Shown: positions 1-64,000 of the stretch, one piece after another
How the letters are laid out: the number at the start of each line of letters is the position of its first letter
Numbering within the stretch: position 1 is the stretch's first letter
Assembly: GCF_001632775.1 (NCBI RefSeq)
Contig: NZ_CP015249.1
Span: forward strand, 476,686-540,685
DNA length: 64,000 bases
Direction: 5' to 3'
Origin: Dokdonella koreensis DS-123
GTDB lineage: Bacteria; Pseudomonadota; Gammaproteobacteria; Xanthomonadales; Rhodanobacteraceae
Translations under genes and position numbers: made by a program
The notes under the pieces: model-generated
Databases searched by the model: none
Seen by the model: the letters and a program-made list of their open reading frames with translations, nothing else
Told to the model about the DNA's origin: nothing

Positions 1-1333
<1,333 letters not shown>

Positions 1334-1352
1334 TCACGCACAGGCCCATCGC

Positions 1353-2249
1353 ATGTCCTGGCTCGAACTCATCCTGACGGTGCACCTGGCCGACCAGCCC
1401 GCCGTCGAGGCGGCACTGGAGGACGTCGGCGCGCTGGCGATCACGCTGCGCGACGCCGACGCCGAGACGCCGGACGAGCAGGCGATCTTCGAGCCCGGCG
1501 TCGGCGAGACGCCGCTGTGGACGACGATCGAGCTGTCGGCGCTGTTCGACGCGGCGGCCGACCGCAGCGGCCTGCTGCACGTGCTGGGCGAGCTGCTGCC
1601 GCAACTGGCGCCGGACCAGGTTGCGTTCCGCGAGGTGGCCGACCAGGACTGGACGCGCGTGTGGATGGACCAGTTCAAGCCGATGCCGTTCGGTCGCCGG
1701 CTGTGGATCTATCCGTGGAACATCGAACCGCCGGCCGACCCGGCGCTGGCGATCGTGCGGCTTGATCCGGGCCTGGCCTTCGGCACCGGCACGCACCCGA
1801 CCACGGCGCTGTGCCTGGAATGGCTCGACGCGCAGGACCTCGCCGGCCGCCGCGTGATCGACTTCGGCTGCGGCTCGGGCGTGCTGGCGATCGCCGCGCT
1901 CAAGCTCGGCGCGGCGCACGTGGCCGGCATCGACAACGACCCGCAGGCGATCACCGCCAGCCGCGACAACGCCGAGCGCAACGGCGTCGCCGCGGACCTG
2001 GACCTGTACCTGCCGGAGGCCTTCGACGACCGCCCGGCCGAGGTCTTCGTCGCCAACATCCTGGCCGGCCCGCTGGCCGAGCTCGCGCCGCGCTTCGCCG
2101 CCTGTGTCGTGCCGGGCGGCGTGCTGGCGCTGTCGGGCATCCTGCACGGCCAGCACGAGGACCTGCTGACGCGCTACGGCGAATGGTTCGAGGATCTCGC
2201 CGTCGCCGTGCGCGAGGACTGGGTGCGGATCAGCGGCCGGCGCCGCTGA
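1353..2249 (+). CDS. prmA: Ribosomal protein L11 methyltransferase
   Basis: S-adenosylmethionine-dependent enzyme that trimethylates ribosomal protein L11. The protein is 298 residues, normal for PrmA. It has the N-terminal L11-recognition domain, the SAM-binding motif VIDFGCGSGVLAIA at about residues 168-181, and the catalytic-loop signature VANILAGPL near residue 230. The ATG lies 19 nt after the accC stop with only a weak Shine-Dalgarno, which fits translation from a shared accC-prmA message, a common arrangement in proteobacteria. A perfect inverted repeat overlaps its stop codon. Confidence 0.96.
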   Translation: MSWLELILTVHLADQPAVEAALEDVGALAITLRDADAETPDEQAIFEPGVGETPLWTTIELSALFDAAADRSGLLHVLGELLPQLAPDQVAFREVADQDWTRVWMDQFKPMPFGRRLWIYPWNIEPPADPALAIVRLDPGLAFGTGTHPTTALCLEWLDAQDLAGRRVIDFGCGSGVLAIAALKLGAAHVAGIDNDPQAITASRDNAERNGVAADLDLYLPEAFDDRPAEVFVANILAGPLAELAPRFAACVVPGGVLALSGILHGQHEDLLTRYGEWFEDLAVAVREDWVRISGRRR

Positions 2250-2280
2250 AACGCGGCAGCACGGCGCCGTTCAGCGGCGC
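2240..2280 (+). terminator. Hairpin at the end of prmA
   Basis: Perfect 11-bp inverted repeat (GCGCCGCTGAA at 2240-2250, TTCAGCGGCGC at 2270-2280) with a 19-nt loop. It overlaps the prmA stop codon. No U-tract follows, so termination is inferred from position only; an mRNA-stabilising role is equally possible. Confidence 0.4.
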
Positions 2281-2290
2281 GGCCTAGCAT

Positions 2291-2339
2291 CGGCGACCGG
2301 CGACCGGCGACCGGCGACCGGCGACCGGCGACCGGCGAT
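2291..2339. repeat. Seven tandem copies of a 7-bp repeat
   Basis: Seven head-to-tail copies of CGGCGAC, the last ending in T, in the spacer between prmA and the DUF488 gene. Because 7 is not a multiple of 3 the tract would frameshift if translated, but it lies outside any supported gene. Slippage-prone, so copy number may vary between strains. Confidence 0.9.
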
Positions 2340-2392
2340 CGCGCCGGCGGCGCCGTGAACACCTCGTCCGTTCCTTCGACCCGCCGTTCGCG

Positions 2393-2923
2393 ATGCACAC
2401 GCTCTGGACCATCGGCCATTCGACGCACCCGCTCGATGCCTTCGTGCAGCTGTTGCGCGCGCATGCGATCGCGCTCGTCGCCGACGTGCGGCGCTTTCCG
2501 GGGTCGCGTCGCCATCCGCAGTTCGGCCCGACGCTGCCGGCCGCGCTCGCCGAAGCCGGCATCGGCTACCGGCACTTCGAGGCGCTCGGCGGGCGGCGCC
2601 GGCCGCTGCCCGATTCGCGCAACGGCGTCTGGCGCAGCGAGGCGTTCCGCGGCTACGCCGACCACATGGCGAGCGCGGCCTATCGCCGGGCGTTCGCCGA
2701 GCTGGCCGGCCTGGCATCGCGCCAGCGCTGCGCCGTGATGTGCGCGGAGCGGCTGTGGTGGCAGTGTCACCGCTCGATGCTCGCCGACGATTTCGCGCTG
2801 CACGGCTGGCAGGTCGTGCACATCCTCGACGCCGGCGCGACCGCGCCACATGCGTTCCGCGAGCCGGCGCGGCTAGACGGTGATGTGCCGGTCTACGGTG
2901 GCGGGCAGGCGGCGCTGTTCTGA
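2393..2923 (+). CDS. DUF488 family protein
   Basis: 176 residues carrying the DUF488 signatures in order: TIGHSTHPL at the N-terminus (residues 6-14), VADVRRFPGSRR, then VMCAERLWWQCHR around residues 118-130. The conserved Asp, Arg, Cys and His positions suggest an enzyme active site or metal site, but the family has no settled biochemical role. It sits alone between prmA and the convergent ubiM gene, starting 54 nt after the 7-bp tandem repeat. No convincing Shine-Dalgarno was seen; the ATG was chosen because it gives exactly the family's MxxLWTIGHS beginning. Confidence 0.85.
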   Translation: MHTLWTIGHSTHPLDAFVQLLRAHAIALVADVRRFPGSRRHPQFGPTLPAALAEAGIGYRHFEALGGRRRPLPDSRNGVWRSEAFRGYADHMASAAYRRAFAELAGLASRQRCAVMCAERLWWQCHRSMLADDFALHGWQVVHILDAGATAPHAFREPARLDGDVPVYGGGQAALF

Positions 2924-3017
2924 CGGTTACGTCGGTCGTGCGGGCCGTGCCGTATCGGTGCACGAACGCCGGTGGCGGAGGAAAGCCCCGGCGCGCGCGA
3001 CCGCTGGGCGCGAGCGT

Positions 3018-4214
3018 TCACCCCCGCGCCGGCGGCAGCGCGCGTGCGTCGGTCAGGTGGGCGGCGATCGCGCGCTGCAGCGGCGGCAGGCGGGCGGCCA
3101 CGCCGAGGGCTGCCGCGCGCAGCCAGCGCGCTGGGGCGCGCTCGTCGGTGTAGAGCGAGGCGATCAGGTTCGTCGTCCGATATAGCGGTTCGGTCGCGCG
3201 GCGGTGCTCGAGCGCATAGCGCGACAGCAGCCCCGGATCAGCGATGTCGCTGTGCCTGCGGGTGGCGGCGTGGATCGCAGCGGCCAGGCGCGCCTGGCCG
3301 AGCAGGCCGAAATTGAAGCCGTGCGCGGTCACCGGGTGCATGCCGACCGCGGCGTCGCCGATCAGCGCGCAGCGTGGCCCGGCGAAGCGATCGGCGAGGA
3401 CCGCGACCAGCGGATAGGCATGGCGGCTGCTGGCCGGCTGCATCGCGCCGAGGCGACCGCCGAGGCGCAGCGTGATCTCGGCGCCGAACGCCGTGTCGTC
3501 CAGGCCCATCAGTCGCTCGGTCTCGATCGGCGGCAGCGTCAGCACCAGCGAGGAACACGCCCCGGCCAGCGGCAGCAGGGCCACGGTCTGGCCGTGGTCG
3601 AACCACTCCAGCGCGACTGCATCGTGCGGCTGTTCGTGCGTCATCCGGCAGACCAGCATCGTCTTGCCGAAATCGCGCTGGCGCGCGCCGATGCCGAGCA
3701 GGCGGCGCGTGGCCGAGAAGCGGCCGTCGGCGGCGACGACCAGCCGCGCCGGGATCCGGCGGCCGTCAGACAGCGCCAGCACGGTGCGGTCCGCGCCGGC
3801 CGCATCGACCGCGGTCACGCGACAGCCGTCCAGCAGCGTGACGCCGGCGGTCGCGATGGCCGCCTCGAACGCGGCGCGACGGATCCGGTGATTGGGCACC
3901 AGGAAGCCGAGTTGCGGGTGGCCGCTGTCGCGGGCGTCGATCGTCAGCGCCGGCGCGGACCGGCCATTGACGATCCGCGCCGCACGCAGCGGCGCGATCG
4001 ACGCGACGTCGAGGCGGGCCCAGATGCCGGCGTCCTCGAGCAGGTGCCGCGAGGCATGGGTCAGGGCGATCTCGCGGCCGTCGAACGCCGGCGCGGCCAG
4101 CGCCGCACGCGGCTGCGGATCGACCAGCGTCACCGACAGGCCGCCGCCGGCCAGCGAACGGGCCAGGCACAGGCCGGCGGGACCGGCACCGACGATGGCG
4201 ATATCGACCTGCAT
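3018..4214 (-). CDS. ubiM: FAD-dependent ubiquinone-ring hydroxylase, UbiM-like
   Basis: 398-residue flavoprotein monooxygenase of the UbiH/UbiF/Coq6 family, expected to hydroxylate the aromatic ring of ubiquinone precursors at the inner membrane. The dinucleotide-binding motif GAGPAG is at residues 9-14. DGREIALTH follows near residue 45, and the second FAD motif GDAAVGMHPVTAHGFNFGL lies near 286. The DGREIALTH segment and the TAHGFNFGL ending resemble UbiM rather than UbiH, UbiI or UbiF; that assignment is from memory of the families, and the exact ring position hydroxylated cannot be read from sequence. The ATG is preceded by a good Shine-Dalgarno (AAAGGAG). Transcribed toward DUF488 and away from the DUF3426 gene. 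Confidence 0.75.
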   Translation of the reverse strand: MQVDIAIVGAGPAGLCLARSLAGGGLSVTLVDPQPRAALAAPAFDGREIALTHASRHLLEDAGIWARLDVASIAPLRAARIVNGRSAPALTIDARDSGHPQLGFLVPNHRIRRAAFEAAIATAGVTLLDGCRVTAVDAAGADRTVLALSDGRRIPARLVVAADGRFSATRRLLGIGARQRDFGKTMLVCRMTHEQPHDAVALEWFDHGQTVALLPLAGACSSLVLTLPPIETERLMGLDDTAFGAEITLRLGGRLGAMQPASSRHAYPLVAVLADRFAGPRCALIGDAAVGMHPVTAHGFNFGLLGQARLAAAIHAATRRHSDIADPGLLSRYALEHRRATEPLYRTTNLIASLYTDERAPARWLRAAALGVAARLPPLQRAIAAHLTDARALPPARG

Positions 4215-4390
4215 GGCGGCTCCTTTGGCGGCGCTCGCCTCTGCGAACGCTCAGAGCCACAGTCTGGCGCCAGCCGGCCGCAGGCGGGCTTGATCGGCGT
4301 CATGTACGGCCGCGCAGGCGGTGCGGCGTTTCGGCGCGGCGCACGCCGGCACCGGGACGCAGGTCGCGTGCCGCTCCCGCGGCGGGCACG

Positions 4391-4396
4391 TACAAT
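4391..4396 (+). promoter_or_regulatory. Possible -10 box for the DUF3426-hrpB unit
   Basis: TACAAT, one of the few AT-rich hexamers in the 212-nt divergent spacer between ubiM and the DUF3426 gene, lies 30 nt before the latter's ATG. No good -35 hexamer is visible at 16-18 nt spacing, so this is a weak call. Confidence 0.3.
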
Positions 4397-4426
4397 CGGC
4401 CGGCTCGCTCGCCGACGTCCACGCCC

Positions 4427-5224
4427 ATGTACGCCCAGTGCCCGGAATGCCGGACCATCTTCCGCTTCGCTGCCGCCGAGCTGGCAGCGGCGAACGCCAG
4501 CGTGCGCTGCGGGCACTGCAATGCCGTGTTCGATGCATTGCGGACCCTGGCCGAGACCCTGCCGCCGGAGCCGATCGACAGCCTGCCCGCGCACCCCTCC
4601 GCCGCCGCACCGCCGCAGCTCGGCGTGCCGGTCTACCGGCCGCAGAACCGCCAGGCGATGCTGGTCTTCGATCCGGACGAGCGTCCGCGCGCATCCGAGC
4701 GCCCCGGCAAGCCGGCGTTCTCGCGGCCGCGCCGCGCGGTGCGCCGGCACCGGACCTGGCCGTGGGCCCTGGCCAGCGCCGTGCTGGCGGCGGCGCTGGC
4801 GGTGCAGGCGGCCTGGATCGAGCGTGCGCGCTGGCTCGAAAGCGATGGCTGGCGCCCGCGCATCGACGCGGTGTGCGCGCGCCTGGAAGCGCTGGGCTGC
4901 CGCCTGCCGCCGCGCCGTGACCTGGACCGCCTGGCCTTGAGCTCACGCGACATCCGCCCGCATCCGTCGGTGGCCGGCGCCCTGATCATCTCGGCGACGG
5001 TGCGCAACGACGCGCCGTTCGCGCAGGCGTTCCCGGCGGTCGAGATCGTGCTGTCCGACCTCGACGAGCGGCGCGTCGCGATGCGCCGCTTCGAGCCGGC
5101 CGAGTACCTCACCGATCCGCAGCAGCGCGCCGCGGGCCTGGCGGCCGGCGCCAGCGCGGCGCTGGTGTTCGAGGTCGTCGATCCCGGACGCGACGCGGTC
5201 GCGTTCGAGTTCCGCTTCGACTGA
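4427..5224 (+). CDS. Zinc-ribbon plus DUF3426 membrane protein
   Basis: 265 residues. The N-terminus is a CXXC-type zinc ribbon (CPEC at residues 5-8, CGHC at residues 28-31) of the MJ0042 family. A Pro-rich basic linker follows, then one transmembrane helix (WPWALASAVLAAALAVQAAW, about residues 108-127). The C-terminal DUF3426 domain is predicted to be periplasmic. Function unknown. In many gammaproteobacteria this gene sits between prmA and fis/purH; here two genes intervene on the prmA side and fis-purH lies about 34 kb away. hrpB follows after 14 nt and is probably co-transcribed. Confidence 0.88.
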   Translation: MYAQCPECRTIFRFAAAELAAANASVRCGHCNAVFDALRTLAETLPPEPIDSLPAHPSAAAPPQLGVPVYRPQNRQAMLVFDPDERPRASERPGKPAFSRPRRAVRRHRTWPWALASAVLAAALAVQAAWIERARWLESDGWRPRIDAVCARLEALGCRLPPRRDLDRLALSSRDIRPHPSVAGALIISATVRNDAPFAQAFPAVEIVLSDLDERRVAMRRFEPAEYLTDPQQRAAGLAAGASAALVFEVVDPGRDAVAFEFRFD

Positions 5225-5238
5225 AGGCCGGCACGGCG

Positions 5239-7779
5239 GTGACCGACGTGGCCGCTGCGGCCGGCTTCCCGATCGATACGCTGCTGCCGGAGATCCTCCG
5301 GCAGCTCGCCGCGCATCCGCGCCTGGTGCTGGAGGCGCCGCCGGGCGCCGGCAAGACCACCCAGGTGCCGCCGGCCCTGCTCGGCGCGGACTGGCTCGGC
5401 GACCGCCGCATCCTGATACTCGAGCCGCGCCGGATCGCCGCACGCGCCGCCGCCGGCTTCATGGCTACGCGCTACGGCGAGCCGGTGGGCGCGACGGTGG
5501 GCTACCGCATCCGCTTCGAGTCGCGCGTGTCGGCGGCCACGCGCATCGAGGTCGTGACCGAAGGCATCCTGACGCGCCTGATCCAGGACGATCCGGAACT
5601 GACCGGGATCGGCGCGATCCTCTTCGACGAGTTCCACGAGCGCCACCTGCAGGGTGATCTCGGCCTGGCGCTGGCGCTCGACGCCCAGGCCAACCTGCGG
5701 CCGGACCTGCGCCTGGTGGTGATGTCCGCGACGCTGGACGGCGAGCGCATCGCCCGCTGGCTCGACGCGCCGCGCCTGACCAGCGCCGGCCGCAGCTATC
5801 CGGTCCGCCTCGCCCATCCGCCGGCGCGCGCCGGCGAGGCGTACGGCGAGGCCGGCTGGCCGTTCCAGGTGCGCCGAGCGGCGCAGCAGGCCCTGGCCGA
5901 AAGCGCCGGCGACGTGCTGGTGTTCCTGCCGGGCAAGCGCGAGATCGATCGCATCGCCCAGGTGCTGGCGGCCGATCCGGACGGGCTGGCCGGCGCCGAG
6001 ACCGTGCCGCTGCACGGCGAGCTCGCGGTGGCCGCGCAGCAGGCCGCGCTACAACCGGCCGCCGGCGGCGGCCGCCGCGTGGTGCTGGCCACCAATGTCG
6101 CCGAGTCGAGCGTCACGCTGCCGGGCATCCGCGCGGTGGTCGACTGCGGACTCGCGCGCGAACCCCGGTTCGACCCGAATTCCGGCTTCACGCGGCTGGA
6201 GACGGTGACGATCGCGCAGGCCTCGGCCGACCAGCGCGCCGGCCGTGCCGGCCGCCTCGGTCCGGGCCTGTGCCTGCGCCTGTGGCCCGAGAGCCGCCGC
6301 CTGGAGCCGGCGCGCACGCCGGAGATCGCCCAGGTGGAATTGTCCGGGCTGGCGCTGGAGCTGGCGGCCTGGGGCTCGGACGCACTCGACTGGCTCGATC
6401 CGCCGCCGACCGGCGCCCTGGCCCAGGCGCGCGACCTGCTGGCCGCGCTCGGCGCGCTCGGCGCGGATGGTCACCTGGCGCCGCTCGGCCGCGACCTGCT
6501 GCGGCTGGGCGCGCATCCGCGGCTGGGCGCCGCGGTGTTGCGTGCCGCGCCGGCCGCACGCGCGCTCGCCTGCGACCTGGCCGCCCTGATCGAAGCCCGC
6601 AATCCGTTGCGCGGCGCCGCCGCCCGCGGCGACGACCTGCGCCCGCGCCACGCCGCCCTGGCCGCCTGGCGGTCGCGGGATGCCGCGGCACTGCGCGCCG
6701 CCGGTGCCGACGGCGCGGCGCTGGCGGCGATCGCGCAAGCCGCCGAGGCCTGGCGCCGGCGTGCCGGCGCGCCGGCACGCGCGCAGGTCTCCGAGGGTGC
6801 GGCGGCGACCGCGGCCGGCGACGTGCTGATCCACGCGTTTCCCGATCGCATCGCCCGGCAGGACCCGGCCAACCCGCGGCGCTACCAGCTCGCCAACGGC
6901 CGCGGCGCGCGCCTGCACGAGGACAGCGCGCTGTTCGGCGAGCCGTGGCTGGTCGTCGTCGACCTGCGCCGCGATGCGCGTGACAGCCTGATCCTGGCCG
7001 CTGCCCCGTTCGATCCGGCGTGCCTGGCGCGCGATTTCCCGCAGGCGTTCGGGCAGCGCCGCGTGGTCGAGTGGAACGAGGCGACCGCCGCAGTCGCCGC
7101 CTTCGAGGAGCGGCACTTCGGCGCGATCGTGCTGGAGCGGCGCAGCGTGCCGGCCACCGCGGCCGACAGCGTCCCGGCCCTGCTCGCGGCGGTGCGCGCC
7201 CGCGGCCTGGACGCACTGCCGTGGAGTGCGACAGCGCAGGCGTTGCGTGCGCGCGTCGAGGCGCTGCGTGCCTGGCGGCCGGAGCTGGGCCTGCCGGACT
7301 TCTCCGAGCCGGCCCTGCTGGCGACGCTCGAAACCTGGCTGGCCCCGTACCTCACCGGCGTGCGCCGGCTCGACGCGATCGGCGCCGCGACCTTGTCCGA
7401 GGCGCTCGCCGGCCGGCTCGACCATCGCCTGCGCCAGACGCTCGACGCGGAGGCGCCGGCGACGATCCGCGTGCCCAGCGGCATGGAGCGCCCGATCACC
7501 TATGCGGCGGACGCGCCGCCGGTGCTGGCGGTCAAGCTGCAGGAGCTGTTCGGCCTGGCCGAGACGCCGCGCGTCGCCGGTGGCCGCGTGCCGCTGCTGC
7601 TGCACCTGCTGTCGCCGGCCGGCCGGCCGATCCAGGTGACCGGCGACCTCAAGAGCTTCTGGGAGCGCACCTACCCGGACGTGCGCAAGGAACTGAAGGG
7701 CCGCTACCCGAAGCACCCCTGGCCCGACGACCCGTGGAGCGCGCCGCCGACCCACCGCGCCAAGCCGCGCGGGCGCTGA
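5239..7779 (+). CDS. hrpB: ATP-dependent DEAH-family helicase HrpB
   Basis: 846-residue DExH helicase of the HrpB type, thought to act on RNA. Walker A is GAGKT (residues 36-40) and motif II is DEFH (130-133). The later motifs (ATNVAESSVTLPG, QRAGRAGR) are intact, followed by the HA2-like region and the HrpB-specific C-terminus, which includes LLHLLSPAGRPIQVTGDL and KGRYPKHPWPDDP. Full length for the family. The start is a GTG 14 nt after the DUF3426 stop; no upstream in-frame ATG exists, and the next residues match the usual HrpB beginning. Confidence 0.95.
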   Translation: MTDVAAAAGFPIDTLLPEILRQLAAHPRLVLEAPPGAGKTTQVPPALLGADWLGDRRILILEPRRIAARAAAGFMATRYGEPVGATVGYRIRFESRVSAATRIEVVTEGILTRLIQDDPELTGIGAILFDEFHERHLQGDLGLALALDAQANLRPDLRLVVMSATLDGERIARWLDAPRLTSAGRSYPVRLAHPPARAGEAYGEAGWPFQVRRAAQQALAESAGDVLVFLPGKREIDRIAQVLAADPDGLAGAETVPLHGELAVAAQQAALQPAAGGGRRVVLATNVAESSVTLPGIRAVVDCGLAREPRFDPNSGFTRLETVTIAQASADQRAGRAGRLGPGLCLRLWPESRRLEPARTPEIAQVELSGLALELAAWGSDALDWLDPPPTGALAQARDLLAALGALGADGHLAPLGRDLLRLGAHPRLGAAVLRAAPAARALACDLAALIEARNPLRGAAARGDDLRPRHAALAAWRSRDAAALRAAGADGAALAAIAQAAEAWRRRAGAPARAQVSEGAAATAAGDVLIHAFPDRIARQDPANPRRYQLANGRGARLHEDSALFGEPWLVVVDLRRDARDSLILAAAPFDPACLARDFPQAFGQRRVVEWNEATAAVAAFEERHFGAIVLERRSVPATAADSVPALLAAVRARGLDALPWSATAQALRARVEALRAWRPELGLPDFSEPALLATLETWLAPYLTGVRRLDAIGAATLSEALAGRLDHRLRQTLDAEAPATIRVPSGMERPITYAADAPPVLAVKLQELFGLAETPRVAGGRVPLLLHLLSPAGRPIQVTGDLKSFWERTYPDVRKELKGRYPKHPWPDDPWSAPPTHRAKPRGR

Positions 7780-7852
7780 CGCCCCGACGTTCCGGAGGAC
7801 ACGCGCCGGCCGCTCCCAGCCGCCGCAGCCGGTCCTGTATCATCGCCACGCC

Positions 7853-8749
7853 ATGAACGAGCGCAAGGCAGCGACCATCCTGTTCGCGGACGTGTCCGGC
7901 AGCACCAAGCTGTTCGAGACACGGGGAGACGTCACCGCGCGCGCGCTGATCGCCGGCGTGCTGCAGGCCCTGCTCGAAGTCGCCCATCGCCACGGCGGCA
8001 GCCTGGTCAAGACGATCGGCGACGAGATCATGTGCACGTTCCCCGCGGCGATCCAGGGCCTGTTCGCGGCCAGCGACATGCAGCGCCGCATCAAGGGCGA
8101 CGCCCAGTTCGTACGCGACAGCCTGGGCATCCGCATCGGCCTGCACCACGGCGAGGCGCTGTTCGAGGAAGGCGACGTCTTCGGCGACGCGGTCAACGTC
8201 GCCGCCCGCATGGCTTCGCTGGCGGGTCGCGACCAGATCGTCGCCAGCGAGGCGATGACCGCCGGCATCACCCAGGTCGCCGGCCTGCGCCTGCGTTCGC
8301 TCGGCAGCGCCCGCGTTTCCGGCAAGGCGCAGCCGGTCGGCATCGCCGAGGTGGTCTGGCACGACGACCTCGGCGACGTCACCACCGTGCAGCGCGTCGT
8401 GCAGTCCGCCACTGAAGCGCCGCGCGCGCGGCTGCTGCTGCGCCACCGCAGCCAGGTGTTCGAGATCGACGAGCTGTCGGAGGCCTTCACGATCGGGCGC
8501 GACCCCACCAACCGGCTGGTCATCGAGGCCGACTGGGTCTCGCGGCTGCACGCGGTGATCGAATGGAAGCGCGGGCATTTCGTGCTGACCGACCGCTCCA
8601 CCAACGGCAGCTGGCTGCGCATCGGCGAAGACGACGAACAGCACGTGCACCGCGAGGACGCGCACCTGCGACGCAGCGGCATCGTGAGCCTGGGGCAGGC
8701 GCACGACCCGGACTGGGTCGATACGCTGTATTTCCAGTGCGGCGGGTGA
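7853..8749 (+). CDS. Class III nucleotide cyclase fused to an FHA domain
   Basis: 298 residues with two domains. Residues 1-180 form a class III cyclase catalytic domain: metal-binding aspartates D13 (LFADVSGS) and D57 (KTIGDE), the purine-selecting Lys K53, and the GDAVNVAARM helix with the transition-state Asn and Arg. Residues about 200-275 form a forkhead-associated domain (FTIGRDPTNRLVI, SRLHAVIEW, STNGSWL), which binds phosphothreonine peptides. No transmembrane segment or signal peptide, so cytosolic. It probably makes cAMP (the Lys favours adenine), with activity or location tuned by a Ser/Thr kinase. A kinase gene lies 5 kb downstream, but a partnership is only inference. It starts 73 nt after hrpB. 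Confidence 0.88.
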   Translation: MNERKAATILFADVSGSTKLFETRGDVTARALIAGVLQALLEVAHRHGGSLVKTIGDEIMCTFPAAIQGLFAASDMQRRIKGDAQFVRDSLGIRIGLHHGEALFEEGDVFGDAVNVAARMASLAGRDQIVASEAMTAGITQVAGLRLRSLGSARVSGKAQPVGIAEVVWHDDLGDVTTVQRVVQSATEAPRARLLLRHRSQVFEIDELSEAFTIGRDPTNRLVIEADWVSRLHAVIEWKRGHFVLTDRSTNGSWLRIGEDDEQHVHREDAHLRRSGIVSLGQAHDPDWVDTLYFQCGG

Positions 8750-8851
8750 GGGCGCGGAGCGTGCGGCCGGCGTGATGGCCGCGGGGCAGGGAAGAGCGTT
8801 CCATCCAGCCCCTCAAGTGAGCCAGGCGTTCGACCCGATGCGGGGCTCTCG

Positions 8852-9454
8852 CTACCGCGGCTTCACCGCGTGGAAGTAATAGTTACCGCCCTCGTCGGTC
8901 GCATTGCCGGCCAGGGCCAGCCCCGCTTCGGCAAGCAGTCCCACATACGCATCCGCGCCCAACGAGCGCGATTCCCGTCCCGTCATAAGGTCCGCCCAGG
9001 CGCAGGCCTGGGCCGGCGCCGTGAACAGGAAACGGCCGCCGGGATCGAGCGCCGAGGCGACCCGGAAGATCAGGGACCGCTGCACGTCCGCCGGCAGCAG
9101 GAACACGAGGCCGACCGCGACGACGCCATCGAAACGCCTGCCGAAGAACGCGGACGTTTCCACCGGCTTGCAGGCCGCGTGCATCTGCGGAAAGCGCCGC
9201 CGGAACTCGGCCAGCAGCGTGGGCGAGGCGTCAACGCCGTAGACGTTGAAGCCATCTTCGATCAACGCCTGCGCGATCGGCACGCCGGTACCGCAGCCGA
9301 GATCAAGTATCGCGGCGCCGCGGGGCAGATCGCGTGCCCAGGCACGCACCACGTCGACGCCGATCGCGGACCGATCACGGGCGGCGATGAAGGCATCTGC
9401 CACCTGCTCCCAGCCGTGGGAGGCGTCGTGTTCGGAAAAGGGTGTCGAACCCAT
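8852..9454 (-). CDS. Class I SAM-dependent methyltransferase
   Basis: 200 residues with the Rossmann SAM-binding motif ILDLGCGTG (residues 49-57), the acidic strand end YGVDAS, and the later LDPGGRFLFTAP strand typical of small-molecule methyltransferases. Substrate cannot be inferred. The start codon lies only 7 nt downstream of the purD stop on the same strand, so it is probably co-transcribed with purD. That does not by itself imply a purine-related role. Confidence 0.85.
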   Translation of the reverse strand: MGSTPFSEHDASHGWEQVADAFIAARDRSAIGVDVVRAWARDLPRGAAILDLGCGTGVPIAQALIEDGFNVYGVDASPTLLAEFRRRFPQMHAACKPVETSAFFGRRFDGVVAVGLVFLLPADVQRSLIFRVASALDPGGRFLFTAPAQACAWADLMTGRESRSLGADAYVGLLAEAGLALAGNATDEGGNYYFHAVKPR

Positions 9455-9461
9455 GCGTAGC

Positions 9462-10751
9462 TCAGCCCGCCGGCTTGCGCCCGATTGCCCGGTGCGCGAT
9501 GTCGCGCCGGTAGAAGCCGCCGTCGAAGCCGATCGTGCGGATTGCCGCGTAGGCCTGTTCGCGGGCGTCGGCGATGTCGGTGCCGAGCGCGCAGACGGTC
9601 AGCACGCGGCCGCCGGCGGTGACGATGTGGCCGGCGTCCTCGCGGGTGCCGGCGTGGAACACCTTGACGTCGGGGCCGAAGTCGCCGTCGAGGCCATGGA
9701 TGGCGTCGCCGCTGCGGACCTTGCCGGGATAGCCGTGCGCGGCGTAGACGACGCCGATCGCCGGGCGCGGGTCCCACTCGGCCTGGACCTGGTCGAGGCG
9801 GCCGTCCAGTGCGGCGTCGATCAGCGCGACGAAGTCGGACTTCAGGCGCAGCATGATCGGCTGGGTCTCCGGGTCGCCGAAGCGCACGTTGAACTCGATG
9901 ACCTTCGGTGCGCCGCTGCGGTCGATCATCAGCCCGGCGTAGAGGAAGCCGGTGAACGGTGCGCCTTCGGCGGCCATGCCGGCCAGGGTCGGGCCGATCA
10001 CCTCGTCCAGGATACGCCGCTCGACCGCCGGCGTGACGACCGGCGCGGGGGAGTAGGCGCCCATGCCGCCGGTGTTGGGGCCGGTGTCGGCTTCGCCGAC
10101 GCGCTTGTGGTCCTGGCTGGTCGCCATCGGCAGCGCCTGGCGGCCGTCGGCGATCACGATGTAGCTGGCTTCCTCGCCGTCGAGGAATTCCTCGATGACG
10201 ACCCGTGCGGAGGCGTCGCCGAGCGAATGCGCGCCGAGCATGTCGTGCAGGGCCTGCTCGGCGTCGCCCAGCGTCAGCGCGACGACCACGCCCTTGCCGG
10301 CGGCCAGGCCGTCGGCCTTGATGACGATCGGCGCGCCGTGCTGGCGCACATGGGCCAGGGCCGGCTTGAGCTCGGTGAAGACCGCGTAGCGCGCGGTGGG
10401 GATGTTGTGGCGGTCCAGGAAGTCCTTGGTGAAGGCCTTGGAGCCTTCCAGCTGGGCGGCGATGCGACCGGGGCCGAAGCAGCGCAGCCCGGCCTTGGTG
10501 AAGCGGTCGACGATGCCGGCGACCAGCGGCGCCTCGGGACCGACCACGGTCAGCGCCACGTCCTCGTCCTGCGCAAGGCGCAGCAGGCCGTCGATGTCGG
10601 TGGCGGCGACGGCGGCATTGCGGATGCCCGGCTCGCGCGCGGTGCCGGGGTTGCCGGGCGCGACGATCACCTCGGTGACGCGCGGCGACTGCCGGAGGCG
10701 CCAGGCCAACGCGTGCTCGCGGCCGCCCGAACCGATCACCAGTACCTTCAT
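9462..10751 (-). CDS. purD: Phosphoribosylamine-glycine ligase (GAR synthetase)
   Basis: Second step of de novo purine synthesis: ATP-dependent ligation of glycine to 5-phosphoribosylamine. 429 residues, full length. The N-terminus [16 protein letters not shown] and the PGNPGT loop are diagnostic. The ATP-grasp segments [17 protein letters not shown] and [10 protein letters not shown] are intact. In related genomes purD often follows purH; here it is on the same strand but about 27 kb away from fis-purH. The methyltransferase gene follows after 7 nt. Confidence 0.97.
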
Positions 10752-10820
10752 GCCTGTTTCCCGCCGTCAAAGGGCGTGCATGGTACCAACCGGCGCGGCG
10801 GGGCCGCAGCCCGTAGCCGT

Positions 10821-11774
10821 TCAGTCGCCGTGGCGGCCGGTCGGCAGGGTGCGCAGGCCCTCGCGGAACTGGCGCGGGCTGATACCGGCCTGGCGCTTGA
10901 AGGCGGCGCTGAGATGGCTGTGGCTGGCGAAGCCGGTCGCCAGCGCGATGGTGGCGATGTCCTGGCCGCTGTTGAGCAGCAGCCAGCGCGCGCGACGCAG
11001 GCGCTCCGCCAGCACGTATTGCGCCGGGGTGGTGCCGAAGCTGTGGCGGAACGCGATCAGCAACTGGTGCACGCTGAAGTCCGCGATCGCGGCCAGCTCG
11101 GCCAGGGTGATGCGCCGGTCGAGGGTGTCGGCGACGTAGTCGCTGATGCGCTGGGCGGTCTTCGCGTCGAAGGCGGCACGGCGCACGCCGGCCGGACGGC
11201 AGGCACCGCCGCGGCGGTAGTCGCGGAACAGGTGCTGGCGCAGCATCAGTTGCAGCCGCTCGCCCATCATCGCCGCCAGGTCGTCCTCGGCCGCGGCCAG
11301 GCGTGCCATCTGCGCCACCGCGTAGTAGAGGAACTCGTCGCGATGGGCCATGCACGGCCGCAGCGTGTCGAGGCGGCCGCTGCCGTCGCCGGGCAGCTCG
11401 GCCGCGGCGTCGGGTGCGATGCGCAGCTCCGCGTAGGTGATGACCTGGCCGCGCGCCTGGCTGACGTAGCGGCCGCCGGCCGGCACCAGCCAGATGTCAC
11501 CCGGCGACGGCGGGTCGTGGGTGGCGCCGATGCCTTCGATCTCGGTGTCCAGCTCGCGCATCGCGCCGCCCAGGTGCACGATCAGCGTATGGCGCGGCTG
11601 CGTGATCGCCCAGGTAGTGCGCTGCCGGATGTCCTCGCGGCACACCAGGAACGCGACGCCGTCCCACTGGCGCTCGGAAAGGACCGAGAACGCCGCGGCG
11701 GGCTCGCCCGGTCCGCGCGCGGTCAGCCAGTTGTCGTCATCCGGATGCGGAGAATTTGACAGTCGTGCGGACAC
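10821..11774 (-). CDS. AraC-family transcriptional regulator
   Basis: 317 residues. The last hundred form a double helix-turn-helix AraC/XylS DNA-binding domain (ITLAELAAIADFSVHQLLIAF and DIATIALATGFASHSHLSAAFK, ending ISPRQFRE). The N-terminal 190 residues resemble a cupin-type ligand-sensing domain. The start is a GTG at 11774; no in-frame ATG precedes it. It is divergent from the SDR gene with a 124-nt shared spacer, so the natural hypothesis is that it controls that oxidoreductase. Confidence 0.92.
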   Translation of the reverse strand: MSARLSNSPHPDDDNWLTARGPGEPAAAFSVLSERQWDGVAFLVCREDIRQRTTWAITQPRHTLIVHLGGAMRELDTEIEGIGATHDPPSPGDIWLVPAGGRYVSQARGQVITYAELRIAPDAAAELPGDGSGRLDTLRPCMAHRDEFLYYAVAQMARLAAAEDDLAAMMGERLQLMLRQHLFRDYRRGGACRPAGVRRAAFDAKTAQRISDYVADTLDRRITLAELAAIADFSVHQLLIAFRHSFGTTPAQYVLAERLRRARWLLLNSGQDIATIALATGFASHSHLSAAFKRQAGISPRQFREGLRTLPTGRHGD

Positions 11775-11898
11775 GATGAAAACACCCCGGGCTCGGTTGG
11801 CGTCATCTTAGCCAGGATCTGCCGGCCCCGGCCGCGATGCGTTGCCAAATGACACATTCGCCACGCCGGCGGACACCCCCCCACAAGGAGACACCCTC

Positions 11899-12672
11899 AT
11901 GTCCGACCATACCCTGACCGGCAAGGTCGCCGTCATCGCCGGCGGCGGCAAGAACCTCGGTGCGCTGATCGCGCGGCAGTTCGTCGAAGGCGGCGCACGC
12001 GGCATCGCCGTCCACTACCACAGCGACGCGTCGCGGGCCGATGCGGAGAAGACCGTCGCGGACCTCAAGGCACTCGGCGCGGAGGCGTTCGCGATCCAGG
12101 GCGACCTGTCGGAGGTCGCCAACGTCGCGCGCCTGTTCGACGAGACGAAGGCGCGCTTCGGCCGCATCGACATCGCGATCAACACGGTGGGCCTGGTCAT
12201 CAAGAAGCCGATCCTGGAGGTCACCGAGGACGACTACGAGCGCAGCTTCGCGGCCAACTCGAAGGCGGCGTTCTTCTTCATCCAGCAGGCCGGCCGCACG
12301 CTGGCCGACGGCGGCAGCATCGTCACCCTGGTCAGCTCGCTGCTGGCGGCCTATACGCCGTACTACGCGGTCTACCCGGGCAGCAAGGCGCCGGTGGAGC
12401 ACTACACGCGCGCGGCATCCAAGGAGTTCGGCGAGCGCGGCATCTCGGTCAACGCGATCGGCCCGGGCCCGATGGACACGCCGTTCTTCTACGGCCAGGA
12501 GAGCGCCGAGGCGGTGGCCTACCACAGCTCGGCGGCGGCGCTCAGCAAGCACTCGAAGAAGGGCCTGACCGACATCGAGGACATCGCGCCGATCGTGCGC
12601 TTCCTGGTCACCGACGGCTGGTGGATCACCGGCCAGACGATCTTCGCGAACGGCGGCTACACCACGCGCTGA
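11899..12672 (+). CDS. Short-chain dehydrogenase/reductase
   Basis: 257-residue classical SDR oxidoreductase. The cofactor loop is GGGKNLG (residues 15-21), a variant of the usual TGxxxGxG, followed by the GDLS acidic turn and the catalytic YPGSK (Y159, K163). The ATG at 11899 is preceded by a perfect AAGGAG (11885-11890); an upstream in-frame ATG at 11842 lacks one and was rejected. The substrate is unknown. The gene faces the AraC regulator across a 124-nt divergent spacer, and a strong hairpin follows the stop. Confidence 0.92.
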   Translation: MSDHTLTGKVAVIAGGGKNLGALIARQFVEGGARGIAVHYHSDASRADAEKTVADLKALGAEAFAIQGDLSEVANVARLFDETKARFGRIDIAINTVGLVIKKPILEVTEDDYERSFAANSKAAFFFIQQAGRTLADGGSIVTLVSSLLAAYTPYYAVYPGSKAPVEHYTRAASKEFGERGISVNAIGPGPMDTPFFYGQESAEAVAYHSSAAALSKHSKKGLTDIEDIAPIVRFLVTDGWWITGQTIFANGGYTTR

Positions 12673-12687
12673 CGCGCAACAGGGGAC

Positions 12688-12721
12688 GGCGCGCCGCGTG
12701 GTCACGTGCCCGCGGCGCGCC
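12688..12721 (+). terminator. Hairpin after the SDR gene
   Basis: Perfect 11-bp inverted repeat (GGCGCGCCGCG at 12688-12698, CGCGGCGCGCC at 12711-12721) with a 12-nt loop, beginning 16 nt after the SDR stop. There is no clear U-tract, as is common for terminators in genomes this GC-rich. Confidence 0.5.
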
Positions 12722-13012
12722 GGCCCGTACCGGCGGAGCGCGCCGTCTCGATCGTGAGGCGCGACTCCCGGGGCGCGCGGCGGATTGTGTGCGCTGCGCG
12801 CAACGGATGGCGTGGCTCCGTCACGACGGGGCAAATCGAAAACGGCCGGGCAGGCCGGCTTCCGGCGACCTGCTAAAGTCGGCGGCGACCGGCGCCGGAT
12901 CCGGCGATGCGAGCGATGCACGACGGCAACGACACGCCGGCCATCGGGCGCGTCGTGGCGGATTCGCCGCGACCGCGATGCGATCGTCCGCAACCGGCTG
13001 GCCGCACCGCAG
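12722..13012. other. Non-coding spacer
   Basis: Between the SDR terminator and the small membrane protein. ORFs across this stretch lack ribosome binding sites and family features. No promoter, RNA or repeat was recognised. Confidence 0.5.
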
Positions 13013-13027
13013 AGGAGAACCGACGAC

Positions 13028-13318
13028 ATGCGCACCCTCGTACTGATCCTGATCGGCCTGGTGGTACTCGCACTCGCGACCGGACTCAGCCGGCCGGTGC
13101 GACGGCCGCTGGCGGCGCTCGTGTTCATCGGCTTCTGGCTGGTGGTCTGCGCAGCCAATCTCGCGGTCGGCCTCTCGCACGGCTATTCGCTCGGCGAGGA
13201 GATTGGTATCCATCTGGTGTTGTTCGGCGTGCCGGCCGTGGCGGCATGGGTCGTCCGCCGGCAGGCGATCCGTGTGGCCGGTCAAGGCAGCGTGCCGGAG
13301 CAATCGCCGCGCGAGTGA
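13028..13318 (+). CDS. Small three-helix membrane protein, hypothetical
   Basis: 96 residues, largely hydrophobic, with three predicted transmembrane helices at about residues 3-20, 29-48 and 58-77 and a short polar tail. AGGAG lies 10 nt before the ATG (13013-13017), which fixes the start; the longer in-frame extension upstream has no ribosome site and is compositionally random. No family recognised. It stands alone: the next gene, the kinase, is convergent. Confidence 0.65.
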   Translation: MRTLVLILIGLVVLALATGLSRPVRRPLAALVFIGFWLVVCAANLAVGLSHGYSLGEEIGIHLVLFGVPAVAAWVVRRQAIRVAGQGSVPEQSPRE

Positions 13319-13531
13319 CCGCTGCGCCGAGGCGCACGTCGATTGGCACGGGCCGGCTCGATCGGGCGCCCGGCGTTCACGCTTCGCCGCGCTGCCGTGC
13401 CTGCCGGGTGACCTGAGCGACGCTCGGACTGCCGGACGCCGGTTGCCGCGCGGACAACGGCTTCGGCCTCCGTGGCCGCGGACGAGCAGCCGGCGGTCCG
13501 CCGAGCATACCCGGTTCTTCGTGAGGTGCCG

Positions 13532-15988
13532 TCAGCGCTCGCGCGGCGTCCGCGCGTCGCTCGATCCGGTCCTGTCCGGTGCCGCGGGCGCTTCGAGCGA
13601 GGCCAGCCATTCGCGCGCCTGCGCCGTGCGGCGGTGGTCGGTACCGACCGTCGCCTCGAATGCGGCGACGGCCGCGCGGGCGTCGGCAAGCGCCGCGTCA
13701 CTGCGGCCGAGTGCGGTGCGTGTGCGGCTGCGGTAGACCAGGGCGATCGCGCGTTCGGGCCGGCCGCCCAGCGCGGCCGGATCGTCGAGCAGGGCGTCGA
13801 GCAGGCCGAGCGCTTCGGCCGGCCGGTCCTGCCGGCCGATCGCATTGGCCAGGCTCATCTGCGTGATCCAGGCGCCGGGATCGTCGGCGCCGCGTGCGGC
13901 ACGTTCGGCTTCGAGCAGGGCGCGGAACGCGGTTTCGGCTTCGGCGTAGCGCCGGCTCGCGAGCAGTTCGTTGGCGAGGTTGTAGCGCGTGCTGAGCGTG
14001 CTGGCGTGGCCGGGGCCGAGCCGGCGCTGCTTGATCGCGAGGTCGCCGGTCCAGATCGCGATCGCGGCGGCGCGATCGCCGCTCTGGCTGAGCGCGACGG
14101 CGAGCTCGTTGTGGTTGCGCAGGGTCTCCGGATGCTCGGTGCCGAATACCGCCAGGCGCCGCGCGTGGAGGTCGCGCAGTACCGCGATCGCCTCGGCCTG
14201 GCGGCCGCCGTCGCGCAGCGCGCGCGCCTTGCCTTCGAGGCTGCGCAGGCGGCGGTAGTCGTCGGCGCCGTCGCGCGCGGCGCGGCGGGCGGCAGTGGCG
14301 TCGAACAGGGCGGCGGCGGGCTCGGCATGGCCCTGCAGCAGCCACAGGTGGCCGCGCGTGTCGGCGTGGTCGAGCTTCAGCGCGTCGTCGTCGGGGCGGG
14401 TCTGCAGCGCCTGCACCAGCGTCGCGTCGAGCGTGACGGCCTCGTCGAGCCGGCCGGCCCAGCTCAGCGTGTCGAGCAGGGCGATGCGCGCGGCGATCAG
14501 CGCATCGCCGCCGCCGTCGCGCCGTGCCTCGAGCACGCCGATCAGCGTTTCGAGCCGGTGCTGCGCGGCCGCGTAGTCGCTGGCGGCGAGGTCGCGGCGC
14601 GCCTGCTGCAGCACGATGCCGACCGCGTCGGGATCGTCGGCCGGCGCCAGCCGGCGGCGCAGCGCGTACGCGCGATCGAACTGCTCGCCGGCCAGGCCCA
14701 GTTCGCCGATACCGGCGTAGGTCGCGCCCAGCGTGCGGCGCAGCTCCGACTCGATCGCCGGCTGGTCGGCGAAACGCCTGCCGACGCGCGCCAGCGCCCG
14801 GTCGAGCGCTTCGCGCACGCGCAGGTCCGGCTGGCTGGCCGTGAACGGATCGGCGGCGGCGAGCAGGTCGTCGCTGACGAAGGCGTTGATCGCGCGGACC
14901 TTGGCGGCCTCGGCACGCGCGAGGTCACGCTCGCGTGCCAGGCGTGCGTTGAACGCCAGCACCAGCGCGATCGCCGCGAGGCCCGCCAGCGTCACCGCGA
15001 TGGCGGTGACCGGACGCCGCCGCAGCGCGCAGGCGAGCACATACGGCCAGCGGCCGCGCAGGGCCTCGACCGGACGGCGCTCGCGCAGGCGCTCGATGTC
15101 GGCGCGCAGTTCCGTGACCGAGCCATAGCGCGCCGCGGGATCGGCGGCGCAGGCACGGCCGAGCACGGCCAGCAGCTCGCGCCGCCGCACGGCCGGCATC
15201 GCGATCCAGTGCGCCGCATGCAGCGACGGCGGCGCCGCGGCGGGCGGCGTCCCGTCGCCAAGGCCGGTCGCCGTTGCGTCGCCGTCGCCGTCGCGCACGA
15301 GCAGGCCGGCCAGCAGACGGCCGAGCTGATACTGGTCCGAGGCGGTGCCGACCGCCTCGCCGGCGAGCTGTTCGGGGCTGGCGTGGCCGGGTGAGTACGC
15401 GCGCGGGCTGTCGCCGTCGCCGAGCAGGACGGCGATGCCGAAATCGAGCAGACGCGGCCGTCCGTCCGCATCGACGAGCACGTTGCCGGGTTTGATGTCG
15501 CGGTGGATCAGCAACCGCGCATGCGCGAACTGCACGGCCTCGGCCACGCCGAGCCACAGCCGCAGGCGCGCGTCCAGGGACAGCCCGTGGCGGCGGCAAT
15601 GGCGATCGATGCGCTCGCCCTCGACCCATTCCATCGCGAACCAGAGCAGGCCTTCGGCGTCGCTGCCGCCGTCGAGCAGGCGCGCGATGTTCGGATGGCG
15701 CAGGCCGGCCAGGATCTGCCGCTCGCGCCGGAACAGCTCGGTGCCGGCCGCGCTGCCGCGTTCGGCCAGGCACTTGAGCGCGACCTGCTGCGCGAACTCG
15801 CCGTCGGCGCGCTCGGCCAGGTGCACGACGCCCATGCCGCCGCGGCCGAGCTCACGCACGACGCGATAGGCGCCCAGCCGCGTGCCGGCGGGCAGCGCTT
15901 CGGTGTCGCTGCGCGCGAGCAGATCGCGCAGCAGGGCGCCGCCGAGCAGGACGCCGGGTTCGAGCAGGTCGCGTGCACGGTGCGTCAT
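13532..15988 (-). CDS. Membrane Ser/Thr protein kinase with TPR sensor domain
   Basis: 818 residues. An N-terminal Hanks-type kinase domain (about residues 41-310) has GRGGMG, the catalytic Lys K72, HRDIKPGN (D164, N169) and DFG (182-184), all intact. One transmembrane helix (about 327-347) separates it from a long helical region with tetratricopeptide-like repeats, probably periplasmic. The gene lies 72 nt downstream of an ECF sigma gene and is probably co-transcribed. In Xanthomonas (PknS/EcfK) and Vibrio (PknT/EcfP) such kinases activate ECF43-type sigma factors by threonine phosphorylation; the same is inferred here. Confidence 0.93.
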   Translation of the reverse strand: MTHRARDLLEPGVLLGGALLRDLLARSDTEALPAGTRLGAYRVVRELGRGGMGVVHLAERADGEFAQQVALKCLAERGSAAGTELFRRERQILAGLRHPNIARLLDGGSDAEGLLWFAMEWVEGERIDRHCRRHGLSLDARLRLWLGVAEAVQFAHARLLIHRDIKPGNVLVDADGRPRLLDFGIAVLLGDGDSPRAYSPGHASPEQLAGEAVGTASDQYQLGRLLAGLLVRDGDGDATATGLGDGTPPAAAPPSLHAAHWIAMPAVRRRELLAVLGRACAADPAARYGSVTELRADIERLRERRPVEALRGRWPYVLACALRRRPVTAIAVTLAGLAAIALVLAFNARLARERDLARAEAAKVRAINAFVSDDLLAAADPFTASQPDLRVREALDRALARVGRRFADQPAIESELRRTLGATYAGIGELGLAGEQFDRAYALRRRLAPADDPDAVGIVLQQARRDLAASDYAAAQHRLETLIGVLEARRDGGGDALIAARIALLDTLSWAGRLDEAVTLDATLVQALQTRPDDDALKLDHADTRGHLWLLQGHAEPAAALFDATAARRAARDGADDYRRLRSLEGKARALRDGGRQAEAIAVLRDLHARRLAVFGTEHPETLRNHNELAVALSQSGDRAAAIAIWTGDLAIKQRRLGPGHASTLSTRYNLANELLASRRYAEAETAFRALLEAERAARGADDPGAWITQMSLANAIGRQDRPAEALGLLDALLDDPAALGGRPERAIALVYRSRTRTALGRSDAALADARAAVAAFEATVGTDHRRTAQAREWLASLEAPAAPDRTGSSDARTPRER

Positions 15989-16060
15989 CGGAATCGGGCT
16001 GGCCGGGGCGGGGACATCGACGCTAACCCGGTCCGGCGGCAGGGTCCGCCAGCGCGCCGC

Positions 16061-16612
16061 TCAGGTCTCATCGAGCAGATCCGCCAGGCGCTGCCGCGCC
16101 TCCAGCCACAGCCGCTGGCTGGTGCGCAGCGGCAGGTCGAGCGCATCGGCGGTTTCCTGCTCGGTCATGCCGGCGAAGATCCGGCACTCGACGACGCGTA
16201 CGCAGCGCGGGTCCTCTGCTTCCAGGCGCATCAGCGCCGAGTCGAGCTCGATCAGGCCGCGCGCCTCCTCGGCGATCGCGTCGGCGTGGGCGTCGGCGTC
16301 CACGTGCGAGGCGCCGCCGCCGCGCTTGAGCGCCACGCGGTCGCGCGCGTGGTTGAGCATCAGCTGGCGCATCGCCCGCGCGGCCAGTGCGAGGAAATGC
16401 ATGCGGTCGACGATGCCGTCGGCGCCGCCGCGCGCCAGCCGCAGATAGCAGTCGTGCACGAGCACGGTCGGGTTGAACGTGGCGCTGCCGTGGCCGCCGA
16501 GCAGGCCGCGGGCGATGCGCTTCAGGTCCTCGTAGACCAGGCCGACCGCGCGCTCCCAGGCCTGGGCGTCGCCGGTGCGGGCCTGGGCGAGCAGCAGCGT
16601 GATGTCGGTCAT
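16061..16612 (-). CDS. ECF sigma factor, ECF43-like
   Basis: 183 residues of the TIGR02999-type sigma-70 group. Region 2 contains NPTVLVHDCYLRL in place of the acidic DAED motif that normally contacts core polymerase. Region 4 (MTEQETADALDLPLRTSQRLW) is a standard helix-turn-helix. In the ECF43 group the missing charge is supplied by phosphorylating a threonine in this area; T49 of the PT pair is the obvious candidate (inference). No anti-sigma gene is adjacent; the kinase gene follows after 72 nt. It is divergent from the first delta-60 gene with 165 nt between starts, so that pair may be its target. Confidence 0.88.
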   Translation of the reverse strand: MTDITLLLAQARTGDAQAWERAVGLVYEDLKRIARGLLGGHGSATFNPTVLVHDCYLRLARGGADGIVDRMHFLALAARAMRQLMLNHARDRVALKRGGGASHVDADAHADAIAEEARGLIELDSALMRLEAEDPRCVRVVECRIFAGMTEQETADALDLPLRTSQRLWLEARQRLADLLDET

Positions 16613-16777
16613 CGGCGGACCTCCGGATGGCGTGCCCGATTGTAGGCGGGCGGTGGTGACCTGCGGGTCTTTGGCGGGCCGGCACGCGATTGCGGGTTTC
16701 CGAGGATGAGCAGGCGATCACGGGTCCATCCCGGGTCCGGTCGATCGCCGTCTGTCAAAGCCGACCGGGAGTCCCCC

Positions 16778-19243
16778 ATGACCGCTCGCATCTCGCTTCG
16801 TCTGGCCGCCTTGCTGGGCACCTGTCTGCTCGCGCTGAGTGCGACACCGGTCGCCGCACAGCTACGCGAGAGCCGCTTCGCGCCCGAGCCGAACGGCCCG
16901 GTGCACGCGATGGCCGAACAGGCGGACGGCAAGCTGCTGATCGGCGGCAACTTCACCGCGATCGGCGGCGTCGCGCGTACCGCATTGGCACGCCTGCATG
17001 CCGACGGCCGCGTCGATACCGGCTTCGACGCGCGGATCGCGGCCGGTTCGGTCGCCGCGATCGTGGTGGAGCCGGGCGGGCGCATCGTCATCGGCGGCAC
17101 GTTCACGCAGGTAGCGGGCAGCCCACGCCAGCGCCTGGCGCGGCTCGGCACCGACGGCGTGCTCGACCCCGGCTTCAACCCGGGCGCCGACGGCGCGGTC
17201 GAAGCGCTCCTGCGCCAGGCCAATGGCCGCCTGCTGGTCGGCGGCAGCTTTTCCAGCGTCGGCGGCCTGCCGCAGGCGCGCCTGGCACGGCTCGACGCCG
17301 GCGGCCGCGTCGACGCATCGTTCGCGACCACGGTCAGCGGCGTCCACGTCGATCAGCTCGCCGCGCAGCCGGATGGGAAGATCCTGATCGGTGGCTTGTT
17401 CAGCACGGTCGCCGGCCAGCTGCGCGAACACGTCGCGCGGCTCGACGCCAACGGCCGGCTCGATCCGGGCTTCCGTGCCGACATCGACGGTGTGGTCTCG
17501 GCCTTCGCGCCGCTGCCGGGTGGTCTGCTCTACATCGGCGGTACGTTCTCACGCGTCAACGGCGTGGACCGCGCACGCCTGGCGCGCCTGCGCGCCGACG
17601 GCACGGCCGATCCGAGCTTCACGGTCGGCGCGAACAATACGGTCACCGCGCTGGCGCTGGCACCGGACGGCCAGCTGTGGATCGGCGGCATGTTCACGTT
17701 GCTCGGCAACCAGCTGCGCACGCGGCTGGCGCGCCTCGACATCAGCGGCGGTCTGGATATGGATTTCCTGCCGGCCGCCGATGCCACGGTCGGGCAGCTG
17801 CTGATCCAGCCCGACGGCCGCGTGGTCCTCGGCGGCGCCTTCACCAAGATCAACGGGCTGCCGCGCGCGCGGTTGGCGCGGATGGATCCGGTCGGCACGC
17901 CCGACGATGATTTCGTGATCGCCGCCAACGAAGGCATCGGCTTCATCGACACGCTGGCGGTGCATGCCGATGGTCTCATCGCCGTCGGCGGCACCTTCGA
18001 GTCGATCGGTGGCGAGATGCGCTGGAACCTGGCGTGGCTGACCTCGTTCGGCAGGACCGCCTTCGGCTTGAGTCCCGCGCCGAATCAGGTCGTGTCGAGT
18101 CTGGTCGTCGCCGCCGACGATCGCGTGACCGTCGGCGGCGCCTTCTCGCAGATCGCCGGCCAGACCTGTGACGGCCTGACCCGGCTCGGCGCCGGTGCCC
18201 TGCCGGATGCCGGATTCGGCGGTTGCGCAGTACGCTCGGGCACGGTGACCGGTCAGGTTCCGCTGGCCGGGGGCGACTGGCTGATCGTCGGCGACTTCAC
18301 CTCGGTGGCCGGTCAGCCGCGTGCCGGCATCGCGCGGCTGACCGAGGTCGGCACGCTGATCGCCGGTTTCGCGCCGGGCGCCGACGGCTGGGTCGCGCGC
18401 GCGATCGAGCAGGCCGACGGGCGCCTGGTACTGGCCGGCGAGTTCACGGCTCTGGCGGGCCAGCCGCGCCGTTTCATCGGCCGCCTGCTGCCGAACGGAC
18501 AGTCCGATGCGAGCTTCGCCGTCGTCGTCGACGCCGCGATCCAGTCGCTGGTCCAGCAGCCCGACGGCAAGCTGCTGATCGGCGGCGGCTTCACGACGGT
18601 CGACGGTGTATCCGCGCCCGGCATCGCACGCTTGCATGCGGATGGTACGCGCGATGCCACGTTCGACGCCGAGCTGGACTTCGGCGACGCCGCGAGCATC
18701 GAGCTGCAGACCGACGGGGGCCTGGTCCTCGGCGGCCTGTTCGTGGTCGACGACGCGCTGCGCGGCGTCGTGCGCCTGCACGCCGACGGCTCGCGCGATG
18801 CAGCGTTCTCGATACCGATAGCGGCCCCGTCGACGGCGCTCGCGCTGCAGGGCGACGGCCGGCTGCTGGTCGCCGGCCTGCTCGCCGACGGCGGCGGCGC
18901 CGGCCACGGCGTGGTCCGCTACAGCCTGGCCGACGCGGCCGTGCAGCGGCTCGAGACGCAGGGCCGCACCGTGCGCTGGCGCCGTTCCGGGACAAGCCCG
19001 GAACTGGCGGCGCCGCCGAAGCTGTTCGTCTCGGCCAACGGCATCACCTACGTACCGGCTGGGACGATGCAGCGCGTCGGCGACGCCTGGGAGGCCAGCG
19101 GGTTGCAGGCCACGCCGGGCCAGTCGTTCTGGTTGCGCGCCGAGGGGCGCGTCAGCAGTGCGGGCGGCTCGTCGATGAGCGTGGTCCGCTCGACGCTGCG
19201 CACAGCCCTGGTCGACCGGATCTTCGAGGACCGCTTCGAGTAG
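16778..19243 (+). CDS. Secreted delta-60 repeat protein, copy 1
   Basis: 821 residues. A signal peptide (residues 1-28, ending TPVAAQ) is followed by about 14 delta-60 repeats of roughly 52 residues, each like ADGKLLIGGNFT...RLHADGRVD..F. The repeats probably form a beta-propeller or solenoid. A C-terminal domain of about 100 residues (from VRWRRSGTSPEL) is shared with the next gene, and the chain ends DRIFEDRFE. The ATG at 16778, with GGGAG upstream, was preferred over one at 16706 because it begins the signal peptide directly. Role unknown; surface or secreted. Probably a tandem duplicate of the following gene. Confidence 0.88.
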   Translation: MTARISLRLAALLGTCLLALSATPVAAQLRESRFAPEPNGPVHAMAEQADGKLLIGGNFTAIGGVARTALARLHADGRVDTGFDARIAAGSVAAIVVEPGGRIVIGGTFTQVAGSPRQRLARLGTDGVLDPGFNPGADGAVEALLRQANGRLLVGGSFSSVGGLPQARLARLDAGGRVDASFATTVSGVHVDQLAAQPDGKILIGGLFSTVAGQLREHVARLDANGRLDPGFRADIDGVVSAFAPLPGGLLYIGGTFSRVNGVDRARLARLRADGTADPSFTVGANNTVTALALAPDGQLWIGGMFTLLGNQLRTRLARLDISGGLDMDFLPAADATVGQLLIQPDGRVVLGGAFTKINGLPRARLARMDPVGTPDDDFVIAANEGIGFIDTLAVHADGLIAVGGTFESIGGEMRWNLAWLTSFGRTAFGLSPAPNQVVSSLVVAADDRVTVGGAFSQIAGQTCDGLTRLGAGALPDAGFGGCAVRSGTVTGQVPLAGGDWLIVGDFTSVAGQPRAGIARLTEVGTLIAGFAPGADGWVARAIEQADGRLVLAGEFTALAGQPRRFIGRLLPNGQSDASFAVVVDAAIQSLVQQPDGKLLIGGGFTTVDGVSAPGIARLHADGTRDATFDAELDFGDAASIELQTDGGLVLGGLFVVDDALRGVVRLHADGSRDAAFSIPIAAPSTALALQGDGRLLVAGLLADGGGAGHGVVRYSLADAAVQRLETQGRTVRWRRSGTSPELAAPPKLFVSANGITYVPAGTMQRVGDAWEASGLQATPGQSFWLRAEGRVSSAGGSSMSVVRSTLRTALVDRIFEDRFE

Positions 19244-19489
19244 CGGCCGCATAGCGATGCGATGCGCGGAACCGATCGCATGCGGGCGGTGGCAGGCGTC
19301 ACGAGGCGCGTGAGCGACGGCGCGGCGGCGCACCGCACCGCAAACGCGTGCGTCCCCCCCCAGTGGCCGCCGCCGGCGCCGCTCGGGCCTTCCCCGCCGC
19401 CGGCATCGCTCGTCTCCGGCATCGGTACCACCCTTTCACGTCCCACGACACCCAACCCCGCGACATCAGTCCCCGAGAGGTCCATTCGC

Positions 19490-21934
19490 ATGAACGTTCC
19501 CCGCCCCCTCGCCCACGTGCTGGCGGCCCTGGCCGCCGCGGTCGCGCTCGCCGCGCCGCCGGCCGGCGCCCAGGTCGTCGGCTTCAAGCCGAACCCGAAC
19601 GGCGAGGTCCGTACCGCCGTACAGCTGGCCGACGGCCGCGTGCTGATCGGCGGCGATTTCACGGTCGTCGACGGCATCGCCGCGATCGGCCTGGCACGCC
19701 TGCACGCCGACGGCCGCATCGACACGACGTTCGCGGCCGGCATTGATTCCGGACGCGTCCATGCGATCGTGGTGGAGCCCGACGGCCGGCTGGTGATCGG
19801 CGGCAGCTTCACGTCGATCGGCGGGGTCGCGCGCGGTCGTATCGCGCGGCTCGGCGCCGACGGTGCGCTCGATCCGGCGTTCGCGCCGCAGGCGGACGAC
19901 GTGGTCCGTACGATCCACCGCCAGGCCGACGGGCGGCTGCTGATCGGCGGCCACTTCACCCGCATCGACGGCGTGCCGCAGGGGCGCCTGGCGCGCCTGA
20001 CCACGGCCGGCATGCGCGATGCGAGCTTCACGACGGCTGCCGACGGCTTCGTCTTCGCGGCCGTCCCTCAACCGGATGGCGCGCTGGTGATCGGCGGCGC
20101 GTTCGAGCGCGTGGACGGGCAGCCGCACCGGTTCCTGGCGCGGCTGCGCCCGGATGGCCGGCGTGACGCGGCGTTCGACACGCAGGCCGACGGCAGCGTG
20201 CAGGCACTGGCCGTCACCGCCGAAGGCCTGATCTATGCCGGCGGCGCGTTCACCACGATCGACGGCCTCGCGCGGCGGCACCTGGCGCGACTGCGCGCGG
20301 ACGGTTTGGTCGACCCGGCCTTTCGCCGCGACGCCGACAGCAGTGTGCTGACGCTGGCGCTGCAAGCCGATGGCCGCCTGCTGCTCGGCGGCAGCTTCGG
20401 CCAGGTCGACGGCCAGGCGCGTACGCGCCTGGCCCGGCTCGCCGTCGACGGCAGCGTGGAGGCCGATTTCCGTCCGCAACCCGGCAACAACGTGACGCTG
20501 CTGGCCGAGTTCGCCGACGGCCAATTGCTGGTCGGCGGGCCGTTCGGGCAGTTCGGCGTCTGGACGCGATCGCGCCTGGCGCGCCTGTATCCGGCCGGTG
20601 TGCTCGACGACGACTTCGCCGTCGCGATCGATCAGGGCACGTTCGCGATCGCGCCGCTGCCGGACCGCCGCCTGCTGGTCAGCGGACCGCGCCGCTACGC
20701 CGGCCAGCAGATCGGTTCGCCGGTGCGGATCGGCGTGGACGGCACGCCTGATCTGGCCTACGCACCGAACATCGAGAATGCCGTGGTCAGTGCGGTCGTC
20801 GATGCCGCCGCCACGCGCATCCTCGGCAGCTTCGAGGTGATCGCCGGGCAGGACTGCCGGCGCCTGGCGCGGCTGCGCGACAACGGCAGCCTCGACGTCA
20901 ACTTCAGCGGCTGCGCGCTCGGCGGCGATGTCGCGACCGGCGTGCCGCTCGCCGACGGCGGCCTGCTCGCCGGCGGCAGCTTCACCGAGGCATCCGGCCA
21001 TCCACGCCGCGACCTGGCGCGGTTCGCCGCCAACGGCGGCCTGATCGGCGGTTTCGCGCCACAGGCCGACGGCGCGGTGGTCACGGCCGCCGAACAGCCG
21101 GACGGCCGCCTGGTCATCGGCGGCTTCTTCGACACGATCGACGGCCAGCCGCGCAGCGGGCTGGCGCGTGTGCTCGCGGACGGCACGCTCGATGCCGCGT
21201 TCGCGCCGCAGGTCGGCGACGGCGCGGTGACCACGCTCGTCGCGGCACCCGACGGCGCGTTGATCGTGGCCGGCGATTTCCTGCGCATCGACGGTCAGCC
21301 GCGCCCGACGCTGGCGCGGTTGCGCGCCGACGGCAGCCTGGACGCCGGTTTCGTGCCGGCGATCGCCGAAGGCTACGTCGCCTCGGTCGCGCTGCAGGCC
21401 GACGGCCGGCTCGCGGTCGCCGGACGCCTCGTGCTGGCCGGACAGAGCCGCGCGATCGACGTCGTGGTGCTGCGCGCTGACGGCAGCGTCGATCCGGGCT
21501 TCGTCGCGGGCACGCCGTCCGCCGAGTCCAACGCGGTGGCGATCCAGGCCGACGGCAAGCTCGCGTTCGACGTCTTCGGCGGCGACGGCTCACGGCGGTT
21601 GGCGCGTGCCGGCCAGCGCACGGCGGCACTGCAGCGGCTCGGCGTCGAGGGCGGCGTCGTGCGTTGGCGGCGCGGCGGTGCGAGCCCGGAGCTGAGCGGA
21701 CCGCCGCAACTGTCGATCTCGACCAGCGGCGCCAGCTACGCCACGCTCGGCCCGATGCAGCGCGTGGCCGGCGGCTGGATGCTGCCGGGTTTCCGGGCGC
21801 CGGTCGGTCAGCCGTACTTCCTGCGCGTGCAGGGCCGCACCAGCGGTGGTGTCGGCAACGGCGCGGCCGGCCTGGTCGAGACCACGGTGCGGCTGTTCCG
21901 GCCCGAGCGCATCGTCCGCCACGACTTCGACTGA
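19490..21934 (+). CDS. Secreted delta-60 repeat protein, copy 2
   Basis: 814 residues, paralogous to the preceding gene along its whole length. It has a signal peptide (1-28, ending PPAGAQ), about 14 delta-60 repeats, and the same C-terminal domain (VRWRRGGASPEL, then YATLGPMQRV). Repeats 8 and 9 are degenerate in copy 2 and repeats 8-10 in copy 1. It ends ERIVRHDFD, a variant of the motif ending copy 1. GAGAGG lies 10 nt before the ATG; the longer reading frame upstream to 19262 has no signal sequence at its start and is not used. A 246-nt spacer separates the two copies, so this one may have its own promoter. Confidence 0.88.
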   Translation: MNVPRPLAHVLAALAAAVALAAPPAGAQVVGFKPNPNGEVRTAVQLADGRVLIGGDFTVVDGIAAIGLARLHADGRIDTTFAAGIDSGRVHAIVVEPDGRLVIGGSFTSIGGVARGRIARLGADGALDPAFAPQADDVVRTIHRQADGRLLIGGHFTRIDGVPQGRLARLTTAGMRDASFTTAADGFVFAAVPQPDGALVIGGAFERVDGQPHRFLARLRPDGRRDAAFDTQADGSVQALAVTAEGLIYAGGAFTTIDGLARRHLARLRADGLVDPAFRRDADSSVLTLALQADGRLLLGGSFGQVDGQARTRLARLAVDGSVEADFRPQPGNNVTLLAEFADGQLLVGGPFGQFGVWTRSRLARLYPAGVLDDDFAVAIDQGTFAIAPLPDRRLLVSGPRRYAGQQIGSPVRIGVDGTPDLAYAPNIENAVVSAVVDAAATRILGSFEVIAGQDCRRLARLRDNGSLDVNFSGCALGGDVATGVPLADGGLLAGGSFTEASGHPRRDLARFAANGGLIGGFAPQADGAVVTAAEQPDGRLVIGGFFDTIDGQPRSGLARVLADGTLDAAFAPQVGDGAVTTLVAAPDGALIVAGDFLRIDGQPRPTLARLRADGSLDAGFVPAIAEGYVASVALQADGRLAVAGRLVLAGQSRAIDVVVLRADGSVDPGFVAGTPSAESNAVAIQADGKLAFDVFGGDGSRRLARAGQRTAALQRLGVEGGVVRWRRGGASPELSGPPQLSISTSGASYATLGPMQRVAGGWMLPGFRAPVGQPYFLRVQGRTSGGVGNGAAGLVETTVRLFRPERIVRHDFD

Positions 21935-21945
21935 GGCCGGGCCGT

Positions 21946-22659
21946 TCAGCGGCACAGCCCGAAGCGGCCGCGGTCCAGGTGCAGGTGATCGGCATGGGCC
22001 GCGTTGTAGTCGGGCCCGAGCACGGTATCGAACCAGCGGCAGGCGCCGCGATGGACCGCGTGCAGGAACCGGGCCTCGGCCGAGTCACCGTCCCAGTCGC
22101 CGCGTACGCGGATGCGCCGGCCGTCGGCGAGCACGAAGCCGGCGACGTCGAACGCGTCGGCGGTGGCATGGCGGCTGCGGCGCGCGTCGGGCCGGCCGTA
22201 GACGTTGCGGCAAGCGTAGCTGCCGAAGTGCTCGATGCGGGCGACCGGCTGGCCGAGACGCGCGCGGGCCTCGGGCTGCAGGCTGTGGCGCTCCCACAGT
22301 GCCAGCGACACCGCGGCGCGGCAGCTCAGCGAGAACGGTGCGCCGACGGCGACGCCGGTGGCGCGGATCTGCACGGCGTTGTCGAAGCCGCAGCCGGGAC
22401 CGGTCTCGCGGTCGGGCAGGGCGGTGTAGCGAAAGCCGGTAGTCGCCAGCACCGCGCGGCACAGCGGTGCGTCGTGTGCGAGGCGGCGCAGCTTGAGCGG
22501 CGTCAGCAGGTTCGGCCGGTCGTCGATGCGCAGCGGCGTCCAAGGCTTCCAGCGGTCCTCGATGCGCAGGTGCCCCTGCCCGAGCGCATAGGCCAGGGCC
22601 GCGATCGCGACGGCCAGGGCCAGCAGCAGCCCGCGCAGCGGCCGGCGGCCGGCCTTCAT
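21946..22659 (-). CDS. Extensin-like C-terminal domain protein
   Basis: 237 residues. An N-terminal membrane anchor (about residues 10-27) is followed by an extensin-like_C domain. Diagnostic segments are LTPLKLRRLAHDAPLC, the SRHATADAFDVAGF metal-site-like motif, and HADHLHLD near the C-terminus. The His/Asp pattern recalls LAS-type zinc peptidases (D-Ala-D-Ala carboxypeptidase-like), so a periplasmic cell-wall role is plausible but unproven. Several Cys residues suggest disulfides. It converges on the second delta-60 gene, with 11 nt between stops. Confidence 0.82.
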   Translation of the reverse strand: MKAGRRPLRGLLLALAVAIAALAYALGQGHLRIEDRWKPWTPLRIDDRPNLLTPLKLRRLAHDAPLCRAVLATTGFRYTALPDRETGPGCGFDNAVQIRATGVAVGAPFSLSCRAAVSLALWERHSLQPEARARLGQPVARIEHFGSYACRNVYGRPDARRSRHATADAFDVAGFVLADGRRIRVRGDWDGDSAEARFLHAVHRGACRWFDTVLGPDYNAAHADHLHLDRGRFGLCR

Positions 22660-22719
22660 CGGCCGCGACCGGCTGCGGTGCGGGGCGGTGCCGGCGATGC
22701 GCGCATGCGCCGATTCCGC

Positions 22720-23010
22720 TCAGGGCTCGTCGACGATCTCCAGCGCCACGCCCAGGTCGCGCGCCAGCGCCTCGGCGGCTTCGCGTGCGCGCCGTGCGGT
22801 GGTGTCGTTGGGCGCCTCCACCTCGATCGCGTGGAAGCCGGGGCCGATGTCGTCGGTCAGACCGGCGGAACTGGAATCCTCATCGTCCATGTGCGGCATC
22901 AGGTCGTCCACTTCCTCGACGTGCTCGATGCCGTCGAGCGAGGTCAGCAGGTTGATCAGCGTGCGGGCGTCGTCGTCGCCGCCGGTCAGGCGCAGGTGCA
23001 GGGTCGGCAT
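22720..23010 (-). CDS. Small acidic hypothetical protein
   Basis: 96 residues, acidic, with a likely beta-alpha-beta/beta-alpha-beta order (MPTLHLRL, DDDARTLINLLTSL, IEHVEEVDDL, then GFHAIEVEAPN, a helix, and VALEIVDEP). That order suggests a ferredoxin-like or ACT-like fold, inferred from pattern only. A strong GGAG sits 6 nt before the ATG. No known family recognised. It lies 60 nt upstream of the extensin-like gene on the same strand and is divergent from the AI-2E transporter gene. Confidence 0.6.
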   Translation of the reverse strand: MPTLHLRLTGGDDDARTLINLLTSLDGIEHVEEVDDLMPHMDDEDSSSAGLTDDIGPGFHAIEVEAPNDTTARRAREAAEALARDLGVALEIVDEP

Positions 23011-23188
23011 GGGGGGCTCCTCGCTGCGGGGAACCCCAGTAGATACCGCCCTGCCCGAATCGCGCCCGAACCACGCCGGGGCGCGGACGGCCGTATCTGA
23101 ACCGGGACACGTTCCGGCACCGCGGGCCGCGCCGGGAGTGCCGGTTCCTGGCGCAGAATGGCGCGATCACAGCCACAGGGGCGCGCCC

Positions 23189-24310
23189 ATGGATCCGACG
23201 ATCGAGCCGATTCCCGAAGCCCGGCAGCCTGTCGCCGCACCGGCCGCCCGTGCGGCGCGCCAGGCGCAGCTCGACCTTGGGGTGCGCATCCACCGCCAGC
23301 TCGGCCTGCTGGTCGCCGGCGGCATCCTCTACACCTGCTATTTCGCCAGCGAGCTGATCCTGCCGATCCTGCTGGCGGCGTTCTTCGCGCTGCTGCTGAA
23401 TCCGCTGATGAAGCGCCTGGCGCAGCGCTGGCTGCCGCGCTGGATCGCCGCGCTGGCGCTGATCACGCTGTTCATCGGCGTGCTCGGCGGCATCGGCAAT
23501 GCGCTGTACCCGGCCGCGGCCGAATGGGTCGGGCAGGCGCCGCAGGTGCTGCGCGAGGCGATGCCGCGGATCAAGGCGCTGACCCGCCCGTTCCAGGAGG
23601 CGAGCAAGGTGACCGCCTCGCTCGGCGAGATCGCCGGCGACGACGAGGCGCGCCGGTCGCGCGTGGTCCTGCAGGCGCCGGCGCGGGCCAACCTGCTGGC
23701 GGCCACGCCGCGGGCACTGGCCAGCGTGCTGGCGGTGGTGCTGCTGACGTACTTCTTCCTGCTGTACGGCGACACCCTGCTGCGCCGGGTGCTGCTGCTG
23801 CGCCCGACCTGGGCGGCCAAGCGATTGACCGTGGACATCGTGCGCTCGATCCAGAACGACGTCTCGCGCTATTTCCTGACGGTCTGCTCGACCAGCATCG
23901 CGCTCGGCGTGGCGACCGCCGGCCTGCTGTGGGCGCTGGGCGTCGATACGCCCTTGCTGTGGGGCGCGGTGGCCGCGCTGCTGAACCTGACGCCCTACGT
24001 CGGCCCGCTGGTGATGGCGGCGGTGCTGGCGCTGGTCGGGCTGGCGCAGTTCCCGGCGCTCGGTGCCGCGCTGCTGCCGGCCGCCGGCTACCTCGGCCTC
24101 CACACGCTGGAAAGCCAGGTCGCCACGCCGCTGGTGCTCGGGCGCACGGTCAACCTCAATCCGCTGGCGATCATCGTCTGGCTGATGCTGTGGGGCTGGC
24201 TGTGGGGCATCCTCGGCCTGCTGCTGGCGGTGCCGATGCTGGTGTGCCTGAAGATCGTCTGCAGCCGCGTGGAGAGCCTCCAGGAGATCGCCGTGCTGCT
24301 GGAGAAGTGA
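23189..24310 (+). CDS. AI-2E family transporter (PerM-like permease)
   Basis: 373 residues with about eight transmembrane helices in the pattern of the AI-2E/PerM family: two N-terminal pairs (LLVAGGILYTCYFASELILP onward), a soluble loop, then four C-terminal helices including LLNLTPYVGPLV and LNPLAIIVWLMLWGWLWG. Members export small molecules or act as Na+/H+ antiporters; the family name does not establish autoinducer transport. The ATG at 23189 is preceded by AGGGG; the much longer frame upstream is not coding. The antiporter gene follows 81 nt later. Confidence 0.9.
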   Translation: MDPTIEPIPEARQPVAAPAARAARQAQLDLGVRIHRQLGLLVAGGILYTCYFASELILPILLAAFFALLLNPLMKRLAQRWLPRWIAALALITLFIGVLGGIGNALYPAAAEWVGQAPQVLREAMPRIKALTRPFQEASKVTASLGEIAGDDEARRSRVVLQAPARANLLAATPRALASVLAVVLLTYFFLLYGDTLLRRVLLLRPTWAAKRLTVDIVRSIQNDVSRYFLTVCSTSIALGVATAGLLWALGVDTPLLWGAVAALLNLTPYVGPLVMAAVLALVGLAQFPALGAALLPAAGYLGLHTLESQVATPLVLGRTVNLNPLAIIVWLMLWGWLWGILGLLLAVPMLVCLKIVCSRVESLQEIAVLLEK

Positions 24311-24391
24311 GCCGGCCGCTCCGCAGGTCTTGCCGAGGCCCGCCATCGACCCTGTACGATGGACGCCGGCAACGGCGGCAGGTGACGGGTC

Positions 24392-26233
24392 ATGGCGGCA
24401 GAGACTTCGGGTAGCGAGCTGGTCAACGTGGTCGCGCTGCTCGGCGCGGCCGTCGTCATGGTGCCGATCTTCCGGCGCATCGGCCTGGGCTCGGTGCTCG
24501 GCTACCTCGCGGCGGGCCTGCTGATCGGCCCGTTCGGCCTGGGTTGGTTCTCCGATCCGCAGGCGATCCTGCACGTGGCCGAACTGGGCGTGGTGATGTT
24601 CCTGTTCGTGATCGGCCTGGAGATGCGGCCTTCGCACCTGTGGAGCCTGCGCCAGGAGATCTTCGGCCTGGGCAGCCTGCAGATCGCGGTCTGCACGATG
24701 GCCCTGACCGGCGTGGGCCTGGCGTTCGGCTTCCCGCTGCCGGTGTCGTTCATCGGCGCCGCCGGCTTCGTGCTGACCTCGACCGCGATCGTGATGCAGC
24801 TGCTCGGCGAGCGCGGCGACATCGCGCTGCCGAACGGCCAGAAGATCGTCTCGATCCTGCTGTTCGAGGACCTGCTGATCGTGCCGCTGCTGGCCCTGGT
24901 CGCGTTCATCTCGCCGGACATGCGCGAGCAGGCGGCCGATTCGCGCTGGCTCAGCGTCGGCATCGGCGTGGCGGCGCTGGCCGGGCTGATCGCCGCCGGC
25001 ATCTGGCTGCTCAACCCGCTGTTCCGGATCCTGGCGGCGGCCAAGGCGCGCGAGGTCATGACCGCCGCCGCGCTGCTGGTGGTGCTCGGCGCGGCGCTGC
25101 TGATGCAGGTGGGCGGCCTTTCGATGGCGATGGGCGCCTTCCTGGCCGGTGTGCTGCTGTCCGAATCGACGTTCCGTCACCAGCTGGAGGCCGACATCGA
25201 ACCGTTCCGCGGCATCCTGCTCGGCCTGTTCTTCCTCGCCGTCGGCATGTCGCTGGACCTGGCCGTGGTCGCGCGCAACTGGCCGCTGATCGTGTCCGGC
25301 GTGCTGGCGATGATGCTGGTCAAGGCGCTGTGCATCTACGTCGTGGCGCGGGTGATGCGCAGCAGCCATGCCGAGGCGCTGGACCGGGCGGTGCTGATGG
25401 CGCAGGGCGGCGAGTTCGCGTTCGTGCTGTTCGCGGCGGCGTCCGCCGCGCACGTGATCGACGCGACCGTCAACGCCAACCTGACCGCGATCGTCGTGCT
25501 GTCGATGGCGCTGACGCCGCTGTTCGTGATCCTGATCCGTCCGCTGATTCCCAAGAAGGTGGAGTCGATGGACGGCATCGACGTCGCCGAGAACCTCTCC
25601 GGCACGGTGCTGGTCATCGGCTTCGGGCGCTTCGGCCAGGTCATGAGCCAATGCCTGCTGGCGCGCGGCTGCGAGGTCACGATCATCGACACCGACGTGG
25701 AGATGATCCGCAGCGCGGCCGACTTCGGCTTCATCGTCTACTACGGCGACGGCACGCGGCTGGACGTGCTGCGCGCGTCCGGCGCGCCGACCGCGCGTGC
25801 GATCGCGGTCTGCGTCGACAACAAGGAATCGGCCTCGCTGATCTGCGAGCTGGTGCGCGAGGAGTTCCCGCACGCCAGCGTGCTGGTGCGCGCCTACGAC
25901 CGCGAGCACGCGGCCAAGCTGGTCGCCGCGGGTGCCGACTTCCAGATCCGCGAGACCTTCGAGTCGGCGCTGCGCTTCGGCGAGGCGGCGCTGCGCGCAC
26001 TCGGCGTGGAGGCCGAAGAGGCGGCCGAGACCGCCGCCGAGGTCCGCCGCCGCGACGCGGAGCGCTTCGAGCTGGAAGTGGCCGCCGGCGACGTCCGTGC
26101 CGGCCGGTCGATGATGCTCGGCAATGCACCGCGGCCGGTGCCGACGCCGTTCACCGCGCCGCGCCGCGAGGCCCGGCCGCTGACCGCCGAGACCGCCGCG
26201 GTGACGCGCGAGACGGCGGAAGAGGCGCAATGA
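24392..26233 (+). CDS. KefB/KefC-type monovalent cation:proton antiporter (CPA2)
   Basis: 613 residues. A CPA2 membrane domain of about 12 helices spans residues 1-385 (GLGSVLGYLAAGLLIGPFG, FEDLLIVP, GAFLAGVLLSES). A cytosolic TrkA-N/RCK domain begins at VLVIGFGRFGQ (near residue 408) and probably binds NAD(H) to gate flux. A charged Ala/Glu-rich tail of about 70 residues follows. It is expected to exchange K+ for H+ at the inner membrane, as in electrophile or pH stress. The stop overlaps the DUF924 start (ATGA), indicating translational coupling. Confidence 0.92.
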   Translation: MAAETSGSELVNVVALLGAAVVMVPIFRRIGLGSVLGYLAAGLLIGPFGLGWFSDPQAILHVAELGVVMFLFVIGLEMRPSHLWSLRQEIFGLGSLQIAVCTMALTGVGLAFGFPLPVSFIGAAGFVLTSTAIVMQLLGERGDIALPNGQKIVSILLFEDLLIVPLLALVAFISPDMREQAADSRWLSVGIGVAALAGLIAAGIWLLNPLFRILAAAKAREVMTAAALLVVLGAALLMQVGGLSMAMGAFLAGVLLSESTFRHQLEADIEPFRGILLGLFFLAVGMSLDLAVVARNWPLIVSGVLAMMLVKALCIYVVARVMRSSHAEALDRAVLMAQGGEFAFVLFAAASAAHVIDATVNANLTAIVVLSMALTPLFVILIRPLIPKKVESMDGIDVAENLSGTVLVIGFGRFGQVMSQCLLARGCEVTIIDTDVEMIRSAADFGFIVYYGDGTRLDVLRASGAPTARAIAVCVDNKESASLICELVREEFPHASVLVRAYDREHAAKLVAAGADFQIRETFESALRFGEAALRALGVEAEEAAETAAEVRRRDAERFELEVAAGDVRAGRSMMLGNAPRPVPTPFTAPRREARPLTAETAAVTRETAEEAQ

Positions 26234-26790
26234 GCCGCGGCTCGACCGCCGCGACGGCCACGAGCGCCGACGTCGTCGGCTTCTGGCGCGATGCGGGGCC
26301 GGAACGCTGGTTCGAGAAGGACGCCGCGTTCGACGCGGCCTTCGGCGCGCGCTTCGGCGATGCGCATTTCGCGGCGGCGCGGCGCGAGTTCGACGGCTGG
26401 AAGGCCACGGCCGACGGCGTGCTCGCGCTGCTGATCCTGCTCGACCAGTTTCCGCGCAACGTGTTCCGCGGCTGCGCGCACATGTATGCGACCGATCCGT
26501 TGGCGCGGCAGGTGGCCGGCCACGGCATCGCGCAGGGCCTGGACCGGGCGATCGACGCCGAGCTGCGCCTGTTCTGCTACCTGCCGTTCGCGCATTCGGA
26601 AGACCTGGCCGACCAGGATCGCTCGGTGGCGCTGATGCGCACGCTCGGCGCCGAGCCGCTGGCACACGCCGAAGGCCACCGCGACATCGTCCGCCGCTTC
26701 GGCCGGTTCCCGCACCGCAACGCGCTGCTGGCGCGGACCACGACGCCCGAGGAGCAGGTCTTCCTCGACGCGGGCGGCTTCGCCGGCTGA
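26230..26790 (+). CDS. DUF924 family protein
   Basis: 186 residues matching DUF924, an all-helical TPR-like family: VVGFWRDAGPERWFEKD at the N-terminus, LILLDQFPRNVFRG near residues 73-86, LFCYLPFAHSEDLADQ, then FPHRNALLAR. The function is unknown. Its ATG overlaps the antiporter stop by four bases, so the two proteins are translationally coupled. Confidence 0.9.
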   Translation: MSRGSTAATATSADVVGFWRDAGPERWFEKDAAFDAAFGARFGDAHFAAARREFDGWKATADGVLALLILLDQFPRNVFRGCAHMYATDPLARQVAGHGIAQGLDRAIDAELRLFCYLPFAHSEDLADQDRSVALMRTLGAEPLAHAEGHRDIVRRFGRFPHRNALLARTTTPEEQVFLDAGGFAG

Positions 26791-26937
26791 ACCGCGCGGC
26801 GTGCCCGAATACCGCTCGCCGCTGAACGGCGGCGGCGGGCGTCACAGCGCGTTCATGACCGGCGCCCTCCAATGCCCGCACGGCCCGAGGGAACCGAAAC
26901 GGATCCGGTGCGGGCCGCCCCAACTGGAGAACGACCC

Positions 26938-27474
26938 ATGAAGAATACGTTGCTTGTCGCCGCGATGGCGGCGGTGCTCGGTCTCGGTGCGTGCAGCCAG
27001 CAGGATTCCGCCGCCGAGGCGCAGCGCAAGGTCGACCAGGCGCGCCAGCAGGCCGCCGAGGAGGTCGCCAAGGCGCAGCAGCAGGCCGACGCGCAGGCTG
27101 CCGAGGCGCAGCGCAAGCTCGACGCCGCCCAGGCCGAGGCGCGTGCCCAGGTCGCCGAGGCGGACGCCAAGGCCAACGAGAAGATCAATGCCGCGCAGGG
27201 CGACGCGATGGATGCGGCGCGTGCGGCCGGCAAGGACGTCGCCGGCGTCGAGTCGGACACGATCCGGGCGCAGGCCAAGGCCGACTACGACCTGGCGATC
27301 GCCAGGATCGACGCCGACCTGAAGGTCGCCAAGGAACGCTGCGACACGCTGGCCTCCGGCCAGCAGGGCGCCTGCAAGGATCAGGCGAACGCGGCGCACG
27401 AGGCCGCCAAGGCCCAGGCCAAGCGCCTGCTGGACGACGCCGAGGCGATGGCCAAGGACGCCAAGCGCGATTGA
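26938..27474 (+). CDS. Ala-rich coiled-coil lipoprotein
   Basis: 178 residues. A lipoprotein signal peptide ends in the lipobox LGAC, with lipidation predicted at Cys19. The rest is an Ala/Gln/Glu/Lys-rich coiled coil from about residue 25 to the end, with two further cysteines near residue 140 (KERCDTL and GACKDQ) that could form a disulfide. No specific family recognised; the build resembles outer-membrane or periplasmic spacer lipoproteins. The ATG at 26938 has only a weak GGAG-like site. It starts 147 nt after DUF924 and is probably an independent unit. A bidirectional terminator follows. Confidence 0.75.
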   Translation: MKNTLLVAAMAAVLGLGACSQQDSAAEAQRKVDQARQQAAEEVAKAQQQADAQAAEAQRKLDAAQAEARAQVAEADAKANEKINAAQGDAMDAARAAGKDVAGVESDTIRAQAKADYDLAIARIDADLKVAKERCDTLASGQQGACKDQANAAHEAAKAQAKRLLDDAEAMAKDAKRD

Positions 27475-27484
27475 TGGCGCAGTC

Positions 27485-27530
27485 GCCCGCGCCGGGCCCG
27501 CGGCTGACCGCCGCGCGGCCCGGCGCGGGC
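27485..27530. terminator. Bidirectional terminator hairpin
   Basis: Perfect 12-bp inverted repeat (GCCCGCGCCGGG at 27485-27496, CCCGGCGCGGGC at 27519-27530) with a GC-rich 22-nt interior that can itself pair. It fills the 57-nt gap between two convergent stops, so it can serve both strands. No U-tract. Confidence 0.6.
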
Positions 27531-27531
27531 G

Positions 27532-27969
27532 CTACGGGGCTGCCGGCGATGCCGCCTTCACGCGGGCCATGCCGATCGAGGCCGGCGCCGTCACCGCGAA
27601 CCCGAAGCGGGCGTAGAGGTGCTGCGCCGTGCCGTCGGCGAACAGGCTGACGTACGCGCTGGCGGGCACTTCCCGATCGATGAAGTCCGCGATCGCCTGC
27701 ACGATGCGCCTGCCGAGGCCGCGTCCCTGGTGGGCCGGCAGCACGGCGATGTCCACCACCTGGTAGAAGCAGCCACCGTCGCCGATGACGCGACCCATGC
27801 CGACGACGTCCTCGCCGTGGACGACCTGGACCGCGAACAGGCTGCCCGCGAGGCCGGCCGCGGCCGCCTCGGCGGACTTGGGGCTGAGGCCCGCGGCCGC
27901 ACGCAGATGGCGGTAGGTCGCGACGTCGGGAACGGCGTACCGGAGGTGGTAGTGATCGGGCGGGGGCAT
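27532..27969 (-). CDS. GNAT-family N-acetyltransferase
   Basis: 145 residues with acetyl-CoA-binding motif A (VDIAVLPAHQGRGLGRRIV, with the QGRGLG pyrophosphate loop) and the usual C-terminal YARFGF segment. The substrate is unknown. AGGAG precedes the ATG at 27969; a longer frame reaching 28098 runs into non-coding sequence and was rejected. It lies 70 nt downstream of kdpE on the same strand, so read-through from the kdp operon is possible, but a functional link is not implied. Confidence 0.85.
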   Translation of the reverse strand: MPPPDHYHLRYAVPDVATYRHLRAAAGLSPKSAEAAAAGLAGSLFAVQVVHGEDVVGMGRVIGDGGCFYQVVDIAVLPAHQGRGLGRRIVQAIADFIDREVPASAYVSLFADGTAQHLYARFGFAVTAPASIGMARVKAASPAAP

Positions 27970-28039
27970 GCGGCGTGCTCCTGGACAGGTGTTCGAGGGC
28001 GGGGACGAGGCCGCGCCGGCCGCCGTCCGCGAGCGTGGG

Positions 28040-28765
28040 TCAGCCGCCGACGAAGCGCAGGCCCACGCCCGGCTCGGTGGCGATGTAGCGTGGCGCACTG
28101 GCGTCGTCGCCGAGCTTGGCGCGCAGCTTGCCGACCAGGATGCGCAGGTAGTGCGTGTCGTCCTGGTGTGTCGGGCCCCACAGCTCGCGCAGCAGCTGCG
28201 GCTGCGTGACGACGCGGCCGGCGTGGCCGACCAGCAGCGCCAGCAGCGCGAATTCCTTGCGGCTGAGGGCGAGCGCGGTGCCGTCCAGGCGCACGTCGCG
28301 GTGCGCCAGGTCGATGCGCAGGCGGCCGTCGTCGAACACCGGCACCGGGCCGCCGCCGCTGGCGTGGCCGCGCAGCAGTACGCGGATGCGCGCCATCAGC
28401 TCCTGGATGCCGAACGGCTTGGTCACGTAGTCGTTGGCGCCGGCGTCGAGCGCGGCGACCTTGCCGGCTTCGTCGGCGCGCACGGTCAGCACGATCACCG
28501 GCACCGCCGACCACTGGCGCAGGTCGCGCAGGACGTCCTGGCCGTCGCGGTCGGGCAGGCCGAGGTCGAGCACGACCAGCTCCGCGCCCTGGCTGGCCAG
28601 CAGCGCCAGGCCTTCGGCGCCGGTCGCCGCCAGCAGCACGCGATAGCGCTGCGCACGCAGGCTGATGTCGAGGAAGCGGCGGATCTGCGGCTCGTCGTCG
28701 ATCACCAGCACGCGCGGCGGCGGTGCCGAGTCGAAGGCAGGCGGCGTGGCGTCAGTCGGGCTCAC
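28040..28765 (-). CDS. kdpE: Response regulator of the Kdp potassium system
   Basis: 241 residues. Receiver domain (about residues 17-132) with the acidic pair DD at 23-24, phospho-acceptor D67 in VVLDLGLPDRDG and Lys in YVTKPF, followed by an OmpR-type winged helix ending HYLRILVGKLRAKLG. Partner of KdpD; activates kdp transcription under K+ limitation or salt stress. The GTG at 28765 lies 11 nt before the kdpD stop, so the genes overlap by 14 nt and are probably translationally coupled. No ATG is available in a suitable position. Confidence 0.93.
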   Translation of the reverse strand: MSPTDATPPAFDSAPPPRVLVIDDEPQIRRFLDISLRAQRYRVLLAATGAEGLALLASQGAELVVLDLGLPDRDGQDVLRDLRQWSAVPVIVLTVRADEAGKVAALDAGANDYVTKPFGIQELMARIRVLLRGHASGGGPVPVFDDGRLRIDLAHRDVRLDGTALALSRKEFALLALLVGHAGRVVTQPQLLRELWGPTHQDDTHYLRILVGKLRAKLGDDASAPRYIATEPGVGLRFVGG

Positions 28766-31433
28766 CGGTGGGACCGGGCGGTTCGTTGCGCGGCAGCGTA
28801 ATGCGGATCGTGGTGCCGGCGCCATCGGCACCCGGCAAGGCCTCGATGCTGCCGCCATGCGCACCGACGATGCCCTGGCTGATCGCCAGGCCCAGGCCGG
28901 TGCCCTGGCGGCCGCGGTCGCCGCGCTCGACGCTGTAGAACATGTCGAAGATGCGCGTGCGCTCGGCTTCCGGGATGCCGGGGCCGCGGTCGCCGATGTC
29001 GATGTGCAGGCGGCCTTCCGCATCGGTACCCGCGGCGATCGTCACGGCCTGGCCCGGCGGCGAGAAGCGCGCCGCGTTCTCGATCACGTTGAACAGCGCC
29101 TGCTCGACCAGCGCCGGATGGACCCACAGCGGGCCGATGTCCGGCGCGATGTCGATGCCGAAGCGCACGTCCGGCTGGTAGCGCTGCAGGCGCCCGGTGG
29201 CCGATCCGACCAGCTCGTCGATGCCGATCCAGTCGCGGTTGAGGCGCAGCCCGGCGTGGCCCAGGCGCGTCATGTCCAGCAGGTTCTGGATGTAGCGGTC
29301 CAGGCGTTCGCCTTCGAGGCGGATCGTCTCCAGCAGCGCGGCACGGTCGCCGGCGCCGATCGCCTCGCCGTAGCTGGCCAGGCTGTCGGCGGCGCCGATC
29401 ATCGCCGAGAGCGGCGAGCGCAGGTCGTGCGAGACCGAGCTGAGCAGGGCCGAGCGCAGGCGTTCGGTCTCGGCGCCGACGCGTGCCTGCTCGAGATCGG
29501 CGCCCAGGCGCGTGCGCAGCACGGCCTGGCCGAGGTCGTCGACCATCGCTTCGGCCAGCCGCCGCTGCTCCACGCCGAGCCGCGTCGTCGCCGGCGCCAG
29601 GCGCAGGCCGGCCACGCCGATCAGCGCGCGGTCGGCGGCGATCGGCAGGAACCACCAGGCCGAGCCGGCCAGGGTGTCGGTATGGCGTCCGGCCGGTTGC
29701 CGGTGGCGTCGCGTCCACTCCGCGGCCGCGCGGTCCAGGTCATCGATGGCAGCCTCCGGCGAGCGCGCCTCGGCGCTGGCGCCGCCGGTGGGCGGGGCGT
29801 CCACGACGATCCAGGCCGTGCCGTCGAACGCGCTCTCCAGTGCCTGGCGCCCGGCGCGCACGACGCCGTCCAGGTCGGTGGCGGCCGCCAGCTGCCGTCC
29901 GAACGCCTGCAGCACCGTCGCATGCGCATTGGCGGCGCGCAGCGCCAGGACCTGCATGCGCAGCCGCGAGGCCAGCCGGCCGGCGATCAGCGCGGCGCCG
30001 AGGAACAGCAGCACCGTCACGATGCCCTGGCGCGCGCCGATGTACAGCGTGAAACGCGGCTCGATGAAGAACAGGTTGTAGGCGAGGAAGCACAGCACCG
30101 CGGTGGCGACCGCGGCGATCATCCGCGTGCGCGAGGCGACCAGCACCACGGCGACGATGAAGACCATCGACAGGTCTTCCAGGCCCAGCCAGCGCTCGGC
30201 GACGGCGGCGATCGCCACCGCCAGCGCGGTCGCGATCGCGACCAGCAGCGGCTCGGTCCTGGCCAGACCGGCGCCGGCCGTCCGCGCGCGCCGGCGCGAA
30301 CGCGCGCGTGCCCCTGGGGCATTGATGATGGTCAGGTCGTAGTGCGCGCCGTGCTGCAGCAACTGTTGCGTCAGCGTGCGATTGAACAGCCGCGCGACCG
30401 GCCGCTCGCGCGTGCGGCCCAGCACGATCGAGGACACGCCGTTGTGCGCGGCATGGTCGAGCAGGGCATCGACGATGCCGGGCCCGTGCAGCACCTGGGT
30501 CTCGGCGCCGAGCGTGCGCGCCAGCGCGAACGCGCGGTCCAGCTCCAGCTGCACCGCCGGATCGGCCACCGGCCCGGCCTGCACGTTGACGACCGACCAC
30601 GGCGCATCGCGGCGTTCGGCCAGGCGGCGCCCGATGCGGACCAGGTACTCGGAGCGGCCGTGGCCGTCGATCGCGACCAGCACGCGCCGGCGCAGCGCGA
30701 TGCCGGGCAGGCCGCGTGCCGCCTGCGTCTCGCGCAGGTCGCTGTCGACGCGGTCGGCGGCGGTCTGCATCGCCAGCTCGCGCAATGCAGTCAGGTTGGA
30801 CGGCGAGAAGAACGCCTGCAGCGCCTGCGCCGCCTGCTCGGGCACGTAGACCTTGCCCTGCTTGAGGCGCTCGATCAGCTCGCGCGGCGGCAGGTCCACC
30901 AGCACGATGTCGCGCAGGCGGTCGAACACGGCATCGGGAACGGTCTCGGCGACGCGCACGCCGGTGATGCCGTGGACCAGGTCGTTGAGGCTTTCCAGGT
31001 GCTGGATGTTGACCGTGGTGTAGACGTCGATGCCGGCGTCGAGCAGTTCGGCGACGTCCTGCCAGCGCCGCTCGTGGCGGCTGCCCGGCGCGTTGCGGTG
31101 CGCCAGCTCGTCGACCAGGGCCAGCTGCGGCCGCCGCGCGAGCAGGGCGTCCAGATCCATCTCCTCGATCAGCCGGCCCTGGTACGGGGCCTGCCGCCGC
31201 GGCAGCACTTCCAGCCCTTCGGTCAGCGCCGCGGTCTCGCTGCGGCCGTGCGTCTCGACCAGGCCGACCACCAGGTCCACGCCGCGCCGGCGCAGTTCGC
31301 GCGCACGTGACAGCATCGCGTAGGTCTTGCCGACGCCGGGCGCCGCGCCCAGGAACACGGTCAGCCGGCCGCCGCCTTCGCGGCGCAGTTCGCCGATCAG
31401 CGCGTCGGCGCGTCGGTTGCGCGGGTCACCCAT
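28752..31433 (-). CDS. kdpD: Potassium-sensing histidine kinase
   Basis: 893 residues, full length. The KdpD N-domain has a Walker A motif GAAPGVGKT (29-37), followed by a universal-stress-protein domain (about 245-370), four transmembrane helices (about 400-500), a GAF-like region, and the kinase core with H-box SVSHDLRSPLSA (H669), NVIENAARFSP (N box) and GRQGTGLGLA. It senses K+ limitation or ionic stress and phosphorylates KdpE. The ATG at 31433 lies 4 nt after the kdpC stop; the longer frame upstream overlaps kdpC and was not used. Confidence 0.95.
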   Translation of the reverse strand: MGDPRNRRADALIGELRREGGGRLTVFLGAAPGVGKTYAMLSRARELRRRGVDLVVGLVETHGRSETAALTEGLEVLPRRQAPYQGRLIEEMDLDALLARRPQLALVDELAHRNAPGSRHERRWQDVAELLDAGIDVYTTVNIQHLESLNDLVHGITGVRVAETVPDAVFDRLRDIVLVDLPPRELIERLKQGKVYVPEQAAQALQAFFSPSNLTALRELAMQTAADRVDSDLRETQAARGLPGIALRRRVLVAIDGHGRSEYLVRIGRRLAERRDAPWSVVNVQAGPVADPAVQLELDRAFALARTLGAETQVLHGPGIVDALLDHAAHNGVSSIVLGRTRERPVARLFNRTLTQQLLQHGAHYDLTIINAPGARARSRRRARTAGAGLARTEPLLVAIATALAVAIAAVAERWLGLEDLSMVFIVAVVLVASRTRMIAAVATAVLCFLAYNLFFIEPRFTLYIGARQGIVTVLLFLGAALIAGRLASRLRMQVLALRAANAHATVLQAFGRQLAAATDLDGVVRAGRQALESAFDGTAWIVVDAPPTGGASAEARSPEAAIDDLDRAAAEWTRRHRQPAGRHTDTLAGSAWWFLPIAADRALIGVAGLRLAPATTRLGVEQRRLAEAMVDDLGQAVLRTRLGADLEQARVGAETERLRSALLSSVSHDLRSPLSAMIGAADSLASYGEAIGAGDRAALLETIRLEGERLDRYIQNLLDMTRLGHAGLRLNRDWIGIDELVGSATGRLQRYQPDVRFGIDIAPDIGPLWVHPALVEQALFNVIENAARFSPPGQAVTIAAGTDAEGRLHIDIGDRGPGIPEAERTRIFDMFYSVERGDRGRQGTGLGLAISQGIVGAHGGSIEALPGADGAGTTIRITLPRNEPPGPTGEPD

Positions 31434-31437
31434 CGGG

Positions 31438-32082
31438 CTATTGTGCGCCGCTTCGCGGTGGCGGCGCGCTGCCGGCGGGTATGCGCGCCGGGAGGGCATC
31501 GAGGGCCAGGTTCAGCTGCAGCACGTTGATCCGCGGCTGGCCGAGCAGGCCGAACTGCGGCGCCTCGGTCCGTTCGGCGAGCAGGCGCGCGACGATGGCC
31601 GGGTCCAGGCCGCGCGCGGCGGCGACGCGCGCCATCTGGATCCGCGCCGCTGCCGGGCTGATGTGCGGGTCCAGGCCGCTGCCGGACTGGGTCACGAGTT
31701 CCGGCGGCACCTCGGCGGCGGCCACGCCCTCGCGCGCCGCGACGGCGGCGGTGGCCTCGGCCAGGCGCCGGCGCAGGTCCGGATTCGTGCGCGCCTGGTT
31801 GCTGCCGGCGGCGGCCATCGGGTCGTAGCCGGCAGCGGACGGGCGCGGGCTGAAGTAGCGTGGGTCGGCGAACGGCTGCGCCAGCAGTGCCGAGCCGACG
31901 ACATGGCCGTCACGCACGACCGGGCTGCCGCCGGCGGCCTCGGGGAACGCCAGGCGGCCGAGCGCCGCGCCGGCCAGCGCATAGGCCAGGCCCAGGCCGA
32001 GCAGGATGATGACGGCGAGCACCACGCCGGCACGGACGAGGCCGTGGTCGGCTGGGAAGGCGGTAGGGGAAGCGGCATTCAT
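31438..32082 (-). CDS. kdpC: K+-transporting ATPase, KdpC subunit
   Basis: 214 residues, slightly longer than the typical 190. One N-terminal membrane helix (about 18-40), then the conserved SALLAQPF, YFSPRPSAAGYDPMAAAGSNQ, and ELVTQSGSGLDPHISPAAA segments. KdpC stabilises the KdpFABC pump and helps couple ATP use to K+ transfer. A GGATCC-like Shine-Dalgarno precedes the ATG. The gene starts 10 nt after kdpB and ends 4 nt before kdpD. Confidence 0.96.
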   Translation of the reverse strand: MNAASPTAFPADHGLVRAGVVLAVIILLGLGLAYALAGAALGRLAFPEAAGGSPVVRDGHVVGSALLAQPFADPRYFSPRPSAAGYDPMAAAGSNQARTNPDLRRRLAEATAAVAAREGVAAAEVPPELVTQSGSGLDPHISPAAARIQMARVAAARGLDPAIVARLLAERTEAPQFGLLGQPRINVLQLNLALDALPARIPAGSAPPPRSGAQ

Positions 32083-32092
32083 CGTGGGATCC

Positions 32093-34147
32093 TCAGGCGC
32101 CGACGGTGGCGGCGAGCAGCAGGTCGATCAGCTTGATGCCGGCGAACGGCAGCAGCACGCCGCCGGCACCGTAGATCAGCAGGTTCCGGCGCAGCAGCGC
32201 GGTGGCGCCGGCCGGATGGAAGCGCACGCCGCGCAGCGCCAGCGGGATCAGCGCCGGGATGATCAGCGCGTTGAAGATCAGTGCGGCCAGCACCGCGTTG
32301 GCCGGGCTGGACAGGCGCATGACGTCCAGCACGGCCATCTGCGGGATCGCCGCGGCGAACAGCGCCGGCAGGATCGCGAAATACTTGGCGACGTCGTTGG
32401 CGAGCGAGAACGTGGTCAGCGCGCCGCGCGTGATCAGCTGCTGCTTGCCGACCTCGACCACGGCCAGCAGCTTGGCCGGATCGGAATCCAGATCGACCAT
32501 GTTGCCGGCCTCCTTGGCCGCCTGCGTGCCGGAGTTCATCGCCAGGCCGACGTCCGCCTGCGCCAGCGCGGGCGCGTCGTTGGTGCCGTCGCCGACCATC
32601 GCGACCAGGCGCCCGGCGGCCTGCTCGGCACGGATCCGCGCCAGCTTGTCCTCCGGCCGCGCCTCGGCGATGAAGTCGTCGACGCCGGCCTCGGCGGCGA
32701 TCGCCGCCGCGGTCAGCGGGTTGTCGCCGGTGATCATGACGGTGCGCACGCCCATCGCACGCAGCTGGGCGAAGCGCTCGCGGATGCCGTGCTTGACCAC
32801 GTCCGACAGCTCGACCACGCCGAGCACGTGGCGGCCCTCGGAGACGACCAGCGGCGTGGCGCCGCCACGCGCGACCTGCGCGACGCGGGCGTCCAGTTCG
32901 TTCGGCGCGCTGCCGCCGAACGCGGCGACGTTGCGCGCGATCGCGTCGGCGGCGCCCTTGCGGATCGCGCGCGCGCCGTCGGCACCGGCGATGTCGACGC
33001 CGGACATGCGCGTGGCCGCACTGAACGCGAGGTAGTGCGCCTGCGCCGGTTCGTCGATCGCGCTGCCCTGCTGGCGCGCCAGCCGCACGATCGACTTGCC
33101 CTCGGGCGTCGGGTCGGCCAGCGAGGCGAGCAGGGCCGCATCACGCAGCGTGCGCAGCTCCACGCCGGCCAGCGGATGGAACGCGGTGGCCTGGCGGTCG
33201 CCGAAGGTGATCGTGCCGGTCTTGTCGAGCAGCAGCACGTCGACGTCGCCGGCCACCTCCACCGCCTTGCCGGACTTGGCCAGCACGTTGGCCGCCAGCG
33301 CCCGGTTCATGCCGGCGATGCCGATGGCCGGCAGCAGGCCGCCGATCGTGGTCGGGATCAGGCAGACCAGCAGCGCGATCAGCAGCAGCACGTCCACCTT
33401 CACGCCGACGAAGGCGCCGATCGCCGGCAGGGTGGCCACGACGATCAGGAACGTCAGCGTCATCGCCGCCAGCAGCATCGTCAGCGCGACCTCGTTCGGC
33501 GTCTTCTGCCGGTTGGCGCCCTCGACCAGCGCGATCATGCGGTCGAGGAAGCTGTGGCCGGGCTCGGCGGTGATGCGCACGACGATCCGGTCGGACAGCA
33601 CCTTGGTGCCGCCGATCACGCCCGAGCGGTCGGTGCCGGCCTCGCGCAGTACCGGTGCCGATTCGCCGGTGACGGCCGATTCGTTGATCGTCGCGACGCC
33701 CTCGACGATCTCGCCGTCGGCCGGGATGAACTCGCCGGCGCTGACGATCACCGCATCGCCGGGCCGCAGCGCGGCGGCGGCGATGCGTGTCTCCTCGCCG
33801 GCCGGGCCGATGCGGCGTGCGATCAGGTCGCTGCGCGCGCGCCGCAGCGCGGCGGCCTGGCCGCGGCCGCGTGCTTCGGCGACCGCCTCGGCGAAGTTGC
33901 CGAACAGCACCGTGACGAACAGGATCGCGGTCACCGCCCAGCCGAAGCCGGGCGTCGCCTGGCCGCCGAGCGTGATCAGCGCCGCCAGCAGCGTGCCGGC
34001 GAAGACGATCGCCATCACCGGGCTCCTGACCAGGTGCTGCGGCGACAGCTTGACGAAGGCATCACGCACGGCGGCGCGCAGGCCGGCCGCGTCGAGCAGG
34101 GCCCGGTGGCGGCGGGGAGGTATGGCGGAGGAGGAAAGGCCGGTCAT
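32093..34147 (-). CDS. kdpB: K+-transporting ATPase, KdpB catalytic subunit
   Basis: 684-residue P-type ATPase, the ATP-hydrolysing part of the KdpFABC high-affinity K+ pump. The actuator motif TGES is in [11 protein letters not shown], the phosphorylation motif DKTGT is near residue 308, and the hinge signature is [17 protein letters not shown]. Membrane helices are in the expected order. Full length, with no substituted catalytic residues seen. It begins 54 nt after kdpA and is followed by kdpC after 10 nt. Confidence 0.98.
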
Positions 34148-34201
34148 GGCTGCGGGGCTCGGTAACGGATGAGGGGCTCGGGGGGCGTGCTGCGGGCGTG
34201 G

Positions 34202-35917
34202 TCAGGCGGGGGCGAGCGCCAGGTGGTCGGCGATCGGTCCCAGCACCAGGGCCGGCATGAACTGCAGCAGCGTGAGAATGACGATCACCGCCACCACGGT
34301 CAGCGCGAAGGTGGGGGTCTCCACCTGCAGCGTGCCGGCCGACTCGGGCGAGGGCCGCTTGCGGGCGAGGCGGGCGGCCACCACCAGCGGCACGATCAGT
34401 GCCGGATAGCGGCCGAGCAGCAGCACCAGCACGCAGCTGAGGTTCCACCAGGGCGTCGCATCGCCCAGGCCCTCGAAGCCCGAGCCGTTGTTGGCGAACG
34501 CCGAGGCGTACTCGTAGAGCACCTGGCTGACGCCGTGGAAGCCGGGATTGGAATTGCCGGTGATCGCCGGCACCGCCAGCGTCAGCGCGGTCAGGCCGAG
34601 CACCACCAGCGGCTGCAGCAGGATCAGCAGCGCCAGCAGGCGGACTTCGCCGGCCTCGATCTTGCGGCCGAACAGCTCCGGTGTGCGCCCGGTCATCAGG
34701 CCGGCCAGGAACACGCTGAGCAGCAGGTAGACCAGGAACTGCTGCAGGCCGCAGCCGACGCCGCCCCAGATCGCGTTGACCAGCATGTTGGCCAGCGCCA
34801 CCAGCCCGGTCAGCGGCGCCAGCGAGTCGTGCATGGCGTCGACCGAGCCGTTGTTGACCTGGGTCGTCAGCGTGGACCACAGCGCCGAGGATTCGGCGCC
34901 CAGCCGCGTTTCCTTGCCTTCCATCAGTGCGGCATCGGCGCGCGTGGCCGAGTGCGCCTCGGACCAGAACGCGGCGCCGGTGGAGGCGGCCGACATCAGC
35001 AGCATGCAGCCGAGCACCAGGCCGGTGAATTTCCGCCGGCCGGTGAACGGACCGACCATGAAGACGATCGAGACCGGGATCAGCACGATGCCGAGCAGCT
35101 CGATCAGGTTCGACAGCGGTGTCGGGTTCTCCAGCGGGAACGCGCTGTTGGGGCCGTACCAGCCGCCGCCGTTGGAGCCGAGCTGCTTGGCGGCGACCAT
35201 CGGCGCCACCGGGCCGAGCGGTATCTTCTGGGCGGCCATGCCGGCGCTGGCGTCGATCGGCGTCGCGACCGGCCCGGCCGCCAGGGTCGACGGCACGCCC
35301 TGGCTGGTCAGCAGCAGCGACCAGGCCAGGCACAGCGGCAGCATGAAGCGCACCGTCGGGCGGATCACGTCGGCCCAGTAGTTGCCGACGTCGACCTCGG
35401 GACGGTCGCCGGCATTCCCGCCGCGCGCCGCGCCATCGGCCGCACGGCCGCCGAACAGGGCGCGCAGCGTCGCCGCCACCAGGGCCAGGCCCATCATCGG
35501 CGTCACCACCTGCAGGCCGACGATGCCGGTCATCTGCGACAGGTACGACAGCTGCGCCTGGCCCGAGTAGTGCTGCTGGTTGGTGTTGGTCAGGAACGAC
35601 ACCATCGTGTGCAGCGCCGTGTCCCAGCGCAGGTTGGGAATGCCGTCCGGGTTGAGCGGCAGCCACGCCTGGGTCATGAAGATCAGCCAGGTCGGCAGGC
35701 CGACCGCCAGGTTGCTGACCAGGAACGCGAGCGCGTAGCCGCGCCAGCTCATACCGTGGCGCGGGTCGGTGCCGAGCGCCGCGTAGAGCGGCCGCTCGAT
35801 CCAGCCGAACACGCGGTCGCCGGGCAGCGGGCCGCCGCGCATCACGGCGGCGAGGTAGCGCCCGAGCGGCCAGCCGAGGCCAAGCGCGAGCGCGAAGACG
35901 AGCAGGGCTTCGATCAT
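34202..35917 (-). CDS. kdpA: K+-transporting ATPase, KdpA channel-like subunit
   Basis: 571 residues with about ten membrane helices. This is the K+-selective subunit of KdpFABC, related to KcsA-type pore repeats. Recognisable pore-region segments are SFLTNTNQQHYSG, GGGWYGPNSAFPLENPTPLSN, and AFANNGSGFEGL. The start lies 13 nt after kdpF, with a GAGCGAGA-like ribosome site. Confidence 0.98.
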   Translation of the reverse strand: MIEALLVFALALGLGWPLGRYLAAVMRGGPLPGDRVFGWIERPLYAALGTDPRHGMSWRGYALAFLVSNLAVGLPTWLIFMTQAWLPLNPDGIPNLRWDTALHTMVSFLTNTNQQHYSGQAQLSYLSQMTGIVGLQVVTPMMGLALVAATLRALFGGRAADGAARGGNAGDRPEVDVGNYWADVIRPTVRFMLPLCLAWSLLLTSQGVPSTLAAGPVATPIDASAGMAAQKIPLGPVAPMVAAKQLGSNGGGWYGPNSAFPLENPTPLSNLIELLGIVLIPVSIVFMVGPFTGRRKFTGLVLGCMLLMSAASTGAAFWSEAHSATRADAALMEGKETRLGAESSALWSTLTTQVNNGSVDAMHDSLAPLTGLVALANMLVNAIWGGVGCGLQQFLVYLLLSVFLAGLMTGRTPELFGRKIEAGEVRLLALLILLQPLVVLGLTALTLAVPAITGNSNPGFHGVSQVLYEYASAFANNGSGFEGLGDATPWWNLSCVLVLLLGRYPALIVPLVVAARLARKRPSPESAGTLQVETPTFALTVVAVIVILTLLQFMPALVLGPIADHLALAPA

Positions 35918-35930
35918 GATCGGATCTCGC

Positions 35931-36023
35931 TCAGAACGTGTGGGGTCGCAGGATCACCAGCAGCAGATAGGTCGCCGCCAGGATCACCGCGATGCCGCAG
36001 ACAACCGCCAGCCAGTCGGCCAT
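35931..36023 (-). CDS. kdpF: K+-transporting ATPase, KdpF small subunit
   Basis: 30-residue single-helix membrane peptide (MADWLAVVCG start, LRPHTF end), the typical size and position of KdpF, which stabilises the KdpABC complex. AAGGA lies 8 nt before the ATG. It is preceded by the porin gene with an 11-nt gap and followed by kdpA after 13 nt. Confidence 0.9.
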   Translation of the reverse strand: MADWLAVVCGIAVILAATYLLLVILRPHTF

Positions 36024-36034
36024 CGTCGTGTCCT

Positions 36035-36730
36035 TCAGAAGGTGGCCTGCACGGCCGCTTCGATGCGCGTGCCGGCAAGGTCGGGAAACAGGCGCTTGGC
36101 CGCCGTGTCGGTGGCGTGCGCGCTGAGGCGCAGCTCGAACGGCGCCTTGAACGCCCACACCGCGCTCAGCAGGCCGTGCGCGTAGCCGTCGTCGTAGGCG
36201 TCCAGGTCGTACCAGCCCGCGGCCGCCTCCAGGCGGAAGGTCTCGGCCAGCGGCCAGCGCGCGCCGAGCTGCAGGTAGGTGCCGGCGTCGCCGCTCGCCA
36301 GCGCGTCGTTCGAGCGCGCCACCTGCAGCCACCCGATCCCGCGCCAGGTCAGCGTCGCATTGGCCTCGGTCCAGTTCAGGTCGAGCGTGGTCGAGGGGTA
36401 GCGGTAGTGGGTCAGGTTGACGTCCAGCGCCCAGTCCGCGGCCAGTGCGCCGCTCCAGCCGACGACGGCGTCGAACTCGCTGCTGGCATGGGTTTCCGGG
36501 GCGAACTCGACGTTGGAACCCCACAGCGAGGCGTACCAGCCGCCGTCGCCGGCCAGGCGCAAGCCGGCCTGCACGGCCGGGTCGCCCTGGGTCTGCGAGG
36601 TTCCGCGCCAGACGTAGTCGCTGGTCAGCGCCGCGTTGCCACCGAACGTGAAGGCCAGGGCCGGGGCCGACGCCGGGACGAGCAGGACGGCGGCCAGTAC
36701 GCGCTGCCGCCGGAGTAGAGAAAAGGACAT
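36035..36730 (-). CDS. TorF-family putative outer-membrane porin, first gene of the kdp operon
   Basis: 231 residues. A signal peptide (1-26, ending SAPALA) is followed by a beta-rich chain with the family's opening ALTSDYVWRGTSQT, then WGSNVEF and repeated amphipathic strands, ending in Phe as outer-membrane beta-barrels do. Family TIGR02001 (TorF); transport substrate not established. It lies only 11 nt upstream of kdpF on the same strand, so it is almost certainly co-transcribed with the K+ pump. A role in letting K+ cross the outer membrane under limitation is a reasonable inference. Confidence 0.85.
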   Translation of the reverse strand: MSFSLLRRQRVLAAVLLVPASAPALAFTFGGNAALTSDYVWRGTSQTQGDPAVQAGLRLAGDGGWYASLWGSNVEFAPETHASSEFDAVVGWSGALAADWALDVNLTHYRYPSTTLDLNWTEANATLTWRGIGWLQVARSNDALASGDAGTYLQLGARWPLAETFRLEAAAGWYDLDAYDDGYAHGLLSAVWAFKAPFELRLSAHATDTAAKRLFPDLAGTRIEAAVQATF

Positions 36731-37031
36731 GGACCGATCGCAGTCGACATGGCCGGATGGCCACGGCGTCAGTGTCGGTGCGAGGCCCGTAAAGGCACCA
36801 TGCCGGTGCCGGCGCCGCGCCGTAAATTCGGCGTAACCGATGCGCCCGCGCGGGGACGGCGGTGGAATGCCGGGCGATACGCGACGGCGCGGATCACCGC
36901 GGCGGTGATGGTGCGGCCGGCGCTACCGCCGCAGGGCTCTCACGTGCGCGTGGATCGCTCGCGCCGCACGGGACCTGGCGCCGCGTGCGTGGCGCCCCTC
37001 GCCGGGGCGCCGCGCCGCAGTGGCGGAAGTG
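36731..37031. other. Spacer: kdp operon promoter region and purH terminator
   Basis: 301 nt without a gene. On the minus strand the kdp operon promoter must lie here: TTTACG occurs at 36788-36793 and 36821-36826 and GTTACG at 36832-36837, possible KdpE contacts but unproven. At 36991-37011 a perfect 8-bp inverted repeat (GGCGCCCC, loop of 5, GGGGCGCC) lies 21 nt downstream of the purH stop and is a likely terminator for purH. Confidence 0.45.
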
Positions 37032-38606
37032 TCAGTGGCGGAAGTGGCGCACGCCGGTGAACACCATCGCGATGCCGGCCTCGTCGGCCGCGGCGATCAC
37101 TTCCTCGTCGCGCATCGAGCCACCCGGCTGGATCACCGCCACGATGCCGGCCGCGGCCGCGGCGTCGATGCCGTCGCGGAACGGGAAGAACGCATCGCTG
37201 GCCATGACGCTGCCGGGTACCGCGATGCCGGCCTCCTCGGCCTTGAGCGCGGCGATGCGGGCGCTGACGACGCGGCTCATCTGGCCGGCGCCGATGCCGA
37301 CGGTGTGCTGCCCGCGCGCGTAGACGATCGCATTGGACTTGACGAACTTGGCGACGCGCCAGGCGAACAGCAGGTCGTCGGTCTCGGCCGCCGTCGGCGC
37401 GCGCCGCGTGACCGTGCGCAGCTCGCTGCGCTGCACCTCGCGCACGTCGGCGGTCTGCATCAGCAGGCCCGAGCCCACGCGCTTGACGTCGACGTTGTTG
37501 CGGCCCTCGCCGTGGGCGATGGTGATGACGCGCACGTTCGGCTTCTTCGCGCAGAGCGCGAGCGCGGCGGCGTCCACCGCCGGCGCGATCAGCACTTCGA
37601 CGAACTGGCGGTCGAGGATCGTCTTGGCGGTGGCTGCGTCGAGCGGCCGGTTGAACGCGATGATGCCGCCGAAGGCGGACGTCGCGTCGGTGGCATAGGC
37701 CTGTTCGTAGGCCTCGCCGATCGACGGCGCCTGGGCGACGCCACAGGGATTGGCGTGCTTGACGATGACGCAGGCCGGCGCCTCGAACTGGCGCACGCAT
37801 TCCCAGGCGGCGTCGGCATCGGCGAGGTTGTTGTAGCTCAGTTCCTTGCCCTGCAGCTGCCGCAGCGTCGCCAGCGTGCCCGGCACCGGCCACAGGTCGC
37901 GGTAGAACGCCGCCTGCTGGTGCGGGTTCTCGCCGTAGCGCAGGTCCATGACCTTGACGAAATTGCCGTTCTGCTGCGTCGGGAAGGCGTCGCGGCCGCC
38001 GGCCTCGTTGATCGAGGACAGGTGGTTGGCGATCGCCGCGTCGTACTGCGCGACGCGATTGAACGCAGCCACCGCGAGCGCGAAGCGCGTCCCGGCCGAC
38101 AGCGCGCCGCCGGCGGCGTCGAGTTCGGCGAGCAGGGCGGGGTATTGCGCCGGGTCGGTGGCCACCGCGACGTGCGCGAAGTTCTTCGCCGCCGCGCGCA
38201 GCATCGCCGGGCCGCCGATGTCGATGTTCTCGACGACCGTCTCGAAGCTGCTGGCCGGATCGGCCGAGACGCGCTCGAACGGATAGAGGTTCAGCACCAG
38301 CAGGTCGATCGGGGCGATGCCGTGCTCGGCCATCACCGCATCGTCGGTGCCGCGGCGTCCGAGCAGGCCGCCGTGGACTTTCGGGTGCAGCGTCTTGACG
38401 CGGCCGTCCATGATTTCCGGGAAGCCGGTGAGTTCGCTGACGTCGCGCACCGCAAGTCCCGCCTCGCGCAGCGCACGGGCGGTGCCGCCGGTGGACAGCA
38501 GCTCGACGCCGCGCGCGGCCAGGCCGCGGGCGAGATCGATCAGGCCGGTCTTGTCGGAAACGCTGAGCAGCGCGCGCCGTACGGGCGCGGCGGAAGGGTC
38601 GGACAC
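37032..38606 (-). CDS. purH: AICAR transformylase/IMP cyclohydrolase
   Basis: Bifunctional enzyme for the last two steps of IMP synthesis. 524 residues with the start used here. The N-terminal cyclohydrolase domain opens [13 protein letters not shown] and has [10 protein letters not shown] and [17 protein letters not shown]. The C-terminal transformylase domain has [21 protein letters not shown] and [10 protein letters not shown]. An ATG at 38639 is in frame, but a perfect TATAAT overlaps it, so a transcript started there would lack it. The GTG at 38606 gives the family's usual short N-terminus and has GGGA 7-8 nt upstream. It lies 74 nt downstream of fis. Confidence 0.96.
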
Positions 38607-38637
38607 GGCAGCATCCCGGGCGGAAAAGGGGGCGCGC

Positions 38638-38643
38638 ATTATA
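38638..38643 (-). promoter_or_regulatory. Candidate -10 box upstream of purH
   Basis: TATAAT on the minus strand in the fis-purH spacer, 31 nt before the GTG assigned to purH and overlapping an upstream ATG. A perfect consensus hexamer is notable in DNA this GC-rich, but no good -35 hexamer is seen at 16-18 nt. It could give purH a promoter separate from fis. Confidence 0.35.
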
Positions 38644-38680
38644 GCGGCGCGTCTCCCGCTGCGTGCGGCCCGAGGGCCGC

Positions 38681-38959
38681 TCAGCTCATGCCGTACTGCT
38701 GCAGCTTCTTGCGCAGGGTCGCGCGGTTGATGCCGAGCGCGGCGGCCGCCTTGCTCTGGTTGCCGCCGTAGCAGGCCATGACCTCGTGCAGCAGCGGAAT
38801 CTCCACCTCGCGCAGCACCAGCTCGTGCAGCCCTTCACTGGGCTGGGCATCGACATCGGAGAGGTAGCGTCGCACGGCACGCGCGACACATTCGCGCAGC
38901 GCCGGCTGCAGAGAGGAACCCGGCGTCGTTTCGACACGCAGGACGGAGACGGCATTCAC
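38681..38959 (-). CDS. fis: Fis-family nucleoid-associated DNA-binding protein
   Basis: 92 residues. The C-terminal helix-turn-helix ([26 protein letters not shown]) is the Fis signature, preceded by the [18 protein letters not shown] dimerisation helix. Abundant global regulator of rRNA genes, recombination and growth-phase expression. The start is a GTG with AGGG upstream; no in-frame ATG exists nearby. The order fis-purH matches related genomes, without the DUF3426 gene and purD that often flank the pair. Confidence 0.93.
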
Positions 38960-39163
38960 GGCGGCAGACCCTGGAGACAATGAAACGGAACATCCTTGGC
39001 ACCGCCGAAGCACGACCCCGGAGGAAATCGCACCGCGTACGGGGCGGGGATTCTAGCGCCTGGCGCCTGCCTTGGTAAGTCCCGCTGCCGGTTCCGACCG
39101 TCCCCCTCGTCACCGGTGCCGGCGCATGCGACGCTAGCGGCCCGTCCCGCACGTCCCTCGCCG

Positions 39164-40492
39164 ATGTCCGCATCCGCTCCCGGTTCCCCCGGTCCGCTGC
39201 ACGGCGAAGGCGCCCTGGTCCGGGCGATGGGGCCGGTCGTGCTGACCGCGGCGATCGTCAACATCATCGTCGGCGCCGGCATCTTCATGCTGCCGGCCCT
39301 GCTGTTCACGCGGATGGGCAGCGCCGCGCCGCTGGCGTTCCTGGCCGGCGCGGTGGCGATCGTGCCGATCGCGCTGTGCTTCGCCGCGATCGGCAGCCGC
39401 GCGCTCGCGACCGGCGGACCCTATACCTATGTCGGCGTCGCCTTCGGCCCGTTCGCCGGTTTCCTGGCCGGCGCGCTGGCCTGGATCTGCAACCTCGCCT
39501 CCAGCGCCGGCGTCGCCGCGGCGCTGCTCGGCCAGCTCGCGCACTTCGTGCCGTCGCTGGCGGCGCCGGTGCCGCGCGCGGCCGTACTGGTGCTGGTCTA
39601 CGGACTGCTGGTCGCGCTCAATGCCTTCGGCATCCGCCTGGGCGCACGGGCGATCCTGGCGCTGGCCACGCTCAAGCTGACGCCGCTGTTCGTGCTGGCC
39701 GCGATCGGCCTGCTGCTGGTCGGCGTCGACGGGGTGGACTGGATCGCGATTCCGTCATGGAGCGCGCTCGGCACGTCGATGGTGCTGGTGATGTTCGCGT
39801 ACTCGGGCATGGAGACGGCCTTGATCCCGTCCGGCGAGGTGCGCGATCCGGCGCGCCACGTGCCGCGCGCCACACTGGCCGCGATCGTGCTGGTGGTGCT
39901 GCTCTACGTCGGCATCCAGGTGGTCTGCCAGGGCGTGCTCGGCGGCGATCTGGCCGGCAGCACGGCACCGATCGCGGCGGCGGCCGGTACGTTGTGGACG
40001 CCCGGCTACGGCCTGCTGCTGGCGACCGCCTGCGTATCGATGGCGGGGTTCCTGATGGGCAACCTGCTCGGCTCGTCGCGGTTGCTGTTCGCGCTCGGCC
40101 GCGACGGCTGGCTGCCGTCCGCGTTCGGGCGCGTCAGCGCGCGCCATCACGTGCCGCTGCTGGCGATCCTGGCCCACGGCGCGATCGGCTGCGCGCTGGC
40201 GATCGCCGGCAGCTTCGAGACCCTCGCCTTGATCTCCGGCGGTGCCAACTGCCTGCTCTACGTGGGCGTCGCCCTGGCTGCGTGGCAGGCGCAGCGCAAG
40301 GACCTGCGCGAGCGCGGTGCGCCGTTCGTGCTGCCGGGCGGGCCGCTGATCCCGCTGCTGGCGGTGCTGGCGATGGCGGCGATCGTGGCGACCCTGACGC
40401 AGGCGGAGTGGCTGGCGATCGCGCTGGCGCTGGCCGGGCTGGTGGTCGTGTACGCCGCGCTGCGCGGGCTGCGGGCGCGGCGCCGCGGCTGA
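39164..40492 (+). CDS. APC-family amino acid permease
   Basis: 442 residues with about 12 transmembrane helices. Helix 1 contains the unwound substrate-binding segment VGAGIFMLP. Other family features are ATGGPYTYVGVAFGP, FAYSGMETALIPSGEVRDP (helix 6), and SRLLFALGRDGWLP. It imports or exchanges amino acids or polyamines; the substrate is not predictable. The ATG at 39164 starts just before helix 1; an upstream extension in frame is not supported. It is divergent from fis with a 204-nt spacer and converges on the regulator gene downstream. Confidence 0.92.
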   Translation: MSASAPGSPGPLHGEGALVRAMGPVVLTAAIVNIIVGAGIFMLPALLFTRMGSAAPLAFLAGAVAIVPIALCFAAIGSRALATGGPYTYVGVAFGPFAGFLAGALAWICNLASSAGVAAALLGQLAHFVPSLAAPVPRAAVLVLVYGLLVALNAFGIRLGARAILALATLKLTPLFVLAAIGLLLVGVDGVDWIAIPSWSALGTSMVLVMFAYSGMETALIPSGEVRDPARHVPRATLAAIVLVVLLYVGIQVVCQGVLGGDLAGSTAPIAAAAGTLWTPGYGLLLATACVSMAGFLMGNLLGSSRLLFALGRDGWLPSAFGRVSARHHVPLLAILAHGAIGCALAIAGSFETLALISGGANCLLYVGVALAAWQAQRKDLRERGAPFVLPGGPLIPLLAVLAMAAIVATLTQAEWLAIALALAGLVVVYAALRGLRARRRG

Positions 40493-40610
40493 GCATCCGG
40501 TTCCGGCGCAGGCGCCACGCGGTGCCTTGCGCGGGCGCCCGCCGCAGCCACCGGCCCATGCACGAGAAACAGGCAGCGCAGGGCGGTGATGGAAGCGCCG
40601 TTGCGGTCGT

Positions 40611-42989
40611 TCACCGTTGCCCGGCGGGCGGCAGTGCCGGTCCGATCACCAGGGCACCGGGCTCGATCGCGAGGTCGGCCGGGATCGGACGCTCCCCGGC
40701 CAGTGCCCGGGCGTTGTCGAGCGCCCTGCGCCAGGCTTCGGCCTGGCGCAGGGCGCGATACAGACGCACCTGCACCACCGCGGCGTCGTAGCTGCGCGAC
40801 GCGTAGCGATCCAGGCGGCCGGCGACCGGCACCGCACGCGTGATGTCGCCGCGTGCCAGCAGCGCCGTGGCGTAGGCGATCGCGACCTGCGCGATGTCCG
40901 CCGGCACGCCTTCCTGGCCGGCCGCGGCGAGCGCGGCACCGTAGCGGTCGTCGGCCTCGTCGAAGCGGCCTGCCCGTTCGGCCTGCCCGGCCTCGACCAG
41001 CCGCAGGCGGGCGGTGAAGCTTCGATCGTCGGCATGGCGGGCCCACTCCGCCAGCGCCGTCGCCGCGGTCGCCGCCTCGGCGTCGCGGTCGAGCGCATGC
41101 AGGGCGCGAATGACGGTCTCCCAGCACTCCAGCCGGTTGCCGGCGAACTCGCGCGCGGTCAGGCGTTCGATCAGGGGCTGGACCAGCCCGAGCGCGACCT
41201 CGGGCTGCCCGCGGGCGAGCGCGATGCGGGCGCGCTCGTTGGCGACGGTGGCAGCCAGTTCCAACTGCTGCTCCAGGTCGGGCGCGCGGGCCAGCGAGTC
41301 CAGCCGTGCTTCGGCCTCGCGCCATTGGCCCACGTCCGCCAGCGCCTGCGCACGGCGGACCTCGACGAGCTGGGTCGACTCGACGTTGGCGAGGTGGCCG
41401 AGCAGGGCCAGGCTGCGTTCGCTCGCGGCCAGCGCCTGGTCGGGTTGCAGCAGGGCGCGGTGCGCCACCACCTGGTTGGTGAGCGCAATCGCCAACTCGC
41501 TCGACGCGCCGAACGGCCGGAAGTGGGCTTCGGCCCGCACGAAGCTGGCGAGCGCCTCGGCGGGCTGGTTGCGGATGCCGCTGAGGGCGCCCTCGTTGAG
41601 CTCGACCAGCGCGATGCCCAGCGTGTCGCCGGCCAGCTGCAGCGCGATCCGCGCCTGCGCCAGGTCGGCCAGTGCCTCGTCGGCGCGGCCCAGCCGCGCC
41701 CGCGCGACGCCGCGGCGCATGAAGCTCTTGCCGATCAGGGCCGGTGCATCGTGCCCTTCGAGCAGCGCGAGGGCTTTCGTCGCGCTGTGCTCGGCCTCGG
41801 CGGCACGGCCCAGCCGGACCTGGACCGCGGCCGTCAACGCGACCGCGCGGGCGTGCACCAGGACATCGGACTCGGCCGGCAGGCCGTCCAGCAGGTCCTG
41901 CAGTGCCGCGGCGGCGGCCTCGTTCTGCCCGGCCGTGAAATCCACCTCGGCCTGGCGCAGGCGCAGCGCCGGGCGTGTGCGCATCGCTTCCGGAACGTTC
42001 CGCAGCAACTGGCGCGCGCTGTCGAGATCTTCCACCAGCACGGCGGCATCGATGCGCGACAGCCATTCTTCGAGCGCATCGGGTGGCGCCGCGGCAGCAT
42101 CGGCCGGTGCGCCGAGCGTCGCCAGCAGCTGTGCGGTGGCCAGGCCCGCCGCGCGGATCGCATCGTCGGCCTGTCCCTGGAACTCGCGCGTCTCGTGGCC
42201 GTGCGCGCGCAGCTGCAGGCGCACGATCCATCCGGCGTCGGCCTTCAGGAACGTGGATGCCACGATCCAGCGCGGATGCAGCGCAGCGTGCACGGCGTCG
42301 GCCAGCGCACGCGGGTCGGGCGCCGCCTGGGCGAGCGCGATGACGTTCTCGCTGGGAATGACGATCTGCCCGGCGCCGCGCAGGCGCCCGGCGATCAGTT
42401 CCATCGCGCCCAGCCGCAGCCAGTCCCATTCCGCCGTCGCGTCGACCCGGGCCGGCGTGATCGCGATGGTACGGCCGGTGGCGACGACGGGAGCGGGGGC
42501 GGCAGCGACGGGCGTCGGGTCGGCCTGCCGGCCGTTGTGCACCGTCCATCCGAGGGCGCCGGCGGCCACCAGCAGCAGCGCCAGGACGATCAGCGGCACC
42601 CGGCGCGCGGCCGGGGCGACCGGCACGGGCGCGGGGTCGGGCGCGGGGTCCGCCGGAAGCGCCGCATCGGTGTCGTCCTCGACGGTCTCGGCGACCCAGC
42701 GGTAGCCGAAGCCCACCACGGTGCGGATGGCCAGCTGCGCGTCGCCCGAATCGCCGGCCGCCCGCCGCGCCCGCAGCACGACCTGGCCGAGTTGGGTATC
42801 GGCGATGTCGGCCCGGCCCCAGACACTGGCCATCAGCTCGTCACGCCCGACCGCGCGGTCGCGATGCTCGATCAGGTAGGCGATGCAATCGAATACGCGC
42901 GGCGACACTTGCAGCAAGCGCCCGTCGTCGCGCAGCTCGCGTGTCGCAAGATCGATGACATGGGTGCCGAAGCGAAGACGTCGTGCCAC
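40611..42989 (-). CDS. Membrane winged-helix regulator with TPR domain, paralog A
   Basis: 792 residues in a CadC/ToxR-like layout. An OmpR-type winged helix fills residues 5-100 (LLQVSPRVFDCIAYLIEHRDR, GRADIADTQLGQVVLRARR, VVGFGYRWVAE), followed by a Pro-rich linker, one transmembrane helix (131-149), and a long helical tail with TPR-like repeats, probably periplasmic. Such proteins bind DNA from the membrane and respond to external signals. The GTG at 42989 was chosen by alignment with its paralog at 53386-55833. It is divergent from the FG-GAP gene (593-nt spacer), which may be its target (inference). Confidence 0.85.
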   Translation of the reverse strand: MARRLRFGTHVIDLATRELRDDGRLLQVSPRVFDCIAYLIEHRDRAVGRDELMASVWGRADIADTQLGQVVLRARRAAGDSGDAQLAIRTVVGFGYRWVAETVEDDTDAALPADPAPDPAPVPVAPAARRVPLIVLALLLVAAGALGWTVHNGRQADPTPVAAAPAPVVATGRTIAITPARVDATAEWDWLRLGAMELIAGRLRGAGQIVIPSENVIALAQAAPDPRALADAVHAALHPRWIVASTFLKADAGWIVRLQLRAHGHETREFQGQADDAIRAAGLATAQLLATLGAPADAAAAPPDALEEWLSRIDAAVLVEDLDSARQLLRNVPEAMRTRPALRLRQAEVDFTAGQNEAAAAALQDLLDGLPAESDVLVHARAVALTAAVQVRLGRAAEAEHSATKALALLEGHDAPALIGKSFMRRGVARARLGRADEALADLAQARIALQLAGDTLGIALVELNEGALSGIRNQPAEALASFVRAEAHFRPFGASSELAIALTNQVVAHRALLQPDQALAASERSLALLGHLANVESTQLVEVRRAQALADVGQWREAEARLDSLARAPDLEQQLELAATVANERARIALARGQPEVALGLVQPLIERLTAREFAGNRLECWETVIRALHALDRDAEAATAATALAEWARHADDRSFTARLRLVEAGQAERAGRFDEADDRYGAALAAAGQEGVPADIAQVAIAYATALLARGDITRAVPVAGRLDRYASRSYDAAVVQVRLYRALRQAEAWRRALDNARALAGERPIPADLAIEPGALVIGPALPPAGQR

Positions 42990-43582
42990 CGCCGGAAGGG
43001 TAAGCGGTGGGCCGGCGCCTGACCAGGGCGAGGCCGGCCGGCGTGCCGCCGGTGGCGGTCGCGCCTGGCTGGGCGGCGCCCGGTGGGCCTGCCACCGGCG
43101 CGCGGCCCGGCTGCGCGGCGGCCGGCCGGGAACGCCCGAAAAACGCGTCGTAAACGGGATGAAAACACCCGGTGAAAGCCGGCAGGCCGGTTCCTGCCAT
43201 TGTGGATGGACACGGCAATGCGGCGCGCAGGACGCGTCCGGGCCGGGCGGCCCGGCGGCCTTTGCGTGTTCGTCGAGGCCAGCTGCCTTGGCATGCACCG
43301 CGCCCCGGGCGTCGATGCGCGGCGCATTCGACGCTGATGCGGCCCCGATGCCGGCGCCTGCGCAGGGCCGTTCGCTCGGGCCGGCCGGCGGTGGTGGTGC
43401 GACCGGGCCGGCGCCCCGGCCGTTCGCGGGGTGCAGCGCCCGCCGCGCAGGTTTCGAGGATCGGTCCGGGGTGGGCGCGTTTCCTCGGCGCGGGTGCAGC
43501 GATCGCGGTGTGCGGTCGGGGTGAGCGAGACGTGCAGGGACGCCAGGCGGTTCAACGACATACCAATAAGAAGGCGATTGAC
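42990..43582. other. Long divergent spacer between regulator A and the FG-GAP gene
   Basis: 593 nt. Reading frames here continue upstream of both genes but lack ribosome sites, signal peptides or family features. It must hold two divergent promoters. A relatively AT-rich patch at 43139-43180 is the likeliest site, but no clear -35/-10 pair was identified. No RNA or repeat recognised. Confidence 0.5.
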
Positions 43583-46297
43583 ATGAAATCGATGAGGCAA
43601 GCCCGCCGGTACGGGGTTCGTGGTGCCATTCTCCTGGTCTGGTTCAGCGTCGCGGCCGCGCCGTCCGGAGCGGTCCTGGCCGCCAGCGGGTCGGTGCCGT
43701 TCGCGATCGACCAGCTGGAGAACCAGAAGATCGTCGCCAGCGACGGCAGCGAGCTTCAGCGCTTCGGCGAATCGGTGGCGCTGGCGGGTGACACGGCCAT
43801 GGTCGGGACCAACGACACCGTGACGGGACGCAGCGCGGTCTACGTCTTCCGGCGGTCGGCCGGCAGCTGGACCGAGGTGCAGAAGCTCCAGGCCTCGGAC
43901 GGTGCGGCCGGCGACCAGGCCCGGTTCGGTGCTTCGATCGCGCTCGACGGCACGACCGCGCTGATCGGCGCGGACAACGCGACGGTCGGCGGCAGCGCCG
44001 GCCAGGGCGCGGTCTACGTCTTCACCGCCAGCGGCGGGCACTGGACCCAGGTCGCCAAGCTCACGGCGGCGGACGGTGCGGCGGGCGACGCCTTCGGCAA
44101 CGCGGTGGCGCTGTCGGGCGGGGCGGCGCTGATCGGCGCCCACAAGGCCCAGACCAACGGCCATGCGCGCGGCGCGGCGTACCTGTTCACCGGAGCGGGC
44201 GGAAGCTGGTCGCAGACGCAGAAGATCCGCGGCGTGGACACGCGCAACGGTGACGCCTTCGGCTGGCGCGTGGCCTTCGCCGAGGACAGCATCATCGTCA
44301 GCGCGCAACTGGCCTTCATGGACTTCCCGGGCGCGCTGTACTTCTTCAAGCCCAGCGATACGGGCTGGGTGCAGAAGCAGAAGGTGATCGGCGAGCTGTA
44401 CTCGAACCTGGGGCAGTCGCTGGCGGCCAATGGCAACCGGCTCGTCGCCGGCGCGCCCACGCTCGGCACGGAAGGCGTCATCTACGTCTACACGCAGATC
44501 GACGGCGTCTGGCGCCGCTCCCACACGATCGCCTCGCCCGAGGGTGAGGAATTCGCCAGCTTCGGCTACTCGGTCGGTATCACCGACACCGCGATCGTCG
44601 CCAGCGCCACGGCGGCCAACGTCAACGGCCAGTCATGGGCCGGTGCGGGCTACGTCTTCACCGAAGCGAACCAGGCCTGGCGCTACGACCAGAAGCTGAT
44701 CGCCAGCGACGCGACCTCGAACGACTCGCTCGGCACGACGGCGGCCATCGACGGCACGACCGTGCTGCTCGCCTCGGGCGTCGCCAGCCCCGGCGGCCAG
44801 TTCCTGCAGGGCGCCGGCTATTTCTTCACGGCCCTGACCGGCACCCGCCAGCCGGCCGCGACGGTCGCGCCCGACCCGTTGGCGACGGCCGTGACCGAAG
44901 GCGCCTCGCGCGCGCTGGCGCTGACCGTCACCAATACCGGCAGCGCGACCCTGGACTACAGCGTTGCGGAAGGCGGCTGCGAACGGCCGGGCGACATCGC
45001 CTGGCTGACGCTGGCCGCGACCTCGGGCAGCCTCGCGCCCGGCCGCGCCGGCCAGGTGGCGGTCCTCGCCGATGCGGCCGCGCTGGGCCAGGGCCTGCAC
45101 ACGGCCACGCTGTGCGTGCTGACCAACGACCCCGCACGCGCGACGATCGACGTGCCGGTCGAGCTGACCGTGACGCCGCCGGACGCGCCGACGCCGGCGA
45201 TCCAGGTGACGCCGGTCAGCCTCGACTTCACCGTAGCCAGCGGTGCTTCCGCGTCCCGGCCGCTGACGATCGCCAATGGTGGCGGCGCCGACCTGGACTA
45301 CAGCCTGGACCAGCATGCCGCCACGGCGCTCCCGCCGAGCTATGCCGCCGCCCGCCTGGCAGCGGCGCAGGTCGCCACCGGCGAGCGGCCGAGCCTGCAC
45401 CGCGCCGTGCGCGTCGCGTCGATTCCCGCTGCGGGCGTTCCTGCAGTCCTCGGTGACTGGGCGATCTCGCAGATGGCGGACAACACGCCGGGCGACGAGG
45501 GACTGGCCTGCGGCGTGGTGGGCAAGAACACGGCCGACAACAGCTGGTGGCGGCGGTTCTACTTCGGCGAGCACCCGCAGGTCGGCCGGCGTGCCGGCAT
45601 CACCAGCGTGACCGTCTCGTCCGGCAGCATGGGCCCCAATGGCCTGCCGATCACGATCAACCTGTACACGATCGCGCATTCGGTCCCGGCCGACACGATC
45701 CCGACCAGCGCGTTGACCCTGATCGGGACCGGCAGCGGCACGATCGACAGCGGCCTGGTGTCGGTGACGATCCCGGTGTCCGGCACGATCGATGACACGG
45801 CGGCGCTGGACCTGGTGGTCGAATACCACACGCCGGGTATCGGCAACTGGCTGGGCCTGTTCTTCCCCGGCGCCAATGCGACGCCCGAGACGCACCCGAC
45901 CTTCATGTCCTCGGTGGCCTGCGAGCTCGAAGAGCCGATCGATGCGGCCAATCTGGGCCTTCCCAACTTCCATCTGACGATGATCGTCAACCTCGGCGAC
46001 GTCGTGCCGCCCGGCTGCCAGCAGGCCAGCCAGATCCCGTGGCTGAGCCAGACGCCGGCAAGTGGCCGGGTCGCCCCCGGCGCCAGTGCCGAGGTGACGG
46101 TCACCGCCAACGCGGCGGGCCTGGCGGCCGGTGCGTATGCAGCGAACCTCTGCGTCAACAGCAACGATCCGGCCAACGCGCAGGTCGCCGTTCCGGTCAG
46201 CCTGGTGGTGGAACCGGCCACGCTGAGCGATGACCTGTTCTGCGATGGATTCGACGCGCAGGGGAGCGGCTGTCGCCCCCTCGCGAACGATCGGTGA
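43583..46297 (+). CDS. Secreted FG-GAP repeat protein with repeat-cassette C-terminus
   Basis: 904 residues. A signal peptide (about 1-34) is followed by about seven FG-GAP-type repeats (residues 45-420; each like DGSELQRFGESVALAGDTAMVG...VYVFRR), likely a beta-propeller as in integrin alpha chains. Two BACON/ASH-like domains then flank an uncharacterised module of about 170 residues (NSWWRRFYFGEHP through LTMIVNL). The module and the following BACON-like domain (PWLSQTPASGRVAPG) recur in the beta-helix protein at 48790-53241. Near the C-terminus is DDLFCDGFD, a motif shared with three other secreted proteins here. AAGG lies 8 nt before the ATG. Probably adhesive or matrix-like; no enzyme motif seen. 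Confidence 0.82.
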   Translation: MKSMRQARRYGVRGAILLVWFSVAAAPSGAVLAASGSVPFAIDQLENQKIVASDGSELQRFGESVALAGDTAMVGTNDTVTGRSAVYVFRRSAGSWTEVQKLQASDGAAGDQARFGASIALDGTTALIGADNATVGGSAGQGAVYVFTASGGHWTQVAKLTAADGAAGDAFGNAVALSGGAALIGAHKAQTNGHARGAAYLFTGAGGSWSQTQKIRGVDTRNGDAFGWRVAFAEDSIIVSAQLAFMDFPGALYFFKPSDTGWVQKQKVIGELYSNLGQSLAANGNRLVAGAPTLGTEGVIYVYTQIDGVWRRSHTIASPEGEEFASFGYSVGITDTAIVASATAANVNGQSWAGAGYVFTEANQAWRYDQKLIASDATSNDSLGTTAAIDGTTVLLASGVASPGGQFLQGAGYFFTALTGTRQPAATVAPDPLATAVTEGASRALALTVTNTGSATLDYSVAEGGCERPGDIAWLTLAATSGSLAPGRAGQVAVLADAAALGQGLHTATLCVLTNDPARATIDVPVELTVTPPDAPTPAIQVTPVSLDFTVASGASASRPLTIANGGGADLDYSLDQHAATALPPSYAAARLAAAQVATGERPSLHRAVRVASIPAAGVPAVLGDWAISQMADNTPGDEGLACGVVGKNTADNSWWRRFYFGEHPQVGRRAGITSVTVSSGSMGPNGLPITINLYTIAHSVPADTIPTSALTLIGTGSGTIDSGLVSVTIPVSGTIDDTAALDLVVEYHTPGIGNWLGLFFPGANATPETHPTFMSSVACELEEPIDAANLGLPNFHLTMIVNLGDVVPPGCQQASQIPWLSQTPASGRVAPGASAEVTVTANAAGLAAGAYAANLCVNSNDPANAQVAVPVSLVVEPATLSDDLFCDGFDAQGSGCRPLANDR

Positions 46298-46318
46298 CGG
46301 TACTCGCGATCATCGGCG

Positions 46319-46348
46319 CTCCTTCCCGTGCGTGTGCGCGGGAAGGAG
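46319..46348 (+). terminator. Hairpin after the FG-GAP gene
   Basis: Perfect 10-bp inverted repeat (CTCCTTCCCG at 46319-46328, CGGGAAGGAG at 46339-46348) with a 10-nt loop, 21 nt after the stop. No U-tract, but position and stability fit a terminator. Confidence 0.5.
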
Positions 46349-46417
46349 TCTGCGAAACACAAGGTTCTTCACCCGTTCGCGGGAAACAATCGGCTGCCGT
46401 TTTCGTCGCTGTCGGTG

Positions 46418-46735
46418 CTGCTCTTGCTCTTGCTCTCGCTGTTGGCGCCTAAAGCGAGCCGAGCATCGCAGGCCGGCCAGGCCGCAGAGCTGCCCCGTGT
46501 CTGAGCGAAGCGAGTTGGGGCAGCGTGCCTGGCTGGCCGAGAAGCGCAGGGGACCGGCGCGGCGCAGCCGTGCCGGCTCGCGCCGGCGACCACGGTTTTG
46601 GTTACTTTTGCCAAGACAAAGAATTTCCTGGAGAAATTCTTGACGTCGCGCAGCGACGGCCCGAAGGGCGGCGGCCAGGGATGGCTGCCGCAAAAGTGAC
46701 CCGCGCGCGCAGCGTGCGGAAGCTGTTGCTCTCAG
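46418..46735 (+). repeat. Structured intergenic element, copy 1 (possible ncRNA)
   Basis: About 320 nt, related base for base to the inverted copy at 46776-47114. It begins with degenerate GCTCTT hexamers. Helix A: GGCCGGCCAGG (46471-46481) with CCTGGCTGGCC (46528-46538). Inside it, helix B: GCTGCCCC (46489-46496) with GGGGCAGC (46517-46524), with a 20-nt loop identical in both copies. Then CCGGCGCG/CGCGCCGG. Then closing helix C: GTTACTTTTG (46601-46610) with CAAAAGTGAC (46691-46700), enclosing four hairpins at 46619-46641, 46644-46658, 46659-46669 and 46670-46689. Helices are conserved by compensatory changes in copy 2. ORFs crossing it are not credible genes. Confidence 0.85.
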
Positions 46736-46775
46736 CTTGCGCCGTGGCTTTTTCGATGAGATCACAGGCGAGAAA

Positions 46776-47114
46776 AGAGCAACATCCAGAGCTTTCGTCC
46801 ACTGCGCGGCCGAGTCCCTTTTGCGGCAGCCATCCCTGGCCGCCGCCCTCCGGGCCATCGCTGACGCGATGTCAAAAATGTCTCCCGGACATTTTTTGAC
46901 GGGCCAAAAGGAACCAAAACCCCTCTGCCCGGCGCAAGCCGATCCGGCTGCGCCGGACCGCTCCCCTGCGCTTCTCAGACGACGAGGCACGGCGCCCCAA
47001 CTCGCTTCGCTCAGACACGGGGCGCCTCTGCGGCCTCGTCGCCCTGCGATGCTCGGCTTGCTTTAGGGCGAAAAAGCCAAGAGCCAAAGCCAAAGCCAAA
47101 GCCAAAGCCAAAGC
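46776..47114 (-). repeat. Structured intergenic element, copy 2 (possible ncRNA)
   Basis: Inverted partner of copy 1, read on the minus strand from the GCTTTG hexamers downward. Helix A: CGACGAGG (46980-46987) with CCTCGTCG (47034-47041). Helix B: GGCGCCCC (46991-46998) with GGGGCGCC (47019-47026). Closing helix C: plus-strand GTCCCTTTTG (46814-46823) with CAAAAGGAAC (46905-46914), enclosing hairpins at 46825-46844, 46845-46855, 46856-46871 and 46874-46896. In helices A, B, C and two hairpins the sequence differs from copy 1 yet pairing is kept. The two copies face each other across about 40 nt and could also form one large cruciform. Confidence 0.85.
47083..47112. repeat. Five tandem copies of the hexamer GCCAAA
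   Basis: Five perfect GCCAAA units (GCTTTG-phase on the minus strand) with a degenerate unit just outside. It forms the outer end of structured element copy 2; copy 1 has a degraded version of the tract at 46418-46446. Confidence 0.9.
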
Positions 47115-47171
47115 AGGGGCAGGGGCTGAAGCGGTCCGCCTGCCCTCGACGGCGCGTCACGGTCGTGGCGG

Positions 47172-48620
47172 TCAGAACGTGGACAGTCCGGTGGCTTCGC
47201 CGAAGCGGTAGAGCAGGCGGCGCCAGGTCGAGTCGTCGGCAAAGGCGGCGTAGGGCAGGCTGACGCGATGGCCGGCGGCATTGGTCCAGCTGTCCTCGAA
47301 ATATGCAGCGGCGTGCTGCAGGGCCGGTTCGCCGGCGTCGCCGAGCAGGCGCACATCGGTTTCGAGGTTGTAGTCGTCGAGGTTGCGGCGGGTGTAGTTG
47401 GCCGAGCCGAGGATCAGCTCGCCGCGGCCGTCGCCCCGCGTGTGCAGCAGCAGCTTGGCATGGCATTGCTCGCCGTGCGTGTCGCACCAGCGGACCGGTA
47501 CGCCGGCGGCGTGCAGCTCGGCGGCGACCTGGCGATTGGGAATGCCGTTCTTCTCGCGGCCGAAGGCGTCGCGGTTCGGATCGAGCAGCACGCGCAGGGC
47601 GACGCCCCGGCGGTGCGCGGCAAGCGCGGCGCGCACCAGGCCGCGATGCGCGAAATAGAACACGGCGATGTCGATGCGGTCGCCGCGGGCGGCCGTGGTG
47701 AGGCTGGCGAGCAGCGCGTCGCGGATGCGGCGCTCGGTCAGCACCTGGACCTGCGTCGACGTGGCGTCGATGGGATCGGCCGGCGGCACGGCCGGCAGCG
47801 GCAGCGCGAGTCCGGCCTGCTCGAGCAGCGGCCGCTCGCTGTGCAGCAGGTCGAGCGCGGCGGCGCCGCCGAAGCGCAGGGCGACATTGCCGTGGGCGCT
47901 GCTGCCGTCGTGCGGATTGGCCGAGGTGACCAGTGCGGTCCAGCCGGCGCCTTCGTCCACGACCAGGGTCTTGCGGTGGTTGGCGCGGAAGTTCAGCAGG
48001 GCCAGGTAGCTGCGCAGGCTGACGTGGCCGGGCCCGAACGGATTGGCCAGCCAGCCGCCGTCCGGGTCATTGCCCAGGGCGGCGCAGCACAGGTGCCACA
48101 GCCCGCTCCACAGCGGATTGGATGCGCGCAGACGGCGCAGGTCGGTGATCGCCACGTGCACGCCGGCCGCTTCGAGTGCGTCCAGCTGCGGTGCGCGCAG
48201 GCCGCCATAGACGGTGTTGACCGGGTCGGTAACGACGACGATGCGCAGCGCAGGCACTTCGCGCTGGCGGCGGATCAGCACGTCGGCCAGCTGCGAGCTC
48301 AGCGGCCGGTAGGCGGGACCGTCGGCGCCGGTGAACGCATTGAACAGGAACATGTCCACCACGATCAGCTGGCGGGCCTGCGCGATCAGGGCGAAGGCCT
48401 CGTCGAAGATCGCCTGCTCGCTGCGGCGCACGCCGTGCAGGTCGAGATAGGTCCGGTCGGCCAGGAAACGTATGTTGGTCGCCGGCCGCAGCGGGCCGGC
48501 CAGGGCGAGGCCATCGGGGAGCGGCTTGCCGGCCTGCCAGGCCGCCGAGCCGATCCAGGCGGCCAGCACCACGGCGAAGGCGAGGCGCAGGCGGCGGCGG
48601 AACGGCGAGGCGGCGGACAT
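47172..48620 (-). CDS. Phospholipase D-like protein, membrane-anchored or secreted
   Basis: 482 residues. An N-terminal hydrophobic segment (about residues 10-30) acts as anchor or signal. Two PLD-type catalytic motifs follow: NHRKTLVVDE (H215, K217) with a downstream SANPHDGS, and QCHAKLLLHTRGDG (H387, K389) with GSANYTRRNLDDYN. The layout resembles cardiolipin synthases and PLD-like phosphatidyltransferases or phosphodiesterases; the true substrate is unknown. GGGAG lies 5 nt before the ATG at 48620. The gene is on the same strand as the beta-helix gene, 169 nt downstream of it, and ends 57 nt from structured element copy 2. Confidence 0.85.
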   Translation of the reverse strand: MSAASPFRRRLRLAFAVVLAAWIGSAAWQAGKPLPDGLALAGPLRPATNIRFLADRTYLDLHGVRRSEQAIFDEAFALIAQARQLIVVDMFLFNAFTGADGPAYRPLSSQLADVLIRRQREVPALRIVVVTDPVNTVYGGLRAPQLDALEAAGVHVAITDLRRLRASNPLWSGLWHLCCAALGNDPDGGWLANPFGPGHVSLRSYLALLNFRANHRKTLVVDEGAGWTALVTSANPHDGSSAHGNVALRFGGAAALDLLHSERPLLEQAGLALPLPAVPPADPIDATSTQVQVLTERRIRDALLASLTTAARGDRIDIAVFYFAHRGLVRAALAAHRRGVALRVLLDPNRDAFGREKNGIPNRQVAAELHAAGVPVRWCDTHGEQCHAKLLLHTRGDGRGELILGSANYTRRNLDDYNLETDVRLLGDAGEPALQHAAAYFEDSWTNAAGHRVSLPYAAFADDSTWRRLLYRFGEATGLSTF

Positions 48621-48789
48621 GGGGACTCCCGGTGGCGGCACGACGCACTGGACCTGCGTGGTCCGCGGCTTCCCGGGGCGACGGATGGCAGGCGCCCCAT
48701 TCTAGGGGGCGCCGGGCACATCCGCCGGCCTTCGTCGCCGTCGCGGCGGTTCGGTTGCGCGGACCGCCGCGGGCGCGGCGCAGCTGCCG

Positions 48790-51700
48790 TCAGCGGATCC
48801 GGATCGGGCGCCCGCTGGGATCGTAGGCGTAGTCGACGATCCGCGCCGGGAATCCGGTGCCGGCCGTGGTCTCCAGGTGCAGGTAGCCGTAGCAGGTGCC
48901 ACCCGGCGCCGCGCATCCGAAGCGGAAGCCGAGGTAGCCGCTGCCGCCGCCACTCCACAGCGTGCTGCCCGGGTCGGAGACGGCCGAGTAGACCGCGGCG
49001 GGCCCGACGGTGTCGCCCCGCTCCAGCACGCGGTATTCGGCGCTGGCCGGATGGAGGGCGACACCGGCCTGCGGCGCGAGGCCGGCGCCCGGCCACCAGA
49101 ACGCCAGGCGGCGGCCGTTGAAGTAGGCGTTGAAGTGGGCGTCGATCCGCTCGCCGTCGGCGACCTCGCCGCGCGTCCAGTGGATCGAGGTGCCGGCGCG
49201 ATCCTGCGCGATCGGATGATCGACCGGTCCGGAGAAGACGACGCCGGCCGTGGGCGGGGCGGTCGTTCCGCCGCAGCGGTTGCCGCCGCCGGCCTCGAAA
49301 TCGTGGCCGAAGATGCAGTCGGTGCGGGTCACCGCCAGTGTCACCGGGACCTCGATGCGCGCGCGCTGCGGGTCATTGGTGGTCATGCACAGCAGCGCGT
49401 GGTGCTCGCCGACGGCAAGGCCGCCGCTGCGCACGTCCAGCGCGACCGGGCGCAGGTCCAGCGGCGCGACCACGCCGCCGGTGGCGCCGAGCGCCAGCCA
49501 CGGAATCGTCGCCGGATCGTCGCAGGCCAGCGGCTCGACCGGCTCCGAAACCGCATAGGCGACCAGGATCAGGTGCATGTCCGGACGGCCGAGGCTCGGC
49601 AGCGGTGCCGGATTGGTGATGCCGCAGGCCGGCGCCATCATGAAGCCCGAACGGGTTTCCGGTGCCGGCGTCGAGCCGATGAAGAAGCGGCTGCCGGTGG
49701 TGCTGCCGTCCGGAGCGGCCACTTCCACGACCAGGTCGGTGGCGGTGGTATCGGTCACGGCCCCGGTCACCGGCACGTGGACCGTCTGCAGCGCGGTACC
49801 GGCGGCGATCGTGGTGCCGGCGCTGCCGATCAGCGTGAGCTGGCCGAGCGGTATCGCGTCGGCGGGCGTAGCGGCCGGCACCGTGTACAGGTTGACCGTC
49901 AGCGCGATGCCGTTGCTCGACTCGACGCCGACGTCGACGCCGGCGATGTCGGCGCGCGCGCCCACCGCGGGGTGCTCGGCGAAATGGAAGCGGCGGTAGT
50001 AGCTGCTGGCCGAGGTATGCGCGGTCGAGCCGCAGGCGATCGAATTCATCGCGGCCGGCGTCTGGTCCTGCGTCTGCGCCAGCGGCAGCGCACCGGCCGG
50101 CGGCGCGCCGGCCGGTGCGGCGGCGGCCTGCGTCGGCGCAAGGCCGCTGGCCTGGAACGCGCCCGGGATGGACGCATCGGTCTTGGCCGGCGTCGGCCCG
50201 TACGGCAGCGGCCAGCGCGCCGCCGCGGTGTGCAGGTCGAAGGTCAGCGGCGCGTTGCCACGGTTGCCGACCAGCATCGCATCGGCGAGATGCGTGCCTT
50301 CGGTGGCCTCGAAGCGGAAGCTGGCCGGTGTGACGTCGGCGATCGGCTGGCGTTCGGCCACGCGCAGCCGGACCGGTACCTCGATCGGCGTATGGCCGCC
50401 GATGTCGTTGCTGGCCACGCACAGCAGGGCCGAATGGACACCGGGCGTCAGCCCGGCGCTGTCGACGCTGACCGTCGCGGTGCTGGTCTGGCCGGCCGCG
50501 GTCGCGCCCGCTTCGGGCGTGACGCGCAGCCACGGGATGTCGGTCGGGTTGTCGCAGCCGGGCACCACCGGCGTCTGGTCGTCGACGTTGACGACCAGGA
50601 TGAGGCGCATGTTCGGGAAGCCGAGGCTGGCGACGCGGGTCGGCGCGTCGATGTCGCACGCGGGCGCCATCATGAAGGTGGCATGGGTCTCCGGCGAGCG
50701 CGTCGATCCGATGTAGAAGAAGCCGCCGTCGTCGATGCCGCTCGGCGCGACGATCTCGACCACCAGGTCGTAGGCCGCGGTGTTGGCGACGACGCCCTGC
50801 ACCGGCACGCGCAGCGAGGACAGCGCCGAGCCGCCCAGCGCGTAGGCGCTGCCCGTGCCGATCAGGGTCAGGCCGTCCAGCGGGATCGTCTCCGGCGTGG
50901 TCGCCGCGGGCAGCGTGTAGAGATTGACGGTCAGGTTCTTGCCGGTGCTCGACTCGACCGCCACGTCCACGCTCTGGATCGTGACGGCGGCGCCGATCTC
51001 GGGGTGGTCGCGGAAGTAGAAGCGACGGAAGTAGCGGTTCTCGGTGGTGTACAGCTCCGGCTCGTAGCAGGCGGCCGAGTTCCGCACCACCGGCGTGAGG
51101 TCGGTCGTCTGCGACAGCGCGAGGCTGCCGCGCGCCGGCGTCGGGAGCGCGGACGCGGTGCCGGCCGGCGCCGCCTGCTGCGCGGCCGCCAGGCGTGCGG
51201 TCGCGGAGGCGGCCACGGGCGCGGACAGCGCCTCGTGGCGGGCGGCGGCGCTGGCGTGGAGCGTCCATTCGAGCAGGCCGGTGCCGGTATTGCCGATCGT
51301 CAGCAGGCCGGTGCCGCTGTCGCCCTTGTCGACGTCGAACGAGAGCGTGCCCGGCGTCACCGTGGCGACCGGCATCATCGCGCTGTCGACGAAGCGGACC
51401 TCCACCGTGCAGTGGGCGACGACGGGGGCCGTGGTGAACGTGGCGCCGGTGCGGCTGCCGCCGCAGCTGCCGCCCGTGCTGAGGACCTGGAAGCCCGGAT
51501 CGGGCGTCAGTGTGAACGTGGCGGTCTGCCCCGGCACGACCTCCTGCGGCAGCGCCGGGTCGATCCGGCCGCCGGCGTTCGCCGTGGGCGTGACCCGGTA
51601 GCGCGTGTTGGCGACGTCCAGTTCGTAGGCGCCGATGTCGGCGGCGGCGCCCAGTTCACGCGGGAAGCCGCTGCCGCGCTGGTCGAACGCCAGTGCGGAG

Positions 51701-53241
51701 GGATTGGTGCCCGCGTCGAGTGCGGGACTGTCGAAGCGCAGCTCGTGCGTCGGCGTCGGGCCGCCGTTGTCGGCCAGCGGCAGCAGGCGCGGATCGGCGG
51801 TCAGCGTGTCGGCCGGCAGCGTCACCGTGGCGTTGACGCTCTGCACCAGGTTGTGGCTGCCGGTGACGATCGTCATCAGGCTGCTCTGCTCGGCGCCGGC
51901 GATGTCGCGCCCGGCCGGTGCCTGGTTGGCGGCGACGATCGCGCTGTGCATCGTGACGGTATGGGTCGGATAGGTGGCGATGTGCAGCAGGCCGCCGCCG
52001 TTGCCGTGGCTGGTATTGAACGCGATCGTGCTGTTGGCGATGTTCAGCGGCGCCCACAGCGACAGGCCGCCGCCGGAGACCGGCGGCAGGCCGGCCGGCA
52101 CGTCGGCCGCCGTGGTGCCTTCGCGCAGCAGGCCGGCCCGGGCCGCCGCCAGTTCGCCGGCAGTGGTCGAGCCGCTGCCGAAAGCCAGTTCCGCCCGGTT
52201 GCCGCTGACGGTGCTGTTGACCACCACGGACGGTACCGCCTGGTTGCTGGTGCTGTGGATGCCGCCGCCGTAGACCTGGCTGGAGCCGGCGGCGCGGTTG
52301 TCGTAGACGCTGCTCTCGGTGAGGGTGAGCACGCCGTTGGCGCCGTAGAGTGCGCCGCCCATGCCGACCACACCGCCCGACACGCTGTTGCCGTACAGCC
52401 GGCTGCGCGTGACGGTCAGGTTGAGGTTGGCGAGGCCGGCGCCGCCCTGGGCGCCCTGGCTGATGCTGACCGCGTGGTTGTCGCGCAGCACGCTGTCGGT
52501 CACCGTCAGGCTGGCATGGGCGAACACCGCGCCGCCGAGCACTGCGCTGCCGGTGCTGACGTTGCCGTAGACCTCGCTGCGCAGCAGGTGCAGATTGCCC
52601 TTGCCGAAGCTGAAGCCGTTCATCGCCATCAGGCCGGCGCCGGCCACCTGGCCGGTCGGCGCGTACAGGATGCCGCGGTTGTCGTGGACGACGCTGTCCT
52701 CGGCGCGGATGTCGCCGATGTAGGACAGCACGCCGCCGCCGTACTGGGCCGTGCAGTCGTGCAGGGCGACGTGCCTGAGCGTGACGTTGTCGATCGCGAA
52801 CACGCAGCCGCCGACGCCGGGCAGGCCCAGCACGTTGGTCGGCGGCGAGCGGCCGTGGCTGACGGTCAGGCCTTCCAGGGTCAGCGTGCCGGAGCGGAAA
52901 TTGAAGAGGACGTAGTCGCTGTCGGTGCCCTGGATCGCCAGCCGGTCGGCACCGGGGCCGGTGAAGGTCAGGTCGAACGCCGGGCCGCTCGGGTTCACTT
53001 CATCGATGGTGCCGATGACCACCGGGCCCTGGGTGAGCGCGATCGCCGGGCAGTCGAGCCCGCTCAGATCGATCACGTCGCCGTGCTGGGCGGCCGCGAC
53101 GGTGCTGCGCAGGCTGCCGGGGCTGCCGTCGTCGAGGCAGTGCGTGACCGTCCGGGTCGCCGCGAAGACCGGCGCACAGGCCGTACAGAGGAGGACCGCC
53201 AGGGCGGCGGCGAACAGCGAGCGAAGGCAAGCGGATCTCAT
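48790..53241 (-). CDS. Large secreted beta-helix protein with repeated C-terminal cassettes
   Basis: 1483 residues. A signal peptide (about 1-27) precedes a right-handed parallel beta-helix region (about 28-540) rich in NxAxxxGGG-type turns and ending DNGGPTPTHELRFDSPALDAGTNPS-like, as in choice-of-anchor Q proteins. Next comes a cysteine-containing beta domain, then two cassettes, each a module of about 170 residues (NRYFRRFYFRDHPEIG; SSYYRRFHFAEHPAVG) plus a BACON-like domain (DIPWLRVTPEAG; TIPWLALGATGG). The motif DCIFGHDFE follows, then about 155 residues of unknown type. The ATG at 53241 starts the signal peptide directly, with GAGG upstream. Likely a surface adhesin or polysaccharide-binding protein; no catalytic residues identified. 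Confidence 0.85.
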   Translation of the reverse strand: MRSACLRSLFAAALAVLLCTACAPVFAATRTVTHCLDDGSPGSLRSTVAAAQHGDVIDLSGLDCPAIALTQGPVVIGTIDEVNPSGPAFDLTFTGPGADRLAIQGTDSDYVLFNFRSGTLTLEGLTVSHGRSPPTNVLGLPGVGGCVFAIDNVTLRHVALHDCTAQYGGGVLSYIGDIRAEDSVVHDNRGILYAPTGQVAGAGLMAMNGFSFGKGNLHLLRSEVYGNVSTGSAVLGGAVFAHASLTVTDSVLRDNHAVSISQGAQGGAGLANLNLTVTRSRLYGNSVSGGVVGMGGALYGANGVLTLTESSVYDNRAAGSSQVYGGGIHSTSNQAVPSVVVNSTVSGNRAELAFGSGSTTAGELAAARAGLLREGTTAADVPAGLPPVSGGGLSLWAPLNIANSTIAFNTSHGNGGGLLHIATYPTHTVTMHSAIVAANQAPAGRDIAGAEQSSLMTIVTGSHNLVQSVNATVTLPADTLTADPRLLPLADNGGPTPTHELRFDSPALDAGTNPSALAFDQRGSGFPRELGAAADIGAYELDVANTRYRVTPTANAGGRIDPALPQEVVPGQTATFTLTPDPGFQVLSTGGSCGGSRTGATFTTAPVVAHCTVEVRFVDSAMMPVATVTPGTLSFDVDKGDSGTGLLTIGNTGTGLLEWTLHASAAARHEALSAPVAASATARLAAAQQAAPAGTASALPTPARGSLALSQTTDLTPVVRNSAACYEPELYTTENRYFRRFYFRDHPEIGAAVTIQSVDVAVESSTGKNLTVNLYTLPAATTPETIPLDGLTLIGTGSAYALGGSALSSLRVPVQGVVANTAAYDLVVEIVAPSGIDDGGFFYIGSTRSPETHATFMMAPACDIDAPTRVASLGFPNMRLILVVNVDDQTPVVPGCDNPTDIPWLRVTPEAGATAAGQTSTATVSVDSAGLTPGVHSALLCVASNDIGGHTPIEVPVRLRVAERQPIADVTPASFRFEATEGTHLADAMLVGNRGNAPLTFDLHTAAARWPLPYGPTPAKTDASIPGAFQASGLAPTQAAAAPAGAPPAGALPLAQTQDQTPAAMNSIACGSTAHTSASSYYRRFHFAEHPAVGARADIAGVDVGVESSNGIALTVNLYTVPAATPADAIPLGQLTLIGSAGTTIAAGTALQTVHVPVTGAVTDTTATDLVVEVAAPDGSTTGSRFFIGSTPAPETRSGFMMAPACGITNPAPLPSLGRPDMHLILVAYAVSEPVEPLACDDPATIPWLALGATGGVVAPLDLRPVALDVRSGGLAVGEHHALLCMTTNDPQRARIEVPVTLAVTRTDCIFGHDFEAGGGNRCGGTTAPPTAGVVFSGPVDHPIAQDRAGTSIHWTRGEVADGERIDAHFNAYFNGRRLAFWWPGAGLAPQAGVALHPASAEYRVLERGDTVGPAAVYSAVSDPGSTLWSGGGSGYLGFRFGCAAPGGTCYGYLHLETTAGTGFPARIVDYAYDPSGRPIRIR

Positions 53242-53385
53242 CGGGCGACCTCGGATAGGGCAGCGGATGCACCGGCGCGATCGCCGGCACATGACGGCCG
53301 AATCTAGCCGCGCCGCGCGCCGCTCATCTCGACCGTCCCTTGCCGTTTCCTTTTCGCTCGCTACAAGCGGCTGATTCGCCTGGTT

Positions 53386-55833
53386 TCACCGCTTCGGCGC
53401 GCTGGCCTGGGCGGTCCTCTCCAGCGTGCCCGGCCAGCCGGACGGCAAGCGCGCATTGAGCGGCGGCCGGTCCAGCGCGGGCGGGATCGTGCGTTCGCCG
53501 GCCAGCGCGCGGGCGCGGGCCAGTGCCAGCCGCCAAGGCTCGACCTGGCCGAGCGCGTGATAGAGCCGCGCCTGCTGCAGCGCGCACTCGTAGTCGCGAT
53601 CGGCCCAGGCGGCGGTCTGGCCGATCACGCGCGCGGCCTCGGCCAGGTTGCCCGACTCGATCAGCACGCTGCCGTAGGCGCCGGCGATCTGCGCGACGTC
53701 GGCGGGCGTGGCCAGGCGCGTGGCGAACGCGAGCGCGGCCTCGAAGCGGGCGTTCGCGTCCGGGCGCTGCTCGATCGCGGCCTGCTCGGCCTGGGCCAGC
53801 TCGGCCAGGACGACGATGGCCGGATCGTCCCGATCGGCGGCCCAGGCCGCGAAGGCCTGCTGTTCGGTGGCGGCCTCGGCAGCGGCGCCCTGGCCCCGCA
53901 ATGCATGGACCCGCGTCAGCCAGCCGATCGCCCGGTTGCGCGCCGGCATCGGTGCCGCCAGTTCGGGCCGGGCCAGGTGCGCCAGCGCCTGGGCCGCCAG
54001 CGTGGCGGCCTGTTCGGGCCGTGCCAGCGCCAGGGCCAACTGCGCCTGGTTGACCAGGGCGCCGGCATAGACGTCGGGCACCTTCTGCGGATCGAGGCTG
54101 GCGACCAGCGCGTCGAGCACCTGGCCGGCTTCCTCCAGCCGCCCGTTGGCGAGCAGGGCGCGCGCCTCCTGGCGCGTCAGCAGCTGGCGCTGGCGCGTGC
54201 TGTCCAGGCGCTCGGCCTGCGCGTGGGCATGACGGGCGACGGTCAGTGCCTGGTCGGGCTCCAGCAGGACCAGGTGCATGTGGATCTGGTTGCCGAGCGC
54301 CGCCAGCAGGGTTTCGCTGGGTGCGAAACGCTCCAGCCGCGGGATCGCGCGTCCCAGCAGCGTCTGCGCCTCGGCATAGCGGCGGCGCAGGATCAGGCTG
54401 GCTGCCTGGTTGGCCTCGACCCGTGCCAGTCCCAGCGTATCGCCGGCGAGCTCGAGCGCCACGCGCGCCTGCGCGAAATCGCTGTCGGCGGCATCGTCCT
54501 GGCGGGCCATCGTGTGCAGCGCGGCCCGGCTGGTCAGCGCGCGGCCGTAGATCAGCGGCTGGTCGTTGCTGCGCGCCAGCTGGACCAGCTCGTCGAGCCG
54601 CGCCAGCGCCGCGTCCGTCTGCTGGACCTGGGTCAGGATGACGACCAGGCCGTGCAGCGCGTCGCCGTGCGTCCACACGTCCAGCGGGGCCTGCGCCGGA
54701 TTGTCGAGCACGGCCTGGAACAGCGTGCGGGCGCGATCGATGTCGCCGCCGACGCGCGTGATCTCGGCCAGGCGCAGCAGCAGCGGCGGCTGCGCCTGCA
54801 GGTCCGGCGGGGCGGACTCGATCAGGCGGCGCGCGGATTCGTAGTCGCGGCCGTAGATCGCCGCGTCGATGCGCGACACCAGCACGTCGGCCCCGGGCGG
54901 CTCCCGGTTGCGGACGTCGGCCACCTGCGGCTGGCCCAGCAGTACCAGCAGCCGGTCGGTGGCCGCGCGTGCGCTGATCGCCGCTTCGTCGGCATGGGCT
55001 TCCACTTCGCGCGCCGCGCCGTCGCGATCGGACAGATCCAGGTGCAGTCGCCAGCCGCCGGCGATCCGCCGCAGCGACGGGACGACCACGTAGCGGACGC
55101 CAGTGGCCGCCTGCACGGCGGCCGGATCGGCAGCCACGGTTCCGTTGCCGGTCAATGCCAGCACGTTGTCGGCCGGGATGACGGTCAGTCCCGATTCGCG
55201 CAGCCGCGATCCGATCAGGTCCATCAGCCCGAGGCGCAGCCAGTTCCATTCGCTGTCGGCCGCCGCGTCGACGCTGACCGGCAGGACGGCGATGCCCTCG
55301 ATCCGTCGCGGCGCCGTGGCGGCGTCCGTCGCGGCCGCGTCCGGCGGCGCGGTGTCCGGTGCCGGCGCGACCAGTGCCAGGCGCAGCGCGACCGCCAGGG
55401 CGACGCCGGCGGCCAGGACGGCTCCGACCAGCACCCACGGCCGCCGCGGCGGTGCCGGATCGCGTGCCGGCGCCGGCGTCCGCGCGGCGTCCGCGGCCTC
55501 CAGCGCCTCCACCGGTTGCACCTCGGCGACCCAGCGGTAGCCGAAGCGCGGGATCGTCCGGATGATCTCCTGGTCGCTGCCGCTGTCGCCGACCGCGCGG
55601 CGTACCTTGCGGATCAGCTGGTCGATCTGGGCATCGGTGACGTCGGTCCGGCCCCAGACCGCTGCACTCAGTTCGTCGCGGCCGACCGCCCGTTCGCGGT
55701 GCTCGAGCAGCCAGGCCAGGCAGTCGAACATCCGCGGCGACAGCACCAGCAGCCGGCCGGCGCGGTAGAGCTCACGCGTGGCCGGATCGATGCGGTAGGC
55801 GCCGAAGCGCAGGATGGGAGGGGCGGCGGACAT
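53386..55833 (-). CDS. Membrane winged-helix regulator with TPR domain, paralog B
   Basis: 815 residues, paralogous end to end with the protein at 40611-42989. OmpR-type winged helix at residues 8-105 (LLVLSPRMFDCLAWLLEHRER, GRTDVTDAQIDQLIRKVRR, IPRFGYRWVAE), linker, one transmembrane helix (about 132-152), then TPR-like helical repeats. The ATG at 55833 gives the same short N-terminus as the paralog; an upstream in-frame GTG at 55878 is possible. It lies 144 nt upstream of the beta-helix gene on the same strand, so it may be co-transcribed with it or control it (inference). Confidence 0.85.
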   Translation of the reverse strand: MSAAPPILRFGAYRIDPATRELYRAGRLLVLSPRMFDCLAWLLEHRERAVGRDELSAAVWGRTDVTDAQIDQLIRKVRRAVGDSGSDQEIIRTIPRFGYRWVAEVQPVEALEAADAARTPAPARDPAPPRRPWVLVGAVLAAGVALAVALRLALVAPAPDTAPPDAAATDAATAPRRIEGIAVLPVSVDAAADSEWNWLRLGLMDLIGSRLRESGLTVIPADNVLALTGNGTVAADPAAVQAATGVRYVVVPSLRRIAGGWRLHLDLSDRDGAAREVEAHADEAAISARAATDRLLVLLGQPQVADVRNREPPGADVLVSRIDAAIYGRDYESARRLIESAPPDLQAQPPLLLRLAEITRVGGDIDRARTLFQAVLDNPAQAPLDVWTHGDALHGLVVILTQVQQTDAALARLDELVQLARSNDQPLIYGRALTSRAALHTMARQDDAADSDFAQARVALELAGDTLGLARVEANQAASLILRRRYAEAQTLLGRAIPRLERFAPSETLLAALGNQIHMHLVLLEPDQALTVARHAHAQAERLDSTRQRQLLTRQEARALLANGRLEEAGQVLDALVASLDPQKVPDVYAGALVNQAQLALALARPEQAATLAAQALAHLARPELAAPMPARNRAIGWLTRVHALRGQGAAAEAATEQQAFAAWAADRDDPAIVVLAELAQAEQAAIEQRPDANARFEAALAFATRLATPADVAQIAGAYGSVLIESGNLAEAARVIGQTAAWADRDYECALQQARLYHALGQVEPWRLALARARALAGERTIPPALDRPPLNARLPSGWPGTLERTAQASAPKR

Positions 55834-55986
55834 CGGCCGCAGTGTAGCCGGCGTGCCGGGTGGCTGCAGGACGCTCACGAAAGCGTTCGTGCAACGGACG
55901 GCGCCCGTTGCGGGGCCGGAACCGCGGCGCGCGTGCGCCGCCAGCGGCGGGCGTCACCGCGGCCGGGTGCCGGTCGCCGGTCCGGC

Positions 55987-56994
55987 TCAGGGGGCCGTGC
56001 CGGTCCGCGGCCGCGGTGGGTCGGACGCGCCCGGGCGCCGCGCGTAATGCTGTGCGATCACCGCGCAGGCCATCAGCTGCAACTGATGGAACAGCATGAT
56101 CGGCAGCACGATCATGCCCAGGCCCGGATGGCCGGCGAACAGGATCTTGGCCATCGGCACGCCGGTGGCGAGGCTCTTCTTGGTGCCGCAGAAGACGATC
56201 GTGATCTCGTCCTCCTTGGCGAAGCCGAGCAGGCGGCTTCCCCAGGTCGTGAGTGCCAGCATCAGCGCGAGCAGCAGCACGACGCAGGCGAGCACGGCCA
56301 GCAGCGACGGCGGCGGCACCTGGCGCCAGAGACCTTCCGCGACCGATTCGCTGAAGGCGACGTAGACCACCAGCAGGATGGTGCCGCGATCGGTATAGGC
56401 CAGCAGCCGGCGCCAGCGGGCCACCCAGGCGCCGATCCAGGGCCGCAGCAGGTGGCCGGCGACGAACGGCACCAGCAGCTGCAGCACGATGTCGCCGATC
56501 GCCTTCACCGGCGAGCCGGTGCTGCCCTGCGCGGCGACCAGCAGCGCGACCAGCAGCGGCGTGGCGAACACGCCGAGCAGGTTCGACGCCGACGCGCTGC
56601 AGACCGCGGCGGGCACGTTGCCGCGCGCGATCGCCGTGAACGCGATCGACGACTGCACCGTGGACGGCAGGCAGCACAGGAACAGCAGGCCCAGCGCCAG
56701 GTCGGCCGGCAGCAGCGTACCCGCCAGCGGCCGGAAGGCCAGGCCCACCAGCGGGAACACGACGAAGGTGGTCAGCAGCACCACCAGGTGCAGCTTCCAG
56801 TGCAGCAGGCCGGCGATGATCGCATCGCGCGACAGGCGCGCGCCGTGCAGGAAGAACAGCAGCGCGATGCCGGCGATCGTGAGCCGGTCGAAGAACACCG
56901 CGGCGCGTCCCTCGCACGGCAGCAGCGAGGCCAGCGCCACGGTGGCGATCAGGGCCAGGGTGAAGCCGTCGAACAGCGTGCGCAGCAGTTTCAT
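55987..56994 (-). CDS. Bile acid:sodium symporter-family membrane protein (SBF-like)
   Basis: 335 residues with about ten transmembrane helices. Features of the SBF-like (YfeH-type) branch are FFLHGARLSRDAI, LLFLCCLPSTVQSSIAFTAIARGN, ASNLLGVFATPLL, and TIVFCGTKKSLATGVPMAK. A Na+-coupled organic anion transporter is the family expectation; many bacterial members have unknown substrates. The ATG at 56994 was chosen because it directly precedes helix 1; an upstream ATG adds only a Pro/Arg tail. Confidence 0.92.
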   Translation of the reverse strand: MKLLRTLFDGFTLALIATVALASLLPCEGRAAVFFDRLTIAGIALLFFLHGARLSRDAIIAGLLHWKLHLVVLLTTFVVFPLVGLAFRPLAGTLLPADLALGLLFLCCLPSTVQSSIAFTAIARGNVPAAVCSASASNLLGVFATPLLVALLVAAQGSTGSPVKAIGDIVLQLLVPFVAGHLLRPWIGAWVARWRRLLAYTDRGTILLVVYVAFSESVAEGLWRQVPPPSLLAVLACVVLLLALMLALTTWGSRLLGFAKEDEITIVFCGTKKSLATGVPMAKILFAGHPGLGMIVLPIMLFHQLQLMACAVIAQHYARRPGASDPPRPRTGTAP

Positions 56995-57326
56995 CGGGGG
57001 CGCGGCAAGGGCGGGCGGCCGTGCATCGCGCGGCGGCGGCATGGCGGGAACGCGTGCGTGGCCGTGCCGGCCGGGGCGCGGCGTGGCCGGCGTGCGTCGG
57101 CATGCGGCGGGGACGGCCCGAAGGACGGCATCCGCGCGTCGCCGGCGCGGTCAGGTACGGTCATTGTCTGGTCCGGCAACCCGGCGTCGGTCGCGCAACT
57201 TACCCTGTCTTCGCCATCGCGGCCAAGGACACCCCGCTGCGTGAAGGCCCCGGCGCCGCGCGACGCGGTGCCGGGGCGGCGATCCGGTCCGGCGGGCCAT
57301 CACGCCGCCGCCGGGCATGACGGCGA
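56995..57326. other. Spacer between the symporter gene and the metE leader
   Basis: 332 nt of GC-rich sequence with no supported gene. It should hold the minus-strand promoter of the symporter. No clear promoter, hairpin or repeat recognised. Confidence 0.5.
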
Positions 57327-57333
57327 TTGACTT

Positions 57334-57351
57334 TGGCCGTCTAGACGGCCA
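57334..57351. promoter_or_regulatory. 18-bp perfect palindrome in the metE promoter, met-box-like
   Basis: TGGCCGTCTAGACGGCCA, a perfect palindrome immediately downstream of TTGACT (57327-57332), a good -35 hexamer. Its core CGTCTAGACG equals the centre of two adjacent MetJ boxes (AGACGTCT repeated), and 12 of 16 positions match. A repressor bound here would block the metE promoter. Which regulator binds (MetJ, SahR or other) is unknown. Confidence 0.5.
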
Positions 57352-57369
57352 CCATCCACGCCGTCGTGG

Positions 57370-57555
57370 TTTTCATCTTTTTATCCGAATAGAAAGATGA
57401 AATGAAAAGGGAAGCCGGTGCGAATCCGGCGCTGCCCCGCAGCGGTATGTGGAAACGACCGCCGTTCCATGCACTGGAGCCCCGGCTCCGGGAAGCGACG
57501 GCCACTAGGCGGGCCCCCCGGCCCCTGTCCACGAGCCCGAAGACCTGCCTCGGCC
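57370..57555 (+). promoter_or_regulatory. Cobalamin riboswitch controlling metE
   Basis: Class features in order: an AT-rich hairpin (57371-57380 with 57393-57402), GGGAAGCCGGTG then GAATCCGGCGCTG with CCCCGCAGCGGTA (about 57409-57453), a B12-box-like GCCACTAG near 57501, and AGCCCGAAGACCTGCC (about 57535-57549). When B12 is present this leader should switch off metE, the cobalamin-independent methionine synthase. The end points are approximate. A terminator hairpin follows directly, so control is probably transcriptional. Confidence 0.93.
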
Positions 57556-57580
57556 GGAAGGCGCCTGCCTTTCGTTTTCG
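57556..57580 (+). terminator. Riboswitch expression-platform terminator
   Basis: GGAAGGC (57556-57562), 4-nt loop, GCCTTTC (57567-57573), then GTTTTCG. A 7-bp stem with one G-U pair and a U-rich tail, directly after the riboswitch core and about 255 nt before the metE ATG. Among the most classical intrinsic terminators in the window. Confidence 0.6.
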
Positions 57581-57836
57581 ACCTGGGGCCTCCGCGGGGA
57601 GGCGTCACGGGCATGACGTGCCGCGCACGCAGCGCAGCGCGTGTCGTCCCTGCGCGCCGCGTCCTGCGGCGCCGGATGCGTCGTGCCCGCGCGCCCACCG
57701 TGCCGGCTCCGGATCGCCCGTGGGGGCGAAGGTCGCCGGCGTGGCGGTTCCGGTTCGCAAGCCGGAGGTTCCGGTGCGCCGTTTCCTTCGTTCCTCTGTG
57801 TATCGCATTCGCACCTGCACACGAGGAATTGCAACG

Positions 57837-60137
57837 ATGACCACTGTTACTTGCCTGGGTTTTCCCCGCATCGGGGCCAAGCGCGAACTCAAGCGTGCGC
57901 TGGAGGCGCACTGGCGCGGCGAGGTATCCGCCGAGGAGCTGGCCGCGACGGCGGCGCGGCTGCGCCGCCGTCACTGGGCGCTGCTGAAGGAGGCCGGCGC
58001 CGACACGGTGCCGTGCAACGACTTCTCGCTGTACGACCCGATGCTCGACACCGCATTCGGATTCGACGCGATCCCGGCGGCGGCGCGCCCGCTGGCCGAT
58101 GCCGACCCGCTGGCCGGCTACTTCGCGCTGGCCCGCGGCGTGCAGCGTGACGGCATCGACCGTCCCGCGCTGGAAATGACCAAGTGGTTCGACACCAACT
58201 ACCACTACCTGGTGCCGGAGCTGCAGGCTGGCCAGGCGTTCGGCCTGCGCGGCGACAAGCCGCTGGCCGAATTCGCCGAGGCGCGCGCGCAGGGACTGGA
58301 CGCGCGTCCGGTGCTGATCGGGCCGGTCAGCTTCCTGCTGCTGTCCAAGACCGTCGACGGCAGCGACCGCCTGGCCCTGCTCGATCGCCTGCTGCCGGCC
58401 TATGCCGAGCTGCTCGGCCGGCTCAAGGCGGCCGGCGCCGGCTGGGTGCAGATCGACGAGCCCTGCCTGGTGCTGGACCTGGACGCCGCGGCCCAGGCCG
58501 CCTATCGCCACGCGTATGCGGTGCTGGCCGGCGCCGATCGCCCGCGACTGCTGCTGGCGACCTACTTCGGCGGGCTCGGCGACAACCTCGCGCTGGCGAC
58601 CGGCCTGCCGGTCGAGGGCCTGCACCTGGATCTGGTGCGTGCGCCGGAGCAGCTCGACGGCGTACTCGCCACGCTGCCGCCGGAGCGCGTGCTGTCGCTC
58701 GGCCTGGTGGACGGCCGCAACATCTGGCGTGCCGATCTCGATGCGGCACTGGCGCTGGCACGCCGTGCGCGCGACCGGATCGGGGCGGAGCGCGTGTGGC
58801 TGGCGCCGTCGTGCTCGCTGCTGCACGTCCCGGTCGATGTCGCGTCCGAGAACGGCCTCAACCCCTCGCTGCGCAGCTGGCTGGCCTTCGCGCGCCAGAA
58901 GATCGAGGAACTGCGCGTCATCGCCGATGCGCTGGACGGCAGCGAGGCGGCCGACGCCGCACTGGCCGCGGCGCGGGCGACGCTGACCGCGCGGCGCCTG
59001 TCGCCGCTGGTCCACCGGGCCGAGGTCGCCGCCCGCGTCGCCGGAATCGACGCGGCGCTCAGCCGGCGCCGCTCCGACTACGCGACGCGCCGGGTCGAGC
59101 AGGCACGACGCCTGGGCCTGCCGCCGTTCCCGACGACGACGATCGGTTCGTTCCCGCAGACGGGCGAGGTCCGCGAGGCGCGTGCGCGCAACAAGGCCGG
59201 CACCTTGCCGGACCGCGACTACGAGGCCTTCCTGGAGGCGCAGACCGAGCAGTGCGTGCGCATCCAGGAAGCGATCGGCCTGGACGTGCTGGTGCACGGC
59301 GAGTTCGAGCGCAACGACATGGTGGAGTACTTCGGCGAGCAGCTCGACGGCTTCGCGTTCACGCGCAACGGCTGGGTGCAGAGCTACGGCTCGCGCTGCG
59401 TGAAGCCGCCGATCATCTACGGCGACGTCCGGCGTCCGCAGCCGATGACGGTGCGCTGGTCGGCCTATGCGCAGTCGCTGACCACGCGGCCGATGAAGGG
59501 CATGCTGACCGGTCCGGTGACCGTGCTGCAGTGGTCGTTCGTGCGCGACGACCAGCCGCGCGCGCAGACCTGCCGGCAGATCGCGCTGGCGCTGCGCGAG
59601 GAGGTGCTGGACCTGGAGGCCGCCGGCATCGGCGTGATCCAGATCGACGAGCCGGCGCTGCGCGAAGGCCTGCCGCTGCGGCGCGCCGAGTGGGATGCCT
59701 ACCTGGCCTGGGCGGTGGAGGCGTTCCGCATCAGCGCCGCGGGCGTGGCCGACGCGACCCAGATCCACACCCACATGTGCTACTCGGAGTTCAACGACAT
59801 CATCGACGCGGTGGCGGCGATGGACGCCGACGTGATCTCGATCGAGACCAGCCGCTCGCGCATGGAGCTGCTCGACGCGTTCGCGCGCTTCCGGTACCCG
59901 AACGAGATCGGCCCGGGTGTTTACGACATCCATTCCCCACGCGTGCCGTCGGAAGCACAGATGCTCGACCTGCTGCACAAGGCCCTGGCGGTGCTGCGGC
60001 CCGAGCAGCTGTGGGTCAACCCGGACTGCGGCCTGAAGACGCGCGGCTGGACCGAGACGCGGACGGCGCTGGAGGCGATGGTGGCGGCGGCACGCGCATT
60101 GCGTGCCGGCCTGCCGGTGCCGGCGGCGGTGGCCTAG
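57837..60137 (+). CDS. metE: Cobalamin-independent methionine synthase
   Basis: 766 residues, full length. Transfers the methyl group of 5-methyltetrahydropteroyl-triglutamate to homocysteine, the last step of methionine synthesis. The N-terminal half opens [15 protein letters not shown]. The catalytic half has [12 protein letters not shown], the zinc ligands H646 and C648 ([10 protein letters not shown]) and C731 (NPDCGLKTR), and [16 protein letters not shown] precedes the ATG at 57837; the long in-frame extension back through the riboswitch is not coding. Expression should fall when cobalamin is available, which implies the organism also has, or can use, B12-dependent MetH. Confidence 0.97.
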
Positions 60138-60150
60138 GTCGGGATGCGTC

Positions 60151-60179
60151 CGCGGCGCCGGCCGGAGTCCGGTGCCGCG
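60151..60179 (+). terminator. Hairpin after metE
   Basis: 11-bp stem with one G-U pair (CGCGGCGCCGG at 60151-60161, CCGGTGCCGCG at 60169-60179), 7-nt loop, 13 nt after the metE stop in the convergent metE/nrdB spacer. No U-tract. Confidence 0.45.
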
Positions 60180-60335
60180 GAGACGGCCGGTTGCAACGGA
60201 ATGCCGATGGCAGGGCAGGGTGCCGCCCTGCCGTCGGCGGCCGAGGCCGGCGCGCCGCTTCGATGCGCGAGCCGGCAGTGGCCGGGCCGGTCGTGCGCGC
60301 CGTGCCGTCCCGCAGCCGTCGCCGCGGTGCCGCGA

Positions 60336-61364
60336 TCAGAACGCCTCGTCGAACGCGACCTCGCCCTGCACGCCGACCTGGTAGGCCGAGACGCGGCGCT
60401 CGAAGAAGTTGGTCAGCTCCTGCACGTCCTGCAGCTCCATGAACGGCAGCGAGTTCTTGACGCCGTAGCGCTTGGGCATGCCGAGCTTCACGAAGTGCTG
60501 GTCCGCGCAGTATTCCAGGTACTGGCGCATGTCGCGGGTGGAGATGCCGGCGACGCCGCCGGCCAGCACGTCCTCGGCGAACTGCGTCTCGCAGTCGATC
60601 GCCTCGGCGAGCATCGCGTAGACCTGCTCCTGCATCTGCGCGTCGAACAGGTCCGGCTCCTCGTTGCGCACGGTGCGGATCGCCTCGAACGCGAACGCCA
60701 TGTGGCAGCTCTCGTCGCGGAACACCCAGTTGGTGCCCGAGGCCAGGCCCGGCAGCAGGCCGCGCGAGCGGAAGAAGTAGACGTAGGCGAAGGCGGCGAA
60801 GAAGAACAGGCCCTCGATGCAGGCGGCGAAGCAGATCTGGTTGAGCAGGAACTCGCGCCGCTGCTCGCGCGTCTCGATGCGGTCCAGGTGCTGGATCGAG
60901 TCGATCCACTTGAAGCAGAACTCGGCCTTCTTGCGGATCGACGGGATGTTCTCGACCGCGGCGAACGCCTGCACGCGCGCGTCCGGATCGGGCATGTAGG
61001 TGTCGAGCAGGGTCAGGTAGAACTGCACGTGCAGCGCTTCCTCGTAGAGCTGCCGCGACAGGTACATGCGCGCCTCGGGCGAATTGAGGTGCTTGTAGAG
61101 GTTGAGGACGAGGTTGTTGGAGACGATCGAGTCGCCGGTCGCGAAGAACGCGACCAGGCGATGGATCAGGTGGCGGTCGGCCGGCGACATGCGCGAACGC
61201 AGGTCGGTGACGTCGATCGAGAAGTCCACCTCCTCGACGGTCCAGGTGTTGCGGATCGCCGCGCGGTACATCTCGTAGAACTCGGGGTAGCGCATCGGCC
61301 GCAGCGTCAGTTCGAAGCCGGCGTCGAGCAGGTGGTGTTTCTTGAGCGGCGGTTGGGCGGACAT
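60336..61364 (-). CDS. nrdB: Class Ia ribonucleotide reductase, beta (radical) subunit
   Basis: 342 residues. Carries the di-iron centre and tyrosyl radical that start catalysis in NrdA. Metal ligands are visible: D78 (FATGDS), E109 and H112 (EEALH), a Glu in CIEGLFF, and Glu/His in RDESCHMAF. The radical tyrosine is Y116, four residues after H112, as in E. coli NrdB. The C-terminal tail (VGVQGEVAFDEAF) is the part that docks on NrdA. It starts 107 nt after the nrdA stop, with two large hairpins in between, and is probably in the same operon. Confidence 0.96.
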   Translation of the reverse strand: MSAQPPLKKHHLLDAGFELTLRPMRYPEFYEMYRAAIRNTWTVEEVDFSIDVTDLRSRMSPADRHLIHRLVAFFATGDSIVSNNLVLNLYKHLNSPEARMYLSRQLYEEALHVQFYLTLLDTYMPDPDARVQAFAAVENIPSIRKKAEFCFKWIDSIQHLDRIETREQRREFLLNQICFAACIEGLFFFAAFAYVYFFRSRGLLPGLASGTNWVFRDESCHMAFAFEAIRTVRNEEPDLFDAQMQEQVYAMLAEAIDCETQFAEDVLAGGVAGISTRDMRQYLEYCADQHFVKLGMPKRYGVKNSLPFMELQDVQELTNFFERRVSAYQVGVQGEVAFDEAF

Positions 61365-61388
61365 GGGGTACTCGGGTTCGGTCGATGG

Positions 61389-61466
61389 GGCGCCGCGTGC
61401 GGCGCCGTGCGGAAGGCCGCTGCCGCTGCATGCCGCCGCGCGCCCGGCAGGGCGCCCGGCGGCATG
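61389..61466 (-). other. Two large hairpins between nrdA and nrdB
   Basis: Hairpin 1, 61429-61466: 10-bp perfect stem (CATGCCGCCG with CGGCGGCATG), one C-C mismatch, 6 bp more (GCGCCC with GGGCGC), loop GGCA. It begins 5 nt after the nrdA stop on the minus strand. Hairpin 2, 61389-61406: GGCGCCGC/GCGGCGCC, 8 bp around 2 nt. Neither has a U-tract. They could be partial terminators or RNA-stabilising structures that set the nrdA:nrdB ratio. Confidence 0.6.
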
Positions 61467-61471
61467 ACGGC

Positions 61472-63967
61472 TTACTGGCAGGCCTCGCAGTACTCGGGGT
61501 TCTCGAGCGAGCAGAACACCGCCTGGGTCGCGGCCTGGGCGTCATTGGCCGGTGCCGGGGCCGGCGGCGCGGGTGCCTCGGCCACCGCGCCGACCGTGGT
61601 CTTGGCGATCCGCGTGGCCGGACGCGAGCGCAGGTAGTAGGTCGTCTTGACGCCGGCCTTCCAGGCGTACATGTACATCGACGACAGGCGGCCGATGTTC
61701 GGGTTCTCCTGGAACAGGTTCAGCGACTGGCTCTGGTCGATGTAGGCGCCGCGGGAAGCGGCCAGGTCGATCAGGGCCTTCTGCGGCAGCTCCCACACCG
61801 TACGGTAGACCTGGCGCAGCGGCTCGGGGATCGCCGCCACGCCCTGGATCGAGCCTTCGGCGAGCTTGATCGCGTCGCGCACCGCGTCGGTCCACAGCCC
61901 CAGCGTCTTGAGCTCGTCGACCAGGTAGCGGTTGACGACGAGGAAGTCGCCCGACAGCGTCTCGCGCTTGAACAGGTTCGACACCTGCGGCTCGATGCAT
62001 TCGTAGCAGCCGGCGATCGAGGCGATCGTCGCGGTCGGCGCGATCGCGATCAGCAGCGAGTTGCGCAGGCCCTGCGTGCGGATGCGCTCGCGCAGTTCGT
62101 TCCAGCGCTCGGCCGGGATCGTCGGGCGCGCCTGCGGCCAGTAGTCGAACTGCAGCTCGCCGCGCGCCGCGCGGCTTTCCTCGAAGCCCGGGTGACGGCC
62201 GAGCTCGGCCGCCAGCTCGCAGGAGCTGACCAGCGCGTTGTAGTAGATCTCCTCGGCGATCTGCGAGGACAGCGCCAGCGCCTCGGCCGAGTCGAACGGC
62301 AGGCGCAGCTGGAAGAACAGGTCCTGCAGGCCCATCACGCCGAGGCCGACCGGCCGCCACTTGCGGTTGGCGGTGGCGGCGGTGTCGATCGGGTAGAAGT
62401 TGATGTCGATGACGCGGTCGAGCTGGCGCACCGCGGTGCGCACGGTGGCGGCGAGCTTGTCGAAGTCGAAGCCGCCGTCGCCGACGTGGCGCGCCAGGTT
62501 GATCGAGCCGAGGTTGCAGACCGCGGTCTCGCTGCCGGAGGTGACCTCGAGGATCTCGGTGCACAGGTTCGACAGGTGGACCACGTTCGCCGGCAGCGCG
62601 GTCTGGTTGCTGGTCGCGTTGCTGCGGTCCTTGAACGTCATCCAGCCGTTGCCGGTCTGCGCCAGCGTGCGCAGCATGCGCGAGTAGAGCTCGCGCGCCT
62701 TGATCGTCTTGACGGCCAGGCCGTCGGCCTCGGCCTGGCGGTAGGCCTGGTCGAACGCCTCGCCCCAGGTGTCGACGAAGTGCGGCACGATCTTCGGGTC
62801 GAACAGCGACCAGTCCGCGTCGCGCTCGACGCGCCGCATGAACTCGTCCGGCACCCAGTTGGCCAGGTTCAGGTTGTGCGTGCGGCGCGCCTCGTCGCCG
62901 GTGTTGTCGCGCAGCTCGAGGAATTCCTCGATGTCGGCGTGCCAGGTCTCCAGGTAGACGCAGGCCGCGCCCTTGCGCTTGCCGCCCTGGTTGACCGCCG
63001 CCACCGAGGCGTCGAGCGTCTTGAGCCACGGCACCAGGCCGTTGGAGTGGCCGTTGGTGCCGCGGATCAGCGAGCCGCGCGAGCGCACGCGCGAGTACGA
63101 GAGCCCGATGCCGCCGGCGAACTTGGACAGCTTGGCGACGTCGGCGTACTTGTCGTAGATGCTTTCCAGCGAATCGCCCGGCGAGTCGAGCAGAAAGCAC
63201 GAGGACAGCTGCTGGTGCGCGGTGCCGGCGTTGAACAGCGTCGGCGAGCTCGGGATGTACTCCAGCGAGGACATCAGCCGGTACAGCTCCAGCGTCTCGC
63301 CGATGTCGCCGCCGCCGAGCGCGCAGGCGATGCGCATGAAGAAGTACTGCGGCGTCTCCAGGACCTTGCGCAGCTGCGGATGGCGCAGCAGGTAGCGGTC
63401 GTAGACCGTGCGCAGGCCGAAGTACTCGAAGCGGCGCGTGGCCAGCGGGTCGATCGCGTCGTTGAACTTGCGCGCGTTCAGCGCGACGAAGTCGCGCAGG
63501 GCGTCGTTGATGACGCCGACCTCGGCGCCGCGGGCGACCGACTGGGAGAACGACTGGATCTCCTGGCCGGCGACCTCCTTGTCGATGTAGGCCGACAGCA
63601 GGCGGCCGGCGAGGAAGCCGTACTCGGGCTCCTCGGCGGTGAGCGCGGCGGCGGTGCGGATCGAGAGTTCGTCGAGCTCGCGCGTGCTGGCGCCGTCGTA
63701 GAGGCCGCCGATCGTCTTGAGCGCCACGCGCATCGGGTCGACCGCATGCAGGCCCTCGGCGGTGCGCGTCACCGCGCGCACGATCTTGCCGACGTCCACG
63801 ACCTCGGTCGAGCCGTTGCGCTTGGTCACGCGCATCTGCGCCGGGCTGTGCGGCGGGGTCAGCGCGAAATCGTTCTTGTTGGCGCCGTCGGCCTTGGCGG
63901 GCGTGGCGACAACGGGAGATGGGGTGTCGGCATCCGCGGATGCGGGGCGCATATCCAGGGGGTGCAT
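61472..63967 (-). CDS. nrdA: Class Ia ribonucleotide reductase, alpha (catalytic) subunit
   Basis: 831 residues, complete. Reduces ribonucleoside diphosphates to deoxy forms. The N-terminal ATP-cone (about 45-135, opening MRVTKRNGSTEVVDVGKI) gives allosteric control. Active-site cysteines are C257 (SSCFLL) and C484 (TAVCNLGS), with the thiyl radical Cys C469 and Glu471 in SNLCTE. The radical-transfer pair is in TTYYLRSR, and the redox-shuttle CxxC is at the C-terminus (EYCEACQ). A 40-residue Ala/Pro-rich N-terminal extension precedes the cone. A strong GGAGG lies before the ATG. nrdB follows 107 nt downstream. Confidence 0.98.
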   Translation of the reverse strand: MHPLDMRPASADADTPSPVVATPAKADGANKNDFALTPPHSPAQMRVTKRNGSTEVVDVGKIVRAVTRTAEGLHAVDPMRVALKTIGGLYDGASTRELDELSIRTAAALTAEEPEYGFLAGRLLSAYIDKEVAGQEIQSFSQSVARGAEVGVINDALRDFVALNARKFNDAIDPLATRRFEYFGLRTVYDRYLLRHPQLRKVLETPQYFFMRIACALGGGDIGETLELYRLMSSLEYIPSSPTLFNAGTAHQQLSSCFLLDSPGDSLESIYDKYADVAKLSKFAGGIGLSYSRVRSRGSLIRGTNGHSNGLVPWLKTLDASVAAVNQGGKRKGAACVYLETWHADIEEFLELRDNTGDEARRTHNLNLANWVPDEFMRRVERDADWSLFDPKIVPHFVDTWGEAFDQAYRQAEADGLAVKTIKARELYSRMLRTLAQTGNGWMTFKDRSNATSNQTALPANVVHLSNLCTEILEVTSGSETAVCNLGSINLARHVGDGGFDFDKLAATVRTAVRQLDRVIDINFYPIDTAATANRKWRPVGLGVMGLQDLFFQLRLPFDSAEALALSSQIAEEIYYNALVSSCELAAELGRHPGFEESRAARGELQFDYWPQARPTIPAERWNELRERIRTQGLRNSLLIAIAPTATIASIAGCYECIEPQVSNLFKRETLSGDFLVVNRYLVDELKTLGLWTDAVRDAIKLAEGSIQGVAAIPEPLRQVYRTVWELPQKALIDLAASRGAYIDQSQSLNLFQENPNIGRLSSMYMYAWKAGVKTTYYLRSRPATRIAKTTVGAVAEAPAPPAPAPANDAQAATQAVFCSLENPEYCEACQ

Positions 63968-64000
63968 GGGTTTCCTCCGTAGCCTGTCGGGCGACCTGCT

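Follow-up and report, generated by a model that had tools for sequence, protein, structure and literature searches.

The element described here was analyzed in a stretch of 64,000 nucleotides of the Dokdonella koreensis DS-123 genome (the window; coordinates are those of the window unless given as genome positions). It is located between two convergent genes and comprises two inverted arms, each of which contains a smaller structured module. The individual features, with scores from the two covariance models R1 and R2 introduced below, are as follows.

46363 to 47140 (no strand): entire element, with an approximate right boundary; the convergent genes on either side end at 46297 (+) and 47172 (-)
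46363 to 46383 (+): left terminal repeat GGTTCTTCACCCGTTCGCGGG, a pattern match with 2 mismatches, at genome position 523048
46418 to 46448 (+): left tri/hexanucleotide tract (GCTCTT-like), which varies between copies in a copy alignment that leaves out five interrupted or truncated copies
46451 to 46610 (+): left outer arm, A-type (TTTTGGTTACTTTTG), from alignment A5 of 39 arms
46471 to 46538 (+): helix A (46471-46482 with 46527-46538) around helix B (46489-46496 with 46517-46524), from pair counts
46554 to 46576 (+): third hairpin within the outer arm, where 10 of 39 arms, all C-type, lack a block of 27 nt
46617 to 46695 (+): inner four-hairpin RtT-like module of the left arm; R1 91.4 bits, R2 match 46609-46698, E 8.5e-20
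46696 to 46818 (no strand): central spacer between the two modules
46819 to 46898 (-): inner four-hairpin RtT-like module of the right arm; R1 95.4 bits, R2 match 46816-46906, E 1.8e-19
46905 to 47064 (-): right outer arm, C-type (TTTTGGTTCCTTTTG), from the arm alignment
47074 to 47113 (-): right (CAAAGC)n tract

One repeated unit with two arms

The long inverted structured arms of the original prediction were recovered. In the window, 46448-46650 and 46865-47067 (203 nt) were 82% complementary, and a second inverted pair, 46651-46724 with 46790-46863 (74 nt), was 86% complementary. The single-strand fold of 46363-47140 reached -552.9 kcal/mol, as compared with -344.2 kcal/mol (sd 5.7) for 20 shuffled sequences (z -36.9), and the outer helices that had been listed were found. 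The G+C content of the element was 64.7% versus 72.6% for the window, and no terminator was found inside the element by a simple scan of 46200-47300. The start of the feature had been placed at 46418; the unit begins 55 nt earlier, at 46363.

A search of the D. koreensis genome (4,446,619 bases, one contig) in which 40 of 207 first-look candidates were scored gave at least 87 matches to 46418-47114, which when grouped by hand corresponded to at least 26 loci that carry an imperfect palindrome of approximately 0.7-0.8 kb or fragments of this palindrome. Nine other full-length units were 86-92% identical to the window unit from end to end, whereas the two arms of the window unit were 79% identical to each other and the opposite arms of the nine other units matched the window at 73-77%; shorter arm pieces gave better opposite-arm identity, up to 92%. 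As identity between same arms exceeded identity between opposite arms, the arms were already different before the unit multiplied. What had been described as two copies facing each other is therefore the pair of arms of one repeated unit. Of 41 TTTTGGTTMCTTTTG sites in the genome (one mismatch or none), 40 were inside these loci, and none was found with the reversed control. Gene neighbors of 26 copies, taken from a simple ORF caller that was also used for the standalone modules below, were convergent at 15 copies, both on the plus strand at seven, both on the minus strand at three and divergent at one.

Compensatory base changes had also been proposed, and for the outer arms this was borne out in part. 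Among 39 arms from the genome, 97.4% of cells were paired and 10 of 29 pairs had changed on both sides, but further pair types were within the range of shuffles (127 of 500 shuffles) and pairs changed on both sides were barely above it (19 of 500). Since the arms fall into two classes and these pair statistics are close to shuffles, the outer-arm changes represent few events.

Terminal repeats, target sites and insertion sequences

Many copies start with GGTTCTTCGCCCAT..GCGGG and finish with its complement, both outside the limits first given to the feature. With up to 3 mismatches this terminal-repeat pattern occurred 22 times in the genome (reversed control, once): 15 occurrences were at the ends of listed copies, one was in a separate remnant and six were elsewhere. 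The remnant (L096, 1441-1521) is end-like, with its terminal repeat at genome position 1481293, approximately 3.8 kb from a truncated copy at 1477360. The copies carry terminal inverted repeats that resemble those of some ISL3-family elements, and the window copy shows the left one only; the best right-hand candidate there scored 34, a value reached by 36 of 300 shuffles, and as a consequence no target duplication is visible at this copy.

Target sites were tabulated for 12 of the 26 copies, those with both end scores of at least 20, except that 1386874 (20 and 18) was also included. Nine of the 12 had a run of the same kind on both flanks (A/A or T/T, at least three nucleotides long, at any position within the 14-nt flanks), such as A7/A9, T8/T6 and A6/A6. 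These nine pairs of runs may represent 8-bp A/T-rich duplications such as those seen with ISL3 ends (below), but the length of a duplication cannot be fixed within a homopolymer. The summed length of direct repeats was 41, versus 17.8 when right flanks were shuffled among copies, and 11 of 5000 shuffles were as high; the strict test of 11 copies, without 1386874, gave 35 versus 14.7 (13 of 5000). A direct repeat was absent in four of the 12 copies tabulated, and the left end at 3796806 was probably misplaced by the scan. Several left flanks, read directly, consisted of a hairpin followed by a T-run, that is, of a terminator. Flank runs of the same kind speak against two separate convergent terminators, from which a T-run on one flank and an A-run on the opposite flank should result. 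When two flanking genes were searched in 10 same-genus genomes, including that of D. koreensis, to look for empty sites of the element, gene order beyond the query gene differed.

Comparable ends were observed at some ISL3 insertion sequences of the same bacterial family. Well-matched GGTTCTTC end pairs were present at four of 30 ISL3 loci (L114, L116, L119 and L137), where they were 1309-1315 bp apart around the transposase match, shared the first eight bases of the element at both ends and had A/T-rich flanks. Duplications of 8 bp, also A/T-rich, were found at L114 and L116, and T7 was present on both sides of L119. The same-genus locus L110 had the ends GGGTCTTC/GGCTCATC with the 8-bp duplication AATTTTAG. 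The other 26 loci had no well-matched GGTTCTTC pair, with poor pairs at L125 (11/24) and L136 (16/24), the latter with one such end, GGTTCTTCACCCATTACCGGGGAA. An automatic inverted-repeat search around the 30 loci recovered few ends, and since the targeted scan looked for the GGTTCTTC start, this end evidence is biased towards it.

No ISL3 transposase was found in the D. koreensis genome by PF01610 profile search, and no transposase gene was found inside the element, where none of six ORFs had a Pfam family above cut-off. The single PF01610 hit (25.7 bits, cut-off 23) was rejected as a resident ISL3 transposase, being the tail of a fatty-acid desaturase. The C-terminal part of this desaturase (L085, 1483-2778, minus strand; hit at 3934715-3935065) scored 24.8-25.7 bits to DDE_Tnp_ISL3, and weak hits of similar extent to this domain were seen in many genomes of the family. 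Strong PF01610 hits were present in the same-genus genomes G018 and G022.

Several copies were themselves associated with other insertion sequences. At L042 (1771539-1772801), L048 (3113273-3114535) and L035 (approximately 1241651-1241913) the right arm carried the same IS481-like sequence, each time at the same GACGGGC site; this sequence has a 403-aa open frame with an integrase core and IS481 zipper, and is present only as a fragment in L035. One such sequence at the same spot in three copies indicates that the element itself is a landing site. A further copy (L031, approximately 582481-583755) was interrupted by an insertion with a 319-aa frame carrying an integrase core and HTH_21, which we read as IS3-like, and a sequence similar to this insertion adjoins another copy (L041, next to 1477487).

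It may be argued that the outer element is no transposon but a set of repeats at terminators that multiplied through recombination or gene conversion, in which paired changes arose from hairpin-templated repair and not from selection. The two arm classes with few independent outer-arm changes, the end tracts that vary between copies, the location of 15 of 26 copies between convergent genes and the ability of hairpin-templated repair to create paired changes are all compatible with this. We nevertheless regard it as unlikely, given terminal repeats kept at 15 ends, A/A or T/T flank runs and ISL3-like ends.

The inner module and RtT RNA

Each arm of the element contains a four-hairpin module of approximately 80 nt. 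Covariance model R1, built from 28 sequences with those of the window among them, identified at least 29 module copies in the D. koreensis genome (150 of 8533 candidates scored), all within the 26 element loci. When 233 family genomes were searched at shallow depth, with 2 DNA candidates scored per genome, at least 52, that of D. koreensis included, gave some match; beyond D. koreensis, the inner 80 nt or so accounted for the strongest matches, and the remainder were short stretches. Across the gamma-proteobacteria, with 12 candidates scored per genome, R1 matched at least 100 of 369 genomes (own genome included) and at least 86 of 272 genera. As few candidates were scored per genome, these multi-genome counts are lower bounds. 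Searches of phages and plasmids gave no match to the module or to the element. One IMG/VR viral contig carried an RtT-like module (L177, 9729-9811, minus strand), and genomes of one genus (L058, L059, L062 and L065) shared an intergenic multi-repeat region in which modules were mixed with GCGGCCAAGGATGGCCGCCCGTTTGATCTT units.

In an alignment of 54 matches (53 distinct), which was fitted to the model and so favors structure, all five covariation measures were above 500 of 500 shuffles and above all slid versions, and 169 cells had changed on both sides versus 64.6 in shuffles. Helices 1 and 2 were paired in 98.6 and 98.8% of cells, and helices 3, 4 and 5 in 61.8, 54.8 and 50.0%. Strong covariation is a property of the inner module across genera, while that of the outer arms rests on few events.

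In related genera the module was found standing alone beside terminators. Of 20 standalone copies tested, 14 directly followed a terminator-like hairpin and T-run, a combination which was present at 9 of 1064 random positions in the same loci. Within the arms of the D. koreensis elements, the module starts directly after TTTTG and ends in TTTG, and both filled and empty sites were observed: among arms that matched the pattern, 13 left arms were filled and seven empty, and 12 right arms were filled and three empty. The seven left empty sites were identical. Two of the right empty sites were distinguished from the third by an additional A and one base substitution (TTTTGAATGGG versus TTTTGACGGG), with one further base different in one of these two. 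A Rhodanobacter record (L173) had tandem module copies joined at TTTTTTG. The empty sites could represent precise losses or gene conversion and not insertions.

RtT repeats are poorly understood sequences located beside tRNA genes in many gamma-proteobacteria, and their role is unsettled. RtT RNA (RF00391; in E. coli, rttR beside tyrV/tyrT) resembles the module in its order of hairpin, hairpin, CCCGAAGGGC hairpin and hairpin, often repeated beside a tRNA gene. A second model, R2, was built from 26 of 29 distant loci, none of them in the family of the window. R2 found both window modules, at the E-values listed above, and three rtT repeats of E. coli K-12 on the annotated rttR strand (E 1.6e-6, 2.8e-6 and 2.1e-5); all these E-values are rough. 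Since the R2 loci were found with R1, which holds window sequences, the window matches are expected, and E. coli rtT is the sole outside test. Up to E 10, the E. coli stretch was not matched by R1 alone, and the window was not matched by RF00391; on 12 scanned distant loci, three scored 33.7-40.2 with RF00391, below the cut-off of 45. No Rfam family reached its cut-off in the scanned stretches.

A tRNA, tmRNA or 5S gene (5S scanned in 12 distant loci) was located within 700 nt of the module at 18 of the 29 distant loci. At 15 of these 18 the first module listed shared the strand of this gene, as did 25 of 29 modules when all were counted. In the nearest same-genus genome, as judged by a ychF-like gene (90%), a tRNA-Tyr gene was followed by four RtT-like repeats (L229, 682-1251, minus strand) next to that ychF-like gene, which parallels the layout of the E. 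coli rtT locus. At L201 the module is adjacent to a tRNA-Arg gene, and the edge of the module is spanned by another, weak tRNA match (33.6 bits), which gives the impression that the 3' end of a tRNA was copied or split close to the T-loop. ARAGORN detected no tRNA gene in 12 D. koreensis stretches other than that of the window, and a tRNA or tmRNA gene at one of 22 related-genus loci (L074). The typical setting of RtT RNA, in which repeats adjoin a tRNA gene and include copies of the tRNA 3' end, was thus not seen in the 12 stretches. The E. coli repeats differ in having no GGA in the loops discussed below, and the window copies differ in being located in a transposable element and not beside a tRNA gene. 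Although the Rfam threshold was not reached, the R2 homology to E. coli rtT together with the L229 arrangement places the module with RtT RNA, an assignment made on homology of sequence and predicted structure.

These results bear on three points of the original prediction. An undescribed RNA had been considered; no Rfam family was recovered at its cut-off, but R2 connects the inner module with rtT/RttR of E. coli and RF00391. Similar intergenic blocks had been mentioned for Xanthomonas-like genomes, which was not reproduced for the outer arms, the best matches outside D. koreensis in the 233 family genomes (a shallow search confined to this family) being to the inner module. A covariance-model search, as had been suggested, and a shuffle test of covariation gave a clear outcome for this module, in at least 100 of 369 genomes and above all 500 shuffles, whereas the outer arms remained near shuffles.

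Origin and possible function

It is probable that the feature, as a member of a repeat family with one-unit structure, ISL3-like ends, A/T flank runs and a homologous, covarying module at exactly filled and empty sites, is a copy of a non-autonomous, gene-free, MITE-like ISL3-type element targeted to the A/T tracts of terminators, with a module of the RtT family nested in each arm. According to this reading, an ISL3 transposase would have moved the large element, whose body is a long imperfect palindrome with the smaller RtT-family unit of approximately 80 nt in the hairpin of each arm. The element would insert at intrinsic terminators, within their A/T tract, and such insertion would lead to accumulation at gene ends, often between convergent genes. 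The small module, which lies exactly behind TTTTG and is present or absent without a scar, may have moved by itself.

The element resembles ISL3 insertion sequences (PF01610) and MITEs in its GGTTCTTC.. terminal repeats and A/T-rich targets and in having no internal transposase gene. Its size of approximately 0.8 kb is large for a MITE, and its assignment to ISL3 is through its ends. In an excerpt from an IS survey (PMC9208149), ISL3 elements were over-represented between genes of the same orientation and not between convergent genes, a pattern which does not match the convergent excess observed here. Among the literature matches listed, titles and the beginnings of abstracts included no report of an ISL3-type MITE in this group or of a gamma-wide RtT family; absence of such reports is not claimed.

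As to function, GGA was present in the first loop of 52 and the last loop of 50 of the 54 aligned sequences, with CANGGANG in 36 of 54 and a variable base before GGA. CsrA proteins prefer ANGGA in hairpin loops, as stated in an excerpt of PMC7366521, and GGA in two loops suggests possible CsrA binding. The module might then work as RNA, as a putative CsrA/RsmA-binding, sponge-like structure with two GGA loops that is produced when transcription reads through from a tRNA gene or a gene end, and that the transposable element has spread. The conserved GGA fits the ANGGA preference, and the tRNA, tmRNA or 5S genes near 18 of 29 distant loci, mostly on the same strand, would fit such read-through. 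We consider this doubtful, however, as GGA is missing from these loops in E. coli rtT, tRNA or tmRNA genes adjoin only one of 22 related-genus loci, and, of 16 related-genus standalone copies examined, nine of the 14 with both neighbors called were antisense to both. Part of the loop conservation also reflects selection of the sequences, which were gathered by similarity, and it may equally result from hairpin-DNA recognition by whatever moves the module. RsmW (RF02809) and sX7 (RF02226) share similar GGA loops and gave weak matches, far below cut-off (RsmW in the window 29.5 of 52 bits; sX7 19.9 and 17.1 of 55 bits). Homology to RsmW, suggested by one sub-threshold hit, was rejected because in 14 genomes the RsmW matches and the listed module matches were at different places. 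A broader proposal, that RtT is a gamma-proteobacteria-wide, self-spreading module inserted behind TTTTG at terminators and hairpins, a mobile CsrA-type sponge carried to 26 loci by a terminator-seeking element, appears to us quite unlikely.

Movement of a REP-type element by a resident REP-associated transposase (Y1_Tnp) was judged improbable. The D. koreensis genome has two Y1_Tnp genes, and a TTTTG-flanked, orientation-specific and tandem-prone module recalls the behavior of REP/IS200-type units; however, other, AACGGGGTCAG-like repeats were read directly around both genes, and none of 29 module matches was near them. A RAYT link was rejected after copies flanking a Y1_Tnp gene were looked for in this genome and not found. 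The two Y1_Tnp genes (L083 and L084, 1426018-1428470) form a neighboring pair among the AACGGGGTCAG-like repeats, possibly a REP system of another kind. As with REP/BIME sequences, the element is intergenic and palindromic, has facing hairpin pairs and serves as a landing site for other insertion sequences; it differs from them in hairpin module and target, and in having no link to the resident Y1_Tnp genes. A hidden pair of small protein-coding genes is scarcely credible: the element overlaps several ORFs of 79-226 aa, but the six tested had no Pfam family above cut-off, blocks of 27 nt and approximately 75 nt are present in some arms and lacking in others, and compensating changes occur often. 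The original view of a mobile repeat shaped by structure and not by protein was supported, on the one hand by 26 dispersed loci, terminal repeats like those of some ISL3-family elements, matching A/T runs and exactly filled or empty module sites, and on the other by covariation and the absence of a Pfam family above cut-off in the six overlapping ORFs.

Read as a non-autonomous ISL3-type element, the feature would join three subjects that are usually treated separately: a transposable element with a preference for terminators, a nested structured module whose sites are exactly filled or empty, and RtT. With a broad covariance model and many copies at hand, the questions of what moves RtT and whether its RNA binds CsrA are directly testable.
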